From: Candidatus Gastranaerophilales bacterium
GTDB lineage: Bacteria; Cyanobacteriota; Vampirovibrionia; Gastranaerophilales; Gastranaerophilaceae
DNA: 64,000 nt
Reading direction: 5' to 3'
NCBI GenBank assembly: GCA_944323035.1
Contig: CALUQY010000002.1
Span: 1-64,000 of the forward strand
The position numbers were made by a program, and so were the translations under genes. The notes under the pieces were generated by a model, which saw only the letters and a list, made by a program, of their open reading frames with translations, did not search any database and had not been told where the DNA came from. Below, one piece after another: positions 1 through 64,000 of this stretch (positions are counted from its first letter, which is position 1; the number at the start of each line of letters is the position of its first letter).

Positions 1-132
1 CGACCAAAACCCGTTCGGTCAGGATGAGCGGGACTTTTTACGTCGCCCGTGAGCACGCATTCCTTTTGTAGAACCGGCTCAGCCGGCCCCCCCCCCCCCC
101 GTACAAATACTTACACTTCTCTGTTTTTTCAT
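1..132 (-). CDS. 5' end of a prepilin-like gene with a 14-G tract (partial)
   Basis: The ATG is at 132-130 on the minus strand, after an AGAAAGGATGG ribosome binding site, and the gene continues past the left edge. The first codons read MKKQRSVSICT and then enter a run of 14 G (positions 87-100). With 14 G the frame stops after 17 codons at a TGA. With 13 G it stays open to the edge of the window; with 12 or 15 it stops at a TAA. Promoter, leader and start closely resemble those of the prepilin gene whose ATG is at 43295, so I infer a prepilin-like product, although the conserved pilin part lies outside the window. Just after the tract a perfect hairpin (74-86) begins what looks like repeat-derived coding DNA. 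The gene call is inferred from its leader only. Confidence 0.5.
87..100. repeat. Homopolymer tract of 14 C (14 G on the minus strand)
   Basis: Fourteen consecutive C sit 30 nt inside the start of the minus-strand prepilin-like gene. Tracts of this length slip during replication and are typical of phase-variable genes. The 14-base state puts the ATG out of frame with the open downstream reading frame, and loss of one base restores it. A homopolymer length error in the assembly is the main alternative. Confidence 0.85.
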
Positions 133-270
133 TTTTTCCATCCTTTCTTTTGCTTCGTTGGGCTGGCAAGCCCAACCTACTTTGGCATAAGGCAATAGGA
201 CTATTCTATCTCATCCATTCGGTCATTACGACTCATTGCCTTATTCTCTTATTGCCTTATTGCCTTCTTC

Positions 271-299
271 ATTATGTACGATTTTTTATATTATGTCAA
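271..299 (-). promoter_or_regulatory. Prepilin-type promoter (TTGACA-17-CATAAT)
   Basis: On the minus strand, TTGACA (299-294) is 17 nt from CATAAT (276-271), followed by GAAGAAG. The same arrangement, with nearly the same spacer, lies before the prepilin gene starting at 43295. Between promoter and start (about 140 nt) are AAGGCAAT repeats that can pair with downstream ATTGCCTT, and a hairpin with stem GTTGGGCT/AGCCCAAC, so the leader RNA is probably structured. Confidence 0.7.
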
Positions 300-375
300 C
301 GGGTATGCTTAGATAAATAGTTGTCATATCATATTATTTATAGTATCATAAAACACATCAGAGCAGGGGGAAGTT

Positions 376-1086
376 ATGAAAAAAGGCATCGTTTTATTAG
401 CATTCAGCTTACTATTAGGAACCGGCGCAATTGCGCAGGATACTATTATGATTACGGATTTAGACATGTATAACTTCTGGTCTAAAACCGGTAAATCACA
501 GGAGAAAATTTCGCAGGTCAGCAAAAATTTAATACTTAAAAACAAAATCAACAAAAGAGTTCCGGTCATTGTAACCAGCAATACAGAAGTCAATGCCGTT
601 ACTAACCCTCTTACACGTCAGATAGAAATTTATTCAGGAATTCTGGGGTTGATTGACAACGATGATGAACTGGCTTTTATTATCGGACACGAAATGGCGC
701 ACGCGGTTGAATCTTACGACGGGCCGTTTAAAATTATTGTTAATCAATGGAATTCTAAATCTTATGAATACAAATCCGATTTAAAAGCTATCGATTATAT
801 GGTAAACGCAGGTTATGACCCTATCTCTGCTATGATAATGCTCAATAAATATTCTGCTGAACCTTTGAGCGATTGGGGATTTTTAAACACACACCCGAAA
901 GGTTCTAAAAGATTGCTTGCTATGTACAAATATATTTACAGAAAATATCCGCAATATTTATCAAGCTCAAAAACCAACGATGCGTATTACAAAAATTTTG
1001 AATATATGTTTGAAGAAGAGTTAAAAGGCTTCCGCCATAGCGAATCAGTGCGCAAACAAAAACAACAGGAACGCGAGGCACTGTAA
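376..1086 (+). CDS. Secreted M48-family zinc metalloprotease
   Basis: A 236-residue protein with a signal peptide (residues 1-20, ending AIA) and a compact M48 protease domain. The zinc site is visible: HEMAH at 105-109, and EYKSD at 131-135 matches the ExxAD motif whose Glu is the third ligand. THPKGSKRL near 170 is the usual M48 THPxxxxRL. There is no membrane helix or TPR region, so it is a short BepA/YfgC- or LoiP-like periplasmic form that probably trims or quality-controls envelope proteins. The start has a GGGGGAAG ribosome binding site. The stop overlaps the next start (TAATG), so the two genes are translated together. Family is well supported; substrate unknown. Confidence 0.85.
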   Translation: MKKGIVLLAFSLLLGTGAIAQDTIMITDLDMYNFWSKTGKSQEKISQVSKNLILKNKINKRVPVIVTSNTEVNAVTNPLTRQIEIYSGILGLIDNDDELAFIIGHEMAHAVESYDGPFKIIVNQWNSKSYEYKSDLKAIDYMVNAGYDPISAMIMLNKYSAEPLSDWGFLNTHPKGSKRLLAMYKYIYRKYPQYLSSSKTNDAYYKNFEYMFEEELKGFRHSESVRKQKQQEREAL

Positions 1087-1499
1087 TGAAAAAGTTTCTG
1101 CTGTTATTCATACTGGCAAACCTGCCGCTTAGTGTAACCCCGGCTTTTGCAAAGAAAGAACTCGTCAACATAACACCTGTTGAAAAGATAACGACAGCCA
1201 ATGACAAAGTTATGGAAGGTGATTATGTTAACTTTAAAATAGTAAATACCGACAAAATCCTCCGCGGACTGGTGGTTAAATATGAACCTAACGGAATGCT
1301 TGGCAAAGAGGCAATTCTTGTAATAGATCAGTTTTATGATACCCAAAGCGGCGAAAAATATACCGGAACGCTTGCCCTGAACGGCAGCCAGCACAATGAG
1401 GTTATGGAATATCTCACCTGGTTTGATTTATGGGCGCGTGGCGGTGAAGTTACAATTTTGCCGGATAAAGATGTATTTGGCTTATGGAGAGAAGAATGA
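1086..1499 (+). CDS. Small secreted protein, paralogue of the next gene
   Basis: A 137-residue protein with a signal peptide (about 1-22, ending AFA). The rest is soluble, and I recognise no named domain. Its region beginning ITPVEKITTANDKVMEGDY resembles ISPLEPISTAYDETEVGD of the next protein, so the two are diverged paralogues, each with a short beta-rich domain. It is coupled to the protease gene upstream by a one-base overlap and to the next gene by an ATGA overlap, forming a three-gene secreted-protein operon. Function unknown; co-translation suggests an envelope role linked to the protease. Confidence 0.75.
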   Translation: MKKFLLLFILANLPLSVTPAFAKKELVNITPVEKITTANDKVMEGDYVNFKIVNTDKILRGLVVKYEPNGMLGKEAILVIDQFYDTQSGEKYTGTLALNGSQHNEVMEYLTWFDLWARGGEVTILPDKDVFGLWREE

Positions 1500-2152
1500 A
1501 AAAAATAAATAAAGCAGTTCTACGTCGCCTGCTTGCCCTGCTCCCGCAGGTCAACCCGCGACTGCGCTGTCTAATACGTCACTCAAAAGGCTCGGCCACT
1601 AAGTGGCTCCCCCATTTGGTTCATGAGTTTATGGTAGCGATTGATACAAATATGGCTCCGGCTCAACTGGGCGCGAGCCTTTCTCGGACAATTTTTATAA
1701 CACTTTTACTACTGTTTAATGCAGGTCTGACGATTGCTGCGGAAGAAAAAATTCCGATTAAGATCTCACCGCTTGAGCCGATTTCAACGGCCTATGACGA
1801 AACCGAGGTCGGCGATAATATTCCGTTTCTTGTAGTTGAAGATGTTTATAAAAATGGCAAGCTCTTTATCAAAAAAGGTGTGACAATGTATGGTACGGTC
1901 GATTTTGTCAAAGAAAACGGCTGTCTTGCCGACCATGCAGAAATAGAATTTAAGACTTTCCGTGTCAGAAACGCGCAGGGTAAACTTTCAACGTTTAATT
2001 CAGAACTGCTGTTAACAGGTCTGAACACGTTAAAATGGTATAATCCGCGCTGGAAGAGAGTTATTAATTATTGCACAATGATTTTCCGCGGTAATGAAGT
2101 TGACATAAACCCGAACAACTCAGAACCGGTGTTCAATATCTGGTACAATTAA
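1496..2152 (+). CDS. Secreted protein with a dispersed repeat inserted in its signal peptide
   Basis: The best start is the ATG at 1496, which overlaps the previous stop (ATGA) and follows GGAGAGAAG. It gives 218 residues; an upstream in-frame start at 1484 adds four. The first five codons (MKKIN) and the hydrophobic segment FITLLLLFNAGLTIAA would make a normal signal peptide. They are separated by about 60 codons from an R1 dispersed repeat (1511-1692) with no stop or frame change. An in-frame ATG at 1652, inside the repeat, could restart translation with a 30-residue signal peptide but has no good ribosome binding site. The mature part is related to the preceding protein. Function unknown. 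Confidence 0.7.
   Translation: MKKINKAVLRRLLALLPQVNPRLRCLIRHSKGSATKWLPHLVHEFMVAIDTNMAPAQLGASLSRTIFITLLLLFNAGLTIAAEEKIPIKISPLEPISTAYDETEVGDNIPFLVVEDVYKNGKLFIKKGVTMYGTVDFVKENGCLADHAEIEFKTFRVRNAQGKLSTFNSELLLTGLNTLKWYNPRWKRVINYCTMIFRGNEVDINPNNSEPVFNIWYN
1511..1692 (+). repeat. R1 dispersed repeat, inside a CDS
   Basis: It begins AAAGCAGTTCT, contains CTGTCTAATACGTCACTC in the middle and ends GCCTTTCTCGGACAA. The same landmarks recur at 25134-25352 and 38781-38932, in divergent form on the minus strand at 15600-15716, and as a left end only near 29650. It is GC-richer than its surroundings, carries no gene of its own, and here is read through in frame. It looks like a MITE-like or palindromic repeat. 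Confidence 0.8.
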
Positions 2153-2283
2153 CACGGATAATATCCGACAGATTAATTTTCAATCCCTCGATTTCATCCT
2201 ATTGGTTTATGCATATAAACCTGTTGATTGATGTCTGTTGATTTAAAAACAAGTAATATTGATGTGTAAGAAAAGAGGGATAA

Positions 2284-2874
2284 ATGTTCAAAAGAGTTTT
2301 AACATCATTAATAGTCCTGGGGATGGCTGCACCGGTGAGTTTTGCAGCAGAGAACTTTTTGAACTCTGTTGTCTTTGAGCAAAACGAAGGGCAATATAAT
2401 ATTGTTCTGCGTTCCGATACGCCTGCAAAGGTGAAAAAAAGCTCTCAGGGCAGCGACAAAATTACACTTACCCTGAAAGGTATTAAACCGGCAAATAACA
2501 TAAATACGATTTATAAAAACGTAAAAGGCGCAAACCCGCTGGTAATAGAAAACACAGGAGAAAACGAACTTAAGCTTCAAATTCAGGCACCAAATGCGGC
2601 AAGTGCAAACATAATTTTCAACACACCTGATTCCGCGCCGATATTTGTAGGCGAAAGATTCGGACACGAAAAACTCAACTGGACGCTCACGGTTCTGACT
2701 CTTGCCGGAATTGTCCTCTATTCTACAAACAGAAGAACAAGAAAAGTATGCCAGAGAAGAGAACTGCGCGACAGAGAAATAGAATTCTACAAAGCAAAAT
2801 TACCTAGTATGAACTACAAACCGGAATATAAATACGCAATGAACACAATTAAAAAAGAAACTATACTCAAATAA
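2284..2874 (+). CDS. Membrane-anchored protein with an AMIN-like domain
   Basis: A 196-residue protein: signal peptide (1-21), a soluble beta-rich region (about 22-115) with the VVFEQ...QYNIVLRSD and KITLTLKGI pattern seen in AMIN domains, one membrane helix near 132-148 (WTLTVLTLAGIVLYS), then a basic tail of about 45 residues. AMIN domains bind peptidoglycan and localise envelope proteins, but the match here is only suggestive. The C-terminal helix would leave the domain outside and the basic tail in the cytoplasm. It stands alone, 131 nt after the secreted-protein operon, with AAGAGGGATAA before the ATG. Confidence 0.6.
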   Translation: MFKRVLTSLIVLGMAAPVSFAAENFLNSVVFEQNEGQYNIVLRSDTPAKVKKSSQGSDKITLTLKGIKPANNINTIYKNVKGANPLVIENTGENELKLQIQAPNAASANIIFNTPDSAPIFVGERFGHEKLNWTLTVLTLAGIVLYSTNRRTRKVCQRRELRDREIEFYKAKLPSMNYKPEYKYAMNTIKKETILK

Positions 2875-2910
2875 GAATATAAATCTTTTTTAACAAGCCA
2901 ACACTAAAAC

Positions 2911-4023
2911 TTAAATCCTTTCACGAATAATCTGCTCAATGATTTGGGCAGATTTTCCATTTCCATAAGGATTTTGGGCTTTCAGGCGTGACGCGGAGCG
3001 TTCAACGGAAAGAACTTTTTCACTTTCTGCAATAATTTTATCATAATCAGCCCCGACCAGAATAGAAACACCTGCGTCAATACCTTCTTTGCGTTCGGTT
3101 TCGTAGCGTAAAACTATTGTCGGGCAGGCAAAAGACGGCGCTTCTTCCTGAATTCCGCCGGAATCCGTCAGGATTAATTTGGCATTTTTCATCAGGTAAA
3201 CCAGATTAGGGTAATCAAGCGGAGTTAAAAGTTTTACATTTTCATAACCGCCAAGCCGCGCATGAATTTTATCCTTAACATTCGGATTTGGATGAACAGG
3301 TATAACAAATGTATGATTAGTATACTTTTTGACAAGAAATTCAATCGCAGAAAGAATTCTATCCAGTCTTTCACCGTGATTTTCGCGTCTGTGCGCCGTA
3401 ATCAGAACTAGTTTATCATCAATTTTTACACCTTGAGCGGCAAAGAATTCTCCCGCACGGTTTAGTGTTTCTTCCGTCAGACAGAAAAGTGCGTCAATAA
3501 CGGTGTTTCCTGTCACAAAAATCGTATCGGCAGATATATTTTCTTTCAAAAGTGCATTTTTATTTGTTTCGGTCGGACAGAAGTTTAACGCCGCAATGCG
3601 GGATGTCATCTGCCGCATAGCTTCCTCCGGATACGGCTCAAAAAGGTCATAAGAACGCAGCCCTGCTTCAACGTGAAGCACAGGAATTTTATTATAAAAA
3701 CTTGCCAGAGCACCGCTCAAAACAGTAATTGTGTCCCCCTGAACGACTGTTGCATCAAAGGTTTCAGACTTATAAACCCCGTCCAGCGCCTTCAACAAAC
3801 GTGCCTGAACTTCCAGTAATGTTTGATCAGGTTTCATACAATCCAGATTGTAATCAGCCTTCAGCCCGAAATATTCAAGTGTCTGGTTAGAAAGCTCCTT
3901 CTGCTGCTCGGTGTTGCAAATGCGAACATCGTAAAGTTCCGGAAACTTTCTCAACTCAAGGATTAACGGTGCTAACTTTATAACCTCGGGACGCGTCCCG
4001 AATACAAACAAAATTCTCTTCAT
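2911..4023 (-). CDS. wecB: UDP-N-acetylglucosamine 2-epimerase (non-hydrolysing)
   Basis: A 370-residue enzyme interconverting UDP-GlcNAc and UDP-ManNAc, supplying ManNAc for surface polysaccharide. Family motifs are in order: GTRPE (9-13), QGDT, HVEAGLRS, VTGNTVIDAL, HRREN and the UDP-binding DSGGIQEEAP. Length is normal for WecB/MnaA. It is followed 27 nt upstream on the same strand by lipA, but the two have no obvious functional link. No glycosyltransferase cluster is nearby, so the receiving pathway cannot be told from this window. Confidence 0.93.
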   Translation of the reverse strand: MKRILFVFGTRPEVIKLAPLILELRKFPELYDVRICNTEQQKELSNQTLEYFGLKADYNLDCMKPDQTLLEVQARLLKALDGVYKSETFDATVVQGDTITVLSGALASFYNKIPVLHVEAGLRSYDLFEPYPEEAMRQMTSRIAALNFCPTETNKNALLKENISADTIFVTGNTVIDALFCLTEETLNRAGEFFAAQGVKIDDKLVLITAHRRENHGERLDRILSAIEFLVKKYTNHTFVIPVHPNPNVKDKIHARLGGYENVKLLTPLDYPNLVYLMKNAKLILTDSGGIQEEAPSFACPTIVLRYETERKEGIDAGVSILVGADYDKIIAESEKVLSVERSASRLKAQNPYGNGKSAQIIEQIIRERI

Positions 4024-4050
4024 AAACTCATTTTATCATAAAAAATAAAT

Positions 4051-4899
4051 TTAGATACCTGCACACTCGTATGCATTATATGAACTTCTGACAAGCGGGC
4101 CTATTTGAAAATTGTTAAACCCGCATTTACGCGCCAGAGCCTTCAAGTCCTCATATTCTTCAAGCGAGTAATATTTTGCGACTTCAAGATGTTGTTTAGA
4201 AGGCTGAATGTATTGCCCGACGGTTAAGATATCACATCCGACGGAACGCAGGTCATTAAACGTTTTCTCAATATCTTCAAATGTTTCGCCCAGACCTATC
4301 ATCAAACCGGACTTTGTTTTAATGTCAGAATTTTCCTTGATATATTTTAAGACCTCAAGCGAGGTTCTGTAATTACCCTGCGGACGTGCGGTTTTAAAAA
4401 CAGCCTCAACGGTTTCAATATTGTGGTTAAAAACATCCGGATGCGCTTTAATAATAATATCAAGCGCCTCTTTTTTACCTTTAAAATCCGGTGTCAGAAT
4501 TTCAATTTTTGTGGCCGGCGAAATTTTTCTAATTTCCCCAATACAGCGTGCAAAATGCCCTGCCCCTCCGTCAGGCAAATCGTCACGGGTCACAGAAGTT
4601 ATAACCGAATATTTAAGCCCCAGATCTGCAACAGCTTTTGCGACATGTTCCGGTTCAAGCGGGTCAAGCGCCTCCGGACGCTCGCAGGAAATATTGCAAT
4701 ACCGGCAGTTGCGGGTGCATACATTGCCCATTATCAGAAAAGTTGCGGTGTTTTTTGTATAACATTCGTTTTTGTTAGGGCAGCGGGCGTTTTCGCAAAC
4801 TGTATTCAAACAGTTGTTGCGCAAAACCCTGCGTACATTCCTTGTTGTTTCCGTATCAATAATCGGTCGTTTCAAAAATTCAGGTAATCTTTCTCTCAT
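4051..4899 (-). CDS. lipA: Lipoyl synthase
   Basis: A radical-SAM enzyme that inserts two sulfurs into protein-bound octanoyl groups. Both iron-sulfur sites are visible: the auxiliary cluster CENARCPNKNEC with the preceding Cys pattern, and the radical-SAM CTRNCRYC. The ATG at 4899, five bases after GAGG, is preferred to a GTG two codons upstream (4905), giving 282 residues. A dihydrolipoamide dehydrogenase follows 0.5 kb away, so lipoylated complexes exist, but no E1/E2 or glycine cleavage gene is in the window. Confidence 0.95.
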   Translation of the reverse strand: MRERLPEFLKRPIIDTETTRNVRRVLRNNCLNTVCENARCPNKNECYTKNTATFLIMGNVCTRNCRYCNISCERPEALDPLEPEHVAKAVADLGLKYSVITSVTRDDLPDGGAGHFARCIGEIRKISPATKIEILTPDFKGKKEALDIIIKAHPDVFNHNIETVEAVFKTARPQGNYRTSLEVLKYIKENSDIKTKSGLMIGLGETFEDIEKTFNDLRSVGCDILTVGQYIQPSKQHLEVAKYYSLEEYEDLKALARKCGFNNFQIGPLVRSSYNAYECAGI

Positions 4900-4963
4900 C
4901 CGCACCTCAAAAGCATTTCTCCGCTGCTAACATTAAGAATTATATATCAATGTCCGAAAAAAG

Positions 4964-4992
4964 TTGATTTTTTTAATAAAAAGTAATATAAA
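4964..4992 (+). promoter_or_regulatory. Promoter of the small secreted protein at 5018
   Basis: TTGATT (4964-4969) and TATAAA (4987-4992) are separated by 17 nt. It faces the small secreted gene starting at 5018 and is divergent to lipA. Confidence 0.6.
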
Positions 4993-5017
4993 TATATATA
5001 TAACAGGAGATGAAATT

Positions 5018-5317
5018 ATGAAAAAATTCTTATTGATTATATGTGCATTGTGCGTAGCCCAGACTGCATTTGCTGCATTGGACAGAGATTATTTTGATTA
5101 CACACAGACACCGGAATATCAAGCAATCCCTGTTGATACAAGCGCCGTAAACAATACCTCCGGCACAACTACGGGCGAAACCGTAACCACAACAAAAGTT
5201 GTTAAAAAAACTGTCAAAGGCAAAAAAAGAATAAGATTCGGTAACGAAGGCTCAAGCTGGATTAACACATACTGGAACTTCGGACAGCCAAACTACGGCG
5301 AAACCGGAAGGTTCTAA
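5018..5317 (+). CDS. Small secreted protein of unknown function
   Basis: The ATG at 5018 is preceded by ACAGGAGATGA and encodes 99 residues; an upstream in-frame start lies inside the promoter and is rejected. Residues 1-19 form a signal peptide ending AFA. The mature protein is small, rich in Thr, Gly and aromatic residues, with a Lys/Thr stretch (TTTKVVKKTVKGKKR) and a Gly/Asn/Trp-rich C-terminus. It has no cysteine after the signal peptide and no domain I recognise. It is monocistronic with its own promoter. Confidence 0.7.
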   Translation: MKKFLLIICALCVAQTAFAALDRDYFDYTQTPEYQAIPVDTSAVNNTSGTTTGETVTTTKVVKKTVKGKKRIRFGNEGSSWINTYWNFGQPNYGETGRF

Positions 5318-5389
5318 CAAGCACGGGCGTGCCGTGATTCTGGCAGCAAGCGGACATTCAGCGGCGTTCCCCGCAAGGCGCCGAACATT

Positions 5390-6619
5390 CTATAAACATT
5401 CTGCAATCCCTTCCGAATAAGTCGGATGCGCAAAGCATACTTCTTTCAGTTTTTTGGCAGGAATTTTGTTTTGGATAGCGATTAAGACCTGATGTATCAG
5501 CGAGGACGCTTCTTTAGAAATAATATGCGCCCCGACGATTAAACCGTTTTGCGTCAAAAGTTTTATAAACCCGTCAGTACAGTTATCGCAGTGAGATTTG
5601 CCAAGAGCCGAGATTAAAATCATTGATTTTTCAAAAGTTCCGGCTTCCAAATCCTGTTCGCGCGCGCCGACCCAGGCAATTTCAGGAGTTCCGTAAATCA
5701 CTGACGGAACCAGGGTTTCATCAAACGCAATTCCTTCTACCGAACGCATAGCCTGCTTAATTGCGCAGTGTGCAAGCTGAATTCCGCCGGAAACATCTCC
5801 GAGATATTCAACACCCTCGACTTTTTCACATGTGGCCGGAACCCTGCCCACAGACATCAAAACTTTTTCAGGCATTAAGGTTTCTCCGTTTGAAAGCTTA
5901 ACTTCACCGTTTACGACACTCTCAACGGAGGTTCCTGTATAAGATTTTATTTTTTTAGATTTAAAAATTCTCTCAACACGTTTTGAAACCTCAATATCCG
6001 CAATAGGAAGTAAATTTTTGGCGACCTCAACGACAGTAACTTCAGTTCCAAGTGCAGAAAAAATCCGCGCCCATTCAAGCCCGATTGCCCCTGAGCCGAT
6101 TATGAGAATACTTTGCGGAAGTTCTGTCAGAGCCAGAATATCATCCGAACTCAAAATAAATTCATGGTCAAATTTTATATTTGGAAGTTCGCGCGGTAGA
6201 GAACCTGTTGCCGCAATAATTTTTGCGCATTCAAAGATTTCGCCGTCCGCTTCAATGTGATTGCGGTCTTTGATAGCAGCAGAGGAATTTACAACATCAA
6301 TTTTTGCATTTCTAATCGAGAGTTCCAAATTTTTTCGGAGTTTTTCAACAACGGCATCTTTATGTGCCATTATCGCAGAAAAATCCGCTCTTGCGCCTTC
6401 TACGATAATCCCGAGTTCTCCTGCGCAGGAAAGCTCTGAAAAAAATTCTGCGCTATGGAGAATTGTTTTTGTGGGAATGCATCCGCGGTTTAAACAAACA
6501 CCGCCGATTTTATCCTGTTCAAAAAGCACGACACTTAACCCGCATTTTCTTGCATGAAGCGCAGCTGTATATCCTGCCGGCCCGCCGCCGATTATCCCTA
6601 AATCATATTCTTTATTCAT
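5390..6619 (-). CDS. lpdA: Dihydrolipoamide dehydrogenase, shortened
   Basis: An FAD enzyme that reoxidises lipoyl groups of oxo-acid dehydrogenases or the glycine cleavage system. Seen: FAD-binding GGGPAGY, redox disulfide GGVCLNRGCIPTK, NAD-binding IGSGAIGLEWA, and C-terminal AHPTYSE holding the catalytic His and Glu. It has about 409 residues where the family has about 460-475. Most of the shortfall is between GRVP and the FAD-binding GD, where some 25 residues (the Gly-x-Ile-x-Val-Asp strand pair) are missing without loss of frame. All catalytic motifs remain, so it may still work. Start placed at the ATG before NKEYD (a GTG two codons earlier is possible); my own base count there differs by one. 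Confidence 0.88.
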   Translation of the reverse strand: MNKEYDLGIIGGGPAGYTAALHARKCGLSVVLFEQDKIGGVCLNRGCIPTKTILHSAEFFSELSCAGELGIIVEGARADFSAIMAHKDAVVEKLRKNLELSIRNAKIDVVNSSAAIKDRNHIEADGEIFECAKIIAATGSLPRELPNIKFDHEFILSSDDILALTELPQSILIIGSGAIGLEWARIFSALGTEVTVVEVAKNLLPIADIEVSKRVERIFKSKKIKSYTGTSVESVVNGEVKLSNGETLMPEKVLMSVGRVPATCEKVEGVEYLGDVSGGIQLAHCAIKQAMRSVEGIAFDETLVPSVIYGTPEIAWVGAREQDLEAGTFEKSMILISALGKSHCDNCTDGFIKLLTQNGLIVGAHIISKEASSLIHQVLIAIQNKIPAKKLKEVCFAHPTYSEGIAECL

Positions 6620-6672
6620 TAACACCTCTACCTATTACGCAAACTCAAATAAAAATGCTACTTGACCGGCAA

Positions 6673-7830
6673 TCAACGTGTATAAACCCGCGGCAACCGG
6701 ACTTTCAAACGGCATGTCAGCTCATAATTGATTGTGCCGAGAATTTTTGCCCACTCATCAATTGTCATTGCACCGTCGCCGATAAGTGTCACAACATCCC
6801 CGACCGACGCGTCCACACCGGTTATGTCAAACATCATCTGATCCATTGTAATATTGCCTATCTGACGAATTTTTTTACCGTTGAGTTCAGCCGTAATCCT
6901 GTTAGATAAAAGCCTTGAAACCCCGTCCGCGTAGCCGACAGGGATTGTCGCGACTTTTACCGGAACATCTGTTTTAAAGGTGTGGCAATAGCTGACACCT
7001 GCCGGTGCACCTGTTTCGTGAATGTGTACAATTCTGCCTTTCAAAGACATTAAAGGCTTCAATTCCGGTTTTTTAAAATCTTTATTAGTGAAAAGCAGTT
7101 CTGTGAAACTTTCCCGGGTTGGATAATCAGGTGCCAGACCATAAAGCCCTATACCAATTCTCAGCATATTTGATGCCGGAACATCATAACAGAGAGTTCC
7201 CGCAGTATTTTGAATATGCAATAACAAATCTGTAGTATCAATTTGTGAGATTATGCTGTTCCAAATGTTAACCTGTTTAGCCGTTTCATCAACGCTTTCC
7301 GCCTCATAAAGGTGCGTAAAAATCCCCTGAATTTGTAAATAATCTGCCGCCTGAACTTCACGGATAAAATCAACGGCATCAGCAGGCTGAACCCCGATTC
7401 TGTTCATGCCGGTATCAATTTTGACGTGGACTTTAGGTTTCACACCTGTTCTTTCATAAGCCTGCTTGCAGGCTGCAAGATGTTCTTTTGAAAAAATTGC
7501 AATTGAAATTCCCGCATTTACGGCGCTTTCTACAGCCCAGACCGGAACCGCCCCGAGGACAAGAATTTCACAGCCGATTTTTGCGTTTCTAAGGTCAATG
7601 CCTTCATCAATAGAGGCAACGCCGAGCATGTCGCAGCCGCTTGCAAGAATAGTCGGTGCAAGCATAACCGCTCCGTGTCCGTAAGCGTCCGCTTTTACGA
7701 CTGCAAGAAGTTTTTTGCCCTGCGGAATACTTTTTCTGATTTCTTTTATATTATATGCAAGATTTTCAAGGTTAATTTCAACCCAGGAATCCCTATGGAT
7801 ACTTATATTTGACTGTCTGATATTTTTCAT
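6673..7830 (-). CDS. alr: Alanine racemase
   Basis: A PLP enzyme making D-alanine for peptidoglycan. The PLP lysine is in VVKADAYGHG (Lys46), and conserved YADGVSR and CRLKVRLPRVY lie near the C-terminus. At 385 residues it is full length. It lies about 50 nt upstream of lpdA and 10 nt downstream of a secreted-protein gene, all on the minus strand, so they may share a transcript, although their functions are unrelated. Confidence 0.95.
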   Translation of the reverse strand: MKNIRQSNISIHRDSWVEINLENLAYNIKEIRKSIPQGKKLLAVVKADAYGHGAVMLAPTILASGCDMLGVASIDEGIDLRNAKIGCEILVLGAVPVWAVESAVNAGISIAIFSKEHLAACKQAYERTGVKPKVHVKIDTGMNRIGVQPADAVDFIREVQAADYLQIQGIFTHLYEAESVDETAKQVNIWNSIISQIDTTDLLLHIQNTAGTLCYDVPASNMLRIGIGLYGLAPDYPTRESFTELLFTNKDFKKPELKPLMSLKGRIVHIHETGAPAGVSYCHTFKTDVPVKVATIPVGYADGVSRLLSNRITAELNGKKIRQIGNITMDQMMFDITGVDASVGDVVTLIGDGAMTIDEWAKILGTINYELTCRLKVRLPRVYTR

Positions 7831-7840
7831 GATTTATGCC

Positions 7841-8506
7841 TTAGAACGGACTGACGTTAATAAACAAATTTCTATATTCCGGTGCCGGATGATGAAACTC
7901 TATTGTTCCCATTTTGTTCACTTCCAACAGACCGAACAGATTATATGTTTCAAAGTTATCACCGTAGAATTGATATTTATAGAAATATTCCGGTGTATCG
8001 TTTACAAGAAGAATTTTCACCGGTCTGAACGGAACCTTTCTTAAATGATATTTATTATCTTTAAATTGAGAGATTTGAATAATTTTCACGTCATGGAAAA
8101 TTTCTTTCAGTTTTTTCGGAGAAAAATCTTTTCTAAAAAATGTTTTTGTTTCAGGGTCATAACTTACCGAGTAAAACTTAAGCGCATATCTATCCTGCGC
8201 AATAAGTTTATCGTGGTACAGGAATTCAAAACCTGTTCCGAAAGAAAAAGCCGGAGCATTATTACTGTAAACAAATTCCGAATAACTCCCGGAACCCGCC
8301 GAAATCTTTTTCGTAAGAGTAATTTTGTCCTCTGCTACACTGCTAAAAGACCACAATTCCGTACTTGGAGTATAAACTACCTGATTATTTTCATAAATTG
8401 TATCCGTCGGGAAATCCGCATCAAAATTTCTTTGCGCATAAGCCCCTAAAGTGCAAAAAGAAACCGTCAACGCGGTCAACACAAAATTCTTCCAAAACTT
8501 TTTCAT
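7841..8506 (-). CDS. Secreted protein of unknown function
   Basis: A 221-residue protein with a clear signal peptide (about 1-24, AYAQ). The mature part is rich in Phe, Tyr, Asp and Lys, without cysteines, repeats or membrane helices, and I recognise no domain. It has a GGAGGG ribosome binding site and sits 10 nt before alr, suggesting co-transcription. Probably periplasmic. Confidence 0.65.
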   Translation of the reverse strand: MKKFWKNFVLTALTVSFCTLGAYAQRNFDADFPTDTIYENNQVVYTPSTELWSFSSVAEDKITLTKKISAGSGSYSEFVYSNNAPAFSFGTGFEFLYHDKLIAQDRYALKFYSVSYDPETKTFFRKDFSPKKLKEIFHDVKIIQISQFKDNKYHLRKVPFRPVKILLVNDTPEYFYKYQFYGDNFETYNLFGLLEVNKMGTIEFHHPAPEYRNLFINVSPF

Positions 8507-8565
8507 AAATCCCTCCTACTCAACCGGACTTGCCAATGTCATTAGAGCATATTTTTAATAATAAG

Positions 8566-9195
8566 TCAATTTATTAAACAATGGTGCCTGTACTCACAAC
8601 TTTCACAGGAAGCCTCCTGCGTCCGCGGCGTAAAATTTCCGCACTCAATCTGACGGCAGATATGTTCTATTATTTCCGGATGCGCAAGAACACTGTCGAT
8701 AATATGATTTTTATTATTTTTCAAATCTATATAGACAAACTTTAAACTTTTAAAATCACTCTTCAAGTGGGCTTCCAGCGCCGCAAGATAAACAAGCGTC
8801 TGTAAATCCTCCTGAGGATTTTTCGGAACAGCACCGGTTTTATAATCTAATATATAATAATTATTATCCTCATCATACACAACAGCATCAAGCCGGCCGC
8901 CAACCCAGAAATTACCGATTTTACAATTAAGGTCAAACTCCGCACGGTACGTTTTCATATTGAAAAATTCGTTTTCTTTTAAACGCTGCCAGACTGCATT
9001 TTCTTCCGGCGTCAGAGCCGTTTCCATTTTTGTTATATCATCGCCCTTCAAATAATAGTATGCAAGCGCGTGAATTTTCTTCCCTTTTTCAAAGACCTCA
9101 AACTTTTGCGGCAGCGAAAACCTTTCAACATATTTTAATTTGTATTTAAGCGGACAAAGCTTATAAGTTTTCAACATATTTGCGGAATAAATCAT
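8566..9195 (-). CDS. PD-(D/E)XK nuclease, Cas4/AddB C-terminal type
   Basis: A 209-residue RecB-family nuclease. The catalytic residues are Asp103 (GGRLDAV) and Asp117/Lys119 (ILDYKTG). Four cysteines, Cys14 plus Cys197, Cys200 and Cys206 (CESCEYRHHC), match the iron-sulfur staple of Cas4 and AddB nuclease domains. Its ATG overlaps the helicase stop (ATGA), so it is made with the 1286-residue helicase. Together they look like an AddAB-type end-processing machine whose nuclease is a separate subunit. No cas genes are present, so a CRISPR role is unlikely. Confidence 0.85.
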   Translation of the reverse strand: MIYSANMLKTYKLCPLKYKLKYVERFSLPQKFEVFEKGKKIHALAYYYLKGDDITKMETALTPEENAVWQRLKENEFFNMKTYRAEFDLNCKIGNFWVGGRLDAVVYDEDNNYYILDYKTGAVPKNPQEDLQTLVYLAALEAHLKSDFKSLKFVYIDLKNNKNHIIDSVLAHPEIIEHICRQIECGNFTPRTQEASCESCEYRHHCLIN

Positions 9196-12100
9196 TCTTC
9201 ACGCACCCCCAATAACTCGCGGAAAATTATATTCACTTTTGTATACTTATCGTTCGGGCGCTGTTTTTCATACGTTGAAATGCACAGATGTTTTCTCGCA
9301 CGCGTAATCGCAACATACAAAAGTTTAAGGTTTTCCGTCAAAATTCCTTTCATAATATCCTTTTGCGATTTAGGCTGATAGATTGGCGAGAGCCGCCGCA
9401 GATTTTCGTTAAAATTGTCAGACGGTTTAAGTTTCAGTTCCGAAATCTCAAAGGTCAAATTTCGCTCCGTGAGTTCCGGAATAAACACATAGTCAAACTC
9501 ATCACCTTTAGACTTGTGCATTGTCATAATCTGAATTTTACCCTCAAAAAATCCTTTATCGTTTTCATCTTCTTCGGAGAAAAAATTAAACCCGCTAACA
9601 CGATTTTTACGTGAAAGTTCTTCAAGCTGTGCAACAATTCCCCTCAATCCGCCCTGCGTATTCAGAGAAAGCCGTTTCACAAGTGTCGCTATCAGGTAAA
9701 CATTCGATTTCTCGATTTCGGTATAGAAATAATAAAGTCCGATTTTCATCGCAAGCTCTTCCGGCGTTAGTGAGGTTTGTGAAATCCAGTATAAAATCTC
9801 CCAGTAAAAACGGGAAAATTCCACATCCGTTATCTCATCAGGATTGAACTGCACAAACGGAACTTTACTTTCACGGATATAATTCGTATTTTTAAGTTTA
9901 AACGCACCGAGTTCTGAAAGGATTTCATAAGCATTAGCGCAGGTTTCATTGTCAAACGGATTGAGGACAACCTTCAACAGGGCAAAAATTACCCTGAAAA
10001 TAAGCTTTTGCGCAAGGCATTCAGTACGTGTAATCGTTTTCAATCCGCAGCTTTCAATGTGTGATGCCCAGACATTCACCTGATAATTGCTGCGCAAAAG
10101 TATACCAATAGTAGCTTTCGGGTCGTGTTTGATAATATCGCGGATTTCTTTGACAATAAAATCCTTTTCATCTTTCGGCGCCGGAAAAACTTTAGCCTCA
10201 ACCGCATTTTTTGAAACAGGGTTGCGCCCCTCAACCGGACGCATAAACATTGGATAAAAAGCCCCTTTCAAAAATTCCTTTGTTTCTGACCAGGAGATTA
10301 AATTATTTGCAAGTGTCCAAACATCTTTTGTACAGCGCTGCGAACAGTCCATTGAAACATTTTGGCTTTCCTCAATAAATTTCCAAAAACCCGCGACATC
10401 CGCATTTGAAAATGTCGTTGTTATAGCCTGATTTATATCCCCGCAGCGGATAAGGTTTCCGTGCTTTGCACTTAAAAGATTAATAAGCCGCTGCTGCAGA
10501 GAGGAGGAATCCTGTGCTTCATCTTCTATAATAAAATGACAGATATTTTGATAATACTCCCTCACATCTTCAAAACGCTCAAGAAGCTGCACCGAATAAA
10601 GCAGAATGTCATCATAATCAATCAAATTCTGGCTTAAAAGAGCCTGACGATAGACGGCAAAAAACCTCAAAAATTTGTTAATTTTTACATCAGTTGACTG
10701 AGGATTTTCCGCCTGTGAAAATTTAAAAATTGAAACCGCGCGGTCAAAATCCGCGAGTTCATCCTCGGCAACACCGGTTTTTGCCGCGATTTGTCTTATC
10801 AAGCGCCCGCGAACCGTATCATCACAAATTTCAAAATCTCCGGAAAGTCCGAGGCGTTCAAAATTGTTGTTTTCTTTTAATATTCTGAGAGCCAGCCCGT
10901 GAATTGTACTTATATTGGGCAGTTGTGCAGACTCCGGAAAAATATTTTTTATCCTGTCACGGAAATTTCTCGCCGCAGATTCCATATAAGTCATAACAAA
11001 AATATTTTCCGCCGGAACCTTTGCCTCCAAAAGTTTTACAATCAGCGCCAGCAAAATAGTAGTTTTACCCGCCCCCGGCACCGCAGAAATCGCCATCCTG
11101 CCGGAGCGATAATCCAGAACCGGCTTTTGATCCTCACGCGGCGTAATTCTGAACCCTCCCTCCTGCGCTTTTGCACTGCCGGTTTGCACGGTTTTAATAT
11201 TCTCCTCAATCCCGCCGAAATTCTCCAGACCGTTCCCGTCAAAAAGACTTGAATAAGCAGAAACCCGCTCGCCCGCAAGCAATGTGAGTTTGCGCAAAAT
11301 CCGCGCGGTCTTGTCTTTTGATAATTGCAAATTGTCCTCAACCGTGAAAGTTTCTTTTTCCCAGCCCTTCTGGTAAACCCATGCGTTATAAAGCGGCCCT
11401 ATGTCGGACTTTACCCACTCCTGGCTTGAAACATCCAGCCAGAATTGATACTTTGTACGGATTTGATTATCAATAATCTTCTGCGGCGTTGCAAGGATGA
11501 GGTCATTTTCGCCTACCTCTAAAGTAGAATACGGGTTTTCAGAAATAATTGAATTTTCAATCTGCAGCAGAATTTCCGCCTCATGTCCGGCAATTTCTTC
11601 CGCAAATACATCCTCAAAATCTTTCAACTCCTTCAAGAAAAAATTAAACTTGCCGATTTCTTCACGCGTACATGCCGACAAAAACGCAAATTTATCAAAA
11701 ACTTCAAACGCCTGCTGTGAAAGTTTTTTACAATTCTGCCCGTTTAGGAACTCTAAAAACGCACGATATTTTTCTGTGTGTTCGGGGTTGGGAAATTCAA
11801 AATCAATAAGCCGCTTTTCCTCCTCAAATGTCTGCAAAATCTCACCGCAATATTTTAGCGGAATATTCAAAAAATCATTGAAAACCGGACGCAGATTGAA
11901 TTCCGAAAGCCCGGCAACAAGAGCGGTATTGAGTTTCAAAATATTCAAAACCGAAAGCACAAGCCTGTTTTGAATAAGTTTCTCACTGCCCGAGAGCGGT
12001 TTTATATTTACTCTGCGGGCAAGTTTTTCAATGAGGGTGAATTTTAACATCTCATCAACGCACGGCGTAACAAGCGAAATTTCACACGGCAGCACACCGC

Positions 12101-13052
12101 TATCCAGAAGCGATTTAATCTCTTTCACCGCCAAATCTATCATGCCGGAACGCTTTGAAGGCGATTGCAGCGAAAAACTGGTGAGAATATTTTCCTTATC
12201 ATAAAGCACGTTATCAAAAATTTTCTCAGCCGTACTCCACATTTTACCCTGCGGCTCCAGTTCGACCGTTTTTTCCTTAAATACCCGTTCAAACTCCCAA
12301 ACAGCAGGTTTGTCCGCGCTCAAATACCCGACCCGCGAAGAACCTTTAAAGTCATAACAAATATACCACTCCTTCAGCTGCGGTGCCAGATGCTCAATAA
12401 AATCAAAACAAACCGGCGTAATTTCATCCCCGTCATCAAGGATAAGATATTCTATATCCTTAAAATAATCCGTGTTCTTATATATATAATTAAATACAAG
12501 GCACTGGCGCAGGTAATCAAAACTTCTCAGCTGCAAGGTTTTTTGCAAAAAACACTTTAACGTCAGGTCAATATCCTCTTTAAACGGCTCCTTCAAAATC
12601 TTTGCACGCGCCTCAACCTCCTCTCTGGAAAGATTGTTCTGCACAATAAGCGAATAACGCCTGAAAATCTGATGCAAAAGAGATTTACGCGAATTGTACC
12701 CGCGGAATTTAACCTCCTTAATTATATTTTTTAATATAAACTGTGAAACCTCCAAACCAACAAGATTAGGTAGAATTACAGAACGCTTCCTGTCAGGATT
12801 AACATTTTCCAGAACCGCCCAGTTGTCCGAAACCGAATTGTAAACAAGTGAAAAAAATGAATGCACCTTCAATTTCTCAAAACTTTTAATTGTAAGCTTT
12901 TCTAACACCGCATTAATAAAATTTTGTTTTAAAGTGGAATTCTGAACAAGCACCAGAATTTTAGACGCTGAAACCCCGCTGTTAAGCAGCGTAACATATT
13001 TTTCAATCAGAAATTCCGTCTTATTAGTAGAAAGGCTGCCCTGAATAAGCAA
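9192..13052 (-). CDS. Double helicase protein, UvrD/AddA-like with an inactive AddB-like N-terminal half
   Basis: A 1286-residue protein with two helicase-like halves. The C-terminal half has an intact superfamily 1 set: Walker A around Lys663 (AVPGAGKTT), DEAQD at 844-848, MTMHKSKG, and the final YVAITRARK. The N-terminal half opens GSLSTNKT (5-12), a Walker A with Asn for the last Gly, and has LILDDGDE near 203-210 as a relic of motif II; this layout recalls AddB. Starts at a TTG, eight bases after AAAGGGAG. It is coupled to the nuclease gene by an ATGA overlap. Inferred role: recombinational repair of double-strand breaks. It could also be a stand-alone repair helicase. Confidence 0.8.
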   Translation of the reverse strand: MLIQGSLSTNKTEFLIEKYVTLLNSGVSASKILVLVQNSTLKQNFINAVLEKLTIKSFEKLKVHSFFSLVYNSVSDNWAVLENVNPDRKRSVILPNLVGLEVSQFILKNIIKEVKFRGYNSRKSLLHQIFRRYSLIVQNNLSREEVEARAKILKEPFKEDIDLTLKCFLQKTLQLRSFDYLRQCLVFNYIYKNTDYFKDIEYLILDDGDEITPVCFDFIEHLAPQLKEWYICYDFKGSSRVGYLSADKPAVWEFERVFKEKTVELEPQGKMWSTAEKIFDNVLYDKENILTSFSLQSPSKRSGMIDLAVKEIKSLLDSGVLPCEISLVTPCVDEMLKFTLIEKLARRVNIKPLSGSEKLIQNRLVLSVLNILKLNTALVAGLSEFNLRPVFNDFLNIPLKYCGEILQTFEEEKRLIDFEFPNPEHTEKYRAFLEFLNGQNCKKLSQQAFEVFDKFAFLSACTREEIGKFNFFLKELKDFEDVFAEEIAGHEAEILLQIENSIISENPYSTLEVGENDLILATPQKIIDNQIRTKYQFWLDVSSQEWVKSDIGPLYNAWVYQKGWEKETFTVEDNLQLSKDKTARILRKLTLLAGERVSAYSSLFDGNGLENFGGIEENIKTVQTGSAKAQEGGFRITPREDQKPVLDYRSGRMAISAVPGAGKTTILLALIVKLLEAKVPAENIFVMTYMESAARNFRDRIKNIFPESAQLPNISTIHGLALRILKENNNFERLGLSGDFEICDDTVRGRLIRQIAAKTGVAEDELADFDRAVSIFKFSQAENPQSTDVKINKFLRFFAVYRQALLSQNLIDYDDILLYSVQLLERFEDVREYYQNICHFIIEDEAQDSSSLQQRLINLLSAKHGNLIRCGDINQAITTTFSNADVAGFWKFIEESQNVSMDCSQRCTKDVWTLANNLISWSETKEFLKGAFYPMFMRPVEGRNPVSKNAVEAKVFPAPKDEKDFIVKEIRDIIKHDPKATIGILLRSNYQVNVWASHIESCGLKTITRTECLAQKLIFRVIFALLKVVLNPFDNETCANAYEILSELGAFKLKNTNYIRESKVPFVQFNPDEITDVEFSRFYWEILYWISQTSLTPEELAMKIGLYYFYTEIEKSNVYLIATLVKRLSLNTQGGLRGIVAQLEELSRKNRVSGFNFFSEEDENDKGFFEGKIQIMTMHKSKGDEFDYVFIPELTERNLTFEISELKLKPSDNFNENLRRLSPIYQPKSQKDIMKGILTENLKLLYVAITRARKHLCISTYEKQRPNDKYTKVNIIFRELLGVREE

Positions 13053-13115
13053 TGTAAATACTCCCTTTAGTGTAAATTATACCAAAAAATAGTTCAAATA
13101 TTATATGTTAAGCTA

Positions 13116-13144
13116 TTGCATTTTAGAAAAAGTTCATATATTAT
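13116..13144 (+). promoter_or_regulatory. Promoter of the winged-helix protein gene
   Basis: TTGCAT (13116-13121) and TATTAT (13139-13144) with a 17-nt spacer, about 60 nt before the ATG at 13205 and divergent from the helicase gene. Confidence 0.65.
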
Positions 13145-13204
13145 TATTGTAGTGCAGAAATGCAGGTAAAAAAGGTTTTATATTTTAACGGAGGTTTTAA
13201 AACT

Positions 13205-13429
13205 ATGGCAACAAAAACACAAGATGTTCAATTACAAGAAATGATTGGAACTTCAGCAGGCGAAATTTACAACTACTTAAACGTAAACGGTGAATCAAGC
13301 TTTGCTAAAATGAAAAAAGAATTAGACTTGAAAGGTAACTTTGCTGATTTAGGCTTAGGCTGGTTAGCAAGAGAAGACAAAGTTGAAATTTCTAAAAAAG
13401 GTACTTCTGTAAACGTAAGACTTAAATAG
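13205..13429 (+). CDS. Small winged-helix protein (DUF2582-like)
   Basis: The ATG at 13205 follows ACGGAGGT and gives 74 residues. The sequence AGEIYNYLNVNGE followed by GLGWLAREDKVEI is the pattern of the DUF2582 winged-helix family: a stand-alone winged helix of about 70 residues found in many anaerobes. The mostly Lys/Glu surface and strong expression signals suggest an abundant protein, either a DNA-binding regulator or a protein-interaction domain. It has its own promoter and terminator. Exact role unknown. Confidence 0.85.
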   Translation: MATKTQDVQLQEMIGTSAGEIYNYLNVNGESSFAKMKKELDLKGNFADLGLGWLAREDKVEISKKGTSVNVRLK

Positions 13430-13455
13430 TTAAGGGTTTACATAAACAAAAAATA

Positions 13456-13487
13456 AAAATGCCGTGTTCTAACACGGCATTTTTATT
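13456..13487 (+). terminator. Terminator after the winged-helix gene
   Basis: Hairpin GCCGTGTT-CT-AACACGGC followed by TTTTTATT. The A run before the stem would let it act on either strand. A TATAAT for coaD follows immediately. Confidence 0.85.
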
Positions 13488-13513
13488 GTATAATCTATAA
13501 AAAAGGAATTTTT

Positions 13514-13990
13514 ATGAAAATAGCGATATATCCGGGCAGCTTTGACCCGATTACCAAAGGACATCTTGACGTTTTGGAAACAGGCGCCGAAATTTTCGAC
13601 AAAGTTATTATCGCAGTTGCAAGAAACAGTGAAAAATTAGGGTTTCTGACAATTGACGAACGCGTGGAACTTATCCGCCAGTCCTGTGCGCATCTCAATA
13701 ATGTTGAAGTCGATAGCTTCGACGGGCTGACCATCGACTACGCCGCGCAAAAAGGCGCAACCGTTCTACTAAGAGGCCTGCGCGCTGTTTCGGATTTTGA
13801 GTACGAAATGCAGCTATCACAGAACAACAGCGCTCTTAACCATAATATCAAAACCGTTTTCCTTATCACAAAACCTATTTACAACTTTATTTCATCAAGT
13901 TCTGTCAGAGAAATTCTTTTAAACGGCGGCGACATCACTCAATTTGTTCCGGAGGCAGTTAAAGATTATCTCGTCAAAAAGTATTCTTAA
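13514..13990 (+). CDS. coaD: Phosphopantetheine adenylyltransferase
   Basis: Fourth step of coenzyme A synthesis (4'-phosphopantetheine + ATP to dephospho-CoA). The nucleotidyltransferase motif YPGSFDPITKGHLDV is at 6-20, and ISSSSVRE lies near the C-terminus; 158 residues is the usual size. It starts after AAAGGAATTTTT. A coiled-coil protein gene follows 70 nt downstream on the same strand. Confidence 0.96.
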   Translation: MKIAIYPGSFDPITKGHLDVLETGAEIFDKVIIAVARNSEKLGFLTIDERVELIRQSCAHLNNVEVDSFDGLTIDYAAQKGATVLLRGLRAVSDFEYEMQLSQNNSALNHNIKTVFLITKPIYNFISSSSVREILLNGGDITQFVPEAVKDYLVKKYS

Positions 13991-14061
13991 TCATTTGAAT
14001 TAAAGCATTTGACATTTTACTATTACTCTTGTAAAATGTTCATTGTGAAAGGTATATGTGT

Positions 14062-14670
14062 ATGCAGCAAAATGGAGTATATGATTTATTAAGAGCACTG
14101 GAAGTATCACTGGAAGAAGGTTTCCCTATCATTCCGGGCGCGTTCTCGGTTGTAAAAACCAAGGAAGTCGGCTCTTTAATCGAAAAAATTTATGCCTCAA
14201 TTCCTACTGAAATCCAAGAAGCACGAGCATTCCTGAGACGCCGCGATGAATTACAGACGGAAGCAAGACAAAAAGCAGAAAAAATTATCTCTGACGCTCA
14301 GGCAGAAGCAGACAAACGTTTGAGCGAAGCAGATTTTATAAAAGCACTTGAACGCGAAGGCAACAGAATAAGAACGCAGGTTCAACAAGAGTGCGAAGAA
14401 ATTAAACGCAAAGCTCTTGATGATGCCGAAAACATAAGAATTCAGGCAACGGAAGATGCCATGAAAACCCGCGAAGGCGCTGAAATTTACGCTGAACAAG
14501 TTTTGACAAACCTCGAAAGAGATTTAGGACAGCTTCAACAGGTTGTTAAAAACGGTCAAATCTATATGGAAAAACTTCGTTCAGAATCAACAACCGGCGG
14601 TTACGATCTGACTTACCGCGACAAAAACCGCGATCATAAACCGGCTATTGATACAAGCTTTACATTATAG
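14062..14670 (+). CDS. Coiled-coil protein resembling cyanobacterial DivIVA-like or F0-b-like proteins
   Basis: The ATG at 14062, nine bases after AAAGG, is preferred to one six bases earlier; the protein has 202 residues. The N-terminus (YDLLRALEVSLEEGFPIIPGAF) is followed by a long Ala/Glu/Lys/Arg-rich helix (about 60-170) of the kind often mislabelled ATP synthase subunit b. Cyanobacterial genomes carry similar helical proteins, called DivIVA-like, but I cannot confirm orthology. It probably forms a rod- or ring-like dimer at membrane or septum. No membrane segment. Confidence 0.55.
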   Translation: MQQNGVYDLLRALEVSLEEGFPIIPGAFSVVKTKEVGSLIEKIYASIPTEIQEARAFLRRRDELQTEARQKAEKIISDAQAEADKRLSEADFIKALEREGNRIRTQVQQECEEIKRKALDDAENIRIQATEDAMKTREGAEIYAEQVLTNLERDLGQLQQVVKNGQIYMEKLRSESTTGGYDLTYRDKNRDHKPAIDTSFTL

Positions 14671-14688
14671 AATATACAAACTAACGAA

Positions 14689-14721
14689 AAAACCTCCGGC
14701 AGCAAAAACCGGAGGTTTTTA
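14689..14721 (+). terminator. Terminator after the coiled-coil gene
   Basis: Hairpin AACCTCCGG / CCGGAGGTT with a nine-base loop, then TTTATT. Confidence 0.85.
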
Positions 14722-14773
14722 TTGCAAAGAGAGTTTATTTATGCAATAATTTAATCCAAAAGGCGGTTTTAAA

Positions 14774-15187
14774 ATGACTCTTAACACGGAATATCTGCAA
14801 AGATGTTTGGAAACTCTCGAAAAATCTTATTCAATGATTAAAGGTGCAAAGGAAGGCTCTATTGAATACGAAATGTACAGAAATTCTCTTGTAAAAAGTT
14901 TTGAAATGACGCTCGAACAGGCCGGTAAACTTTTACGCAAAAAGCTGACACCGTTTTTTGCCGGGGAAAAAGCCGTGGACAGCCTGAATTTTAAAGACCT
15001 TTTCCGTTACGCACTCAAATTCTCGCTTATGACAGAAAATGAAGTCAACCGCTGGTTTAAATACAGAGATAACCGCAACAATACTGCACACGACTATGGC
15101 GTAGGATTTGCCGAAGATACACCGCTTTTGATTGACGATTTTATAAAAGATGTACAAAAATTTAAGGTAATGATTGAAAATGAGTAA
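14774..15187 (+). CDS. HEPN toxin of an MNT/HEPN pair (HI0074 family)
   Basis: A 137-residue all-helical protein of the nucleotidyltransferase substrate-binding (HI0074) family. It holds the HEPN signature Arg-x4-His as RNNTAH in NRNNTAHDYG (around 95-105), the metal-independent RNase site. With the adjoining MNT gene it forms a HEPN/MNT type VII toxin-antitoxin pair, in which the MNT protein inactivates HEPN by adding AMP near the RNase site. The ribosome binding site is AAAAGGCGG. The 3' end overlaps the MNT gene by 8 nt. Confidence 0.85.
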   Translation: MTLNTEYLQRCLETLEKSYSMIKGAKEGSIEYEMYRNSLVKSFEMTLEQAGKLLRKKLTPFFAGEKAVDSLNFKDLFRYALKFSLMTENEVNRWFKYRDNRNNTAHDYGVGFAEDTPLLIDDFIKDVQKFKVMIENE

Positions 15188-15488
15188 TCTTTTTATCAAA
15201 CCGCAATATCTCAAGATGCTGACGGATATTTTTGATGAATATTGTCCGCGCGCCGAAATCTGGGCTTATGGAAGCCGAATAAACGGACAGGCACATGACG
15301 GCAGCGACCTTGATCTGGCTGTAAAAACATTTAATGCTAATAACATCAAAGCTTTCCAGCTAAAAGAAATCATAAGCAACAGCAATATTCCGTTTCTGGT
15401 AGATATACAAGAGTTTGACAATCTGCCAAAATCGTTTCAGGAAGAAATCCTTAAAAATTATATTGTTATTTATGACAGGCAGCCATAA
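15180..15488 (+). CDS. MNT antitoxin (minimal nucleotidyltransferase)
   Basis: The ATG at 15180 overlaps the last 8 nt of the HEPN gene; a TTG six bases earlier is less likely. The 102 residues hold the nucleotidyltransferase core WAYGSRINGQ...GSDLDLAV (GSx10DxD) and a later Asp in LVDIQEFD. It is the antitoxin of the HEPN/MNT pair, expected to AMPylate HEPN near its active site. An inactive-polymerase reading is unlikely because the catalytic Asp pair is intact. Confidence 0.87.
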   Translation: MSNLFIKPQYLKMLTDIFDEYCPRAEIWAYGSRINGQAHDGSDLDLAVKTFNANNIKAFQLKEIISNSNIPFLVDIQEFDNLPKSFQEEILKNYIVIYDRQP

Positions 15489-15523
15489 ACTTTGTCAACT
15501 TCTTATACTTTGTTTACAATTGT

Positions 15524-15551
15524 TTGCATTTTATTTTGTTTGTTTTAGAAT
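15524..15551 (+). promoter_or_regulatory. Promoter of the rpmG block
   Basis: TTGCAT (15524-15529), a 16-nt spacer and TAGAAT (15546-15551). It gives a leader of about 190 nt before rpmG at 15747. The leader contains an inverted, diverged copy of the R1 dispersed repeat. Confidence 0.65.
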
Positions 15552-15599
15552 GTTACTATAAGCCGAAAAGTCAGGATGTGTTTCTTTAAATACGTCCGA

Positions 15600-15716
15600 C
15601 TTAAAAAAGCCCGAGAAAATTACGTTAGGAATTTTCGAGCGGTGTAACAGACAGCAAGCCACAGGTTGGCAAACTGCGTTTGGCAAGCCGGTGGCGAAGT
15701 ACTGCTGTTAAGAAAA
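15600..15716 (-). repeat. Diverged R1 repeat in the rpmG leader
   Basis: Read on the minus strand it keeps the R1 order: GCAGTACTTCGCCACC, then GGCTTGC, GCTGTCTG, CTCGAAAAT and TTTTCTCGGGC. It is the only copy here in minus orientation and lies in the 5' leader of the ribosomal gene block, where it would form a long RNA hairpin. Confidence 0.55.
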
Positions 15717-15746
15717 AATTATTAAAACTAAAAAGGAATAAAAACA

Positions 15747-15914
15747 ATGGGTATCAAAGGAAAAAATGACAGAATGGTAGTTCTTGCCTGTGAAGAATGC
15801 AAAGAAAGAAACTACACAACAGTTAAAAACAAAAAGAATATCAAAGAACGCTTAGAGTTGAGCAAATACTGCCCGACTTGCAAAAAACACACTAACCACA
15901 AAGAAACAAAATAG
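15747..15914 (+). CDS. rpmG: Ribosomal protein bL33
   Basis: A 55-residue reading frame beginning [18 protein letters not shown]. It has the two CxxC pairs of zinc-binding bL33 (CEEC and CPTC) and ends THNKHKETK-like (HTNHKETK). AAAAGGAATAAAAACA precedes the ATG. The order rpmG - tRNA-Trp - secE - nusG - rplK is the classic bacterial arrangement and supports the call. Confidence 0.95.
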
Positions 15915-16102
15915 CGGATTTTGCGTAGTGCGCCGTGTGAGTGCATGGCACGAACCCAGCACGAAATAGCGCGGAGCTAACGAACGGTAGTTTTACAAAG
16001 GTAAAACGGGAGTGAGTGGCAGCGGAGCGTGAAGCAATAATCCAAGACATTATCTTTATAGCTAATGTACAAAAAATAAACAAGGGGATACAATCCCCAC
16101 AG
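15915..16102. other. Intergenic palindromic region between rpmG and tRNA-Trp
   Basis: No gene seen. The stretch is GC-richer than its flanks and has loose terminal inverted repeats (GGATTTTGC and GCAATAATCC), plus a perfect inner hairpin GTTTTAC-AAAG-GTAAAAC at 15990-16007. Its opening resembles the region just after rpsU (27816 onward), so both may be copies of one palindromic repeat placed behind ribosomal protein genes. Confidence 0.45.
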
Positions 16103-16175
16103 GCGTCCTTAGTTCAGTTGGTAGAACGTCGGTCTCCAAAACCGGATGTCGAGGGTTCGAGTCCTTCAGGGCGCG
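16103..16175 (+). tRNA. trnW: tRNA-Trp (CCA anticodon)
   Basis: A 73-nt cloverleaf: acceptor GCGTCCT/AGGGCGC, D stem GTTC/GAAC, anticodon stem TCGGT/ACCGG with loop CTCCAAA (anticodon CCA at 34-36), T arm GAGGG-TTCGAGT-CCTTC, discriminator G. The 3' CCA is not encoded. Its place before secE is the common bacterial one. Confidence 0.97.
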
Positions 16176-16202
16176 ATTTTAAAAAGTAAAAAGGAAAATA
16201 AA

Positions 16203-16394
16203 ATGGCACAAATTACAGACGAAATCAAAACATACTTTAAAGGCGTTAAACAGGAATGGGGAAAAATTACCTGGCCTGAAAGACGTCAGGTCTTTGTTGA
16301 AACCTGTTTTGTCGTCGCAATCGTATTTGTGTTTACCGTAGCAATTTATCTGATGGATTTAATCTACAAAGGATTATTCGGGCTGATAAAATAA
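16203..16394 (+). CDS. secE: Preprotein translocase subunit SecE
   Basis: A 63-residue protein with one C-terminal membrane helix and the family motif EWGKITWPERRQ just before it. This is the short single-helix form that stabilises SecY. The ATG at 16203 after AAAAAGGAAAATAAA is chosen over a frame starting upstream in the tRNA. nusG follows 14 nt later. Confidence 0.96.
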   Translation: MAQITDEIKTYFKGVKQEWGKITWPERRQVFVETCFVVAIVFVFTVAIYLMDLIYKGLFGLIK

Positions 16395-16408
16395 ATTAAA
16401 GGTGGCTT

Positions 16409-17035
16409 ATGACGAAGAATGAAAAAACAATGGAAGAACAATTGAACGAAGATAAACTTCAAGAATTAGCTGAAGAAGAAGCAAAAGCTCAGGCTAAGAA
16501 AAATAAAGCTAACCAAAAACGCTGGTATATCGTTCATACATACTCTGGTTACGAAAACAAGGTTAAAGTAAACCTTGAAAAAATGATTGAAAACCAGGGA
16601 CTCGGCGACAGAATTTTCCGTATAGAAGTTCCGCAAAAAACAGTCACCCAGATTAAAGGCGGTAAAAAGACCGAAAAAGAAGAAAAAGTATTTCCGGGCT
16701 ACGTCTTAGTCGAAATGATTATGGACGAAGAAACCTGGTACGTTGTAAGACACACAACCGGTGTTGCAAAATTCGTTGGCTCTGCTAAAAAACCTATTCC
16801 GGCAAAAGACAGCGAAATTAAAAAGATCATTAACCGCTCATCTTCTCAAACACAAAAAATTGAACTTGATGTTAAAGTCGGCGACAAAGTCAGAATTACA
16901 TCAGGGCCGTTTGCAGAATTTGTTGCGGATATTATTGAAGTTTACCCTGATAAGGCTAAACTCAGAGCAAATGTTTCAATCTTCGGCCGCGAAACTCCGG
17001 TTGAATTGGAATATAAACAAATTAATAAGCTTTAA
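16409..17035 (+). CDS. nusG: Transcription factor NusG
   Basis: A 208-residue elongation/antitermination factor. After a charged 35-residue N-terminal extension, the NGN domain starts at KRWYIVHTYSGYENKVK and includes FPGYVLVEM. The KOW motif VKVGDKVRITSGPFAEF lies near 155. It starts at an ATG after AAAGGTGG and is coupled to secE. Confidence 0.97.
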   Translation: MTKNEKTMEEQLNEDKLQELAEEEAKAQAKKNKANQKRWYIVHTYSGYENKVKVNLEKMIENQGLGDRIFRIEVPQKTVTQIKGGKKTEKEEKVFPGYVLVEMIMDEETWYVVRHTTGVAKFVGSAKKPIPAKDSEIKKIINRSSSQTQKIELDVKVGDKVRITSGPFAEFVADIIEVYPDKAKLRANVSIFGRETPVELEYKQINKL

Positions 17036-17122
17036 TTATCAGTAAAATCAATCCGCAAGGGTTGAGTAGTACAACACAATGTGGAAGGGACGCCCCCGCT
17101 ATCACCACAAAAGGAGAAAACA

Positions 17123-17551
17123 ATGGCAAAAAAAGTAACAGGAAAAATTAAGCTTCAAATCGAAGCCGGAAAAGCAAATCCGTCACCTCCGGTTGGTCCT
17201 GCTTTAGGTCAACACGGTGTTAACATCATGGATTTCTGCAAACAGTTCAACGCAAGAACAGAATCACAAGCAGGATACATTATCCCGGTTGTTATTGATG
17301 TATACGAAGACAGAAGTTTCACTTTCGTAACAAAATCACCTCCGGCTCCTGTATTGATTAAAAAAGCTCTGGGCCTGTCAAAAGGTTCAGCAACTCCAAA
17401 CAAGGACAAAGTTGGTGAAATCACTCAAGCTCAACTTGAAGAAATCGCTAAAATTAAAATGAACGACCTTAACGCAACAACCCTTGAAGCAGCTGTAGAA
17501 ATGATTAAAGGTTCTTGCAGAGCTATGGGCGTTACGGTGAAGGCTGAGTAA
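17123..17551 (+). CDS. rplK: Ribosomal protein uL11
   Basis: A 142-residue protein starting [18 protein letters not shown], with [15 protein letters not shown] and the rRNA-binding C-terminal domain. The ATG at 17123 has the ribosome binding site AAAAGGAGAAAA. About 90 nt separate it from nusG; I see no gene there. Confidence 0.97.
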
Positions 17552-17606
17552 TAACAAATGGAAGGATTTAACCAATCCGCTAACACCATGAAAGGAATTT
17601 AAACAA

Positions 17607-18329
17607 ATGAGTAAATTAACTAAAAAACAAAAGAAAATGCAAGAGATGCTCGCAGGTTTTGAACAACCGGCAAGCGCTGTTGACTCAATAAAAAAACTTA
17701 AAGAAATTTCCAAAGAAGTTTCTAAATTCAACGAAACAGTAGAATGCCACATGAGATTAGGTATTGACGTTCGTCAGGCTGACCAGCAAATCAGATCAAC
17801 AATCGTACTTCCTGCCGGTCTTGGTAAAGAAGTAAGAGTTTGCGTTATCGCAAAAGGCCCTAAAGCAACAGAAGCAACAACAGCAGGTGCTGAATACGCA
17901 GGCGCAGAAGAAATTGTTGAAAAAATTGCCGGCGGCTGGTTTGAATTTGACACATTGATTGCAACACCTGATTGTATGGGTATGCTCGGTAAATTAGGCC
18001 GTGTTCTCGGGCCTAAAGGCTTGATGCCAAACCCTAAAACAGGTACTGTAACAATGGACATCGCTAAAGCAGTTAAAGATGCTAAAGCAGGTAAAGTTGA
18101 ATTCAGAGCAGACAAACAAGGTATGATTCACTGCCCTATCGGTAAAGTTGAATTCAGCGAAGAAGATTTGACTAAAAACTTTGCAACACTGGTTGACGCT
18201 ATTTTGAGAGCAAAACCTTCAGCAGCAAAAGGTACATTCGTTAAATCTATCTACCTTTCAACTACAATGGGCCCTGGCTTGAAACTTGATCCTAAAAACA
18301 TCGCAAACGAAGTTAAAGAACTTGTATAG
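17607..18329 (+). CDS. rplA: Ribosomal protein uL1
   Basis: A 240-residue L1-stalk protein, with [16 protein letters not shown] in the rRNA-binding region and the usual two-domain length. It follows rplK by 55 nt. Unlike the common rplKAJL operon, transcription ends right after it at a strong terminator, and rplJ and rplL are not in the window. Confidence 0.97.
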
Positions 18330-18345
18330 TTGAAACAGATTATAA

Positions 18346-18377
18346 AAAAACCGCTCCTGAAAAGGGGCGGTTTTTTA
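18346..18377 (+). terminator. Terminator after rplA
   Basis: Hairpin CCGCTCC-TGAAAA-GGGGCGG with flanking A and T runs. It closes the rpmG-rplA block. The T run overlaps the stop codon of the gene remnant on the opposite strand. Confidence 0.88.
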
Positions 18378-18503
18378 TTGTTCTAATTTTTTAAATTCTA
18401 TAGTATATCCTAATTTTTCTAAAATAACACTCAGCTCATTAAAATTTGCAGTACCTTTTTTTAACTTGGCGGACAAATTTTGAACCGAATAAGGTTTACC
18501 TTT
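18375..18503 (-). pseudogene. C-terminal remnant of a small XRE/antitoxin-like protein
   Basis: On the minus strand about 40 codons read KGKPYSVQNLSAKLKKG, then ANFNELSVILEKLGYTIEF, ending at a TAA (18377-18375). This is the last part of a helix-turn-helix protein of the type that compares a repeat number with LGY at the end. Upstream of the first residues in this frame is a stop, and no start codon or N-terminal half exists, so it is a decayed fragment. The prepilin remnant's promoter now overlaps it. Confidence 0.55.
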
Positions 18504-18508
18504 ATTAT
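18480..18508 (+). promoter_or_regulatory. Promoter of the prepilin remnant
   Basis: TTGAAC (18480-18485), 17 nt, TATTAT (18503-18508), followed by the AAGAAAGGATAGAA ribosome-binding segment shared with the other prepilin genes. Confidence 0.55.
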
Positions 18509-18540
18509 AAATTTAAATATGTTAAGAAAGGATAGAAATT

Positions 18541-18725
18541 ATGAAATATACTGCATTTACTATAAAGATGTTTTTGGAATTCCGCCATGGACTTATATGT
18601 CAAGTACGTTTAGCTCTATTAAGGATAAAGAAGTTTGGGCACTGGCATTTTCAGGTGGCTTTGTTCACTCACAGGTTTCCGCAGATGCAAATGGCAGTCG
18701 AGCAGTTCGTTGTATAAAACGATAA
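18541..18725 (+). pseudogene. Prepilin-like gene remnant (internal deletion and frameshift)
   Basis: The start is intact: AAGAAAGGATAGAAATT then ATG and codons for MKYTAFTI, the leader of this prepilin family. After about 15 codons a different frame carries a typical family C-terminus: WTYMSSTFSS, then WALAFSGGFVH and the terminal RAVRCIKR, ending at 18725. This compares with WSSS...WALDFSYG...WCVKR in the gene at 34842. The whole body, some 300 codons, is gone and the two ends are out of frame with each other. A dead prepilin copy. Confidence 0.75.
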
Positions 18726-18756
18726 ATTTATGTTATAATAGGGCAGGAGGCAGGAC

Positions 18757-19368
18757 GTGGAAAAGGGATTATTTATAACATTTGAAGGTTGTGACGGGTG
18801 TGGAAAGACTACCCAGCTTGAACTTCTTGCGAAATACTTGCAGGATAAAGGTTATGATGTTATCGTAACCAGAGAACCGGGTGCCAGAGGTTTAGGCGAA
18901 AAGCTACGCGAAATCCTGCTCAACTATGACGGCGAAGTGTCCTCAAATTGTGAATCCTTTTTATTCCTTGCCGACAGGGCGCAGCATATTGATACAATCG
19001 TCAAGCCGGCAATAGATGCCGGCAAAATCGTTCTTTGCGACAGGCATATTGATTCCACTGCTGCATATCAGGGTTACGGCAGAGGACTTGACCTTGAACA
19101 GATAAATTACCTGAATAACATTGCAACAAGCGGCTTAAAGCCTGATTTAACCCTGCTTTTTGATGTGGATATTGAAACGTCCATGGCGCGCGTCGGAAAC
19201 AACAAAGACAGAATGGAAAACGCCGGCATAGAGTTTCAGGAAAAAGTCCGCCACGGCTATTTAGAACTTGCGAAAAAAGAGCCAAAACGTATAAAAGTTT
19301 TTGACTCCGGAAAAACTATAGAACAACTTCATCAAGAGGTTCTTGGCATAATGGCTCCGTTACTTTAA
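18757..19368 (+). CDS. tmk: Thymidylate kinase
   Basis: Phosphorylates dTMP to dTDP. The P-loop is FEGCDGCGKTTQ (8-19), followed by TREPG and DRHIDSTAAYQGYG; 203 residues is typical. The start is a GTG at 18757 after GGCAGGAGGCAGG. It sits 31 nt after the prepilin remnant and converges on a small LuxR-type gene. Confidence 0.96.
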   Translation: MEKGLFITFEGCDGCGKTTQLELLAKYLQDKGYDVIVTREPGARGLGEKLREILLNYDGEVSSNCESFLFLADRAQHIDTIVKPAIDAGKIVLCDRHIDSTAAYQGYGRGLDLEQINYLNNIATSGLKPDLTLLFDVDIETSMARVGNNKDRMENAGIEFQEKVRHGYLELAKKEPKRIKVFDSGKTIEQLHQEVLGIMAPLL

Positions 19369-19373
19369 TTTAT

Positions 19374-19577
19374 TTATTTTGTTTTTTCCATATATAAAGC
19401 AAGTTTCAACGCGGCCTGAAAGCAGTTACGGACTTTCAATTTTTTAAAAACAGACTGCATATTGTCATCTATAACCGCAACAGGGGCAAAAAGCCGGCCG
19501 CTGATTTCTGCATTTGTATTACCGTCCGCAATAAATCGTAATACTATAAACTCACTTGGCGACAACAATTTTAACAT
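19374..19577 (-). CDS. Stand-alone LuxR-type HTH protein
   Basis: A 67-residue protein that is nothing but a GerE/LuxR DNA-binding domain: LSPSEFIVLRFIADGNTNAEI, then the recognition helix region and LKVRNCFQAALKLALY. It has no receiver or ligand domain. The ribosome binding site AAGGAGAG precedes the ATG. It converges on tmk and lies 650 nt from the prepilin remnant; the other stand-alone LuxR protein of the window also lies beside a prepilin gene. Confidence 0.8.
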   Translation of the reverse strand: MLKLLSPSEFIVLRFIADGNTNAEISGRLFAPVAVIDDNMQSVFKKLKVRNCFQAALKLALYMEKTK

Positions 19578-19649
19578 GATTAACTCTCCTTACGGTACAT
19601 CATATTATGACATAAATAGGCACAAACGTCATTATTTATCCGGATAATA

Positions 19650-21203
19650 TTACAGGTGAGTTAATGGTTTTCTTTTATTTTTAAGCAGAAGAATCAACGG
19701 TATAACAATAAATGCTACCAGACTCAACACCAGAAACGCGTCATAAAACGCACTTAATCTTGCCTGTTTTAAGAGTTGTTTATAGAGCAAAATATAGGCT
19801 TTTTTCTGTGCAAGGTACGGCGCAAAATACGTCATAAATTTTGCCTTAAACATTGCAAGGCGGGTGTAGAATTGTAAATCTGTTACGCCGAGGTTATGGG
19901 TAAGGTAGGTTTGGTGAACCTGTGAAACACGCATAATGAATGTTGTTGAAACAGAGGTCGCGATTGCTGTAATAGAGCATTTAAAAAGGCTTTGCAGGCC
20001 TGCGCCGTCCGGAGTTTTACGCTTTGAAAGTGTTGCAAACGAAATTGCACTGACCGGAATAAACGTGAATGCAATACCAAACCCGAAAAGTAAATTTATT
20101 AACTGAACGCATTCAAGTGAAGTTTCAAGCGTCATATTGGAAAACATAAATGTAGTACTTCCGAGAATAAAAAGCCCTATGGCAATAAGTATTCTATTAT
20201 CAATTATATCTGCGAGTTTCCCGACAATAGGCAGCATGACTGCACAGGAAATCACACGCGGAAATACCGACAAACCCGAAAGATATGCGTTATAGCCCAG
20301 TAAACTTTGAACAAATTGCGGCACAAGTAAGATAGATGAATATAACATTATATTTACAACCGCAGCGATCGTAGTTCCGCAGATAAAGTTGACGTTTTTA
20401 AGTACACGGATGTTAACAAACGGCTTTTTGTATTCAAGCTCCCAGACAATGAAGAAAATCATTGCAAAAACTGAAAATCCCGTGAGCCAGCAAACCCACG
20501 TTTCGTCAAACCAGTTGAATTGTTCACCTTTATCAAGTACAACCTGCATGCTTCCAAGCCAGAGAATAATCGCTGAAAACCCGACAATATCAAAATCAAG
20601 TTTTTTCTTTGAAGGCTTAAAGTTTTCTTTAATAAACATTTTAATCAGTATTACCGAAATAAAACAAAATGGCAGGTTGACAATAAAAACCCACTGCCAC
20701 GAGTAGTTTTCGGTCAAAAAACCGCCCAGCAAAGGCCCTATCAAAGGCGCAAGGATTACGGCAAAGCCAAATAACCCCATTGCGGTGCCGCGTTTTTGCG
20801 GGAAGGCTTCAAGCAAAATACTTTGACACAGAGGCATCAAGGCACCGCCTCCGACCCCCTGAATTAAACGGGAAAGAATTAAGGTTATCAGATTTGGCGA
20901 AATTATACATAAGAAAGAACCCAGCATAAAAGTTATAATGCAGCCGTTAATCAGTCTGACTTTTCCGAAAGTTCTCAACAGCCAGCCCGTCATAGGAAGC
21001 ATTATACCGTTTGAAATCATATAACTTGTAATAACGGTATTGGATTCATACTGTGTTGCGCCGTAATAACCCGCAATGTATGGCAGGCAAACGTTTGTAC
21101 CGGAGGTTGCGACCATGGCAAAAAACGTCGGCAGCATCATTGAAAATGCCACAACATAAGGGTTTACCGGCTTTTCTTGAACTTGAGTTTGAACTTCTTC
21201 CAC
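19650..21203 (-). CDS. DHA2-family multidrug exporter (EmrB/QacA type)
   Basis: A 517-residue, probably 14-helix major facilitator. It has family features SGTNVCLPYIAGYYG, SRLIQGVGGGALMPLCQ (motif C-like region) and LIGPLLGGFL. Starts at a GTG after GAGGAAAAAGTT. It is the inner-membrane pump of a tripartite system with the fusion protein 25 nt upstream and the divergently encoded TolC-like channel. The repressor of the locus is the MarR protein. Confidence 0.9.
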   Translation of the reverse strand: MEEVQTQVQEKPVNPYVVAFSMMLPTFFAMVATSGTNVCLPYIAGYYGATQYESNTVITSYMISNGIMLPMTGWLLRTFGKVRLINGCIITFMLGSFLCIISPNLITLILSRLIQGVGGGALMPLCQSILLEAFPQKRGTAMGLFGFAVILAPLIGPLLGGFLTENYSWQWVFIVNLPFCFISVILIKMFIKENFKPSKKKLDFDIVGFSAIILWLGSMQVVLDKGEQFNWFDETWVCWLTGFSVFAMIFFIVWELEYKKPFVNIRVLKNVNFICGTTIAAVVNIMLYSSILLVPQFVQSLLGYNAYLSGLSVFPRVISCAVMLPIVGKLADIIDNRILIAIGLFILGSTTFMFSNMTLETSLECVQLINLLFGFGIAFTFIPVSAISFATLSKRKTPDGAGLQSLFKCSITAIATSVSTTFIMRVSQVHQTYLTHNLGVTDLQFYTRLAMFKAKFMTYFAPYLAQKKAYILLYKQLLKQARLSAFYDAFLVLSLVAFIVIPLILLLKNKRKPLTHL

Positions 21204-21228
21204 AACTTTTTCCTCAAATACCGCTCAA

Positions 21229-22308
21229 CTATGCCTTTTCTTTGTTTTTATACCCGCGGATTTTAACCTTCGGAACAACGGACATCCCCGGAATTACGTT
21301 ATAATCCGAAAAATCTTCCGTAAAACGGATTTTAACAGGAATTCTCTGAACAATTTTTACATAACTTCCGACAGCGTTTTCAGGCGGGAAAAGACTTGAT
21401 TTAGCGCCTGAGGCGTACTGAATACTGTCTACTACGCCTTTGAAACGTTTGTTCGGGTAGGTATCAATCTTAATTTTAACTTCCTGTCCTTCTTTCATGT
21501 GGGTAAGCTGGTTTTCTTTAAAATTTGCGACAACCCAGACTTCTTTCGGAACAATCGACATAACCGGTTGTGCAACTTGAAGGTAATTTCCGACTTCAAC
21601 CGTTCTTGCGCTTACGCGTCCGGATTGCGGTGCATAAATTTTTGTATAAGAAAGATCAAGTTCAGCCTGTGCGATTTCGGCTTTAATCTTGTCGATTTCG
21701 GCAAGCGTTGCTTCGCGTTTTGCCTGATCGGAATGCAGAGCCGATTCCATTGCGCGGTGCGCGTCGTGTGTTGCGTTTTTGCCGGCATCCGCAACGGTTA
21801 ATCCTGTCAGAGCGCGTTCATAGTCCTGTTTGGAAACTATTCCTTCTTTATACATCTCCTGATAACGGTCAAAATCACTTTTGGCAAAATCATATTTAGA
21901 TGTTGCGGAAACTATATCTTCACGGGATTGGCTCAAGTTGGAATGTTTTTCTTCAACCTGCTTTTCAACAACGCCGAGTTTTGCTTTGGCGACCTCAAGT
22001 TCTGCCAGTTTCTTCTGCAAAGTTACTTCATAAGGTTCCGGATCAATTTCAAAAAGTAAATCACCTTTTTGAACCTCATCGTTATCATCAACAAGAAGTT
22101 TCACAACCGGCCCCGAAACACGCGGGGCAATAGAAATCAATCTTCCTTCAACAAAGGCATCGTCCGTTGATTGATAAAACGTTGCATGAACCGCACCAAT
22201 AATCCCGAGAGTAATCAATACCGCCGCACTGACTATCGGCACAAAGACACGTTTCTTACTAATTTCCGTTCTATTTCGACTTTTTCTTAATTTTTCTGAT
22301 GCTTTCAT
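21229..22308 (-). CDS. HlyD/EmrA-type membrane fusion protein
   Basis: 359 residues: cytoplasmic N-terminus, one membrane helix (about 23-42), a split lipoyl-like domain (SIAPRVSGPVVKLLVDDND and IYAPQSGRVSARTVEVGNYL), and a long coiled-coil hairpin (about 90-205). It bridges the DHA2 pump and the outer-membrane channel. It follows the MarR gene by 12 nt, has AAAGGAATATAAAT before the ATG, and is in an operon marR-emrA-emrB. Confidence 0.9.
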   Translation of the reverse strand: MKASEKLRKSRNRTEISKKRVFVPIVSAAVLITLGIIGAVHATFYQSTDDAFVEGRLISIAPRVSGPVVKLLVDDNDEVQKGDLLFEIDPEPYEVTLQKKLAELEVAKAKLGVVEKQVEEKHSNLSQSREDIVSATSKYDFAKSDFDRYQEMYKEGIVSKQDYERALTGLTVADAGKNATHDAHRAMESALHSDQAKREATLAEIDKIKAEIAQAELDLSYTKIYAPQSGRVSARTVEVGNYLQVAQPVMSIVPKEVWVVANFKENQLTHMKEGQEVKIKIDTYPNKRFKGVVDSIQYASGAKSSLFPPENAVGSYVKIVQRIPVKIRFTEDFSDYNVIPGMSVVPKVKIRGYKNKEKA

Positions 22309-22320
22309 ATTTATATTCCT

Positions 22321-22779
22321 TTATAAATTCAACGTAGTGTTATTTTGCAGGTTTGTTTTAATTTTTTGAAGGGTATTAAAGCAGGCATTCATCTCGTCTT
22401 CATCAATGTTTTCAACAGTTTTTGCCCAGATATCCAGAATAAACGGCAGTGCTTTTTCAAACATATCGCATCCTTTTGGCGTAATACTTACTTTCTGAAT
22501 TTGACGCCCCTGGCTTTCAACTTTGCGGCTGATAAACCCCTGCGCCTCTAAAATTGAAATAATTCTTGTAATATTGGCTCTGTCTTTTAATGTAATTGCA
22601 GAGATTTGACGCTGATAAAGATCACCGTGCTCTTTCAACGCCGCAAGCACTGTAAACTGTTCCGGTGTTATTTCACAAACATTTTTAGAGAAAGACTGAA
22701 TAGCAAAAACCCTTGACAACAGACCTATCTGCGTCAAAAGTAATCCTATTTTTTGATTTAATAAAAATTTCGCTTGCAT
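22321..22779 (-). CDS. MarR-family repressor of the efflux locus
   Basis: 152 residues with the MarR winged helix (EQFTVLAALKEHGDLYQRQIS, NITRIISILEAQGFISRKV). First gene of the operon with the fusion protein and pump. An exact inverted repeat, TGTGTTAT-N4-ATAACACA at 22793-22812, covers the -10 regions of both divergent promoters and is the likely binding site. By family analogy, a drug or metabolite ligand would release it. Confidence 0.9.
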   Translation of the reverse strand: MQAKFLLNQKIGLLLTQIGLLSRVFAIQSFSKNVCEITPEQFTVLAALKEHGDLYQRQISAITLKDRANITRIISILEAQGFISRKVESQGRQIQKVSITPKGCDMFEKALPFILDIWAKTVENIDEDEMNACFNTLQKIKTNLQNNTTLNL

Positions 22780-22792
22780 TTTTTATTCCCTT

Positions 22793-22812
22793 TGTGTTAT
22801 CATCATAACACA
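22793..22812. promoter_or_regulatory. MarR operator overlapping divergent promoters
   Basis: Perfect 8+8 inverted repeat TGTGTTAT-CATC-ATAACACA. For the marR side, TGGACA-16-TATGAT places the -10 inside it. For the tolC side, TTGCAT-18-TATCAT also ends inside it. One protein dimer would block both transcripts. Confidence 0.82.
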
Positions 22813-22830
22813 AGAATAACAGGTGTCCAG

Positions 22831-24210
22831 ATGACAATTAAAAAATGTTTAATTATTTTAATAAATTTGATTTTATTAGCCGGAAGTGTACAAGCGAAAA
22901 CCATTGAAGATAAAGGGATTCAGTACCTTAATCTTGAATACTGGGAAAATTATAACGACGAATATTTGAATAAATATCTTAAAGATTTGTATGAAAACAA
23001 TCAGGATTTAAAAATCGCGAAGTTAAATTCTCTGCAGTCACAGGACAGTATTAAAATGCAATTTGCGAATCAACTTCCGTATTTAGGTTTTCAAGGAAGG
23101 TATATGTGGGAACCGCATGCCGCAGATCAAAGATTTGGTGATCTTCTAATCCCGAGCTATCATCAGTATAATTTGCTTCTTCCGCTGGCAATGTCCTATG
23201 AAGTGGACATCTGGGGCAAAAATTACCTCAAAACCAAAAGCGTCAAAATGGTTGACGAAATTATCCGACAGGATGAAAGAAGTACTTATATTTCAATAAC
23301 TTCCAACTTTGCAGGTGACTATTATAATCTTATTAAAATTAAACAATTGTTGAAAAATATGCGCAAGATAAAAGAAATTGAGGTCGACCTTGTCGCAAAA
23401 ACGGAGAAAAAATATGCAAGAGGTCTTGCCTCAATTACGGAAGTTTTGAATGAAAAACAGGAACTTGCCAAAATTGAAATGGACTTAAACCTTTTGGAAA
23501 AAAGTCTTGATTTAATTAATGATGAATTAATGGTTCAGCTTGGCAACAGAAACCTGAAAGAGTTTGACACAATCGCCTATGATGATATCAAAACTTTTGA
23601 TATACCGGAAGAAATCGACTCCGAACGTATTCAGAACAGACCGGATCTTAAGAAAACAGAATTCTATATCAAAAAAATCGGTATTGATGTAAAAGTTGCA
23701 CGCCGTGAATTTTTACCAAAATTTATTCTGTTCGGTCAATTCGGTTTTAACGCTTACAGTTTCTCAAGATTGTTTGCCCCTAATACTCTCTTAAGCAGTA
23801 TCGGCGTTCTGCCTCAGGTGGATTTATTCACGGGCGGTGCTAAAAAAGCAAACTTGAATTTGAAAAAACACGAATACAAAAAAGCACTTGAATACTACGA
23901 AAAAACAATTCTCACCTCGCTTCAGGAGCTTAACGACGCACTTGTCAGCGCAAAAACCTGCAAAGCTAACTACGAAAAAGATATAGAAAAAATTACGATT
24001 GAACATGAAAAGTTAAGACTAAAACAACGCGAACTCGAAATCGGCTCAATATCACAATTCGATGAACTCGTTGCGGAAAAATATGCACTCAAACTTGAAC
24101 AGGAACTTGTCAACGAAAAAATTAACTACATTGTTTCAACAATAAATCTTTATAAGGCGCTTGGCGGTGAAAATTATCTTCAAACCGGCGAAGAAACAAC
24201 TGATTTATAA
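22831..24210 (+). CDS. TolC-like outer-membrane efflux channel
   Basis: The ATG at 22831 follows ACAGGTGTCCAG and gives 459 residues with a signal peptide (about 1-22, VQAK). Two long helical repeats (OEP domains) are visible, with YEVDIWGKN, NRPDLKKTEFYI and LQELNDALVSAKTCKANYEKD as family landmarks. It supplies the outer-membrane part of the drug exporter and shows this cell has an outer membrane. It is divergent from marR and regulated through the shared operator. Confidence 0.9.
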   Translation: MTIKKCLIILINLILLAGSVQAKTIEDKGIQYLNLEYWENYNDEYLNKYLKDLYENNQDLKIAKLNSLQSQDSIKMQFANQLPYLGFQGRYMWEPHAADQRFGDLLIPSYHQYNLLLPLAMSYEVDIWGKNYLKTKSVKMVDEIIRQDERSTYISITSNFAGDYYNLIKIKQLLKNMRKIKEIEVDLVAKTEKKYARGLASITEVLNEKQELAKIEMDLNLLEKSLDLINDELMVQLGNRNLKEFDTIAYDDIKTFDIPEEIDSERIQNRPDLKKTEFYIKKIGIDVKVARREFLPKFILFGQFGFNAYSFSRLFAPNTLLSSIGVLPQVDLFTGGAKKANLNLKKHEYKKALEYYEKTILTSLQELNDALVSAKTCKANYEKDIEKITIEHEKLRLKQRELEIGSISQFDELVAEKYALKLEQELVNEKINYIVSTINLYKALGGENYLQTGEETTDL

Positions 24211-24265
24211 GTATTAAGCAGGTTCGGCAATTGAGGAAACCGTACAGATATTTTTCAATATTTGT

Positions 24266-25135
24266 ATGAAATTTAAAGATGAATTTATAAGATTTTTATC
24301 AAAATTTAAAATTGTATTTATAGTTCTAATTTTAGGACTTATAATCCTCAAAGCAATTGACCTTTCGCACATGCGGATAACTGCGGTATTTACGGAATTA
24401 GAGCCTTTTTCCAATATAAATGTTTACTATAAAGGGTTCAAAATCGGACGCGCAGTAAAAGTTGTTCCAAGCAAAGATTTTTTGACAACCAGAGTGACAA
24501 TCGCGCTGAACAGCTGGACTTATAACCTGCCAAACAACATCAAGGTAAAAGTCCAGAAAGCCCAAAAAGATTCCGATGTTGACTACATGGAAATTCTTTA
24601 TCCGGGTTCGCCTTCGCTTACACGTATAAAATATGGCGATAAGGTTGAAGGCATTGTATCCCGCGACTGGAGCGATATTATAAATAACGTTGCGGAAGGC
24701 GGCGGGCTGGATGAATTAAAAGGCAACGCCAACAATCTGCTCGACAGTGCAAACGATGCCGCAAAAAACGTAAGCGCACTTTTAGAAGAGATAACCTCAA
24801 TCCTGAAAGATATTCACCCGCAGATTACGACTGCTGCGAATAATCTTTCAAACACAACTGCAAACCTCAATCTAATGTCTGCAAAACTTGAAAGATCTAT
24901 TGATGATAAATATATATCCAATTCAATCTTCAATGTCCAGAATACGACCAAAAACTTTGAAGGCACAACTCTTCTTATCAACACGAAAACACTTCCTGCA
25001 GTCAATGCAACAATTTGCAGTTTGAAAACATTAATTGATAATATAAATACCATAGTGAAAGGTATAGGCAACACACTGCAAAAACGCATGGGCGGTGCAA
25101 GATTAATCTTTGGCACACCGGTTTCTAAAAGATAA
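24266..25135 (+). CDS. MCE/MlaD-family lipid transport protein
   Basis: 289 residues: membrane helix at about 15-30, MCE domain at about 36-130 (FTELEPFSNINVYYKGFKIGRAV, DYMEILYPG), then a helical region of about 150 residues suited to hexamer or needle formation. MCE proteins carry phospholipids between membranes; in Cyanobacteria the MlaD homologue works with an ABC transporter. No mlaE or mlaF gene is nearby. It starts 56 nt after tolC and its stop codon is overlapped by the left end of an R1 repeat. Confidence 0.85.
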   Translation: MKFKDEFIRFLSKFKIVFIVLILGLIILKAIDLSHMRITAVFTELEPFSNINVYYKGFKIGRAVKVVPSKDFLTTRVTIALNSWTYNLPNNIKVKVQKAQKDSDVDYMEILYPGSPSLTRIKYGDKVEGIVSRDWSDIINNVAEGGGLDELKGNANNLLDSANDAAKNVSALLEEITSILKDIHPQITTAANNLSNTTANLNLMSAKLERSIDDKYISNSIFNVQNTTKNFEGTTLLINTKTLPAVNATICSLKTLIDNINTIVKGIGNTLQKRMGGARLIFGTPVSKR

Positions 25136-25352
25136 AGCAGTTCTTCGCCACCTACCAGGCTTGCTCAAAGCATCAGCCGGTGCTCGCAATGTTGGCACAC
25201 ATGAGTATGACAAGCAGGCGAGCATTACATCTCTACCGTTTCAAATCTTTGATTTGTCAGACAGTAATCGCAAGCCTGCACTGTGGCTCGCTGTCTAATA
25301 CGACACTCTAAAATCTCGCTCACGTTCCTTATCGCGAGATTTTCTCGGACAA
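25134..25352 (+). repeat. R1 dispersed repeat filling the mlaD - 25353 gap
   Basis: Starts AAAGCAGTTCTTCGCC within the mlaD stop codon and ends TTTCTCGGACAA, abutting the stop codon of the convergent gene. The right part folds into a perfect stem, AAAATCTCGC / GCGAGATTTT. CTGTCTAATACGACACTC is present. At 219 bp it is the longest copy; the extra length is in the variable middle. It may serve as a bidirectional terminator here. Confidence 0.85.
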
Positions 25353-25829
25353 CTAATTAGATTTTCTTAAATACACCTTTAAAAGCGAAACCAATTTTTG
25401 AGGATTTTCGTATAATGCAGGTTTTATAGGTAAAATTTCATCATGCGAAGGGTTTACGATAATAACATAAGGTAATGTCCGAACTTTAAGTTTTTTCACC
25501 AATGAACTATTATCAGGATGTTTGTAACTTAAAACGCTAAATCCATAATCTTTCTGTAAATTGTTATAAACAAAATATCCGTTATTAACATATCTCGCAG
25601 CGGTGGCAAAATCTGAGAAATCTGCAAACACAATTAAATAAGGTTTTCTACCATTTTTTATTTGAGAATATGAAGTTCCAATGTAGGGTTGATTTAAAAC
25701 TTCATTCACATCAATATTTTTAGATTTTGCAAGTTCAAATAAATAGTCCAAATTAACTTCATCCGCATAACAATATGGCGAAACCAATAGGGTAAACAAC
25801 ATTATTAAACAAATAACAATCTTTTTCAT
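25353..25829 (-). CDS. Secreted thioredoxin-fold protein without CXXC
   Basis: 158 residues with a signal peptide (about 1-22). The mature part has a thioredoxin-like pattern: the strand PYLIVFADFSDF, and KVRTLPYVIIVNP, where the Pro would be the cis-proline. No cysteine is present in the place of the redox pair, so it cannot be an oxidoreductase of the usual kind. A chaperone-like or structural role is possible. It is preceded by the patatin gene on the same strand. Fold assignment is tentative. Confidence 0.55.
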   Translation of the reverse strand: MKKIVICLIMLFTLLVSPYCYADEVNLDYLFELAKSKNIDVNEVLNQPYIGTSYSQIKNGRKPYLIVFADFSDFATAARYVNNGYFVYNNLQKDYGFSVLSYKHPDNSSLVKKLKVRTLPYVIIVNPSHDEILPIKPALYENPQKLVSLLKVYLRKSN

Positions 25830-25865
25830 ACAAAAATTATAACATATTTAGTAACATTATACAAC

Positions 25866-27062
25866 CTAGCTTTCAATAAGTTTCAGCGTATTTTTCAAAA
25901 AAATATTTTTTTCGCACAAAGCCGCTTCTATATCATCAAGTTTTTTTATAACAAAACGGAAATTCTTTAAATATACTTGGCGTAAAAACAATGTTTTAGC
26001 AGTATTGTCCAGGATTTCAACAGCTAACTCTTTGATTTCAGAATAAATTTTATCCTCAATTTCAAATTTGATATCACACAATAAAGCTAAAAGATTAGCA
26101 TATTTTACTTGAGCATCAGCAACTTTATCATTTAAAAGTAAATCATGAATATCAACAATAAAATTTTTAATTTTAATATAATTATCCAGCAGGTGCGCCT
26201 TTTTCTTCGGCAAAATATTCTTAAAATAGGCAATCGTTTGATTATACCCGTCCTCAATCAAAGCTTTACGTTCAGCCTCTTTCATCTGAAAATTAACGAT
26301 TACAACGTCACCCGTATTAACAACAAGGCAATCGTGGGTTTCATCCCGCTCATAAAGATTAACCACAAACTCACTTGCAACAGACGTTATGCAGCTGTAG
26401 ACCGAATTTATAAAACTTATCGGATTGGTTAAATCCCCGCAAGGCGTACCCTCTAAACGGATTTCCAGAATATTTTCTTTAAGATTTGCCAGAGTGTCGC
26501 ACAATTTCCACATCGGCCAGCTCTTTTGCAAATCTCCGTCAACAAGCGTCACATCGCCGACCTCAATCGCCTTCATCAACCCCGGCATACAAGCAGAAAT
26601 TCTCACGGCTTCTGCTATCTCAAAATCCGGCGTTGCCTCACGCGAAAATTCTTTACAGCAAAAATTTGTTAAATCCGTTGTAATAATAACGCAATTTTTC
26701 TCAATATCCGCAAAAGTTACAGGCTTATTCTTCCCTTTGGAATATGTTACGCCATAAAACTTAGTTTCAATAATCTCGCGCATCCAATCAAGAAAAATAT
26801 CACCCTTACTGAGCGCAAGCGATTTACTAAAATTTATATCTCTAAAGAGTTCAAAATCCACATCAAGAAAAATTTTCTCCAACTCTTCATCCGAATACCC
26901 GACCGCAAGCGCCGCCGCTACAATCGCCCCGACAGACGAACCCGCCAGTGTTCCCAGCCCGACACCAATTTCATTTAAAGCTCTTACAACCCCGATATGA
27001 GCCATTCCGCGGATTGCACCGCCGCCAAATAAACAAGCATATTTCAAATCATTTTTATTCAT
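25866..27062 (-). CDS. Patatin-like phospholipase
   Basis: The ATG at 27062 (MNKNDLKYA) is preferred; an upstream frame extension adds 22 residues not typical of the family. The 398 residues hold the oxyanion loop GGGAIRG (13-19), nucleophile GSSVG with Ser43, and the dyad Asp in VDGDL. The C-terminal 150 residues are helical, of unknown role. The enzyme is predicted to be a cytoplasmic or membrane-associated acyl hydrolase (RssA-like). No signal peptide. Confidence 0.87.
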   Translation of the reverse strand: MNKNDLKYACLFGGGAIRGMAHIGVVRALNEIGVGLGTLAGSSVGAIVAAALAVGYSDEELEKIFLDVDFELFRDINFSKSLALSKGDIFLDWMREIIETKFYGVTYSKGKNKPVTFADIEKNCVIITTDLTNFCCKEFSREATPDFEIAEAVRISACMPGLMKAIEVGDVTLVDGDLQKSWPMWKLCDTLANLKENILEIRLEGTPCGDLTNPISFINSVYSCITSVASEFVVNLYERDETHDCLVVNTGDVVIVNFQMKEAERKALIEDGYNQTIAYFKNILPKKKAHLLDNYIKIKNFIVDIHDLLLNDKVADAQVKYANLLALLCDIKFEIEDKIYSEIKELAVEILDNTAKTLFLRQVYLKNFRFVIKKLDDIEAALCEKNIFLKNTLKLIES

Positions 27063-27148
27063 ATTCTTCTTATACCACAAAAAAGACTGCCTTTTATAAT
27101 AAAAAACAGTCTTTTTTATAAAAATCAATCCGTTGATGTACTAATCAA

Positions 27149-27433
27149 TTAAGCAGCCTGACAGCCGTTAATCTCTCTGATTAAGTAATCAGCAATCCAT
27201 TGGAAATCTTTATTTTTCTTTGCAGCATCTTCCAGATATTTAACAGACTGTTCGCCAAGTCTGATAAGAGTCATTGCGATAACGCCCCTTTTTAAACCCT
27301 TGATGCTTTGTAATTCTTCAACTAAAACCGGCAGAGCTTTATCACCGATGCTTACCAGTTTGTTTTCTAATTCATTTTTGTTTGAATTGTCTGCTGTGTC
27401 TAATTTTGATAAAATTTCATTTATAGTTTCCAT
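27149..27433 (-). CDS. Small HEAT-repeat-like protein
   Basis: The ATG at 27433 (METINEIL) gives 94 residues; five extra in-frame codons upstream are unlikely to be used. The sequence is entirely helical: ENKLVSIGDKALPVLVEELQSIKG then VIAMTLIRLGEQSVKYLEDAAKK resembles two HEAT repeats. This suggests a protein-binding adaptor. No catalytic residues, and I recognise no family name. Confidence 0.6.
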   Translation of the reverse strand: METINEILSKLDTADNSNKNELENKLVSIGDKALPVLVEELQSIKGLKRGVIAMTLIRLGEQSVKYLEDAAKKNKDFQWIADYLIREINGCQAA

Positions 27434-27558
27434 AATTATCTCCATCAAATCTTATATTATAATTATAAAACCAAAAAATAACGAATCGGGATTTCCTTAT
27501 AAAATCTTTATATGCGTCTTTATATGAAATTACATAAGACGCAAATCCCTCACCAGAC

Positions 27559-27586
27559 TTGATTTTATTTTTATTTGTACTACAAT
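27559..27586 (+). promoter_or_regulatory. Promoter of rpsU
   Basis: TTGATT (27559-27564), 16 nt, TACAAT (27581-27586), about 60 nt before the start. The ribosome binding site is AAAGGTGG. Confidence 0.65.
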
Positions 27587-27644
27587 AACAGTACAAAACA
27601 AAATATTACACTCTTAAATTGCTATAAAGGTGGTGAAAAAATAA

Positions 27645-27815
27645 ATGGCAGAAGTAAAAGTTGGCGAAAACGAAAGTATTGAAAGCGCATTAAGACGTTT
27701 CAAGAAAAAAATCCAAAAGGCAGGAATTCTTTCTGAAATCAAAAAACGCGAAAGATACGAAAAGCCAAGCGTAAAAAGAAAACGCAAATCAGAAGCAGCT
27801 AGAAAACGCAAATAG
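27645..27815 (+). CDS. rpsU: Ribosomal protein bS21
   Basis: 56 residues starting [20 protein letters not shown] and continuing into a very basic tail ([13 protein letters not shown]). This is the standard bS21 pattern, including [16 protein letters not shown]. It is monocistronic with promoter and terminator. The protein helps initiation by contacting the anti-Shine-Dalgarno end of 16S rRNA. Confidence 0.95.
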
Positions 27816-27952
27816 CGTAGCTCGGTGTGGAGTGCCGGTGCTGGTACACGTTAGTGTAGCAGGCAGGGCACGGAACATTACGTCAGCGACGTTTCAAATT
27901 CCGCAATTGTTTAGTACAATTGCAAGGAATTTGCCAGGAGCAAAATTATATA
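27816..27952. repeat. Palindromic intergenic element after rpsU
   Basis: No gene. It opens GCGTAGCTCGGTGTGGAGTGCC, shortened here to its landmarks GCGTAG and GTGTGGAGTGC, which resemble the segment after rpmG (15923 onward: GCGTAGTGCG, GTGTGAGTGC). A strong nested stem, AATTCC-CAATTG...CAATTG-GGAATT, lies near 27895-27930. Confidence 0.4.
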
Positions 27953-27954
27953 AA

Positions 27955-27994
27955 ACGAAAACGTCGAACTTTGGTTCGGCGTTTTTGTTTTATA
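27955..27994. terminator. Bidirectional terminator between rpsU and the porin gene
   Basis: Hairpin AACGTCGAAC-TTTG-GTTCGGCGTT with A-rich and T-rich flanks, able to stop transcription from both converging genes. Confidence 0.8.
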
Positions 27995-29213
27995 AAAGAA
28001 TTTGTGTTCCGAGGAAGAGCCTGTGGCTATCTTCACGCGCCTCATCCTGACAGAAAATATAGTTCAGCATCAATTTCAACGCCTGACCTTTAATATAATA
28101 GTTCAGACCGGCAGTATATTCCTGTCTTTCATCATTTTCCATTTCTCTATTCGGGTCAAAAGTGTCAAAACGCGCAACCATTTGAATTTTCGGGGTCAGA
28201 TGATAGCCAAGCGTAGTGTAAAAACCTGATGCTTTCTTATCACTTAACCCTACCTGCCCGTTATAACCGTCTGCAATAGAGCCTTCACAGTTTATAAGGA
28301 AGTCTTTATATTCATAGCCAAAATACGCGCCGCCAACGGCATAATCCGTGTGGTGAGTTCCGGCACTGATACCTGTACCGAGAGTCAAATCACCGTATTC
28401 GCCCTTTGTTTTTCCAAGCGGTTTAAAATCAACCCACCCCGTAAAATCCACACCGGGGAAGAATTCCCTGAAATACGTGTCAGAACTGTAAACCCCGAAG
28501 TCGTAATCAACTAAATCCAAATCACCGATGACCCTCAGCCCGACTTTTCTGGAATTAGCAAAAGTTCTTGCAAATTGCGACCTGTTCAAGAATAACAGCG
28601 TTGATGTACTCTGACCGCCCTCGACACCAATCGGAAGCTTTGAATTCCCGAGAAGAATTTTATGGTTTTTAATATTATCGTTTGTAATATACATATCTGA
28701 AATCAGATTTTGCCAGAAACTCCACTGGTTAGAAGGTGCAAGACGGGTTTTAAACTTATAATCCCAGCCGTTTACAAATTCACCCTCAATACCTGCTTCA
28801 ATTGCAGTTACATCATAAAAAGTATCAGTATCCTCATTATCCGCCAGATTAATATTCATATTCCCGCGATAAGCGCCGAAAAGCTGCATATCTTTGATAA
28901 TCCCTTTTTTCGGACGAACCGTCAAAATATCTTCCAAAAGATAAACCGGCGTATCTGTCTGGTGAACTTCCAATTTATAAACTTTTTGCAGCTTGCTCAT
29001 AAGCGAACCTTCCTCAATGTGTTCCAGTTCGAGGTTTCTTTCAATAATGACGTCCTTACGTCCGTACATCTTGCGGTGTTTGTTATAAAGCTCTTCTTTA
29101 AGCGTATTTGTTTCTAATCTAACTTCGGCTTGCTGCTCCTGCACTGCAAAACTAAACGGCTGTGCAAGGGTAAACATTAAAATTAAGATTGATATTTTTA
29201 ATAAAACATTCAT
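27990..29213 (-). CDS. Outer-membrane porin (OprO/OprP-like)
   Basis: The ATG at 29213 (MNVLLKIS) is chosen because a signal peptide begins there (1-24, ending SFAV); the longer frame upstream lacks one. 407 residues. An N-terminal charged region of about 60 residues is followed by alternating beta strands with aromatic girdles (WDYKFKTRLAPS, GNSKLPIGVEGGQST, FDTFDPNREMENDERQEYTAG split across strands). These match phosphate-selective porin O/P proteins, ending in a strand with terminal Leu. Such porins serve passive uptake of anions or small solutes; the specificity here is unknown. Confidence 0.8.
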   Translation of the reverse strand: MNVLLKISILILMFTLAQPFSFAVQEQQAEVRLETNTLKEELYNKHRKMYGRKDVIIERNLELEHIEEGSLMSKLQKVYKLEVHQTDTPVYLLEDILTVRPKKGIIKDMQLFGAYRGNMNINLADNEDTDTFYDVTAIEAGIEGEFVNGWDYKFKTRLAPSNQWSFWQNLISDMYITNDNIKNHKILLGNSKLPIGVEGGQSTSTLLFLNRSQFARTFANSRKVGLRVIGDLDLVDYDFGVYSSDTYFREFFPGVDFTGWVDFKPLGKTKGEYGDLTLGTGISAGTHHTDYAVGGAYFGYEYKDFLINCEGSIADGYNGQVGLSDKKASGFYTTLGYHLTPKIQMVARFDTFDPNREMENDERQEYTAGLNYYIKGQALKLMLNYIFCQDEAREDSHRLFLGTQILL

Positions 29214-29368
29214 TGTTTTTCGATTGTAGCATAGAAAAATTCTTAAAGCAAGCCCGCCGTTCAACAGTTTTGCCCCATTGTTAAAAACTGTTAAGCATTC
29301 TTGAATAAAAAAAGCAATTTTCCGTAAAAAAAAACTTTATATATAAGTAAGGAAAAGAGGACAATTCA

Positions 29369-29572
29369 ATGAACGAAAAGGAATTAAACACTATTATGTC
29401 GGTTGTTACAGACCCAATCGAAAATGTATATAAAATTGAAACAAGAAAAGATCTGGAAGAAATTTCAAGAATTATCAGAATTTTCGATCTGGCGCACGAA
29501 CAGCACTACAAACATACGATGTTTTCAGTTCGTTCACTGCTTGCATTAAAACTGGTAATGAGTAATAATTAA
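29369..29572 (+). CDS. Small helical protein of unknown function
   Basis: 67 residues, starting MNEKELNTIMSVV, with the charged helix ETRKDLEEISRIIRIFDLAHEQ split near its middle. It is cytoplasmic, with no known motif. AAAAGAGGACAATTCA precedes the ATG, and a plausible terminator follows 30 nt after the stop, so it is expressed alone. I do not recognise it. Confidence 0.6.
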   Translation: MNEKELNTIMSVVTDPIENVYKIETRKDLEEISRIIRIFDLAHEQHYKHTMFSVRSLLALKLVMSNN

Positions 29573-29601
29573 CGCGAGCCGGACAAAATTTGGTCAAACA
29601 G

Positions 29602-29650
29602 AAAGGATTAGTTTCATTTGTAAAGAAAGATGGAGCTAGTCCTTTTTAGT
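29602..29650 (+). terminator. Terminator after the 67-residue protein gene
   Basis: Stem AAAGGATTAG / CTAGTCCTTT (one G-T pair) around a 23-nt loop, followed by TTTAG. Rather large loop, so only moderate support. Confidence 0.5.
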
Positions 29651-29862
29651 GTGTAAAATAAAACAGTTCTTCGCCGCATCAAACGTTAATACAATATCAC
29701 GCCACATATTGTCATTGCGAGCCGACGCCAGTTGGCGTGGCAATCCGGAATGACGTAACCTTTAATGTCATCCCGAATTTATTTCGGGATCTGGCCAGCG
29801 TTGCGTGCGGCCGGTATCGCCGGTGAGATTCCGTATCAAGTACGGAATGACATTAAATAGCA
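29650..29862 (+). repeat. Composite of dispersed repeats (R1 left end and two R2 palindromes)
   Basis: An R1 left end (AACAGTTCTTCGCCGC) is followed by two palindromic repeats. The first (29711-29753) runs GTCATTGCGAGCC to GGCGTGGCAATCC. The second (29767-29851) runs GTCATCCCGAATTT with ATTTCGGGATCTGG to CAAGTACGGAATGAC. Closely related pieces occur inside the two long-leader prepilin genes. No gene is seen in this 300-nt gap. Confidence 0.8.
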
Positions 29863-29875
29863 GGGTGCCTTTATA

Positions 29876-30079
29876 TTAATCAGGAATATACTTAAACAAA
29901 TCATTAGGCGTACAATCCAATGCGTAACACAGACGATTTAATGTTGTAAACTCAATTCCGGTTGTTTCATCATGATAAAGTTTGTAAATAGTATTGTAAG
30001 CAACACCGGCTAACCTTGCAGTTTCGGCTACCGTCATTTTTCGCATACCTATTAATGATGAAACGTTATTTTTAATCAT
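29876..30079 (-). CDS. XRE-family HTH regulator
   Basis: 67 residues forming a single Cro/CI-type helix-turn-helix: MTVAETARLAGVAYNTIYKLY with the second half LNRLCYALDCTPNDLFKYIP. Its start overlaps the end of the AbrB-like gene (ATGA), so the two are co-translated. This resembles a two-gene regulatory or antitoxin unit, though no toxin-like partner is evident. Confidence 0.85.
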   Translation of the reverse strand: MIKNNVSSLIGMRKMTVAETARLAGVAYNTIYKLYHDETTGIEFTTLNRLCYALDCTPNDLFKYIPD

Positions 30080-30405
30080 AAATTATTATTAGCCTTTTTA
30101 ATATACAAAGTTTGCCCTATTACTTTAAAATCAATCTCATCTGTTTCAGGATTAATCTCTAAAAGTTCAAGCAAAGAAGAATCAAGATTTAGCCCGTAAG
30201 AAGAACTTCTTTTTATCAACTTTTTGCATAACAAATCTTTATACTTTTCAAGTTCAGAATTAGGGATTTTTCTGACAAGCAAAACCCCGTCACCAGCTTC
30301 AATATGAACCGTATATTCCTCTTTTGTAATACCCAACAATTTTACAAACGTTTTATTAATATACAATTGCCAAGCATTACCACTAGATTGCAACATTTTT
30401 CTCAA
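30076..30405 (-). CDS. Protein with two AbrB-like swapped-hairpin segments
   Basis: 109 residues. The first half (about 8-46: WQLYINKTFVKLLGI ... GVLLVRKI) and the second (about 75-105: YGLNLDSSLLELLEI ... IDFKVIGQTLYIKK) follow the same beta-helix-beta plan seen in SpoVT/AbrB DNA-binding domains. A tandem arrangement could bind DNA as a pseudo-dimer. It lies directly upstream of and overlaps an XRE gene. Domain call is by pattern only. Confidence 0.5.
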   Translation of the reverse strand: MRKMLQSSGNAWQLYINKTFVKLLGITKEEYTVHIEAGDGVLLVRKIPNSELEKYKDLLCKKLIKRSSSYGLNLDSSLLELLEINPETDEIDFKVIGQTLYIKKANNNL

Positions 30406-30427
30406 TTAGAGATAAAATTTAAGATTA

Positions 30428-30459
30428 AAAAACGCCCCGATTTTATCGGGGCGTTTAAC
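30428..30459 (-). terminator. Terminator after hpf
   Basis: Stem ACGCCCCGAT / ATCGGGGCGT with TTTTTTAATC on the minus strand, 2 nt beyond the hpf stop. Confidence 0.9.
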
Positions 30460-30460
30460 T

Positions 30461-30814
30461 TTATGCTTCTTCCACTGGTTCAGGGGCTTCATCTGTTCTG
30501 ATTGAGGATTTATCTGAACCAAGGGCTTTGTCTTTGAACTTTTTAACCTGCCTGTCAAGTTTATCCGCCAGCAGGTCAATACTTGCGTACATTGATTCTG
30601 CAGCTTCTTCGCAGTGAACCACGCCTATATCCATTTTACATGATACTTCGGCAACATGTCTGCCTGTTGCAGCCGGATTTTTTATTACCGACAACACAAC
30701 TTCAATACCCTGAATTTGGTCGTAGTGGCCGGCTACTTTGCCAAATTTTTCTTTTACATAAGCTTTAATAGCGTCTGTAATTTCGATGTTTCTTCCGTTT
30801 ACGTAAATGTGCAT
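30461..30814 (-). CDS. hpf: Ribosome hibernation factor, short form
   Basis: 117 residues starting MHIYVNGRNIEITDAIKAYVK, with the HPF/RaiA S30AE fold (VSCKMDIGVVHCEEAAESMYASID split at its centre; family helix DLLADKLDRQVKKFKDK). It has no C-terminal dimerisation domain of long HPF; instead there is an acidic tail (APEPVEEA). It would bind the 30S A and P sites in stationary cells. AGGAGG ribosome binding site, TATACT -10 about 35 nt upstream, and a strong terminator: a single-gene unit. Confidence 0.92.
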   Translation of the reverse strand: MHIYVNGRNIEITDAIKAYVKEKFGKVAGHYDQIQGIEVVLSVIKNPAATGRHVAEVSCKMDIGVVHCEEAAESMYASIDLLADKLDRQVKKFKDKALGSDKSSIRTDEAPEPVEEA

Positions 30815-31047
30815 GTCTGCCTCCTATCATATACTACCACCTCAGTATAACATATCTGAGGGAAAATTTAAAGTGCAAAAACGATTATTCTGAAATGTTT
30901 TCAGAAAAATAATAACTCCTAATAATCAATTATCCTATACGAAAGCTGTATCTCCCTTTATGCTAACAACTCCCATATCGGACAGCACAAGAAGAAACTT
31001 TAAACTTTAAGAAAAAAGTTTACAAAAATTAATCCGTTACGTACAAA

Positions 31048-31251
31048 CTAATCTTCAATCAAGAATTGTTGAAGTTCAACGTTAGGGGTGCCGATTACGC
31101 GCACAAGCTCAAGAACAGACGCTTTCATCTGGCATTTTTGTGATGAGCTGCTGAAAAAATCTTTATAAAAACACCCTTCGCAATTACAACCTCTTTTATA
31201 ACATTCCAAAGCCGTTTGCGTCCATCTTCTGACCGCTACAGCTCTTCCCAT
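31048..31251 (-). CDS. Small cysteine-motif protein
   Basis: The ATG at 31251 (MGRAVAVRRW), six bases after AGCAGGG, is preferred; a TTG at 31308 is the only other in-frame option. The 67 residues contain ECYKRGCNCEGCFYKDFF and a later QKCQMKASVLELVRVIG. The five clustered Cys suggest a metal site. Small proteins with the same WTQ...C...GCxCxxC...CQMK layout exist in many anaerobes as conserved hypotheticals. Function unknown. Confidence 0.7.
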   Translation of the reverse strand: MGRAVAVRRWTQTALECYKRGCNCEGCFYKDFFSSSSQKCQMKASVLELVRVIGTPNVELQQFLIED

Positions 31252-31427
31252 ATCCCTGCTTCTAAACAACTTATTATCTCCCACGATTATCTTTACACAT
31301 CGGCTCAATTCTCCCCAACTGGCAGAGCCTTTATTTTCAAGGGTTCATGCCCCTCTATTTACATTATAGAAAATCCTCATGTTTTTTCAAGCGTCAAACA
31401 TGTGATTGTTAATATTTGTAACGAGAA
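31252..31427 (-). promoter_or_regulatory. Promoter and long leader of the cysteine-motif gene
   Basis: On the minus strand, TTGAAA is 16 nt from TATAAT (near 31370-31397), leaving a leader of about 110 nt to the ATG at 31251. The leader contains a possible stem GGCTC...GAGCC and a small GGGG...CCC hairpin. The rest of the gap up to 31556 shows no gene. It could be an sRNA or a regulated leader; nothing recognisable. Confidence 0.45.
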
Positions 31428-31556
31428 CTTATTTCCCAGTAATTTCAAGGAGTTTCAGCTTTTCAACATGCCCAATGCTTACTCTCATCATGGTTTCCAT
31501 GATTTTAACCATGGAAAGACATGGGGCGCATGGTTTTTGACCTATCTCAACCGGTA

Positions 31557-32678
31557 TTAAGATTTGTAAATTTTTGTCCGGCGCTTGATTAAATTTGCAG
31601 CGATTATTGCCGTAAACGGTACACATACAAGGATTGCAATACTTCCTATGAGAGCGGAAGAAATTTCGGTTGCAACCTGATTGAGGTTGAAAAACTTTTG
31701 CATGTCAATGCTCGAAGCCAGCAGCACCAGCGGCAGCGCAGAGCCAAGATAAACAAGGATAAGCGTATTTGACATTGTTCCGATAACGTCGCGGCCGACA
31801 TTCATGCCCGAGGTGAAAAGCTGCTTTATGCTAATATCCGGATCCGTTTGATAAACCTCATTGATAGTACTTGCAATTGAAACACCCATATCCATCAATG
31901 CACCGAGTGCTGAAAGTATCATTGCCGCTGCAAGAAGCCCCTGCATATTCAAATCCGGCCTTTCGGAATGCAAAAACATACATTCTTCCCCGACATAACC
32001 CGTCAGATGAGCCATTTTAATAGTCAGTCCCGCAAGAAGTGCCGCAATTACCAGACTTGAAACCGTTCCCAGAATTGCGGAAGTGCTTTTGTAATTAAAA
32101 CCGCTTACAAAATATATAGTAATAACAGTTGATAAAAGCCCTACCAGCAATGCCGCAAATATCGGAGAAACATCATGCAGAACAAGCGGCATCATTACAA
32201 GAAAAACAAGTGCCACCGTCAAAACTATTGATATCAATGCTCTTAAACCTTTTGTCCGCCCGATTAGAATGACAAACAGTGAAAAAATACCTGCTAAAAG
32301 CCACAAAGTTCCTTCGCGGCGGATGTCGGTGATGAAAAAGTCAACATCATCAGCGCTCACAACAAAATCATCCTGTGGTTCGAGGTGGACAACAACCCTT
32401 GCGCCTTTTTTCAAATTAATATCATAATACGGATTTCCGCTGACAACATTCTCAACAATACGTTTCTCGCCCTTAAACTGACCCGTTAAAATTTCAAGTT
32501 CCACGACCTGTCGTATTGCTTCAACGCCGTTTTCTTCAACGTTTTGGGATTCAATTTCTCTGACTATGCCCGTTGCGGAAGGCAAAAATTTAACCACCGG
32601 CTTTTCTTCTTTTTGGGCAAAGGCAGGCTGAATGATACAAAGACAGAACATTATGAAAAGTAAAATTAATTTCTTCAA
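31557..32678 (-). CDS. YibE/F-family membrane protein
   Basis: 373 residues: signal peptide (1-21), a soluble domain of about 100 residues (IVENVVSGNPYYDINLKKGARV), then eight or so membrane helices, matching the YibE/F family. Its role is unproven. It overlaps the end of the panE-like gene by 4 nt, so the two are co-translated, which may hint at a link between the membrane protein and pantothenate or a related ketoacid. Confidence 0.85.
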   Translation of the reverse strand: MKKLILLFIMFCLCIIQPAFAQKEEKPVVKFLPSATGIVREIESQNVEENGVEAIRQVVELEILTGQFKGEKRIVENVVSGNPYYDINLKKGARVVVHLEPQDDFVVSADDVDFFITDIRREGTLWLLAGIFSLFVILIGRTKGLRALISIVLTVALVFLVMMPLVLHDVSPIFAALLVGLLSTVITIYFVSGFNYKSTSAILGTVSSLVIAALLAGLTIKMAHLTGYVGEECMFLHSERPDLNMQGLLAAAMILSALGALMDMGVSIASTINEVYQTDPDISIKQLFTSGMNVGRDVIGTMSNTLILVYLGSALPLVLLASSIDMQKFFNLNQVATEISSALIGSIAILVCVPFTAIIAANLIKRRTKIYKS

Positions 32679-33589
32679 AATTTTTCCTCAAGAATTCTAA
32701 TCATTTCATACATCACCTGATTATAAGGCGTTGCAACCTTGTGTTTTGCGCCCAATCTCAGTACGGTGCCTGCAAAAATGTCCAGCTCGGTTTTCCGGCC
32801 TGCTTCAATATCCTGCCACATAGAAGTTTTGCCGTTTTCAACCATCGAAAACAGTGCCTTTATAAAATCAGACTCTAAATTTTCATAGCCTTCAACGCCT
32901 TCAAGCCTTGCCAGTTCCATAACTTCGCGCACAATATGGGTGGCAAATTCAAGGAAATTTTCACTCTTTTGCATATCGCCAAATGTCATTTTTAATATAC
33001 AAGAAGTCTGATTGACAACAACGTTAAGCGCGAATTTCAGCCACTTAGCGTATATAATATTCTCCGGCGTTTCAAAATCCACGCCCGCGCGCCTGAAAAA
33101 CTCACAAACCCGGTCGACATTGGCCCTGTCCTGCGATTTGTCAGACCCGAACACTATACGCCCGACCCCGTCCTGAACAACCTCATTACCGACCCGCATT
33201 GCGCTGTGCCCGATAAAATAGCCGTACAGAAGCTTTTCACGCCCGTAAACCTCAGCCACTTTTTCCTCCGCCTCAATCCCGTTAAGAATAGGCAAAATAA
33301 CAGTGTTTTCACCCACAAAGTTGCGCAAATTCTTCATAACTTCATCCAGCGCATTCATCTTGGTGGCAATTAAAACTAAATCTGCCTTGTAACCCGTTTC
33401 ATAAGGCAAAATATAATCAAAAAACTTCTCTTCGCCATTCATTTTAGGCGGATTCTGGGAATATCTGTGCAAACGTTCCGTATCAACCAAAACCTTTAAA
33501 CTTTCCGGCAAATTCTTCTGGATTTTGCAGGCAAAAGTCATTCCGACAGCACCCAATCCGCAAATTAAAACATTCTTTATATCTCTCAT
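32675..33589 (-). CDS. panE: Ketopantoate reductase family enzyme
   Basis: 304 residues. The Rossmann motif CGLGAVGM is at 10-17. NPIL-like LPILNGIEAEE, KWLKFALNVVVNQTSCIL and the ApbA C-terminal helical domain follow. PanE reduces 2-dehydropantoate to pantoate with NADPH for coenzyme A synthesis (coaD is elsewhere in the window); family members can have other substrates, so the symbol is provisional. Confidence 0.85.
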   Translation of the reverse strand: MRDIKNVLICGLGAVGMTFACKIQKNLPESLKVLVDTERLHRYSQNPPKMNGEEKFFDYILPYETGYKADLVLIATKMNALDEVMKNLRNFVGENTVILPILNGIEAEEKVAEVYGREKLLYGYFIGHSAMRVGNEVVQDGVGRIVFGSDKSQDRANVDRVCEFFRRAGVDFETPENIIYAKWLKFALNVVVNQTSCILKMTFGDMQKSENFLEFATHIVREVMELARLEGVEGYENLESDFIKALFSMVENGKTSMWQDIEAGRKTELDIFAGTVLRLGAKHKVATPYNQVMYEMIRILEEKF

Positions 33590-33709
33590 TCCTCAATTAT
33601 ATCATATCGCCCAAAGTTTTAAAAAAATGTTACAAATTTCAAAAAAAAGTCAATTCGGAAGCGAAAAAAAACTTTATATCATTGTGTGTAGATAATCAAT
33701 AGTGTGTGT

Positions 33710-34519
33710 ATGGGCGGAAATTTATTTGGTCTTAACGCCATAAAATATTTTGGCGCAAATGGTATATATTCAACGCAGCGGGTAAATAATAACCCGTACC
33801 TGAACTTTGGTCTGGCTTCGCTTGACCGTGACACTTTTGAATACCAGACAAATTCTCTGGGCCGTCATACCACCGAGGCAAACCTTACCCAGATGATTAA
33901 ACGCAATCCGCGAATTCGTGAGATTTTGCGCGAAAACGGTATGCAGGGCGAACTTAACATGGAGAATTTACGAGCACTGCTGGCAGGACACGCCAAAGAT
34001 ACCCAAAAAATTGCAAAAGGAATAACAGAACACTTACCCGTAGCGCTAAAATACGGCATCAATGAAAAATCACTTTCTGATGCCTGCTATCTTCACGATC
34101 TGGGGAAAGTCTTAATTCCTGATGAAATTCTGAACAAACCCGCCCGCCTGACACCGGACGAGGAAAAAATTATGCATACGCATTCGGAATTAAGCTATGA
34201 ACTTTTGAAGCATTCTGATATTGATACGCGCACTCTGGACTTAATCAAATACCACCACCAGAACCCGCTGAAAAGCGGCTATCCGCAGGCTAAACCCGAT
34301 TTCAATGCAGATATAAATTTACAGGTTCTATCAGCAGCAGACAAATTTTCCGCACTGACGGAAAAGCGCCCGTATAAAGAACCGTTATCAAATGAACAGG
34401 CGCTTGGCATAATGTATAAAGACGTGAAAGAAGGGAAAATGCATCCGTTTATATTCAAAGCGCTGGTTGCACATGTCCACGCACAAGCTCCGGCAGACAA
34501 AACTGCGAAATCAGCTTAA
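33710..34519 (+). CDS. HD-GYP-like phosphohydrolase variant
   Basis: Start taken at the ATG (MGGNLFGL); a GTG two codons earlier is possible, and no clear ribosome binding site precedes either. About 269 residues. The HD domain keeps YLHDLGKVLIPDEILNKP and KYHH; the GYP signature reads HHQNPLKSGYP, where typical enzymes have HHExxxGxGYP. The metal-site His/Asp remain but the Glu is Gln. This could weaken cyclic-di-GMP hydrolysis or shift its substrate. It ends divergent-overlapping with the XRE gene at 34511 (9 nt, convergent). Confidence 0.75.
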   Translation: MGGNLFGLNAIKYFGANGIYSTQRVNNNPYLNFGLASLDRDTFEYQTNSLGRHTTEANLTQMIKRNPRIREILRENGMQGELNMENLRALLAGHAKDTQKIAKGITEHLPVALKYGINEKSLSDACYLHDLGKVLIPDEILNKPARLTPDEEKIMHTHSELSYELLKHSDIDTRTLDLIKYHHQNPLKSGYPQAKPDFNADINLQVLSAADKFSALTEKRPYKEPLSNEQALGIMYKDVKEGKMHPFIFKALVAHVHAQAPADKTAKSA

Positions 34520-34735
34520 AGAAACAAGTTTTTCAACAGAAACCTCAAGAGCAAGAGCAAGATTAACAATAACAACGAGTGAAGGTGAATATTTCTCGGA
34601 CTCAATGCGTGCAAGATATTCCGGCGTAATATCGGCCATTTCAGCCAGCTTCTCTAAAGTATAGCGTTTTTTGGCGCGCTCGGCCCGCAAATTTGCCGCG
34701 AAAATTTTAATAATTTCTTCTCTTTTCATAACCAT
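34511..34735 (-). CDS. XRE-family HTH regulator next to a prepilin gene
   Basis: 74 residues: NLRAERAKKRYTLEKLAEM, ITPEYLARIESEKYSPS, then LALALEVSVEKLVSL, a single XRE domain with a common SinR-like pattern. It lies divergent to the prepilin gene at 34842. The 106-nt region between them carries the prepilin promoter and repeated TGATTTATAA sequences, a plausible operator. It likely represses itself, the prepilin gene, or both. Confidence 0.85.
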   Translation of the reverse strand: MVMKREEIIKIFAANLRAERAKKRYTLEKLAEMADITPEYLARIESEKYSPSLVVIVNLALALEVSVEKLVSLS

Positions 34736-34753
34736 ACCAATAGTTTATATCAG

Positions 34754-34812
34754 TTGACAAGGTTCAAAACATGATTTATAATTCATGTGTATTGATTTAT
34801 AAATCATAATTT
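34754..34812 (+). promoter_or_regulatory. Prepilin promoter and possible XRE operator
   Basis: TTGACA (34754-34759), 17 nt, TATAAT (34777-34782). ATGATTTATAATTCAT and TGATTTATAAATCA overlap or follow the -10; the second is a perfect palindrome. They are candidate binding sites for the divergent XRE protein. Confidence 0.65.
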
Positions 34813-34841
34813 TGGCAATATAAGTCAAGAAAGGATAGAAT

Positions 34842-36074
34842 ATGAAAAAATTTGCATTAACAATGGCCGGCCGGCTGGAGCGGTCGGCTGAGGCGACCGC
34901 GGAGCGACATCCACAATTGAACCCGGGTGTGAATTCAACAAAAGAGTCTACCGTACTTCGTCATTGCGAGCCGGCTTGCCGGCGTGGCAATCCATCGGCG
35001 ATTGAGCCGGTTTCACATTTAAAAGCCGGGCTTTCGACCACATTTAAGAATGATATTAACCTGCGATGTGGGTTGACTGGATCGCCACGGGCTAACGCCC
35101 TCGCGATGACAAAAAACATTGCTTTTACCATGGCAGAGATACTTCTGTCATTGACGATAATCGGCGTAGTTGCGGCGATAACCTTACCAAGTTTGACCGG
35201 CAACATAAATGAGCGCACATGGAACACTCAAAGAAAAGCTTTATATGCCAGATTTTCACAGGCAATTGCCCTCATGCCCGCACTCAACGGTTACGGAACC
35301 CTTACCGAAGGTGATTCTTCCACTTCAGCAGTAGACACCGCTGCCGAAACCTTCGTCACCAACGGGCTTGCTAAAGTATTGAAAATTAACAACATCTGCG
35401 ATTCAGAGCACCTTGAAGATTGCGGCATCACATCAAAAATAACACCGCTTTCCGGCGGCAGCGCTATTGACGTACCAACAAAAATTTCTGAACTCAATTC
35501 GCTTATGACTAGTGTCGCGGCTTGGACAGATATAAACGGAGTCGTTCATTCGGCAGAAAGTATGATAGATACTAACGCTGCTGCTTTTGAAACTCAAAAC
35601 GGTGAAAGCATTGTAGTATATTACAAACCCGATTGCACAGGGAGTTTAGGAGAAAGCAATTTTCACTACACGCAAAACAAAATATGTGCGAATTTTATTT
35701 ATGATTTAAACGGCAGCAAAGGCCCAAACACCGTTGGCAAAGATATAGGCGTAATAACTGCTCTTTATCCGAGTGACAGCATTGTCGTTGCCCCATTCCC
35801 TCTTACCCGCGCCGCCTCAACATCAATCTCATACACTGCGTCCTCAAAAGAATGCACAAAAATAGATAATGAAAGCCGGCTGCCAAATCTGGAAGAATTA
35901 ATTTCCATGTTCGTAAATGCAAAACTTTTTGCAATGCCGACAGGTATTTATTGGTCAAGTTCCCTAACAACATCCAGCGGCACAACTCAGGCCTGGGCCT
36001 TAGATTTTTCATACGGCCGTCCCGGAAAGTATAATAAAACATCTTCCTGGCGATTATGGTGCGTAAAACGTTAA
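34842..36074 (+). CDS. Prepilin-like protein with a 94-residue repeat-derived leader
   Basis: 410 residues. The conserved type IV prepilin site is A94-FTMAE, with Glu at +5, followed by the hydrophobic helix ILLSLTIIGVVAAITL. The mature domain of about 315 residues ends in a C-terminal FISUMP/DUF1566-like module (YWSSS, WALDFSYGRPG, WCVKR). The leader, normally under 30 residues, starts MKKFALTMA like a normal one, then runs through about 85 codons of dispersed repeats with no stop. The phrase FALTMA is echoed at IAFTMA where the body begins. Product is probably secreted and assembled or anchored after prepilin peptidase cleavage. Confidence 0.8.
   Translation: MKKFALTMAGRLERSAEATAERHPQLNPGVNSTKESTVLRHCEPACRRGNPSAIEPVSHLKAGLSTTFKNDINLRCGLTGSPRANALAMTKNIAFTMAEILLSLTIIGVVAAITLPSLTGNINERTWNTQRKALYARFSQAIALMPALNGYGTLTEGDSSTSAVDTAAETFVTNGLAKVLKINNICDSEHLEDCGITSKITPLSGGSAIDVPTKISELNSLMTSVAAWTDINGVVHSAESMIDTNAAAFETQNGESIVVYYKPDCTGSLGESNFHYTQNKICANFIYDLNGSKGPNTVGKDIGVITALYPSDSIVVAPFPLTRAASTSISYTASSKECTKIDNESRLPNLEELISMFVNAKLFAMPTGIYWSSSLTTSSGTTQAWALDFSYGRPGKYNKTSSWRLWCVKR
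34869..35123 (+). repeat. R2-type palindromic repeats inside the prepilin leader
   Basis: GC-rich segment bounded by the two leader echoes. It contains GTCATTGCGAGCCGG ... GGCGTGGCAATCC (34959-34993) and the inverse partner GGATCGCCACGGGC ... CTCGCGATGAC (35079-35110), i.e. a composite with inverted ends. Related copies lie at 29711-29753 and 43081-43114. Confidence 0.82.
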
Positions 36075-36089
36075 CCATTACAAAAGCAA

Positions 36090-36120
36090 TGGCGGAGCCG
36101 GAATGGCTCCGCCCTTCTTT
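36090..36120 (+). terminator. Terminator after the prepilin gene
   Basis: Stem GGCGGAGCC-GGAAT-GGCTCCGCC, followed by CTTCTTTT. It may also serve the convergent small LuxR gene. Confidence 0.85.
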
Positions 36121-36359
36121 TACCCCCTTTGTCTGTTTGCTACTTTTATGATTTCTTCCGGCTTAATCTTCAAAAAATAAGCGGCTACTGCAGCCGCCTG
36201 AATTCTATTTCTTACTTTTAGATTTGAGAGAATTTCCTGTACGTGTACTTTTACCGTAGATACAGATATACAAAGCTTGTCGCCTATCTGTTTGTTGGAA
36301 TACCCCATAGCCAACAACGGCAGCACTTCATTCTCGCGTATTGTCAAACCACTTAACAT
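36120..36359 (-). CDS. Stand-alone LuxR-type HTH protein
   Basis: 79 residues consisting of a LuxR/GerE domain (LTIRENEVLPLLAMGYSNKQI, VSTVKVHVQEILSNLKVRN, IQAAAVAAYFL) with a short C-terminal tail. No sensor domain. GAAAGGAAGGTTGAAAGAGT precedes the start. It is the closer match to classic LuxR regulators of the two in this window and converges on the prepilin gene with the terminator between them. Confidence 0.87.
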   Translation of the reverse strand: MLSGLTIRENEVLPLLAMGYSNKQIGDKLCISVSTVKVHVQEILSNLKVRNRIQAAAVAAYFLKIKPEEIIKVANRQRG

Positions 36360-36675
36360 ACTCTTTCAACCTTCCTTTCTGATTAGTTTAGTCATAACGC
36401 TTGTGCATTCAAACACAAACGGGTAAATATTCTTACAAACACTTTTCCTTGTAAATTAGCCATTTGGATAGTAGATATGAAGAATAGTAATATACATAAA
36501 ATAAAGGATAAAAACTTACCCGTGCCGATTGTAACGCCATGTTAACGGGCATTTCTCGGGTATGCTTGCATTTAATCTTTCTTTGTTTTATATTCAAAAT
36601 GTGCGTTTATGTTTTATTGTGGAAAAAACCTCTGGCGCGATTTAAGATTTACAACTAAAAATAAAGGAAAAAGAT
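36360..36675 (+). promoter_or_regulatory. Intergenic region and rplS promoter
   Basis: No gene seen in this 316-nt gap. TTGCAT (36566-36571), 17 nt, TATATT (36589-36594) forms the rplS promoter, giving a leader of about 75 nt. Farther upstream, ACCCG...CGGGT segments could pair. Confidence 0.6.
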
Positions 36676-37029
36676 ATGAACCCTATTATTAATGAATTAG
36701 AAAAAGCATATTTGAAAGAAGACTTGCCACAACTTAACTCAGGTGATACCGTTAAAGTTTTCGTTAGAATCGTTGAAGGAAACAAAGAAAGACTTCAAGC
36801 ATTTGAAGGTACTATTATTAAACAGCACGGTTCAGGCATCAACAAAACAATTACCGTTAGAAAAGTATTCCAGGGCGTTGGCGTTGAACGTGTATTCTTA
36901 GTAAACTCTCCGCGCGTTGAAAGAATTAACGTTCTCAGACGCGGTGACGTTAAACGTTCTAAACTCTACTACTTGAGAGAACGTTCAGGTAAAGCAACTC
37001 GTATTAAGGAAAAAATTGAAAAAAGATAA
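36676..37029 (+). CDS. rplS: Ribosomal protein bL19
   Basis: 117 residues with GDTVKVFVRIVEGNKERLQ, FEGTIIKQ, GVGVERVFLVNSPRV and VRRAKLYYLR-like RSKLYYLRERSGK. Full length. First gene of an rplS-rbgA-rnhB operon, an arrangement common in bacteria. The ribosome binding site is AAAGGAAAAA. Confidence 0.97.
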   Translation: MNPIINELEKAYLKEDLPQLNSGDTVKVFVRIVEGNKERLQAFEGTIIKQHGSGINKTITVRKVFQGVGVERVFLVNSPRVERINVLRRGDVKRSKLYYLRERSGKATRIKEKIEKR

Positions 37030-37879
37030 GTTACACATACACTGGTATCCGGGGCATATTGCAAAAGCCGAACGTAAGCTAAAAGAACAGCTTTCGCTCG
37101 TAGACGCAGTGATAGAAGTACTAGACGCCCGTTTACCTCTGTCAAGTTGTTATGAAAATATAACGGGGCTTTTAGGTGAAAAGCCCCGTTTAATATTGCT
37201 CAATAAAGCGGATTTGACCGACAGGGCCGAACTCAAAAAATGGATTTCGATACTTGAAGAAAAAACCGGCTGCCCTGTTTTGACGACTGATGCAAAAAAT
37301 TCCAAAGACTTAAACCAGATTGTCAAAAAAGTCATTGAGCTATCAGAGCCGCGAATTCAGGCGCTAATGGCAAAGGGGCTTCTGCGCCGTCCTGCCCGCG
37401 TTATGGTTGTCGGAATGCCAAACGTGGGTAAGTCAAGCATTATTAATAAACTTACCCGTTCCTCCAAAACCAAAATCGGCGCAAAAGCAGGCGTTACCCG
37501 CCAGCAGCAGTGGGTCAGGATTAACCCGCAGCTGGAACTTCTCGACACTCCGGGAATTATCCCTATGAAGCAGGAGGATCAGGAACGCGCACGCAAACTT
37601 GCGTTTGTAAACTCTGTCAGCGAACACGCCTACTCTAACGAAATCGTGGCACGCGAACTTCTTTCAATGCTTGAAAATAAATACGAAACCCAAACCCGCG
37701 AGTACTACAACTATCCGCAGGGCGAGTTGAGCATAGAAAATCTTGCGCTTGCACGCAACTGGATTACCTCAAAGGGTCAGCCTGACACGGAGCGAACCTC
37801 TGTTTACATCCTGCGCGACTTCCGCGAGGGAAAAATAGGGAAATTTATCCTCGACACATTGGAGCCGCAAGATGAGTGA
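37016..37879 (+). CDS. rbgA: Ribosome biogenesis GTPase RbgA/YlqF
   Basis: 287 residues with circularly permuted GTPase motifs: LNKADL (G4) comes before GMPNVGKSS (G1), then LLDTPGI (G3). HWYPGHIAKAERK is the family N-terminus. It acts in late 50S assembly. The start is a TTG at 37016, inside the end of rplS and 7 nt after AAGGA. It overlaps rnhB by 8 nt. Confidence 0.95.
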   Translation: MKKDKLHIHWYPGHIAKAERKLKEQLSLVDAVIEVLDARLPLSSCYENITGLLGEKPRLILLNKADLTDRAELKKWISILEEKTGCPVLTTDAKNSKDLNQIVKKVIELSEPRIQALMAKGLLRRPARVMVVGMPNVGKSSIINKLTRSSKTKIGAKAGVTRQQQWVRINPQLELLDTPGIIPMKQEDQERARKLAFVNSVSEHAYSNEIVARELLSMLENKYETQTREYYNYPQGELSIENLALARNWITSKGQPDTERTSVYILRDFREGKIGKFILDTLEPQDE

Positions 37880-38522
37880 ATTATTTAATTTTGACGAAAG
37901 TTTTGGGAAAATAGTTATCGGAACTGACGAGGCAGGAAGAGGGCCTGCGGCAGGCGGGGTTTTTGTGGCTTGCGCCTGCTTCCGCGAGAAAACCGAAACC
38001 CTAATAAAAGAACTTGCGAACCTGAACGATTCAAAAAAACTTACCCGCAAAAAACGCGAATCTCTCTATGACATAGTAAAAGAAAATACCGTTAATTCCA
38101 TAATAAACATAGAAGTTGATGAAATAGAGTGTATCAATATTTTAAACGCCTCTCTTAAGGGAATGAAATTAACCTGCGAAGCCGTTATTGCAAAACTGGG
38201 CTTGAATGCAGAGGAGAAAAAAGAAATCCTGACGCTTGTTGACGGAAATAAATTAATCAAAGACTATATTTACCCCCAAAAATTCATAATAAAAGGCGAC
38301 GGAAAATCAGCCTCAATCGCGGCGGCAAGTATTCTGGCAAAAGTTTCGCGCGACAGATACATGGAAAAACTAGACGCCGAGTTCCCGCAATATAATTGGA
38401 AATCGAACGCCGGCTATCTTTCCGAAGAACATCTTGCGGCAATCGACAAATACGGCCTGACCAAATACCACCGCCCGTCCTTCCTGCAAAAACACTTCAA
38501 CAAACAACTATCACTGCTTTAA
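37872..38522 (+). CDS. rnhB: Ribonuclease HII
   Basis: 216 residues. Catalytic Asp19-Glu20 in GTDEAGRGPAAGG, the second Asp region in LVDGN, and AAASILAKVSRDRYM with the third. It removes RNA from DNA hybrids and single ribonucleotides. It is translationally coupled to rbgA and its end overlaps the convergent RHH gene by 12 nt. Confidence 0.96.
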   Translation: MSELFNFDESFGKIVIGTDEAGRGPAAGGVFVACACFREKTETLIKELANLNDSKKLTRKKRESLYDIVKENTVNSIINIEVDEIECINILNASLKGMKLTCEAVIAKLGLNAEEKKEILTLVDGNKLIKDYIYPQKFIIKGDGKSASIAAASILAKVSRDRYMEKLDAEFPQYNWKSNAGYLSEEHLAAIDKYGLTKYHRPSFLQKHFNKQLSLL

Positions 38523-38675
38523 ATGCCTTAGTGCAAAATCTATACATTGAACAATCAGCTCATTACGGCTGATATCAGTTTTGCCTGATAATTCGTCAAT
38601 TTCCTTGAGCGTATTGGTATCAAGTCTGATACTTATAACAGTCTTTTCAGATTTAACCGGTTTGAATTCAATCAT
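38511..38675 (-). CDS. Ribbon-helix-helix (CopG-like) small regulator
   Basis: A 54-residue reading frame starting MIEFKPVKSEKTVISIRL, with the pattern ISIRLDTNTLKEIDELS then ISRNELIVQCIDFAL, the beta-helix-helix form of RHH DNA-binding proteins. It has an excellent ribosome binding site (AAAGAGGTGT before the ATG). The end overlaps rnhB. No toxin gene is next to it, so it may be a lone regulator. Confidence 0.8.
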   Translation of the reverse strand: MIEFKPVKSEKTVISIRLDTNTLKEIDELSGKTDISRNELIVQCIDFALRHLKQ

Positions 38676-38780
38676 ATAACACCTCTTTTTATTGTATTCT
38701 TTTCGGGGTGCTAAATATATATTTAATTTTATAATATATAATGTATTTACTTTTTGAATACAATGCGGTATACTTATAAT

Positions 38781-38932
38781 AAAGCAGTTCTCCGCCGCTC
38801 CGCCTCGCTGAACCGCGAGCCGTGGCGGCTTCGCTGTCTAATACGCCACTCAAAAGACTCGCTTGCGTGAGCGGGAGTTGCGCCGCAACTCATTCACGCC
38901 ACGTTCCTTATCGCGAGCCTTTCTCGGACAAT
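38781..38932 (+). repeat. R1 dispersed repeat upstream of adhE
   Basis: Begins AAAGCAGTTCTCCGCCGC and ends GCCTTTCTCGGACAA, with CTGTCTAATACGCCACTC in the middle. The inner part holds inverted pairs (GAGTTGCGCCGCAACTC). It lies 34 nt before the adhE -35 box and 105 nt after the RHH gene start. Confidence 0.85.
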
Positions 38933-38965
38933 ATTAAAAATAGATAAAGATTGTCATAATAACAC

Positions 38966-39030
38966 TTGCAAACGATTTTTCTTCATGATACAATAGTAGT
39001 ACAAAGTAATCGTGAATTATTTCACGATTG
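38966..39030 (+). promoter_or_regulatory. adhE promoter and leader hairpin
   Basis: TTGCAA (38966-38971), 17 nt, TACAAT (38989-38994). The leader of about 100 nt contains AATCGTGAA-TTA-TTTCACGATT just after the start point, a near-perfect hairpin that could be an operator or RNA stabiliser. Confidence 0.7.
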
Positions 39031-39102
39031 AAAGCCGGGAGATTAGGGGCTTTCGCCGAAATAGAAGAATAAATGATGTACTGAAAAAGGAGAAGACATA
39101 TT

Positions 39103-41772
39103 ATGACAACAAAAAATCAAAAGACTGTCGAAAACCTGGAAAAAGCTTTAAATTCTTCTTCGGTTGTTGATTCCGCTGAAAAGCTGGAATTATTAATCGA
39201 AAGAGTTAAAAAAGCTCAAAAGATTTTCGCAACTTACTCTCAAGAACAAGTTGACGCAATTTTCAAAGCTGCAGCTACTGCTGCTGACAAAGCAAGAATT
39301 CCGCTTGCAAGAATGGCTGTTGAAGAAACCGGTATGGGCGTTCTGGAAGATAAAATTATCAAAAACCACTTCGCTTCTGAATACATCTACAACAAGCACA
39401 AAAACGCTAAAACTTGCGGCATCATTAAAGAAGATAAAATCAATGGTACTAAAATCGTTGCAGAACCTCTCGGCGTTATTGCAGGTATCGTTCCTACAAC
39501 TAACCCGACTTCAACCGCGATTTTCAAATCTTTAATCGCTTTGAAAACAAGAAACGCAATCATCTTTTCACCGCACCCTAGAGCTAAAAACTGCACAATT
39601 GCTGCTGCTAAATTAGTTCTTGAAGCTGCTGTTAAAGCAGGTGCTCCTAACGATATCATCGGATGGATTGATGTTCCGACAATTGAACTTTCAAGCCAGT
39701 TGATGAAACACCCTCACATTGATTGTATCTTAGCTACAGGCGGCCCTGGTATGGTTAAAGCTGCTTACTCTTCAGGCAACCCTGCATTAGGCGTTGGCCC
39801 GGGTAACACCCCTGCGGTTATTGACGAAACCGCTGATATCAAAATGGCAGTTTCTTCAATCCTTATGTCAAAAACTTTTGACAACGGTATGATTTGTGCT
39901 TCTGAACAATCAGTTGTCGTTGTTGACAGCGTTTATGATCAAGTTAGAAATGAATTCGCTTACAGAGGCGCTCATATCCTTGATGAAAAAGAACAAAAGA
40001 AACTGGTTGATCTTCCGCTTATCGACCCTAAACGCGGTACAGCACACCCTGACATCGTTGGTCAAAGCGCATACAGAATCGCTCAACTCGCTGGTTTTGA
40101 AGTTAACCCTAACGCAAAAGTTTTAATCGCTGAAAGACCGGCTGTTGATTGGGAAGATCCGTTCTCAAGAGAAAAATTGTCACCTGTATTAGCTATGTAC
40201 AGAGCTAAAGATTTTGATGAAGCTGCTGAAATGGCTTATGAACTTGTTATTAGAGGCGGCGCAGGTCACACATCCGTACTTTACACAGACGAACGTTCTA
40301 AAGACAGAATTAATTTCTATGCAGAAAAAATGCCTACTTGCAGATTGTTAATTAACTCACCATCATCTCAAGGTGGTATCGGTGACCTTTATAACTTCAA
40401 ACTTGAACCGTCATTAACTCTTGGCTGCGGTTCTTGGGGTGGTAACGCTGTTAGCGGTAACGTCGGCGTTGAAAACTTATTGAACTACAAAACAGTCGCG
40501 GAAAGGAGAGAAAATATGTTATGGTTTAAGGTTCCACCTAAAGTTTACTTCAAAAGAGGCGCTATTGACCTCGCTCTTCGTGAACTTAAAGGTAAAAAAC
40601 GTGCATTTATCGTAACAGACAGCTTCCTTTTCAACTCCGGTGCTGTAAACAAAATCACTAACGTTTTAGACGAAATCGGCTGCGAATACCAGATCTTCTT
40701 TGACGTTAAACCGGATCCTACATTATCTACAATTAATCAGGCAATGGCTGTATTGAAACCGTTTGAACCTGATGTAATCATCTCTCTGGGCGGCGGTTCT
40801 CCAATGGATGCAGCTAAAATTATGTGGTTAATGTATGAACAACCTGACACTGTATTTGAAGATATCTCTATGAGATTTATGGATATCAGAAAGAGAATCT
40901 GCTCTATTCCTGAATTGGGTAAAAAAGCAACAATGGTTGCAGTTCCTACAACATCAGGTACAGGTTCTGAAGTTACTCCGTTTGCAATCATCACTGATGA
41001 CAAATCAGGTGTTAAATACGCAATCGCTGATTACGCATTGACTCCAAACATGGCAATCGTTGACCCTAACTTTGTTGACGGTATGCCAAAAGGCTTAACA
41101 AGCGCATCAGGTATCGACGCACTTGTTCACGCTATTGAAGCTTACGTTTCAGCAATGGCTACAAACTTCACTAATTCAAACGCACTTGAAGCAACAAAAT
41201 TAGTATTCAGATACCTCGAACGTTCATACACTGAAGGTGCAAACGACCCTATGGCAAGAGAAAAAATGCACTACGCTGCAACAATCGCAGGTATGGCATT
41301 TGCAAACTCTTTCTTAGGCCTCTGCCACTCTATGGCTCACAAACTCGGTGCTATGTTCCACGTTCCGCACGGTGTTGCTAACGCATTGTTAATCAGACAG
41401 GTAATCAAATACAACTCAACAGATTGCCCTAGAAAACAATGTATCTTCCCTCAATACAAATTCCCTAACGCGAAAGCTAAATACGGCCAAATCGCTGATG
41501 AATTAGGATTGGGCGGTAAGAACGATGACGAAAAAGTTGAATTGTTAATCAACGCAGTAGACAAATTGATGACAGCAATCAACCTGCCAAAATCAATTAA
41601 AGACTTCGGCGTAACAGAAGAACAATTCATGGCTAAGTTAGACGAAATGGTAGAACTGGCATTTGACGACCAATGCACAGGTGCAAACCCTGCATACCCT
41701 CTGATGTCAGACATCAAACAAATCTACTTAGACGCATTCGAAGGCGTTGTTAGAGATTATCAGGTTAAATAG
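39103..41772 (+). CDS. adhE: Bifunctional aldehyde/alcohol dehydrogenase
   Basis: 889 residues. N-terminal acetaldehyde dehydrogenase (about 1-440; nucleophile Cys in [19 protein letters not shown]), linker, and C-terminal iron alcohol dehydrogenase (about 460-885; [22 protein letters not shown], metal-binding [23 protein letters not shown]). It converts acetyl-CoA to ethanol to regenerate NAD in fermentation. Full length and strongly expressed-looking. At the linker, AAAGGAGAGAAAAT and an in-frame ATG (40516) could start the alcohol dehydrogenase half alone, although the encoded residues (RRENMLW) are conserved family sequence. Confidence 0.96.
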
Positions 41773-41789
41773 TTAACCGGAACAAAAAT

Positions 41790-41825
41790 AGGGCGAGCCT
41801 CAGGTGTTTCCTGAGGCTCGCTTTA
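41790..41825. terminator. Terminator between adhE and the prepilin gene
   Basis: Perfect 12-bp stem GCGAGCCTCAGG / CCTGAGGCTCGC (41793-41821) with a five-base loop. It separates two convergent genes and could work in both directions. Confidence 0.88.
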
Positions 41826-41827
41826 TA

Positions 41828-43270
41828 TCAATCACGTTTAACACAACGAATTGGAGCTGCAGCATTACGCTCCGCACGATACAACCTTGCTCCGGAGAGC
41901 ATAGATTGCATCCAACCGACAGTTCTGCCGCTTGCGTCAATTGCAGTTCCGGAAGTCCAGTACCACGTACTGCTTGTCGCCAAATTCCCGATAATATTTT
42001 TATTAACAAACAGAGCAGCTGCTTCATCTTTGTTCGGCAAGCGATACTGGCTGTCCTGCTGCGTACAAACCTCTGCAGCGCTGAGTGTTCCGTCAGAAGA
42101 AGGCTTTTGAGGAGCGGAAGCTGCATCCCGCGCATAAGCCAGCGGCGCAACGACAACACTATCTGTCGGGTAAAATACCGAAATTGTTCCGATATCTTTT
42201 CCGTAAGTATTAGGGCCTTTTTTGCCGTTCAAGTCATATATAAAGTTAGCGCAAAGCCTAACCTGTGTTGCATCCCATGCAATATTTGATTTCAAATCCG
42301 GCTGGCAAAGCGGATTATAATAGACCGCAATACTTTCGCCGTTTGCCGTTTCAAAAGCAGCGGCTTTTGTATCATATTGGTTATAAGAATACGTAACACC
42401 GCAATAAGTCATGCTGGTGATATCAACAAGCTGGGAGTTCAATTCTCCAAAAGTATCCGGAAATGCATCCAGAGTGCTTCCGGCAAGTGTAGTTATTTTA
42501 TCAGGCAGACCACAATCAGATAATTTGTCATAGGAACAAATATTATTTATTTTTAGGACTTTAGAAAGCCCGCCTGTAACAAAGGTTTCGGCGACAGTAT
42601 CAGTAACAGAAGTCGAGCCTGCAGAATCGGTATCTTCCGAGTAAGTTCCGTAACCGTTAATTGCCGGCATAAGTGCAATGGCCTGCGAAAACCGCGCATA
42701 AAGGGCTTTTCTTTGCGTGTTCCAGGTGCGCTCGTTGATGTTACCTGTAAGTGACGGTAGCGTAATCGCTGCCACAACACCGATTATCGTGAGGGATAAC
42801 AATATTTCTGCCATGGTAAAGGCCAAGCCGAGCAGAGCCACGGAACAAGGCTTGCCTTGTGTAGAGTCGAGCGCGCGACGCGGCGTGCCTGAGGCACTTC
42901 CCCGATACGTTGGTAGGTTTTGTCGTAACGTTATAAGACCGGCTTTGCCGGCGCGCTCTTTCGCGCAAGCGCGAGCGTTGGCGTTTGCGTGAGCGAGCGG
43001 AGTGCGGAGTGCTGAAAGCACGTAGGCACGTTTTCCGCGAGTCGAACAAGAAAACGCGAGGCGCAGTACCAACGTTGACTGGATTGCCACGCGGTCTACG
43101 ACCGCTCGCAATGACGAAATTTTGTCACCCTGAACACTTTTCAGGGTCTGGCCAATGTTGGATACCTGCTCGTATTGTGGAACAGATTCCGCATCAAGTT
43201 CAGGATGACAATTATAGGCTTTCGACTCCTCAATTGTGCCTGTTAAGAGAGGCCCCCCCCCCCCCTGCAT
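41828..43270 (-). CDS. Prepilin-like protein with a repeat-derived leader and a poly-G start
   Basis: Open from an ATG at 43270 for 480 residues. The prepilin site A150-FTMAE (Glu at +5) and helix ILLSLTIIGVVAA match the gene at 34842, and the first 60 mature residues are almost identical in protein though not in DNA; the C-terminus has the same module (WYWTSG, VGWMQSM, IRCVKRD). The better start is an ATG at 43295 after GGAAAGGATAGAAG, but with the 13 G present it is out of frame by one; 12 or 15 would connect it. The ATG at 43270 lies against the G tract without a ribosome binding site. The 150-residue leader is repeat-derived. Confidence 0.75.
   Translation of the reverse strand: MQGGGGPLLTGTIEESKAYNCHPELDAESVPQYEQVSNIGQTLKSVQGDKISSLRAVVDRVAIQSTLVLRLAFSCSTRGKRAYVLSALRTPLAHANANARACAKERAGKAGLITLRQNLPTYRGSASGTPRRALDSTQGKPCSVALLGLAFTMAEILLSLTIIGVVAAITLPSLTGNINERTWNTQRKALYARFSQAIALMPAINGYGTYSEDTDSAGSTSVTDTVAETFVTGGLSKVLKINNICSYDKLSDCGLPDKITTLAGSTLDAFPDTFGELNSQLVDITSMTYCGVTYSYNQYDTKAAAFETANGESIAVYYNPLCQPDLKSNIAWDATQVRLCANFIYDLNGKKGPNTYGKDIGTISVFYPTDSVVVAPLAYARDAASAPQKPSSDGTLSAAEVCTQQDSQYRLPNKDEAAALFVNKNIIGNLATSSTWYWTSGTAIDASGRTVGWMQSMLSGARLYRAERNAAAPIRCVKRD
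42821..43252 (-). repeat. Dispersed repeats forming the prepilin leader
   Basis: About 430 bp of GC-rich repeats read in frame. Seen on the plus strand: GGATTGCCACGCGG ... CCGCTCGCAATGAC (43081-43114) and GTCACCCTGAACAC ... GTTCAGGATGAC (43125-43209), the second homologous to 29767-29851. The rest (42840-43080) includes GCGCGCTC-rich inverted segments. Confidence 0.8.
43253..43265. repeat. Homopolymer tract of 13 C (13 G on the minus strand)
   Basis: Lies between the ATG at 43295 and the long prepilin frame. With 13 G the frame from 43295 stops at a TGA shortly after the tract; with 12 or 15 G it joins the 480-residue frame. Confidence 0.85.
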
Positions 43271-43292
43271 TAATTCTTACATTGTGGTTTTT

Positions 43293-43392
43293 CATAAATT
43301 CTTCTATCCTTTCCGGCTTCTCGCCATTATCTAATTGTGGATGTCGCTCAGCGACACTTCTTCATTATGTACCATGTTTTATTATATGTCAA
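43293..43392 (-). promoter_or_regulatory. Promoter and leader of the phase-variable prepilin gene
   Basis: TTGACA (43392-43387), 17 nt, CATAAT (43369-43364), then GAAGAAG, a hairpin TGTCGCT/AGCGACA, and GGAAAGGATAGAAG before the ATG at 43295. It nearly duplicates the left-edge promoter at 271-299. Confidence 0.75.
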
Positions 43393-43399
43393 GCGCAAT

Positions 43400-43428
43400 A
43401 AAAAGGCGGTCTTACGCCCGCCTTTTTC
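43400..43428 (-). terminator. Terminator after lysS
   Basis: Stem AAAGGCGG / CCGCCTTT with a T run on the minus strand, 12 nt beyond the lysS stop. Confidence 0.85.
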
Positions 43429-43440
43429 AATATTTATCTT

Positions 43441-44934
43441 TTACCCTTCTTTTTTCTTTAAAGTCGGGAATGCGATTACGTCACGGATTGACGGTGAATT
43501 TGTCAGTAACATAACAATTCTGTCAATACCGATGCCGAGCCCGCCAGCAGGCGGCATACCGTATTCAAGCGCGGTGATAAAGTCTTCGTCAATTGTCATG
43601 GCTTCTTCGTCACCGTTAGCTTTTGCAAGCGCCTGTGCTTCAAATCTCATTCTCTGGTCTATCGGGTCCGTAAGTTCAGAAAACGCATTTGCTATTTCCC
43701 AGCCGTTTACACGGGTTTCAAAACGTTCGGTCAGCCTGTCATTATCGCGGTGAACTTTTGCAAGCGGCGAAATATCACGCGGATAATCAATAATGTGAAC
43801 AGGCTGAATTAAGCCCGGCTCAACCTTTTCTTCAAAGATTAAATCAAGAACCTGTCCCCAGTTTTCGCACTCATCCGGATTAATACCTAACGATTTAGCT
43901 TTTTCTTTTGCGTCCTCAACCGTAAAGCAGTCCGCGAAATCAATACCGGTTTTTTCCTTAATTGCACCGATCATGGTTTTTCTATCCCAAGGCGGTGTGA
44001 GGTCGATTTCGTGTTCGCCGTATTTAATCTTCATTGTGCCGTTAACTTCCTGACAAACGGTACTGATAAGGTTTTCGGTCAGTTTCATCATTTCGTTGTA
44101 GTCAACATAAGCCTGATAAAGTTCCATCATCGTAAACTCAGGGTTGTGACGGGTGTCAATACCTTCGTTTCTGAAACTTCTGTTAATTTCAAAGATTTTT
44201 TCGCTCAAGCCGCCGACCATAAGTCTTTTCAGATAAAGTTCCGGAGCAATTCTCAGATACATATCCATATCAAGCGTGTTATGGTGAGTAATAAACGGTC
44301 TTGCGTTTGCACCGCCGGCCTGCGGGTGAAGCATCGGGGTTTCAACCTCCAAAAAGCCGCGGGAAGTCAAGTATTCTCTGATTTTTTGGATAATCAAACT
44401 TCTTTTTCTGAAAGTTTCTCTGACTTCTTCGTTCATGATTAAGTCAACGTATCTTTGACGGTAACGGATTTCAACGTCAGTCAGACCGTGATGTTTTTCC
44501 GGAAGCGGAAGAAGTGTTTTAGATAAAAGTTTCAGGTCAGTTGTTTTGATTGACAATTCTCCGCGCGGGGTTCTTCTGACGGTACCGGTAAAACCAACGA
44601 TATCCCCGATATCAATGAGTTTTAGCACCTTCATTTGTTCTTCTGAAACATTTTCTTTGTGTGAGAAAATCTGGATTTTTCCGCTGTCATCCTGCAAGTC
44701 AATAAACATGCCTGTATTACGGATAGCCATAACACGTCCGGCAACGGAATAAACATCAGTCGTTTCTTCACCTGCTTCAAGCTGAGCATATTTTTCCTGC
44801 AAAGCTTTTGCACTTATAGTTTTGTCAAAAGAATACGGATACGGGTTGACCCCTTTGTCAGCGAGATCCGTAAGCTTTTGGATTCTTGTTTGTCTGATCT
44901 GGTTAATTGATGAGTTTGATTCGTGTGTTTGCAC
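43441..44934 (-). CDS. lysS: Lysyl-tRNA synthetase (class II)
   Basis: 497 residues: N-terminal OB-fold anticodon-binding domain (SVAGRVMAIRNTGMFIDLQDD), then the class II core with motif 2 (FRNEGIDTRHNPEFTMME) and motif 3 (GLGIGIDRIVMLLTN). Starts at a GTG eight bases after AAGGAG. Single gene with its own terminator. Confidence 0.97.
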   Translation of the reverse strand: MQTHESNSSINQIRQTRIQKLTDLADKGVNPYPYSFDKTISAKALQEKYAQLEAGEETTDVYSVAGRVMAIRNTGMFIDLQDDSGKIQIFSHKENVSEEQMKVLKLIDIGDIVGFTGTVRRTPRGELSIKTTDLKLLSKTLLPLPEKHHGLTDVEIRYRQRYVDLIMNEEVRETFRKRSLIIQKIREYLTSRGFLEVETPMLHPQAGGANARPFITHHNTLDMDMYLRIAPELYLKRLMVGGLSEKIFEINRSFRNEGIDTRHNPEFTMMELYQAYVDYNEMMKLTENLISTVCQEVNGTMKIKYGEHEIDLTPPWDRKTMIGAIKEKTGIDFADCFTVEDAKEKAKSLGINPDECENWGQVLDLIFEEKVEPGLIQPVHIIDYPRDISPLAKVHRDNDRLTERFETRVNGWEIANAFSELTDPIDQRMRFEAQALAKANGDEEAMTIDEDFITALEYGMPPAGGLGIGIDRIVMLLTNSPSIRDVIAFPTLKKKEG

Positions 44935-45015
44935 TTGTCTTCTCCTTATTTTTTTATTACTCTTAGGACCATCCTAACACAAACAATATGAAAACTCAAA
45001 GTTTCTTCATAAAAT

Positions 45016-45043
45016 TTGCGCGGGGAAATTTTTGGGGTATAAT
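45016..45043 (+). promoter_or_regulatory. Promoter of the asd-fabZ operon
   Basis: TTGCGC (45016-45021), 16 nt, TATAAT (45038-45043), 40 nt before the asd start. Confidence 0.65.
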
Positions 45044-45083
45044 GAGGTAACGGAGTTATAGCTTTATTGTAAAGGGATATAGA

Positions 45084-46100
45084 ATGAGAAAACCGAACTT
45101 AGCAGTCTTAGGCGCAACCGGTGTTGTCGGAAGAGAGATTTTAAACATTATTGACGAATTAAAAATTGATTTTAACACAATCAAATTTTTATCAAGCGCC
45201 AAAAGTGCGGGTTCTGAAATAGAGTTTCAGGGTAAAAAATATGTCGTTGAAGAAGCTAAACCGGAAAGTTTTGACGGAGTAAACATTGTTCTGGCATCTG
45301 CCGGCGGCTCTACCAGCCGGAAGTTTGCACCGGAAATCGTTAAACGCGGCGGAGTTTTGATTGACAACTCCAGCGCGTTCAGAATGGATAAAGATGTTCC
45401 GCTTGTAATCGCTTACGTTAATGATGAAGATTTGAGAAAACACAAAGGGATTATCGCAAACCCGAATTGCTCAACCTCACAGTTAATGCTGGTTTTAAAA
45501 CCTCTACACGAAAAATTCGGGATTAAACGTCTGATTGTATCAACCTATCAGGCGGTTTCCGGCGCAGGTCTGGCTGCGATTAAGGAACTCCGCGCAGATA
45601 CAGAAGCAAACCTTAAAGGCGAGAAGTTTGAAAATGTATGTTTCAAAAAACCGATTTCCTTTAACGTAATTCCGCAAATCGATGTTTTCTGCGACAACGG
45701 CTACACAAAAGAGGAAATGAAAGTCGCAAACGAAACAAAAAAAATTCTTCACCTTAGTGAAGATACACCGATTTCCTGCACTGCAGCAAGGGTTCCGGTA
45801 TTCAACGGGCACTCGGAAGCCGTTGACATTGAATTTGAAAAAGAAGTAACGCCGGAAGAAGTACGTGAAATTCTCAAAAACAGTTTTGGCGTTGAAGTTA
45901 TTGACAATCCTGCAAACTTTGAATATCCGACAACACGTGATGCAAGCGGCAAAGATCCGGTTTATGTCGGAAGGATAAGAAAAAATCTTGCGTTCACAAA
46001 CGGGATTTCACTCTGGTGCGTTGCTGACAATTTGAGAATAGGCGCGGCACTCAACACCGTACGCCTCTGTCAGAAAGTTATAGAAATGGAATTATACTAA
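45084..46100 (+). CDS. asd: Aspartate-semialdehyde dehydrogenase
   Basis: 338 residues. NADP-binding GATGVVGREI (10-19), catalytic Cys129 in ANPNCSTSQ, and GHSEAVDIEF near the C-terminus. It makes the branch-point intermediate for lysine, diaminopimelate, threonine and methionine. First gene of an operon that goes on to lipid A genes; a one-base overlap (TAATG) joins it to rfaE2. Confidence 0.96.
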   Translation: MRKPNLAVLGATGVVGREILNIIDELKIDFNTIKFLSSAKSAGSEIEFQGKKYVVEEAKPESFDGVNIVLASAGGSTSRKFAPEIVKRGGVLIDNSSAFRMDKDVPLVIAYVNDEDLRKHKGIIANPNCSTSQLMLVLKPLHEKFGIKRLIVSTYQAVSGAGLAAIKELRADTEANLKGEKFENVCFKKPISFNVIPQIDVFCDNGYTKEEMKVANETKKILHLSEDTPISCTAARVPVFNGHSEAVDIEFEKEVTPEEVREILKNSFGVEVIDNPANFEYPTTRDASGKDPVYVGRIRKNLAFTNGISLWCVADNLRIGAALNTVRLCQKVIEMELY

Positions 46101-46573
46101 TGGGCCAATTAATTAAACGTGAAAACATAAGAAGTTTTGTAGAAAAATTACAGGCCGGCGGCAAAACAGTTGTCGTCACAAACGGCTGTTTTGACATTCT
46201 TCACGTCGGACACGTCCGTTACCTGCAAAAAACCAAATCCTTTGCGGATTACTTAATCGTACTTTTGAATTCCGACAAATCCGTCCGCGCAATAAAAGGC
46301 GAAGGACGCCCGATAAACACAGAACTTAACCGTGCAGAAATCCTCTGCGCCCTGAGCTGTGTAGATTTCGTTGTCCTGTTTGACGAAAACAGCCCCGCAG
46401 ATTTAATCGACGAAATTAAACCCGATGTCTACACAAAAGGCGCGGATTACAATATGGAAACCCTTCCGGAAGCCGATGTCGTCCGTAAAAATAATATACG
46501 TGTAGAATTCATAACCTTTGTCGAAGGACAATCAACAACAAATTTAATTAATAAAATAAATAATAAGGAGTAA
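46100..46573 (+). CDS. rfaE2: ADP-heptose synthase, adenylyltransferase domain
   Basis: 157 residues with nucleotidyltransferase motif [16 protein letters not shown] and [12 protein letters not shown]. It corresponds to the C-terminal half of HldE (GCT-like, D-glycero-heptose-1-phosphate to ADP-heptose). The kinase half is absent here and must be elsewhere if the pathway runs. Alternatively it adenylylates another sugar or polyol phosphate. Its presence in an lpx operon supports an LPS core role. Confidence 0.87.
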
Positions 46574-46577
46574 AAAC

Positions 46578-47684
46578 ATGAGAAGCTTTTCAGTAGAAGA
46601 AATTACACAAATCGTAGGCGGAATGCTGACCAAGGCTGAATGTCCGACAATCACACAAATTGCTCCGCCGTTACTTTCAGATGAAAACACTCTTGCTCTT
46701 GCTTTGAGTGAAGAAGAAATCGCAAACCTTGCAAAATCTAAAGCAAAAGCGGCGTTAGTACCATTCGGGGTTAACATCAGCGGCTTAACAACTATTGAAG
46801 TTGAAAGACCGCGCCTTGCAATGATGAAATTAATAACCCTCTTCTATGAAGAACCGGCGATTATGACCGGCACAAGCAACATCCACCCGACTGCAGTCGT
46901 TCACGAAACCGCTAAAATCGGACAAAATGTTCAAATCGGTCCGCACGTAATCGTTTCTAAAAACGCAGAAATCGGTGACGGTTCAAAACTTCTCGGCAAT
47001 ACTTATATCGGTAACAACGCTAAAATCGGGAAAAATTGTTTCTTCCACACCGGCGTTAATATCGGCGACCGCGTAAAAATCGGCGACAAAGTAATTCTTC
47101 ATAACGGAGTATCGCTTGGCGCAGACGGTTTCAGCTTTGTAACGGAAAACCCTAACAACATTGAACAAGCACGCAAAGAAGGCGGCATTAAAGAACAAAA
47201 TACCGAACAGGTTATCTTCAAAATTCCGTCAATCGGCTCTGTTGTAATCGGCAATAACGTTGAAATCGGCGCGAATTCTACAATCGACCGCGGAACAATC
47301 GAAAACACCGTAATCGGCGACGACACAAAAATTGACGACCTTGTTATGATAGGCCACAACTGCCGCGTTGGCAAAGGCTGCTTGATCGTTTCTCAAGTCG
47401 GTATCGCAGGAAGCTGTGTAATCGGCGACAGAGTCGTTCTCGCAGGTCAAGCCGGCCTCGCAGATCACATTGAAATCGGAGCGGATTCAATTGTTACGGC
47501 AAAAGCCGGCGTTACAAAAAGCTTCCCTGAAAAATCAATTATCGTCGGTATTCCGGCTGTTCCAAGAAAAGAATTTATCAAACAGCTCAAAACAATGAAA
47601 GACGCTCAGGAAATTATCGCAAAATTCCGCAAAGTTGAACCTATGCTGAATGAGTTCATTGCTGATTCAAAGGAAGAAAAATAA
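46578..47684 (+). CDS. lpxD: UDP-3-O-acylglucosamine N-acyltransferase
   Basis: 368 residues. N-terminal uridine-binding domain followed by a left-handed beta-helix made of many hexapeptides ([43 protein letters not shown]). The catalytic His lies in the GHN motif of the last. It adds the second acyl chain in lipid A synthesis. It starts 4 nt after rfaE2 with AAGGAG and precedes lpxC by 2 nt. Confidence 0.95.
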
Positions 47685-47686
47685 AA

Positions 47687-48502
47687 ATGATAACGCTTAA
47701 AAAGGAAATCTCAATATCCGGCAACGGTTTGATGAAAAACAAACCATGCACAGTAACCTTTAAACCTTCAAAAGAAGGGAAAATCCGCTATTTTGTAAAA
47801 GATAACGAACCCTTTGAGGCAGCTGTAGAAAACTTGATTTCTACAGATCACTGCGTGACGCTCGGCAAAGGTAAAGCGCGCGTAATGCTCGAAGAACACC
47901 TTTCTGCTGCGCTGGCGCTCTGTGAAATAGATTCACTCGACATCTATATGACAGAAGAAGAAGTGCCTATTTTAGACGGAAGCTCAAAAGGCTGGGTGGA
48001 ACTCTTCAAATCCGCCGGAATTGATAAACCTTTGCTGTACAAACCTAAAAAATACACGGTCACAGAACCCGTTTATTACCTGAATGGCAAAACCAGCCTT
48101 GTGGTTCTGCCGGATGATGACCTTTTTATTTCGTACGCGGTTAATTACGATCATCCGGATTTAAAAAACCGCTGGGTCAACGTTGATTTTAAAAAGCTTG
48201 ACGAAATCCGCGATGCCCGCACATTCGGCTTTTATAAAGATTTAAAAAAATTCCAGATGTTAGGTTTTGCACAGGGGGTCACACAGGAAAACACCGTCGG
48301 ACTGCTTGATGAAGGCTTTACAACCGACCTTCGCTCACAGTATGAGCCGGTTAAACACAAAATCCTTGACTTACTCGGCGACTTTTATCTGACAGGCGTT
48401 AACCCGCTTCATTTAAAAGCGCAAATTCTGGTCAAAGAAGCAGGCCATGCGGTTCACCTGAAAACAGCAAAAATATTAAAAGAGAAGTTAAAAGAAGTAT
48501 AA
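47687..48502 (+). CDS. lpxC: UDP-3-O-acyl-GlcNAc deacetylase
   Basis: 271 residues, shorter than the 305 of E. coli. The zinc ligands are in place: His71 (LEEHLSAALA, with Glu70 as base), His224 and Asp228 (HKILDLLGD), and catalytic His254 (EAGHAVH). This is the committed step of lipid A synthesis. In an lpxD-lpxC-fabZ run as in Cyanobacteria, which often have lpxC-fabZ-lpxA. lpxA does not follow here. Confidence 0.95.
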   Translation: MITLKKEISISGNGLMKNKPCTVTFKPSKEGKIRYFVKDNEPFEAAVENLISTDHCVTLGKGKARVMLEEHLSAALALCEIDSLDIYMTEEEVPILDGSSKGWVELFKSAGIDKPLLYKPKKYTVTEPVYYLNGKTSLVVLPDDDLFISYAVNYDHPDLKNRWVNVDFKKLDEIRDARTFGFYKDLKKFQMLGFAQGVTQENTVGLLDEGFTTDLRSQYEPVKHKILDLLGDFYLTGVNPLHLKAQILVKEAGHAVHLKTAKILKEKLKEV

Positions 48503-48516
48503 AAGAGGAGAAAAGT

Positions 48517-48969
48517 ATGACAGAAGAAATTAAAGAGGAAGTTCTGAGCTTTGATGCCATAGACATTATGAATATGCTTCCGCACAGATACCCGTTCCTT
48601 TTGGTAGACAGAGTAACCGAATGCGTACCGGGTAAATACGACAAAGGCTACAAAAACCTTACCTGGAACGAACCTTTCTTTCAAGGTCACTTCCCCGGCA
48701 ACCCGATTATGCCGGGAGTTTTGCAGCTTGAAGCAATGGCACAATGTTCCGCACCGATTTTAATGACCATGCCGGAATTTAAAGGCAAATTGACATTATA
48801 TGCGGGTGTTGACAACGTACGTTTCAAAAACATTGTCCGTCCGGGCGACAGATTTGACATGGAAATCGAACTTGTAAAAGTCAAAGGCCCTATCTGCAAA
48901 GCCCACGGTGTCGGCAAAGTAGACGGCAAAATCTGCGTAGAAGCAGACATGACTTTCGCACTTAAATAG
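48517..48969 (+). CDS. fabZ: 3-hydroxyacyl-ACP dehydratase FabZ
   Basis: 150 residues with LPHRYPFLLVDRV and the catalytic His58 in HFPGNPIMPGV plus Glu72 in QLEAMAQ. It dehydrates 3-hydroxyacyl-ACP and so competes with LpxA/LpxD for the same substrate, the usual reason for its linkage with lpx genes. The operon ends here at a strong terminator. Confidence 0.96.
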   Translation: MTEEIKEEVLSFDAIDIMNMLPHRYPFLLVDRVTECVPGKYDKGYKNLTWNEPFFQGHFPGNPIMPGVLQLEAMAQCSAPILMTMPEFKGKLTLYAGVDNVRFKNIVRPGDRFDMEIELVKVKGPICKAHGVGKVDGKICVEADMTFALK

Positions 48970-48992
48970 AAAAAACATTAACAATTCAAAAG

Positions 48993-49037
48993 AAAATATA
49001 TACGGGCGTAAAATATTCACCCGTATATATTTTTTAT
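48993..49037 (+). terminator. Terminator after fabZ
   Basis: Perfect 13-bp stem AAATATATACGGG / CCCGTATATATTT with a 13-nt loop, then TTTTATAGG. Confidence 0.88.
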
Positions 49038-49055
49038 AGGGAAAATACTTTAGTC

Positions 49056-49084
49056 TTGACAACCTGCACTAAATTTAGTACAAT
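49056..49084 (+). promoter_or_regulatory. Promoter and operator of the RelE/HigA module
   Basis: TTGACA (49056-49061), 17 nt, TACAAT (49079-49084), with the transcript starting almost at the ATG. The spacer holds the perfect palindrome ACTAAATTTAGT (49068-49079), well placed for autorepression by the antitoxin. Confidence 0.8.
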
Positions 49085-49090
49085 TATATT

Positions 49091-49411
49091 ATGGCAGGCT
49101 ACACTCTTAAAAATTATGTCGATGATGAAGGCAATGAACCAATAATAATCTGGTTAAAATCCCTTGACACCACAACAAGAAAACGAATATTACTCAGACT
49201 CGACAGATTAAAAGACGGCAACTTTGGTGATCATAAACAAATTAACAAGAATTTATACGAATTGCGGTTTATGTTCGGTGCCGGTTATAGAATCTATTAT
49301 ACAATTGAAAATGACACTATAATTTTACTTATAAATGGCGGTGACAAAAAATTACAATCAAAAGATATAAATATGGCATTGAGTATCATAAATAAATTGA
49401 AAGGTATGTAA
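49091..49411 (+). CDS. RelE/HigB-type toxin (addiction module killer protein)
   Basis: 106 residues of the phage-derived Gp49-like / RelE fold: PIIIWLKSLDTTTRKRILLRL, YELRFMFGAGYRIYYT, ILLINGGDKKLQSKDI. This arrangement (toxin first, HTH antitoxin second) is typical of HigBA-like modules. The toxin is predicted to be a ribosome-dependent mRNA interferase. The leader is very short, with no strong ribosome binding site. The antitoxin follows 1 nt after the stop. Confidence 0.88.
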   Translation: MAGYTLKNYVDDEGNEPIIIWLKSLDTTTRKRILLRLDRLKDGNFGDHKQINKNLYELRFMFGAGYRIYYTIENDTIILLINGGDKKLQSKDINMALSIINKLKGM

Positions 49412-49412
49412 A

Positions 49413-49715
49413 ATGAAAAATATTAAAAACTTTGATTTATCGCAAATGATAGAAAACGAACTGAAAACCGATGAAGATATCAAAGAATGGTTATCCCTCA
49501 ATCTGGAAGAATATCTTCAAGACGGTAATCTCAATGCTTTTGTCCGCTCATTGGAATATGTAGTACGCGCCAAAGACAATATATCAAACCTTTCAAGAAA
49601 AACCGGAATTTCAAGGAGTAACTTGTACGCCATTTTTAACGGAGAAGTCACCCCGCAATTTGATACGGTTTTGAAAGTTTTAAAAGAGTTAGGTTATACG
49701 CTCAAAGTTGCATAA
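49413..49715 (+). CDS. HigA-type antitoxin
   Basis: 100 residues. N-terminal toxin-binding region, then an HTH (NISNLSRKTGISRSNLYAIF) ending FDTVLKVLKELGYTLKVA, the C-terminal pattern of COG3636 antidote proteins. It should bind the palindrome in the module promoter. No gene follows on this strand. Confidence 0.9.
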   Translation: MKNIKNFDLSQMIENELKTDEDIKEWLSLNLEEYLQDGNLNAFVRSLEYVVRAKDNISNLSRKTGISRSNLYAIFNGEVTPQFDTVLKVLKELGYTLKVA

Positions 49716-50516
49716 CTATTTTAATATATTTTTCAACTCGCCGTAATAGCCGCTTTCAAGGAGTTCAAAAAATCTGTCCGTGGTTTCCGGCGCCAGCGCG
49801 CGAACCCACTCTTCATCCAGATACAACCCCTCAACAAGCCTTGCAAATAGCTCCGTCGGACGCTCATAATACTTCTTATACCGGTTAATCCGCGCAGATA
49901 CCCGCGCCCCCTTACGCTGCAATGATTTCAATCTTATACACGCAGCAAACGAACGCGGAATTTCCGGGAAATCACGTTCAAGTCCGTCAATCGTAATTAT
50001 CCGCTCTCGATTTCTCCAAAAACCGCCAAGGATTTTTACCCTGTCGTACTTCAAAAGATAACGCGCCTCCGATTTTTTTATAAACCGCTCAAATTCCCGA
50101 AACGGCTTTGAACGCTGAAACTCCGGATAATCCTCTTTTATGATAAGTTCCTGCTTTTTAATCTGCGCCCTGATTTTATCACGCATTTCGTAAAGTTTCA
50201 CCAGCCGCGAGCTTTCATCCACAAACTGCGTCACGCGCACAAGTTCTTTTTTATAAATCGGATTGGAAGAATTAAAAATTCTCTCCAGAGTGCCGCCTGT
50301 CCGGTTTACACCTGCTTCAATACGCGTGTGAATGTAATGCGCGAACTCATGCAAAAGCGTCGGAATAAACCTGTGTTCCGCAACATTTTTAGAAATATCA
50401 ATTCTGTTATTGACAAAAAATCCCTGATGTCCGCGCGCCTTAGTAGAAGTATTAACTTCCAGTCCGAGCGAGCGAAAATATTTGACAAGTGCTTTTTTAT
50501 CGAGTTCCTTTAACAC
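49716..50516 (-). CDS. Putative zinc metallopeptidase
   Basis: 266 residues. HEFAH (His56, Glu57, His60) and a later RPTELFARLVEGLYLD, where Glu may be the third ligand, mark a gluzincin-type site. I do not recognise a specific family. Arg/Lys-rich middle region (about 110-205) suggests nucleic-acid or protein binding. The GTG start follows AGGCGG and lies 11 nt after the FAD oxidase stop, so it belongs to the minus-strand operon with the giant coiled-coil protein. Its stop abuts the stop of higA. Confidence 0.65.
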   Translation of the reverse strand: MLKELDKKALVKYFRSLGLEVNTSTKARGHQGFFVNNRIDISKNVAEHRFIPTLLHEFAHYIHTRIEAGVNRTGGTLERIFNSSNPIYKKELVRVTQFVDESSRLVKLYEMRDKIRAQIKKQELIIKEDYPEFQRSKPFREFERFIKKSEARYLLKYDRVKILGGFWRNRERIITIDGLERDFPEIPRSFAACIRLKSLQRKGARVSARINRYKKYYERPTELFARLVEGLYLDEEWVRALAPETTDRFFELLESGYYGELKNILK

Positions 50517-50527
50517 AAACGCACCGC

Positions 50528-51913
50528 CTAAAAAATTTTGTAAGGGTTCAAAATATTATTCGGGTCAAGCGTTTTTTTGATTTTGCGCATATATTCAAGT
50601 GCGGTTTCATTAATTACAAGCCCGATTGCCTCACGTTTAAGCATTCCGATACCGTGTTCGCCCGAAATAAGCCCGCCCAGCCGTGCCGTAAGTTCATAGA
50701 TTTCGCCTTTTGCTTTCTTAAACCGTGCATATTCTTCCGTATCCGCATAATCAATCGGGATTTGAGGATGCACACTGCCGTCGCCTACATGCCCGACCAT
50801 GCAAACTGTCAGCCCGTATCGTGCACAAATCTCACGTACTCCAAGGACAAGCTGCGAAAGGTTGTTGCGCGGAACAATCAAATCATCCGTTGTTATATTT
50901 GGTTTCAAACGCACGCAGGCTGCCATAGATGAACGCCGCGCTTTCCAGATACGCTCGTAATCCTCCTGCGTTTTGGAGGACTGAATTGCTGCTGCGCCAA
51001 AGTTATTAAGAATTTTTTCAATCATTGTTCTTTGATAATCAACAGCACAGGCAAGTCCGTCAACTTCAATAACCAGCGCGCACTCTTTATCCGTCAAAAG
51101 TCCTGCGTGGATGAAATCTTCAACCGTCTGAATTGCGTTCTTATCCATAAAATCAATTGTTGCAGGGGTTATACCGTGTTCAATGATAGACGTTACCGCG
51201 TGAATTGAATTTGCAACACTGTCGAAATATCCCATAAGTACAACTTTTTTTTCAGGTTTAGGGATAAGCTTCAAGGTTGCTTCCGCCACAATTCCCAGAG
51301 TTCCCTCAGAACCGACAAAAAGGGCGTTCAAATTGTAGCCCGTAGCATTTTTAATAGTGCTTGAACCGGTTTTAAGGATTTCACCGTTTGCCGTCACTAC
51401 CAGCAAATCAAGGACATATTCTTTGGTAGAGCCGTATTTAAAAGCTTTTGCACCGGCTGAAGCCTGCGCAATACTTCCGCCGATAGTAGAAACCGTAAGG
51501 TTTGACGGATCCGGAGGGTAGTAAAGCCCGTATTTTTCAACTTCACGCTGCAAATCCCCGACCACAACGCCTGCCTGAACCCGCGCGGTCAAATTTGACG
51601 GATTAATTTCAAGAATTTTATTCATTCTGGAAACATTCAGAATAATCCCGTTTTTCTTCGGAATACACGCGCCCACAACATTTGTTCCGGCTCCGCGGCA
51701 GATAACAGGTGTATTATATTTATTCGCGATTTTCACAACAGTCTGAATTTGTTCAATGTTTTCTACAAATACAACAGCATCCGCAAGGGTTTCAATGTCT
51801 TTTAAGTTCAGAGCGTCCTGAGAATAGGCATAACGCTCCTCTATGCCCGTCAAGACATGATTTTTCGGCAAGTATTTCAATAAATCTTTAGTTAATTTTT
51901 CATTAGTCAACAT
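50528..51913 (-). CDS. glcD: FAD-linked oxidase, GlcD type
   Basis: 461 residues: PCMH-type FAD domain (CRGAGTNVVGACIPKKNGI, TVSTIGGSIAQASAGAKAFKYGS) and the GlcD C-terminal domain with GHVGDGSVHPQIPID and SGEHGIG. It probably oxidises D-lactate, glycolate or another 2-hydroxyacid. No GlcE/GlcF subunit is adjacent. The symbol reflects family only. It starts inside the end of the giant coiled-coil gene (11-nt overlap). Confidence 0.88.
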   Translation of the reverse strand: MLTNEKLTKDLLKYLPKNHVLTGIEERYAYSQDALNLKDIETLADAVVFVENIEQIQTVVKIANKYNTPVICRGAGTNVVGACIPKKNGIILNVSRMNKILEINPSNLTARVQAGVVVGDLQREVEKYGLYYPPDPSNLTVSTIGGSIAQASAGAKAFKYGSTKEYVLDLLVVTANGEILKTGSSTIKNATGYNLNALFVGSEGTLGIVAEATLKLIPKPEKKVVLMGYFDSVANSIHAVTSIIEHGITPATIDFMDKNAIQTVEDFIHAGLLTDKECALVIEVDGLACAVDYQRTMIEKILNNFGAAAIQSSKTQEDYERIWKARRSSMAACVRLKPNITTDDLIVPRNNLSQLVLGVREICARYGLTVCMVGHVGDGSVHPQIPIDYADTEEYARFKKAKGEIYELTARLGGLISGEHGIGMLKREAIGLVINETALEYMRKIKKTLDPNNILNPYKIF

Positions 51914-54900
51914 AGGAAGTCAGTTTTTCTATATTTGCACCCAAAGTTTGCAGCATACGTTCCATTTTATCCACTTTTTGAATAATTGATACATTGCTGT
52001 TTAACTTTGTCATTTCGGTAAGTTCATCTATTTTTGTTTCAAGCCTGTCCATACGGGACTGCTGTTCTTCAAAACGTTCTTCAAGCAGGTCAATGAGAGC
52101 CAGTTTTTCCGGAACGGTTTTTCTCAATTCCGAAAGCGCCTCGGAAACATCATTAATTTCATCGGCTTTATCATTAATATTTTCAATTGTATCAGATGCT
52201 GCGTCAACCCATTCCCCGAGGTACATCAACACTTTGTGGAAGGTTTCATCCATGGATGCTGCCTCTTCCTGCATTGCCATAATTCTTTCCAATTTTTCAG
52301 CAGTTTCTTTATTAAATTCTTTATTGGAAAGCTCATTCATACGTTCTTCAAGATTAAAGGCAATATGGCTGAACGCTGTAAGCCCGTCCGCAATAGTTCT
52401 TTGCGATTCATCGGAACTTAAAAGCAGTTTATTTGTTCTTGAGCTGATACTTAAAATATCCTCATTGAGTTTAAGAATATTCTGTTTCAGCTGATAAATT
52501 TCGGCAGGTGTAAGGTTTCTGCTTATCGCATCAACTGATGAGGTAAGATTGTGGATATTACGCGAAATCTGATTAAACTCCGCAGACGGTGCCGGCGTAG
52601 AGGCGGAAAGATCATTCATTGCCTGTCTTAATTTGGCAATATCGCTTTCAACATCCGCCAGAGTGTACGAATAATCCGCGACATCGTTTTGTTTTATGGT
52701 TTCAATCTGTGATTTTACGTCTATTAACTGTTTACTTAATTCTCCGGTTTTTTCTTCGACAAAATCCTTAATATCTTCTGTTTCTTCAACAAAATTAGAA
52801 CTACTGAAAACAGAAACTATTGTGTTCACTAAATCTTCTTTAATTTTGGAAGAATTTTCATCATGTTCGGAGATTGTATCGGAAATCCCGTCAATTTTCG
52901 TGAGAAGTTTTTCAATATTCTGCGTAACGGCAGTATCTTCTTTAGTATTTGAACGATTAAGGATTTCCTTCTGTTCAAGAATTATATCCTTAATTTCCTG
53001 CAATTCATCCTCAAGTAAATCGCTGTCATTTGTAGAAACAAAGACATCCAGTTTTGTATGAAGTTCTTCCATCAAATTTTTACTGGAAGAAACCCTGTCC
53101 AGAATCTGATCAAATTCATTGGAGAAGTCCAGAGAATCGACTTTTGAGCTAAGGTCTTTAATCAGACCGCTGTTATCAGAAATTTGGGCGCCCAGCTCAT
53201 CAAAATTTTCCTCATAATCAGAACCGGCAAGGATATCCATTTTTGTATCTAATTCTTTCAGCAGAGAATTATTTTCAGAAACTTTACCGGAGAGTTCATC
53301 AAAATTTTCCTCATAATCAGAACCGGCAAGGATATCCATTTTTGTATCTAATTCTTTCAGCAGAGAATTATTTTCAGAAACTTTACCGGAGAGTTCATCA
53401 AAATTTTCCTCATAATCAGAACCGGCAAGGATATCCATTTTTGTACCCAATTCTTTCAGCAAAGAACTATTTTCAGAAACTTTACCGGAGAGTTCATCAA
53501 AATTTTCCTCATAATCAGAACCGGCAAGAATATCCATTTTTGTACCCAATTCTTTCAGCAGAGAACTATTTTCAGAAACTCTGCCGGAGAGTTCGTCAAA
53601 ATTTTCCTCATAATCAGAACCGGCAAGGATATCCATTTTTGTATCTAATTCTTTTAGCAGAGAATTATTTTCAGAAACTTTACCGGAAAGTTCGTCAAAA
53701 TTTTCCTCATAATCAAGCGTTGCAAGAGCATCTACCTTTGCATCAAGACCGGTTATAGCCGTTCGGGTTTCTGCTATTTTGTTTAAAATTTCTTCAAAGT
53801 CATCAGAATTATCAACTGCCGCAAGAATATCCAACTTGGAATCAATCTCATGGATGAAATCAAAAATTTTACGGTTAAGTTCTGTTGTTTCCGTATCATT
53901 TTTAGCAAGTTCCGCAATGGCAGCAAGGTTTGCAGCCTTTTCATTTAAATCTTCAAAATATTCCAGAAATTTTTTATTAAAGAGCATTTGTTTATCTGAA
54001 ACATTATTGAAATCAATATTCAAAAGGCTGTCAACTTTTGCATTAAGGATTTGGACAAGTTCCTGTGTTTCTTCACTTTGCGAGAGAATTTCTTCGGTTA
54101 AATCATTACCTGCAATAGTATCAAGTTTTGCACTTATGCTTTCAAGGAGTTTATTATGTGCTTCGGTTGCGTCTTTTGCATGCAGACCGGATTCTATAAG
54201 TTCAAAATTGTTAGTCTTTAAAGCTTCATATAAATCCTTAAACGCCTGTGTAAACTGTTCCTGAATAATAACAAGTTTATCGTTATAGTTTGATGAATTA
54301 ACAGAGATAAACTGTTTTAATTCTTCAAGAGAGTTATTAATTTCAAGCTGGGTAGTTCCGGAAAGTTCATTATATATAGTATTAAATTCCGCAATAAAGT
54401 CATTAAGCTGCTTATTTAACGCTGCAATATTCTCTTTATATTCAACGCCGGAAGCTTTCAGGCTCTCTTCAAGAGTAAGCATTGAGTCAGAAAACGTTTC
54501 TATTTTAGAATAATAATCCTGAACTTTTTGTGATTCTTTCTGCAAAAGTTCGGCTTCTTTATTCCGCATATCAATGGCAATGTCTGAAAACATTGTTTTC
54601 ATCTGCTGAATTTGCTCTTCAAGAAACTCCGTTTTAATATTAAAGTTATTGTTAAAGATTTCGATTTTTTCAAACAAATCCGCGATATTCTGTGTAATAT
54701 CAAGTTCTTTTATTGCCTCAAAGATATCTTCATTCTGGTTTTTATCGGTATAGTCAGCTATCTTATTAACGGATTTAATAATATTCGCTGAATAGTCCTG
54801 TAAGACTTTGATTTCGGAAAGCGTATCTTCTGCAACATCAGTTACAGTTTTCAGTTCACCGGCAACTTTTTTGGAAGTATACTCCGGCAAAGAATCCGCT

Positions 54901-56192
54901 TTATTCAAAACTTCCGTAATTGACGCCTTAATTGTATCAAGGTCATTTGCAAATTCAATATTTGCATCTTCAAGCTGTTTAACGGTTTGCAAAATAGCTT
55001 CTTTATCCTGATTACTTTCAGTAAGCTCTGAGATTTTATCTACTGATTTGAGAATATTACCAGAAAAGTTTTGCAAAACCTTAATTTCAGCAAGTGTATC
55101 CTCTGCGATTTCGGTCACGGATTTTAACTCAAGTGCTACCGCCTGACTTGTATTTACAGGCAGCTTTTCCATTTCCGATAAAATATTATCCAGAGAAGTT
55201 TTTATTGCGGTAAATTCATTGATAAAACTGATATCAAATTTTTCAAGTTCAGACAAAGTATTCAGGATATCAGCGTAATCGTGTTTTTCGTTAAAATCAA
55301 TGAGTTTTTCGACAGACTGATTTACGCTGTCAAAGAAATTTTGCAAATTTTCAACACCTGTAAGAATTTCCTGCACAGAACCGGAAACGCTCTCCAGCTG
55401 CAGCCCCAGACCTTGAGAAGTTCCCTGCAGAATTTTATCAGACCGTGCGATAACATCATTAACAGAATCTTTTATTTGCTCTAACTCTGCGGCTAAGCCG
55501 GAATTTGCTTTTTCAAGCTCTTTAAATTTATCCTCCAGCTCTGTACGGACAAGTGCATTATCCTCTTTGATACCGTTTTCGTTTGCTTCGACATAATCTC
55601 TAATTTCAGAAGTTTTGCGGTCAATAAACTCTTTATAAAGATTTGTCTGGACATTCAAGTTTTCAGAAAGCATTTTAATACTTTCCGCAACGAATGAAAA
55701 TCGTTCAATCGTATTTTCATCAAAGGTTTTATGTGTTTCTACAATTTCCTGCTGGTTAATCTTTAATTCCCTGGAGATTTTAGCGAATTCTTCTTTTGCG
55801 GTTTCAATATTTGCTGCCGCAACGCGGGAAAAATTGTTTTCAATGTCATTAAGCTTTGTTGACAAAAGCTTCATGCCGGAATCAAAAATGCTGAACACTG
55901 ATTTAAATTTATTTTCAAGTAATATCGCATTTTCAACAGCGGCTGAATCATCCCCCGCCGACACTTTAAGCTCTTTTATACGCTCCAGTATATTACTGAA
56001 TTTAAAATCCAGCGCCTCTTTAAACTCTGCAATAGAATTTCTGATGAACATCAATTCATCGCCGTCTGATATTTCCTCAAGCCTTACGTTAATATCAGTC
56101 AACGCCTTTTTCAAAATCTGCATGTTGACTAAATTGCTGGCTTTTAAATCATCAACAACTTCTATAACATTTTTTAATTCTTTAATCATCAT
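51903..56192 (-). CDS. Giant coiled-coil protein with tandem repeats
   Basis: 1429 residues, almost wholly predicted helix and coiled coil, rich in Glu, Asn, Ser, Leu and Lys. No signal peptide or membrane segment. Around the middle (coding 53190-53720) are five nearly identical 33-residue repeats, each with LLKELxTKMDILAGSDYEENF, flanked by diverged ones. The sequence resembles chemoreceptor-like or SMC-like helices but lacks their signature tips. Likely a structural filament or scaffold. Translationally coupled to the FAD oxidase gene. Function unknown. Confidence 0.75.
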   Translation of the reverse strand: MMIKELKNVIEVVDDLKASNLVNMQILKKALTDINVRLEEISDGDELMFIRNSIAEFKEALDFKFSNILERIKELKVSAGDDSAAVENAILLENKFKSVFSIFDSGMKLLSTKLNDIENNFSRVAAANIETAKEEFAKISRELKINQQEIVETHKTFDENTIERFSFVAESIKMLSENLNVQTNLYKEFIDRKTSEIRDYVEANENGIKEDNALVRTELEDKFKELEKANSGLAAELEQIKDSVNDVIARSDKILQGTSQGLGLQLESVSGSVQEILTGVENLQNFFDSVNQSVEKLIDFNEKHDYADILNTLSELEKFDISFINEFTAIKTSLDNILSEMEKLPVNTSQAVALELKSVTEIAEDTLAEIKVLQNFSGNILKSVDKISELTESNQDKEAILQTVKQLEDANIEFANDLDTIKASITEVLNKADSLPEYTSKKVAGELKTVTDVAEDTLSEIKVLQDYSANIIKSVNKIADYTDKNQNEDIFEAIKELDITQNIADLFEKIEIFNNNFNIKTEFLEEQIQQMKTMFSDIAIDMRNKEAELLQKESQKVQDYYSKIETFSDSMLTLEESLKASGVEYKENIAALNKQLNDFIAEFNTIYNELSGTTQLEINNSLEELKQFISVNSSNYNDKLVIIQEQFTQAFKDLYEALKTNNFELIESGLHAKDATEAHNKLLESISAKLDTIAGNDLTEEILSQSEETQELVQILNAKVDSLLNIDFNNVSDKQMLFNKKFLEYFEDLNEKAANLAAIAELAKNDTETTELNRKIFDFIHEIDSKLDILAAVDNSDDFEEILNKIAETRTAITGLDAKVDALATLDYEENFDELSGKVSENNSLLKELDTKMDILAGSDYEENFDELSGRVSENSSLLKELGTKMDILAGSDYEENFDELSGKVSENSSLLKELGTKMDILAGSDYEENFDELSGKVSENNSLLKELDTKMDILAGSDYEENFDELSGKVSENNSLLKELDTKMDILAGSDYEENFDELGAQISDNSGLIKDLSSKVDSLDFSNEFDQILDRVSSSKNLMEELHTKLDVFVSTNDSDLLEDELQEIKDIILEQKEILNRSNTKEDTAVTQNIEKLLTKIDGISDTISEHDENSSKIKEDLVNTIVSVFSSSNFVEETEDIKDFVEEKTGELSKQLIDVKSQIETIKQNDVADYSYTLADVESDIAKLRQAMNDLSASTPAPSAEFNQISRNIHNLTSSVDAISRNLTPAEIYQLKQNILKLNEDILSISSRTNKLLLSSDESQRTIADGLTAFSHIAFNLEERMNELSNKEFNKETAEKLERIMAMQEEAASMDETFHKVLMYLGEWVDAASDTIENINDKADEINDVSEALSELRKTVPEKLALIDLLEERFEEQQSRMDRLETKIDELTEMTKLNSNVSIIQKVDKMERMLQTLGANIEKLTSYVD
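53200..53725 (-). repeat. Five tandem 99-bp coding repeats
   Basis: Repeat period 99 bp (33 codons), nearly identical at DNA level; differences are a few codons such as D/G in ELDTK or ELGTK and N/S in SENNS or SENSS. Diverged units lie on both sides. The high identity shows recent expansion, and copy number may vary between strains. Confidence 0.92.
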
Positions 56193-56392
56193 AAATTCTC
56201 TATTTTAAACAATATTTCCCTACGATAATTTTAGCAGAATAATGGATTTTTTAGCAAGAATGTTAATATGTATTACAATTATCGGGAAAAAATGACCTTT
56301 CTGCATATTAGTGGTAAAATATATAAAATAGAGGACGGTTAAATTATCACCTCAGATATCCATGTCTTGAACGGAAAAGAAGGGAAGAATAG

Positions 56393-56605
56393 ATGAGTTA
56401 CATCACTATAGATAAATCAAAATGCAAAGCATGTTATTTATGCATTAGCGAATGTCCTAAAAAGCTTTTGAAAATCGGTCAGGAGGTTAACAAACTCGGC
56501 GAAAGACTTGTAGAATTTGATGACCCTAATCACGAATGTCTGGGCTGCGCTATGTGTGCAACACGTTGTCCTGATCTGGCAATCACAGGAGTTTATAAAG
56601 AATAA
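56393..56605 (+). CDS. korD: 2-oxoacid:ferredoxin oxidoreductase, ferredoxin-like delta subunit
   Basis: 70 residues with two 4Fe-4S motifs, CKACYLCISECP and CLGCAMCATRCP. It accepts the electrons from the core enzyme and passes them to ferredoxin. The next gene starts within its stop codon (TAATG). AGAAGGGAAG precedes the ATG. Symbol follows korDABC usage. Confidence 0.92.
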   Translation: MSYITIDKSKCKACYLCISECPKKLLKIGQEVNKLGERLVEFDDPNHECLGCAMCATRCPDLAITGVYKE

Positions 56606-57669
56606 TGACAGAATTAACTATAGGCAAAAAAATATTAACAAAAGGCAATTATGCAATTGCACACGCGGCTGTTTTGGCCGGATGTGAATGCTATTTCGGA
56701 TATCCGATTACACCACAAAGCGAAATCGGCGAGTATTTAAGCGTTAAAATGCACGAACTCAAACGCGGCTATGTTTGCGCAGAAAGCGAAATTTCGGCAA
56801 TAAATATGGTTCTGGGAGCCTGCTCCACCGGTGCAAAAGCAATGACATCTTCCTCTTCCTGTGCGGTTGCATTGATGCAGGAAGCTATCGCCTGTGCCTG
56901 CACTGATGAACTTCCGGTCGTTTTAATAAGCGTTATGCGCGGCGGCCCGGGTTTAGGCTACATCTATCCTTCACAGGGTGACTACAACCAGGCCACCATC
57001 ACAGGCGGAAACGGAGATTTCAGAACTATCGTTCTGGCACCGTCCACCGTTCAGGAATGCGTGGATTTAACGTATAAAGCTTTCTACCTTTCCCAAAAAT
57101 ATAGAAACCCGACCATTTTGCTCGCAGACGGCTTAATGGGACAAATGATGGAACCTGTTGAATTTAAAGAATACCCGTATCCGGAAATCGACAATTCAGG
57201 CTGGGCTTTAACAGGCGCAAAGGGAAGACCCGCAAGGGCAATACACTCACTTGCAGTCGATGTTGACAGACAATGTGAACATATCAAACAACTTTTTGAA
57301 AAATATAAACGCATTGAAGAAAACGAAACTGAATGGGAAGAATTTGATACAGAAGATGCCGATATCGTGCTTATGAGTTTTGGCAGCCCTTCCCGCGGCG
57401 TTAAATCTGCGGTGAAAGAGCTTAGAAAATCCGGAATTAAAGCCGGTTTCTTCAGACCGATTACCCTGTTCCCGTTCCCGCATAAACGTCTTGCAGAACT
57501 GGCAAAAACAGTCAAAAAGTTCATTGTTATTGAAATCAATATGGGTCAAATGGTTCGCGATGTCCGCTTAGCTGTCAATGGAGCAGCGGAAGTCGAACAA
57601 ATTAACAAGCCTGTAGGCGCGCCAATCGACGTTGAAACGATTATTGAAAAAGTTATGAGGATGAAATAG
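56605..57669 (+). CDS. korA: 2-oxoacid:ferredoxin oxidoreductase alpha subunit
   Basis: 354 residues with the CoA- and pyrophosphate-domain features GYPITPQSEIGEYL, AESEISAINMVLGA and GGPGLGYIYPSQGDYNQA. Together with beta and gamma it makes succinyl-CoA from 2-oxoglutarate or a similar acyl-CoA from a branched oxoacid. Substrate cannot be fixed from sequence; the 2-oxoglutarate assignment fits the four-gene order. Confidence 0.9.
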   Translation: MTELTIGKKILTKGNYAIAHAAVLAGCECYFGYPITPQSEIGEYLSVKMHELKRGYVCAESEISAINMVLGACSTGAKAMTSSSSCAVALMQEAIACACTDELPVVLISVMRGGPGLGYIYPSQGDYNQATITGGNGDFRTIVLAPSTVQECVDLTYKAFYLSQKYRNPTILLADGLMGQMMEPVEFKEYPYPEIDNSGWALTGAKGRPARAIHSLAVDVDRQCEHIKQLFEKYKRIEENETEWEEFDTEDADIVLMSFGSPSRGVKSAVKELRKSGIKAGFFRPITLFPFPHKRLAELAKTVKKFIVIEINMGQMVRDVRLAVNGAAEVEQINKPVGAPIDVETIIEKVMRMK

Positions 57670-57671
57670 TT

Positions 57672-58466
57672 ATGGCAGTACAAGTATTTAAAATTCCGGA
57701 TTCACTAAAAAAAGATATGAGATATTCATTCTGCCCGGGCTGCGATCACGGTGTGGCTGTCAGACTTGTTGCAGAACTCATTGACGAAATGGGCTTGAAA
57801 GAAAAAACCGTTGCACCGGCCTCAATCGGATGTTCGGTTTGTTTATACGATTTTATGGATGTAGACCTTGTAGAAGCACCGCACGGGAGAGCGCTTGCAA
57901 GTGCAACCGGTATAAAACGTGCACGCCCTGATAAATTCGTATTTACCTATCAGGGTGACGGAGATTTTGCATCAATCGGATTGGCTGAAAGCTTACACGC
58001 TGCTCTTCGCGGCGAAAAAGTCAGCACAATCGTTATTAATAACACAACTTACGGCATGACCGGCGGACAACTTGGGCCTACAACACTTCTCGGTCAGGTA
58101 ACGACAACTTCCACAACCGGTAGAACTGTTGAAGATTACGGCTACCCGATAAAAATGGCGGAACTCGTTGCTTTGTGTGACGGAACCGCATACAGCGCAA
58201 GAGTTTCTCTTGATACTGTCGCAAATATCAGAAAAGCGAAACAGGCAATAAAAAAAGCGTTTGAAGTACAGCTTCAGGGCTTAGGTTTCGGATTTGTCGA
58301 AATCCTTTCAACCTGCCCTACCAACTGGCACATGACACCTGTTCAGGCGCACGAAAGAGTAAGAAATGAAATGATGAAAGTTTTCAAACCCGGTGTTTAT
58401 AAAGATGTTACAGCCAATATCTTACCGGTATTGACGACTTCACAAAACACAGGAAATATAGGATAG
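57672..58466 (+). CDS. korB: 2-oxoacid:ferredoxin oxidoreductase beta subunit
   Basis: 264 residues with thiamine diphosphate/metal motif GDGDFASIG ... NNTTYGMTGGQ and the Cys CPGCDHG and SIGCSVC that may hold a cluster. 2 nt after korA. Confidence 0.93.
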   Translation: MAVQVFKIPDSLKKDMRYSFCPGCDHGVAVRLVAELIDEMGLKEKTVAPASIGCSVCLYDFMDVDLVEAPHGRALASATGIKRARPDKFVFTYQGDGDFASIGLAESLHAALRGEKVSTIVINNTTYGMTGGQLGPTTLLGQVTTTSTTGRTVEDYGYPIKMAELVALCDGTAYSARVSLDTVANIRKAKQAIKKAFEVQLQGLGFGFVEILSTCPTNWHMTPVQAHERVRNEMMKVFKPGVYKDVTANILPVLTTSQNTGNIG

Positions 58467-58471
58467 AGTTT

Positions 58472-59017
58472 ATGGAAAAAAATTTTATAATAGCAGGATT
58501 TGGCGGACAAGGCGTATTACTGGCAGGAGAAGTTCTGGCAAACGCATTTATGTTTGCGAACAAATTTGTAACCTGGTACCCGAGCTATGGAGCAGAAATG
58601 CGCGGCGGTACAGTTAACTGTGAAATCGTTGTCGGTGATGAAGAAGTTTCTGCCGTTAATAAAAAAGACCTTGATTTTCTGGTCGCACTAAACCAGTTAT
58701 CATTTGACAAATTTTTACCAAAACTAAAAAAGGGTGCAACGGTTATTGCCAATTCAACACTTATCAAAAAAATTAAACCGATTGAAGGAATAACATACAT
58801 TTTTGCGCCGTTATCAGAACTAGCTACGGGTCTTGGCAACGTTAAAATGGCAAATATTTTATCTCTTGGAGTTCTTGCAAAACAACTCGGCTTTGAAAGT
58901 CTTGAACTTCTTGAAAAAGCTCTGGATACGGTTCTTCCAAAACACAGAAAACACCTTTTGCCTCTCAACTTTAAAGCGTTAAAATTAGGTTATGAGTATG
59001 ATTTATTAGCTGTTTAA
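58472..59017 (+). CDS. korC: 2-oxoacid:ferredoxin oxidoreductase gamma subunit
   Basis: 181 residues with the gamma motif GFGGQGVLLAGEVLANA and YPSYGAEMRGGTVNC. 5 nt after korB; ends the operon korDABC. Confidence 0.93.
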   Translation: MEKNFIIAGFGGQGVLLAGEVLANAFMFANKFVTWYPSYGAEMRGGTVNCEIVVGDEEVSAVNKKDLDFLVALNQLSFDKFLPKLKKGATVIANSTLIKKIKPIEGITYIFAPLSELATGLGNVKMANILSLGVLAKQLGFESLELLEKALDTVLPKHRKHLLPLNFKALKLGYEYDLLAV

Positions 59018-59159
59018 GGGATAAATCACCTAAAAAGCGGATTTATATTATTCTGAAAGATACTATTATCATATAGACAGCAGGTGGCTGTGAACAGCTT
59101 TAGTATAAAGGTTAAGTTTCAACAACACCCCTTGCCAAATATTGAATTTATGAGGTACT

Positions 59160-59393
59160 ATGAGAGAAAAATTAAAACAGTCAATCCGCGAAAAAGAAAT
59201 GCAGATGAAAAAGCTTGCACCGTTGATTGACAAAAACCCTGTATGTTCAAATTTGTTCAATAAGGTTTTAATTGAAAAAGCCGTATTAAGAAAACAGCTT
59301 GAAGAATTAAATAATGATACTTTCTTTAAGAAAGTAAAACGTTTTCTGCCTAAAAATCAAACTTTGATTTGCGATTATTTTAAAAATGTATAA
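59160..59393 (+). CDS. Small charged helical protein
   Basis: 77 residues, mostly one Lys/Glu-rich helix (KLKQSIREKEMQMKKLAPLI then KVLIEKAVLRKQLEELNN) and a basic C-terminus KKVKRFLPKNQTLICDYF. The ribosome binding site (GAGGTACT) is weak. It lies 142 nt after korC with no clear promoter or known domain. May be a small nucleic-acid-binding or coiled-coil protein; unrecognised. Confidence 0.55.
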   Translation: MREKLKQSIREKEMQMKKLAPLIDKNPVCSNLFNKVLIEKAVLRKQLEELNNDTFFKKVKRFLPKNQTLICDYFKNV

Positions 59394-59430
59394 ACATGTA
59401 TAACAATTGCAGAGCCGGCAATTATTGTCA

Positions 59431-61203
59431 CTATTTGACAGATTGTGCAGCATTTACTGTAAGCGGCAGGGTAAAACCGAATGTTGACCCCGCACCTACG
59501 GTAGAAGATACAAAAACTTTTCCGCCGTGGTGTTTTTCAATCGTAGTTTTAACAAGCTGCAAGCCTAAACCCGTACCTTTAATTGTATGGGTAGCGTTTT
59601 CAACTCGGTAAAACCTGTCAAACAGCCGTTTCAGATGTTCAGGTGCAATTCCGCAGCCCTGATCCGTAACGCTGACTTTTACATTATCTCCTTCGCGTTC
59701 AATTTTCACGGTAATCGTAGTATTTTCCGGTGAATATTTTATCGCGTTTGAAAGAAGATTTATAAGCGCACGCTCAATACTGTTGTAGTTAAACATAAAA
59801 TTCGGGAACTCGCCTTCTTTTTGAATAACGAGTTTTATCTTACTCTTTTCCAGCAGAATTTGAACCTGCTTAACAGCTGATTCAACGAGTTCAACGATAT
59901 TATTCGGAAGTTTTTCAAGCTCATAATCCGATTCAAGCCGCGAAAAATCAAGAATATCATTTACCATAGTATTCAAACGGATTATCTCATCATTAATGGT
60001 GCCCATAAACTCTTTCTGCGTTGCTTTGTCAAATTCATCCCCGTAATTATAAAGCGTATCAATATAACTTCTTAAAACCGTCACAGGTGTTCTCAATTCG
60101 TGCGAAACATTGGAGATAAATTGGGAGCGCATAAGATCAATTTCGGTTTCTTTTGTTATATCAATCAAAACAATAATGTAACCCAGATAATCACGATTAC
60201 GCGTAAACATCGGCGAAACAATCGCTTTAATAGTGCGCTTGTCTACCTGAATATTAAAAACAGTCGGCGCTTTTTCGCGTTCTTCAAGCGGCAGGGCTTT
60301 AAATTCTTCTATCTTTTCGCGGAAACAGAAATTTCCCTCCGTATCAATATAATCCTGAATACGGCTGTCCATAATCTGCTCGTTATCAAGTTCAAGAAGA
60401 TCCTGCGCGTGCTTGTTTACAAGAACAACTTTATCGTTGTTATCGCAGACAACAACCCCGTTTGCGATACTCAAAAGCACAGCTTCAAACTTGTTTCTCT
60501 CAAGAGTTAATTGTTCAATATTTTCTTCACCGTAGGCGTGAAGCTTTGCGGACATATCGTTAAACGCATTGAAAAGTTCTCGAACCTCACGGCTGACCTC
60601 CTGATCGCCTATAGTGTAGCCGAATTCACCTGTTGAAATCTTATGAACACCGTCTTTAAGCGTACGGATTTCGCGCGTTGTCAGATAGGTGCTTATTAAA
60701 ATTACAGACGCAAAAACCAGCCAAGCAAGGGCAAAAACAGAAAATATTGCCAATCTTATAGTAGAACTTGTTTTATCAAGAACATTTGCACTAAAAACGA
60801 CCGTCAGAGAGCCGTCCGTTTTTAAAACACCGTTTTGGTAGTATTTACGCGGGGTTACAACGGTAAAAGTTTTGCCGGAACGCGGCTTGATTTCCGGATT
60901 TTCCTCATTTACAACGACCTTTCCGTCAGCATTTATGTATTTCACCGCCAGAATATTGTCACTGCCCTTGATAACGGTCTGCAAAAAGTTTTTTAATTCT
61001 CCGGCGCGCATGTTATTTCTAACATCCACCGAGGAATCGGCGATTGTCTGCGCAATTATTTCGCTGTAATTCTGATAACTGTCTTTAAGATTATCCTGAA
61101 TATTAAAGGTCGCAAAAATCCCGATACCTACAATCAGAAAAGTGCTGGACAAAAGCCCCGCAATAATGAGCTTATTCTGTTTTGTAATGCTCCTGTCTTC
61201 CAT
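59431..61203 (-). CDS. Membrane histidine kinase (WalK/PhoR-like)
   Basis: 590 residues: helices at about 12-34 and 150-173 flank an extracytoplasmic sensor domain; then HAMP (about 175-225), PAS (about 235-350) and the kinase core. Phosphorylated His368 is in SHELRTP; the N box (NLLSNAIKYSP), DQGCGIAPEHL and GTGLGLQLVK follow. This HAMP-PAS-kinase order is seen in WalK and PhoR. No response regulator gene is adjacent, so it is an orphan in this window. Upstream on the same strand lies the tandem small-peptide locus. Confidence 0.93.
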   Translation of the reverse strand: MEDRSITKQNKLIIAGLLSSTFLIVGIGIFATFNIQDNLKDSYQNYSEIIAQTIADSSVDVRNNMRAGELKNFLQTVIKGSDNILAVKYINADGKVVVNEENPEIKPRSGKTFTVVTPRKYYQNGVLKTDGSLTVVFSANVLDKTSSTIRLAIFSVFALAWLVFASVILISTYLTTREIRTLKDGVHKISTGEFGYTIGDQEVSREVRELFNAFNDMSAKLHAYGEENIEQLTLERNKFEAVLLSIANGVVVCDNNDKVVLVNKHAQDLLELDNEQIMDSRIQDYIDTEGNFCFREKIEEFKALPLEEREKAPTVFNIQVDKRTIKAIVSPMFTRNRDYLGYIIVLIDITKETEIDLMRSQFISNVSHELRTPVTVLRSYIDTLYNYGDEFDKATQKEFMGTINDEIIRLNTMVNDILDFSRLESDYELEKLPNNIVELVESAVKQVQILLEKSKIKLVIQKEGEFPNFMFNYNSIERALINLLSNAIKYSPENTTITVKIEREGDNVKVSVTDQGCGIAPEHLKRLFDRFYRVENATHTIKGTGLGLQLVKTTIEKHHGGKVFVSSTVGAGSTFGFTLPLTVNAAQSVK

Positions 61204-61278
61204 AACTAAATTATAGCATTAAAGTTTTTTAATTCAATGCGTCGAGAAAAGCCGCAAATCTATTTATTTTATCTACAC

Positions 61279-61393
61279 TTGAAAAAGTTTTGAAATATGT
61301 TATAATAAAAATGTCGGGGCGGTAGCGCTAACTACCGTAACCTGTAAATGAAATCGAAGTGACGTCTATCCTTTCGGGTAGGCGTTACTTTTT
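61279..61393 (+). ncRNA. Antisense RNA 1 (probable type I antitoxin)
   Basis: TTGAAA (61279-61284), 16 nt, TATAAT (61301-61306) predict a start near 61313. The RNA has a 5' hairpin CGGTAG-CGCTAA-CTACCG (61320-61337) and ends in a 15-bp terminator hairpin with stems at 61357-61371 and 61376-61390, then TTT. Length about 80 nt. The terminator half is complementary to the end of the peptide 1 gene, and the 5' hairpin to the mRNA beyond its stop. No reading frame with a ribosome binding site. Confidence 0.72.
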
Positions 61394-61446
61394 ATTATGT
61401 ATAAAATCAAAAAAACTATTATTAATGTTAAATTGATATTTTCCAT
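61366..61446 (-). CDS. Small hydrophobic peptide 1 (probable type I toxin)
   Basis: 26 codons starting MENINLTLIIVFLILYIIK and ending SNAYPKG. The ATG (61446-61444) is eight bases after AAGGGGG. One membrane helix fills residues 6-18, and a Lys and polar tail follow, as in type I toxin peptides. The second half of the gene is antisense to the plus-strand RNA that starts near 61313. The only upstream promoter-like element is TTGACA at 61552-61547 without a good -10. Paralogous to peptide 2. Not a named family to my knowledge. Confidence 0.72.
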   Translation of the reverse strand: MENINLTLIIVFLILYIIKSNAYPKG

Positions 61447-61585
61447 AAGCGACCCCCTTTCTTTCAGAACTATCGACCGAAATCGAAGTAATAACTGTTG
61501 TGTCGATGTTCGTTAGAAATACAGGCTTAGCCCCTTAATATTTTCATGTCAATGTTCTAAGAAACGAGATTGACTCCCTATCCAC

Positions 61586-61700
61586 TTGAAAAAGTTTTGA
61601 AATATGTTATAATAAAAATATCGGGGCGGTAGCGCTAACTACCGTAACCTGTATAAGACTAAGGCGGCTCTTATCTGTTTAGATAGGTGCCGTTTTTTAT
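61586..61700 (+). ncRNA. Antisense RNA 2 (probable type I antitoxin)
   Basis: The same promoter (TTGAAA 61586-61591, TATAAT 61608-61613), hairpin (61627-61644) and layout as RNA 1. The terminator hairpin differs: stems near 61663-61676 and 61681-61694, then TTTTTT. It is complementary to the end of peptide 2. Stem mismatches between RNA 1 and RNA 2 mean each should act mainly on its own mRNA at that end. Confidence 0.72.
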
Positions 61701-61751
61701 TATGAATATAATCAAAAATATCATTATTAATGTTAAATTGACATTGTCCAT
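61671..61751 (-). CDS. Small hydrophobic peptide 2 (probable type I toxin)
   Basis: 26 codons starting MDNVNLTLIMIFLIIFIIK and ending NGTYLNR. The ATG (61751-61749) has a near-perfect AAGGAGGG ribosome binding site eight bases upstream. The plan is the same as peptide 1: NVNLTLI, a long aliphatic helix, then IIK and a polar tail. Only the tail differs between the two, exactly in the segment shared with the antisense RNA. It lies downstream of ilvB (stop 61867) on the same strand, from which it might also be reached by readthrough. Confidence 0.74.
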   Translation of the reverse strand: MDNVNLTLIMIFLIIFIIKNGTYLNR

Positions 61752-61866
61752 AAATTTAGCCCTCCTTTCGTTAAAACTATCAGTTCTTAGACTAAAGTAT
61801 GTTGTTCTGATGTTTTTTTAAAAAGATACAGGCTTAGCCCCTTAATATTTTATTGTCAAATTACGG

Positions 61867-63495
61867 TTACACAACTTCCATGGGTTCGATTATAAAATCA
61901 ATCAAAAAAGGAGCATTTGACGCAAAACATTTTTCAAGTGCAGCAGGAATTTCTTCTATTTTTTCAACGCGCAGGGCATCAATCCCGTACGCCTTTGCCA
62001 GACCGACAAAATCAGGATTTTGAATTCGGGTCTGAGCGTAACGTTTTTCACACATTTTTTCCTGCAATTGGCGAACCATACCGAGATAACCGTTATTTAA
62101 AACAAGAATTTTCACAGGCAGACCGTATTGAGCGCAGGTCGCAAGTTCCTGAATATTCATCTGCAAACTTCCGTCACCTGTCACACAAATTACAGGTGCA
62201 CCGTTCTGTGCAATGCTTGCGCCGATTGCAGCAGGAAAGCCAAACCCCATTGTGCCAAGCCCGCCGGAGGTTATAAACTGCCCCGGACGATTAAACTTGT
62301 AGCCTTTCGCGCACCAGAGCTGGTGCTGGCCTACTTCTGTCGCAACCGTTAAACTTTTATTTTTCGTGTAATCGTAAAGCGCGTCAATCACCTGATAAGA
62401 GTGTAGTTTTTCGGATTTTTTCGCCGGAAGTTTATTGCGCGCCTTCAAAACCTGAGCTTCCTGCGCCCAATCAGTGAAATCTTTTGAAACTTTTGACAAT
62501 AATCCGCCCAAAATTTCTTTAATATCGCCTTTCACACCCATTCGGGCATTAAAAATGCGGAAAATTTCATAATCATTTATATCAATCTGGATTAAATTCC
62601 GCTCCAGTTCACCGTTCGGGAAACAGCAGCTTATGCGGTCATTAAAACGCGCACCGAGCGAAATTATCAAATCACTTTTGCGCAAAATCTGATTGGCGCT
62701 ATAGGAGCCAAAAAGTCCTATCATACCGAAATAAAGCGGACTGCTTTGCGGGAAAGTGCCAAGCCCCATCATAGTTGAAACGACCGGAATACTTAGACCG
62801 CAGGCAAGCGAAGCAAGTTCATGCGCCGCGTTAGAGTGCAAAACCCCGCCGCCTGCAACGATTACAGGGCGTTCAGAATCATTCAGAAGAGATAAAATCC
62901 GCGGAATTTTATCAAGATCAGATCTCACATCAAAGGAAGGAAGTTTTAACCCGTCAAATTCTGTGGTTTCAGTAAAAATATTCTTTGCAAGGTCAACAAC
63001 AACAGGGCCTTTTTTACCGGAAAGCGCTTTGTAAAAAGCGTCTATAAGCGTTTTTTCCAAATCTCTTACATCAGTCACCTGATAAGTTTCTTTTGTGCAG
63101 GGGCGTGCGATATCAACGATATTCACTTCCTGAAACGCATCTTTGCCGATTAAATCTTTAGAAACCTGTCCGGTCAAAACAACCAGCGGGTATCCGTCCA
63201 GATATGCGTTAGCAAGTCCGGTCACTATATTTGTAGCCCCCGGGCCGGAAGTTACAAGTACAACGCCGGGTTTTTGCCCGCCGTTGGCTCTTGAATAGCC
63301 TTCCGCGGCGTGGACACATGCCTGTTCATGCCGGCAGAGAATGTGTTTGATATCGGAATCCGTAAAAAGCTCATCATAAACTTTAAGTACAATTCCGCCG
63401 GGGTAGCCGAAAATAGTATCTACTCCAAGATTTTTTAATGTTGCGGTGACAATTTGCGCACCGGTTAAATTTTGAGTTGTTGATTGCATTACCAT
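61867..63495 (-). CDS. ilvB: Acetolactate synthase large subunit
   Basis: 542 residues, a thiamine diphosphate enzyme of valine/isoleucine synthesis. The ThDP Glu is Glu57 (RHEQACVHAAEGYSRANG); GDGSLQMNIQELATC and LNNGYLGMVRQ hold the metal-binding motif. Length is typical. No ilvN regulatory subunit or other ilv gene is in the window, so it may work with a distant subunit or be a catabolic form. Two ATGs are close together (63495, 63489); neither has a good ribosome binding site. Confidence 0.93.
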   Translation of the reverse strand: MVMQSTTQNLTGAQIVTATLKNLGVDTIFGYPGGIVLKVYDELFTDSDIKHILCRHEQACVHAAEGYSRANGGQKPGVVLVTSGPGATNIVTGLANAYLDGYPLVVLTGQVSKDLIGKDAFQEVNIVDIARPCTKETYQVTDVRDLEKTLIDAFYKALSGKKGPVVVDLAKNIFTETTEFDGLKLPSFDVRSDLDKIPRILSLLNDSERPVIVAGGGVLHSNAAHELASLACGLSIPVVSTMMGLGTFPQSSPLYFGMIGLFGSYSANQILRKSDLIISLGARFNDRISCCFPNGELERNLIQIDINDYEIFRIFNARMGVKGDIKEILGGLLSKVSKDFTDWAQEAQVLKARNKLPAKKSEKLHSYQVIDALYDYTKNKSLTVATEVGQHQLWCAKGYKFNRPGQFITSGGLGTMGFGFPAAIGASIAQNGAPVICVTGDGSLQMNIQELATCAQYGLPVKILVLNNGYLGMVRQLQEKMCEKRYAQTRIQNPDFVGLAKAYGIDALRVEKIEEIPAALEKCFASNAPFLIDFIIEPMEVV

Positions 63496-63510
63496 TATAT
63501 AATACCAGAT

Positions 63511-63864
63511 TTAAAGATTTTCTTCAATATTTTGAACTTCGTCAGTCTTTTTCAGCTGCTCTATATATTCCTGCGACCGTTCACAATTTTCAATACTTGC
63601 ATCACGTTTTTTCTCAAGCTTAATTTTTTTAGCTTCAAGTTTTTTGCGTTTTTTCTCAAGTTTTTGAAGTGCTTTTTGTTCTTTTTCAAACGCTTTTGCT
63701 TCTTTTTCGTCATAGCCGGCGAATTCTGTCTGAAACTCCTCATCAATCGTAATTTGTGATTGGGCAGGGGTTGTCAGAACCGGCGGGGTCTTTTTAAACG
63801 GATTTTTTGCAAGTGCCGTATTAAAAGACAACAAAATCGCTAAACATAGAATACAAATTCTCAT
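63511..63864 (-). CDS. Secreted Lys/Glu-rich coiled-coil protein
   Basis: The ATG at 63864 follows GGAGTAGAG and gives 117 residues; a TTG eight codons upstream is less likely. Signal peptide about 1-19 (ALAK). After a Pro-rich stretch, residues about 55-110 form a charged helix (KALQKLEKKRKKLEAKKIKLE split). Probably a periplasmic coiled coil. It lies 5 nt after the rph stop and 16 nt before ilvB, so all three may be in one transcript. Unrecognised. Confidence 0.65.
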   Translation of the reverse strand: MRICILCLAILLSFNTALAKNPFKKTPPVLTTPAQSQITIDEEFQTEFAGYDEKEAKAFEKEQKALQKLEKKRKKLEAKKIKLEKKRDASIENCERSQEYIEQLKKTDEVQNIEENL

Positions 63865-63868
63865 AACT

Positions 63869-64000
63869 CTACTCCGGATATTTTTCAATAATTTCCATAA
63901 TACCTTTTTTTGCGACGTTAAAAATTTCGCTCATCTGGCTCTCTTCATAAGGTTCGCCCTCGGCAGTCGTCTGGAACTCAATTATTTTACCGCTTTTTGT
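63869..64000 (-). CDS. rph: RNase PH (C-terminal end, partial)
   Basis: The last 43 codons of a gene continuing past the right edge. The segment KSGKIIEFQTTAEGEPYEES matches the C-terminal part of RNase PH (DxxGxxVEVQGTAEGxPF), and NVAKKGIMEIIEKYPE the final helix. RNase PH trims the 3' ends of tRNA. Only this end is in the window, so completeness cannot be judged. Confidence 0.85.
   Translation of the reverse strand, partial: TKSGKIIEFQTTAEGEPYEESQMSEIFNVAKKGIMEIIEKYPE

Follow-up and report, generated by a model that had tools for sequence, protein, structure and literature searches.

The window analysed here, a 64,000-nucleotide stretch of a Candidatus Gastranaerophilales genome (G000), carries a gene for a secreted protein whose signal peptide is interrupted by a mobile repeat, R1. 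The open reading frame (1496–2149, forward strand) encodes 218 residues that comprise MKKI (codons 1–4, 1496–1507), 61 residues read from the repeat, the remainder of the signal peptide with its hydrophobic core and cleavage region (IFITLLLLFNAGLTIAA, 1691–1741), and a mature part beginning EEKIPIKI (1742–2149). The Shine–Dalgarno sequence GGAGAGAAGA (1486–1495) sits within the 3′ end of the upstream gene, with an ATGA overlap, and is identical in congeners that lack the repeat. A Pfam search with the secreted protein matched no family.

The inserted unit, which runs AATAAAGCAG...CTCGGACA and is read as NKAVLRRLL...LGASLSRT, occupies positions 1508–1690 on the forward strand, or 183 bp and 61 codons, and the frame remains open throughout. 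These ends are taken from the empty sites of other copies. Comparison of empty sites between G000 and its sister genome G003 places the first three bases, AAT before AAAGCAG, within the inserted unit. In GGACAA the final A is flanking sequence and, being a shared base, leaves the boundary uncertain by one position. A sequence-only reading of the window had recognised a dispersed repeat lying in frame inside a signal peptide; repeat, frame, and surrounding signal peptide are each confirmed. The same reading gave the repeat as 182 bp adding about 60 residues; repeat-derived residues do lie in frame, but the unit is longer by one base pair. The landmarks proposed as exact boundaries prove to be internal or one base over, and the proposed span of 1496–1700 is slightly too wide at both sides.

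The repeat-free allele implied by that reading exists in five congeners (G001, G002, G004, G005, and G006), and the congener comparison revealed no unrelated 60-residue domain in this position. The mature part of the window protein shares ~81–83% identity with four of these repeat-free congeners and ~46% with G005. When the 183 bp, a length fixed by the empty sites of other copies, are excised in silico, the sequence preceding EEK becomes MKKIIFITLLLLFNAGLTIAA, whose 21 residues equal the length of MKKLVLTFLILLVSAGMSFAI in G004. The sister genome G003, with flanks ~96% identical, holds the same insertion, and the event would date to the ancestor of G000 and G003.

Copies, hairpins and recent movement of the repeat

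The genome contains 119 instances of the left-end 16-mer AAAGCAGTTCTNCGYC, distributed over both strands. Because its reversed control occurs 0 times, this abundance is not due to chance. Searching the genome with the whole repeat returned 49 matches, from full-length to partial. Two further copies matched by sequence in the window (25131–25351 and 38778–38930, both forward strand) are apparently intergenic. The family is present in all seven genomes of the genus, with 119, 98, 33, 28, 24, 14, and 9 left ends (119 in G000 and 9–98 in the six congeners), and the left end is absent from all 52 other genomes of the same family, order, and class. Among these 59 genomes the family is restricted to one genus, and most matching database records are titled Candidatus Gastranaerophilales or Melainabacteria. 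Carriage by phages was also considered and rejected: the core 19-mer has no match among 2.9 million viral contigs, and 104 viral stretches with a single 16-mer match each look like chance.

Both flanks could be mapped between G000 and G003 for 22 sites, and 11 of these lack the element in the counterpart genome, two of them with rearranged flanks; the family has therefore been mobile since the two genomes split. In most of these comparisons, AATAAAG...GGACA is added cleanly with no target duplication; some empty sites are imprecise or can be read with a duplication of 3–4 bases. The sites left without the element are A/T-rich and often end in TA, and they show no clear common cleavage tetranucleotide.

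Copies span 45 to over 430 bp. The simplest common form (~105–120 bp) consists of an invariant left end, a left hairpin, a middle segment GCTGTCTAATACGCCACTC that is conserved among copies of this form, a right hairpin, and an invariant right end. Longer copies add optional hairpin inserts in many combinations, 16 of which were found in a rough pattern count of 154 distinct copies. In the window copy, read directly, the left subterminal hairpin (GTCGC ... GCGAC stem) lies at 1524–1563, and its right counterpart (AAAAGGCTCG ... CGAGCCTTT stem), whose loop contains a longer optional insert, lies at 1585–1682, both on the forward strand.

Both stems covary, the left one in 30 copies. Together they contain 65 cells with compensatory changes on both sides compared to 20 in shuffles, and 98.4% of stem cells are paired compared to 37–43% when slid. 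Only two cells are of the G-U type. This near absence of G-U pairs would favour selection on single-stranded DNA, or correction of the palindrome, over selection on RNA. A known RNA family was likewise rejected, given that Rfam returned no match over the repeat at the five loci examined.

Elsewhere in the window, two similar prepilin-like proteins (34839–36071 and 41831–43276) carry leaders of ~90 to 150 residues before FTMAEILL, apparently built from other dispersed repeats. Long poly-C tracts preceded by GG are found at 85–100 and 43251–43265. A tandem array at 53037–53828 has six overlapping copies at 99-bp spacing with 69–90% identity to the reference copy.

Translation and fate of the host gene

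Judging from the sequence, translation most likely still starts at position 1496. Because the Shine–Dalgarno sequence and this start are conserved, and the in-frame ATG codons at 1631 and 1652 within the repeat (1631–1654, forward strand) lack a Shine–Dalgarno sequence, a long-leader product is the default expectation. The protein would now be made with a basic N-terminal region of ~65 residues ahead of the export signal, and this region would be lost if the signal is still cleaved. We infer that the extended protein continues to be exported and cleaved and that the insertion was nearly neutral.

The sequence-only reading had instead raised the possibility that the repeat supplies a new start codon. 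Initiation at 1652 (or 1631) would yield MAPAQLGASLSRTIFITLLLLFNAGLTIAA, with a signal peptide of normal length, and this shorter product would resemble an ordinary signal peptide. Moreover, a second signal-peptide insertion, described below, contains a GTG after GAGG that would give MRRRTALLIICILAGLGVSA. However, the native Shine–Dalgarno sequence before 1496 is unchanged and common to the congeners, and other copies of the same inner module differ around the internal codons, neither of which has a ribosome-binding signal of its own. A start provided by the repeat is thus not borne out here, and we consider it quite improbable.

Another possibility is that, since the insertion, the protein is effectively no longer made or exported normally, and that the gene is an early pseudogene whose frame is open by chance. 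An open frame across this GC-rich element is not rare, since at least one is present in 79% of real copies and in 69% of shuffled ones. In addition, the repeat RNA folds strongly (−64.6 kcal/mol) just 3′ of the host start codon. Evidence for selection consists of only four changes in a locally very similar region: G000 and G003 differ at four positions across the gene, three of them synonymous and none within the repeat, a pattern weakly compatible with constraint. The surrounding interval (373–3039) diverges from G003 by ~0.4%, which is unusually low compared to ~4% over 5 kb and possibly reflects recent recombination. However, both filled genomes keep the frame open, with the repeat unchanged and a single amino-acid change in the protein, and the Shine–Dalgarno sequence, hydrophobic core, and mature part are all intact. 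For these reasons, we regard a pseudogene as rather unlikely.

We favour, with good confidence, the explanation that the gene has been kept intact. A non-autonomous, genus-restricted hairpin element would have entered a Sec signal peptide precisely after codon 4, ahead of the hydrophobic core, and the host gene would have survived because the element, by chance, spanned 61 codons and was open in the required frame.

In-frame copies in other genes

A reverse-strand copy in G003 (C1:61612–62028) lies within another signal peptide, which reads MKKIILPLI, then 39 residues, then LIICILAGLGVSAEG; the G000 orthologue is empty and reads MKKIILPLIFICTVTGLSVSAEG. ThiL of G004 also carries an in-frame copy, and five congeners align to its residues 1–169 and about 203–331 without the insert. 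A CbiM-like protein of G000 has an in-frame copy after its first hydrophobic segment, and its Pfam CbiM match starts at profile position 28, just past the insert. In-frame copies are likewise present in an MMPL-like protein of G003 (reverse strand) and in two membrane proteins of G004. Empty orthologues back the window gene, the G003 signal peptide, and ThiL; the CbiM-like, MMPL-like, and two G004 membrane protein cases are candidate insertions. Several further overlaps with open reading frames are terminal or lie upstream of likely starts; an 810-residue frame in G006 was discarded as an in-frame case for the latter reason.

The view that the insert is tolerated because it falls in a part removed from the mature protein gains from the second, independent signal-peptide insertion in G003. 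However, the ThiL, CbiM-like, and MMPL-like copies indicate that this is not a general rule.

Given that in-frame insertions recur in several species, the element might be a coding module that selection favours for inserting into proteins in a preferred reading frame. However, the in-frame copies use at least two forward frames as well as the reverse strand, and real copies contain only slightly more open frames than shuffled ones (1.55 versus 1.31 per copy). Because frames and strands differ and the excess of open frames is so small, a selected coding module is very improbable. Moreover, in-frame copies amount to a few percent; of the ~200 copies inspected in G000 and G003, hardly any lie in frame within a gene. 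The in-frame copies would instead represent rare surviving coding insertions, for which no selected new function is needed.

Mobilisation and relation to known elements

Within long stretches, 41 of 46 copies have the top strand of the element on the G-poor strand (Fisher P = 8e-8). On contig C3 of G003, where the GC skew reverses near 100 kb, the orientation of the element flips as well. With this bias, the inferred lagging-strand template would carry the bottom strand (TGTCCGAG...CTTTATT), a preference also described for IS608 and ISDra2 (PMC6006769). Movement of the element probably takes place at the replication fork in single-stranded form, the bottom strand being on the lagging-strand template; we lean only slightly towards this mechanism.

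A driver was not identified by searching the seven genus genomes with the Y1 transposase profile (PF01797) or by examining candidate RAYT and reverse transcriptase genes. The Y1 transposase is missing from six of the seven genomes, and the sole PF01797 gene, in G000, encodes a REP-associated transposase (RAYT; locus L127, contig C23, 1290–1941). This gene has its own GTAG-tagged REP (GTAGGTTGGGC...GCCCAACCTAC) and is itself interrupted near its N terminus by R1 in reverse orientation; being confined to G000, tied to a REP of its own, and broken by the element, it was rejected as the driver. A GTAG-type REP is also found in the window at 157–176 (GTTGGGCTGGCAAGCCCAACCTAC), where a deletion spanning it separates G003 from G000, so REPs vary here too.

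A reverse transcriptase of similar length is encoded in each of the seven genus genomes. The single enzyme in G000 (L181, contig C16) belongs to a probable diversity-generating retroelement with an Avd-like open reading frame and a possible template repeat, and it was set aside as a driver on this judgement of its sequence and neighbourhood. Because no cognate Y1 transposase was found, the mobilising enzyme can only be postulated, presumably acting in trans. Both the strand bias and the G-U-poor covariation suggest that selection acts on single-stranded DNA, and the missing mobiliser offers a concrete target for searches.

Elements of the IS200/IS605 type have subterminal hairpins and prefer the lagging strand (PMC6006769). 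R1 resembles their non-autonomous derivatives in having subterminal hairpins with covarying stems at both ends, in lacking a target duplication at most empty sites (a few being ambiguous), and in its replication-strand bias (41/46). Unlike them, it has neither a cognate Y1 transposase nor a full-length autonomous relative that could be found in the genus. REP and REPIN sequences mobilised by RAYTs share its dispersed palindromes and single-stranded logic, and one RAYT is present in G000; however, R1 has no GTAG/CGTC-type foot by the palindrome, its ends being those given above. It also differs from a classical MITE of a DDE transposon, since its ends are not inverted copies and there is no constant target duplication.

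The closest known kind is the Rickettsia palindromic elements (RPEs). According to one review's account, these are short palindromic repeats of ~150 bp, found in frame within unrelated protein genes of one genus (PMC10969869, citing Ogata 2000 and 2002); they reportedly code for a conserved peptide, with close to half located in open reading frames (PMC10969869). Compared with this description, R1 is likewise a short, genus-restricted palindromic repeat. It also shows recurrent in-frame insertion alongside repeat-free orthologues (the window gene, G004 ThiL, and the G003 signal peptide). In contrast, it occurs in an unrelated lineage, lacks a shared peptide frame, and is in frame in only a few percent of copies. 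We know of neither a replication-strand bias nor combinable hairpin modules in RPEs; both are features of the Gastranaerophilales element.

Our literature search, whose coverage excluded most subscription journals, found no paper describing this element. We tentatively raise the possibility, doubtful at this time, that it represents an undescribed class of single-stranded DNA element in Gastranaerophilales, with interchangeable hairpin modules, that is moved at the fork by a non-Y1 enzyme, lodges in frame, and remodels export signals. Rickettsia is said to stand out for how often mobile repeats spread in frame among its protein genes, and the same outcome is seen here in a gut lineage within the cyanobacterial phylum. 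Because empty and filled alleles exist side by side and movement has been recent, it becomes testable which places (signal peptides, membrane loops, and enzyme loops) accept such inserts and how these affect export. The element works like an RPE in outcome and resembles non-autonomous single-strand transposons in anatomy. It stands apart from both because the defining features fail: the copies share no reading frame, as RPEs would, and have no cognate Y1 transposase, as IS200/IS605-type elements would.

Follow-up and report, generated by a model that had tools for sequence, protein, structure and literature searches.

What occupies the 663 nt (61204-61866) that separate ilvB (61867-63495) from the co-directional sensor histidine kinase gene (59431-61203) in a 64-kb stretch of a Candidatus Gastranaerophilales genome, referred to here as the window? 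The intergenic gap holds a tandem array of two units with a repeat length of ~307 nt (Table 1), each of which is most probably a chromosomal type I toxin-antitoxin module. A first-pass annotation of this DNA had proposed such a plan, describing a 663-nt gap in which the minus strand has two hydrophobic ORFs of 26 codons, each preceded by a strong Shine-Dalgarno sequence and each faced on the plus strand by a TTGAAA-16-TATAAT promoter and an antisense RNA whose terminator hairpin is built from the last toxin codons. We find the gap and all of these elements, in both units, where they had been placed, and the tests reported here support the plan at the level of sequence, with expression, toxicity and neutralization remaining inferences. 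The annotation had also named the antisense-overlap region as the diverging part of the duplicated units, and this holds, because the linker/terminator block is 79% identical between copies 1 and 2 while the antisense promoter and 5' hairpin are 96% identical.

Table 1. Features of the two-unit array and their positions in the window
Feature	Coordinates	Strand	Remarks
Insertion between ilvB and sensor histidine kinase	61204..61866	.	Only ~32 bp here in four congeners
Antisense RNA promoter, copy 1	61279..61306	+	TTGAAA-16-TATAAT; conserved across units
Predicted antitoxin RNA, copy 1	61313..61396	+	Ends inferred; 5' hairpin 61315-61344, single-stranded linker, terminator hairpin 61356-61391 and U run
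3' clamp, copy 1	61316..61346	-	TACAGG-hairpin-CCCC; pairs with mRNA 5' end on both hairpin sides
DRb, 3'-UTR copy, copy 1	61350..61360	-	ACTTCGATTTC; complement is the antisense linker
Toxin ORF, copy 1	61366..61446	-	26 aa, MENINLTLIIVFLILYIIKSNAYPKG; ORF, codon constraint
Shine-Dalgarno region, copy 1	61453..61461	-	GAAAGGGGG
5'-UTR stem-loop, copy 1	61472..61507	-	ATCGAC/GTCGAT arms; displays DRb (fold)
DRb, 5'-UTR copy, copy 1	61479..61489	-	ACTTCGATTTC; in loop of 5' stem-loop
5' end clamp arm, copy 1	61519..61534	-	GGGGCTAAGCCTGTAT; inferred toxin mRNA start
Candidate toxin -10 element, copy 1	61540..61545	-	GAAAAT; weak
Antisense RNA promoter, copy 2	61586..61613	+	TTGAAA-16-TATAAT; conserved across units
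Predicted antitoxin RNA, copy 2	61620..61700	+	Ends inferred; 5' hairpin 61622-61651, linker, terminator hairpin ~61661-61696
3' clamp, copy 2	61623..61654	-	ATACAGG-hairpin-CCCC
DRb, 3'-UTR copy, copy 2	61653..61663	-	CTTAGTCTTAT
Toxin ORF, copy 2	61671..61751	-	26 aa, MDNVNLTLIMIFLIIFIIKNGTYLNR; ORF
Shine-Dalgarno region, copy 2	61761..61769	-	GAAAGGAGG
5'-UTR stem-loop, copy 2	61779..61811	-	ATCAG/CTGAT arms
DRb, 5'-UTR copy, copy 2	61787..61796	-	TTTAGTCTAA
5' end clamp arm, copy 2	61826..61841	-	GGGGCTAAGCCTGTAT
Candidate toxin -10 element, copy 2	61847..61852	-	TAAAAT

The two peptides belong to a family without a name, as the annotation had supposed. Neither has a match in Pfam or NCBIfam at E values up to 1, no named family in PHROGs, PADLOC or the PDB matches the 26-aa peptide, and the sole Rfam match, to SurA, was dismissed as chance level (9.9 bits against a gathering score of 100). 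Copy 1 has DNA-level matches in 26 of 59 relatives, and a peptide profile built from 16 peptides and searched against 383 genomes of the order Gastranaerophilales matches 150 of them, in 28 of 52 genera. In a phylum-wide sample none of the matches listed lies outside the order, and all but one of the genomes belong to one family; named records among the family matches are mostly Candidatus Gastranaerophilales. From the fetched loci 108 units were extracted, and the peptide is exactly 26 aa long in 101 of these, with an ATG and a strong Shine-Dalgarno sequence in nearly all. Over codons 2-17, a region mostly outside the antisense RNA overlap, dN/dS is 0.33 in frame compared with 0.79 and 4.8 in the other two frames, and the second codon position is nearly fixed (entropy 0.18, against 0.85 at the third). 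This estimate is conservative, because constraint from RNA structure on synonymous sites would raise dN/dS. Loss of the frame in related genomes, or absence of codon-level constraint, would have counted against the first-pass reading; the frame is kept across the order and the constraint is present. AT-rich DNA often contains short hydrophobic ORFs and promoter-like sites, so that these could be chance ORFs in intergenic sequence near chance promoters, although the breadth of the profile matches, the fixed architecture and the covariation described below leave this reading with next to no credit. Copies of the peptide frame at G192:C13:20268-20345 and G087:C28:2239-2304 contain an in-frame stop and are probably decaying.

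Both antisense promoters in the window match the sigma-70 consensus at 11 of 12 positions and have an extended -10 element, and these are the only two occurrences in the 64 kb of the promoter with its following GGG. A promoter matching at 10/12 or better is present in 97 of the 100 units with enough flank (95 at 11/12 and two at 10/12), compared with six of 100 shuffled flanks (two at 11/12 and four at 10/12), and the -10 element ends a median of 60 nt past the toxin stop. Among the three apparent failures, the site in L107 exists with a 15-nt spacer, and copy 4 of L076 (L076 1402, the fourth unit of its array) has truly lost its own antisense promoter. The antisense RNAs, whose transcription and ends are inferred, have predicted folds with z scores of -5.9 (copy 1) and -4.0 (copy 2) relative to shuffled sequence, and the terminator stem covaries across units while coding for the K-N-G-S tail of the peptide.

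The antisense RNA and the toxin mRNA are further connected by a direct repeat, DRb, which lies ~30 nt upstream of the AUG, ahead of the Shine-Dalgarno sequence, and recurs right past the stop codon, which makes both sites complementary to the antisense linker. In both RNAs the repeat is less paired than its surroundings. Predicted duplexes between 5' UTR and linker have mean energies of -17.6 kcal/mol for cognate and -11.2 kcal/mol for non-cognate pairs (z -13.8; control z -1.5), and exact shared words of at least 8 nt are found in 71% of cognate but only 5% of non-cognate comparisons. Averaged over six tandem arrays, cognate pairings reach -17.2 and cross pairings -9.6 (p ~1e-6, with units treated as independent). 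In the window, the 5' UTR of copy 1 scores -17.5 with its own linker (-20.2 with a slightly longer stretch) and -8.6 with that of copy 2, and the 5' UTR of copy 2 scores -11.2 with its own linker and -4.4 with that of copy 1. By these comparisons the two sites of the repeat change together within a locus, whereas tandem copies have come to differ in it and are thereby insulated, and the modelled energies suggest that each antisense RNA recognizes only its own partner. In the L076 array, the 5'-UTR repeat of copy 4, whose antisense promoter is lost, matches instead the linker belonging to copy 1 (-20.4), which suggests protection in trans by the copy 1 antisense RNA, albeit as no more than an anecdote.

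Transcribed from what appear to be weak promoters, the toxin mRNA is predicted to close upon itself. Its 5' end (GGGG..CCTGTAT in the window; CAGGGTAAAAGAUACUCU and similar elsewhere) is complementary, in the alignment of units, to the sequences on either side of its 3' hairpin. For 45 non-redundant units this clamp pairs on average at -15.5 kcal/mol with the cognate and -11.7 kcal/mol with non-cognate partners (permutation z -11), and nothing is seen in a wrong-strand control (z -0.5); an ungapped score gives 19.0 for cognate pairs against 12.6 +/- 0.5, with 40 distinct arms among the 45 units. In an alignment of 36 mRNAs the pairing holds in 94.8% of cells, and compensatory changes are present at 16 of the 30 base pairs. 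The covariation score is 0.300, compared with 0.168 for shuffled and no more than 0.072 for slid versions, over which the structure is favoured by having been derived from the alignment tested. All structures are predictions, and the permutation tests ignore relatedness. Alignment column 103, the base 1-2 nt before the A of the AUG, covaries with codon 18 at its first base, which determines an Ile/Leu choice (AU in 17, UA in 11), from which we infer that codons 16-18 probably hold the start codon in the modelled fold. A local hairpin covers the Shine-Dalgarno sequence in 61 of 87 units. The toxin mRNA has no canonical terminator that we could find, and the clamp and a weak U run lead us to infer a 3' end further downstream, at the antisense promoter. 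By analogy with aapA, trimming of the 3' end was expected to free the Shine-Dalgarno sequence, and the in silico model gave no such release; trimming may not be the activating step, because the sequence is about equally paired in the full-length (0.69) and 3'-trimmed (0.77) mRNA.

Such strong RNA structure and covariation, in a position between co-directional genes, could also mean that the RNA pair is itself the conserved product, acting in trans or as antisense on genes such as ilvB or the kinase, and that the ORF is incidental. We regard this as very improbable in view of the codon-level constraint outside the antisense overlap and the invariant 26-codon length with its Shine-Dalgarno sequence; moreover, among the fetched loci, ilvB and the kinase adjoin units only in the window species and one congener.

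For the toxin-antitoxin module, sequence and covariation bear out its components, the closure of the mRNA, a repeat that covaries and the insulation of tandem copies, and the following scheme, in which transcription and transcript ends are inferences, can be proposed. A weak promoter would yield an mRNA for a 26-residue, single-helix membrane peptide, and the complete mRNA would shut, its 5' end pairing with both sides of the 3' hairpin and its start codon held by codons 16-18. A constitutive, strongly promoted antisense RNA would start just past the inferred mRNA 3' end and stop at the terminator formed by the last toxin codons, making it fully complementary to the 3' region of the mRNA, with its single-stranded linker also matching the loop in the 5' UTR ~30 nt before the start codon by way of the direct repeat. 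Once opened, for example by 3' trimming, itself an inference, the mRNA would be bound at both the 5'-UTR loop and the 3' end and either blocked or cut as a duplex; RNase III is encoded in the genome and is available for cutting, although its role is likewise inferred. Should antisense transcription fail, surviving mRNA would be translated and the peptide, whose toxicity is inferred, would damage the membrane. Tandem copies with different repeats would be insulated from one another.

Measured against the marks of known type I systems, the units have the generic short hydrophobic peptide with a Shine-Dalgarno sequence and coding constraint, and an antisense RNA with its own promoter and complementarity to the toxin mRNA, the latter judged from sequence only, with transcription inferred. 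The long-distance 5'-3' closure typical of hok and aapA is met as a covarying prediction; of the marks of Fst/Ldr systems, direct repeats common to the 5' UTR and antisense region are present, and a shared bidirectional terminator is not found in the window units. The annotation had likened the units to txpA/RatA and bsrG/SR4. The tail-to-tail 3' overlap with the mRNA of a small hydrophobic toxin (~75 nt in txpA/RatA and ~120 nt in bsrG/SR4 of Bacillus subtilis; PMC4147584) bears this out, but the analogy is incomplete: our units add a covarying closure like that of hok/aapA and a 5'-UTR direct repeat like that of par(pAD1), both absent from the annotation, those toxins are longer (TxpA has 59 aa) and unrelated, with no Pfam or NCBIfam match here, and RatA lacks any stretch complementary to the initiation region (PMC4147584), unlike the linker described here, which matches the 5' UTR. 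In par(pAD1) Fst/RNA II (PMC7472228), as in our units, the toxin mRNA and a short antisense RNA are convergent, repeats of the DRa/DRb type in the 5' UTR and antisense region offer a further place to pair, at the site of translation initiation or ahead of it, and the repeats of paralogues diverge such that there is no cross-regulation. The window peptides nevertheless lack the PXXXG motif and a Pfam Fst match, antisense termination takes place within the last codons of the ORF, by prediction, and not at a shared bidirectional terminator, and the 5'-3' mRNA clamp is an additional element. The predicted end-to-end closure of the full-length mRNA is shared with Helicobacter aapA/IsoA and with hok/sok (PMC6733600), and the metastable hairpins of aapA3 resemble the local Shine-Dalgarno hairpin; unlike those systems, our peptide is unrelated (no sequence match in Pfam, NCBIfam, PHROGs or the PDB), the antisense RNA covers the 3' end of the mRNA and not its 5' region, and the model does not clearly free the Shine-Dalgarno sequence on 3' trimming. 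What is new is the regulatory plan, in which closure of the mRNA, as in hok/aapA, is joined to recognition through direct repeats, as in par(pAD1).

Before 2025 type I systems had been reported only from Proteobacteria, Firmicutes and Tenericutes, and msoT1/msoA1 of Microcystis was then proposed as the first of the phylum Cyanobacteria (PMC12390103). It too has an antisense RNA over the toxin 3' end, although its protein is predicted to have two membrane helices, it comes from a different class of the phylum, and neither a direct repeat nor a clamp is described there (PMC12390103). It is the only case from the phylum that we found in the open literature, in which nothing was found on type I systems in Melainabacteria or Gastranaerophilales; subscription literature was outside our scope and prior description is not excluded.

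In the four congeners with a spacing of ~32 bp between ilvB and the kinase gene, the TATAAT of the kinase lies within that spacer, and by this comparison the window locus is an insertion at a junction closed in those genomes. A leader peptide or attenuator of the kinase was rejected, because the neighbours of the units are not conserved and the kinase retains its own TATAAT in congeners without a unit. The single unit of the nearest congener consists of the promoter side of copy 2 fused to the copy 1 body, the product expected if tandem repeats had recombined. There is no support for an origin in phages or plasmids, because no relatives were found by peptide search in viral contigs, plasmids and phages, or by DNA search in plasmids and phages. 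As read from its sequence, the ilvB-kinase junction of the nearest congener (L241 2100-3000) contains, besides its one unit, an ORF for a ParD-like antitoxin and two for DNA-binding proteins, one of helix-turn-helix and one of LuxR type, and it is possible that the junction there is an insertion hot spot.

The same antisense promoter and 3' module adjoin several other families of short hydrophobic peptide, including SEKAL..LLIIxALK (22-24 aa, with four tandem copies in L032, 724-1713), xRELIKRxL..LIxLI (24 aa), ..VIGHILL..ASLL (27-29 aa), VNEFLFLI..KELFLILIIIALK (33-34 aa) and further types. A hydrophobic ORF preceded by a Shine-Dalgarno sequence is found at 115 of 151 ends of this chassis, compared with 72 of 2000 random positions, which again speaks against chance ORFs, although the former count is inflated because the loci were partly gathered through these same peptides. 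The 5'-3' clamp is cognate-specific in the chassis with other peptides as well (z -5.8; controls +1.8 and +1.3). PHROGs gave only two weak matches, both to one chassis peptide of another family.

This variety bears on a further alternative, that the product is a regulated but non-toxic small membrane peptide, such as a modulator of stress responses or membrane proteins, under the same antisense RNA logic. The locus is chromosomal, accessory and multi-copy, and RNA logic alone is no proof of a poison; yet several unrelated hydrophobic peptides on one chassis sit poorly with one specific function, and tight multi-layer silencing, tandem arrays with insulated antitoxins and insertion at an otherwise closed junction fit toxins better, so that we consider a harmless peptide unlikely, although not negligible. 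On the toxin reading, we lean towards the view that one modular chassis of the Gastranaerophilaceae, comprising a 5'-3' clamped mRNA with a 3' hairpin and a tail that both overlap the antisense promoter, bears at least six small hydrophobic peptides unrelated in sequence in swappable, tandem and mutually insulated form. If this is true, it constitutes a large type I superfamily in a class of the cyanobacterial phylum for which we found none described.

The 26-aa family is itself widespread and unannotated in a gut-dwelling class of this phylum, and its more than 100 natural variants make the evolution of private antitoxins in tandem copies directly testable, with the covarying repeat predicting the mRNA that each antisense RNA silences. 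Toxin codons, the antisense terminator and the predicted helix that sequesters the start codon are overlaid in a clear case of dense overlapping constraint, and the antisense-promoter signature offers a practical handle on small toxins missed by gene finders. Pattern and profile searches of the window's own genome (G000) gave further chassis loci at C1:34.2k, C2:114.9k, C4:39.5k, C9:36.2k, C9:37.0k and C10:24.8k (L146, L154, L149, L025, L156), of which that at C9:37.0k belongs to the same 26-aa family and the others carry unrelated short hydrophobic peptides.
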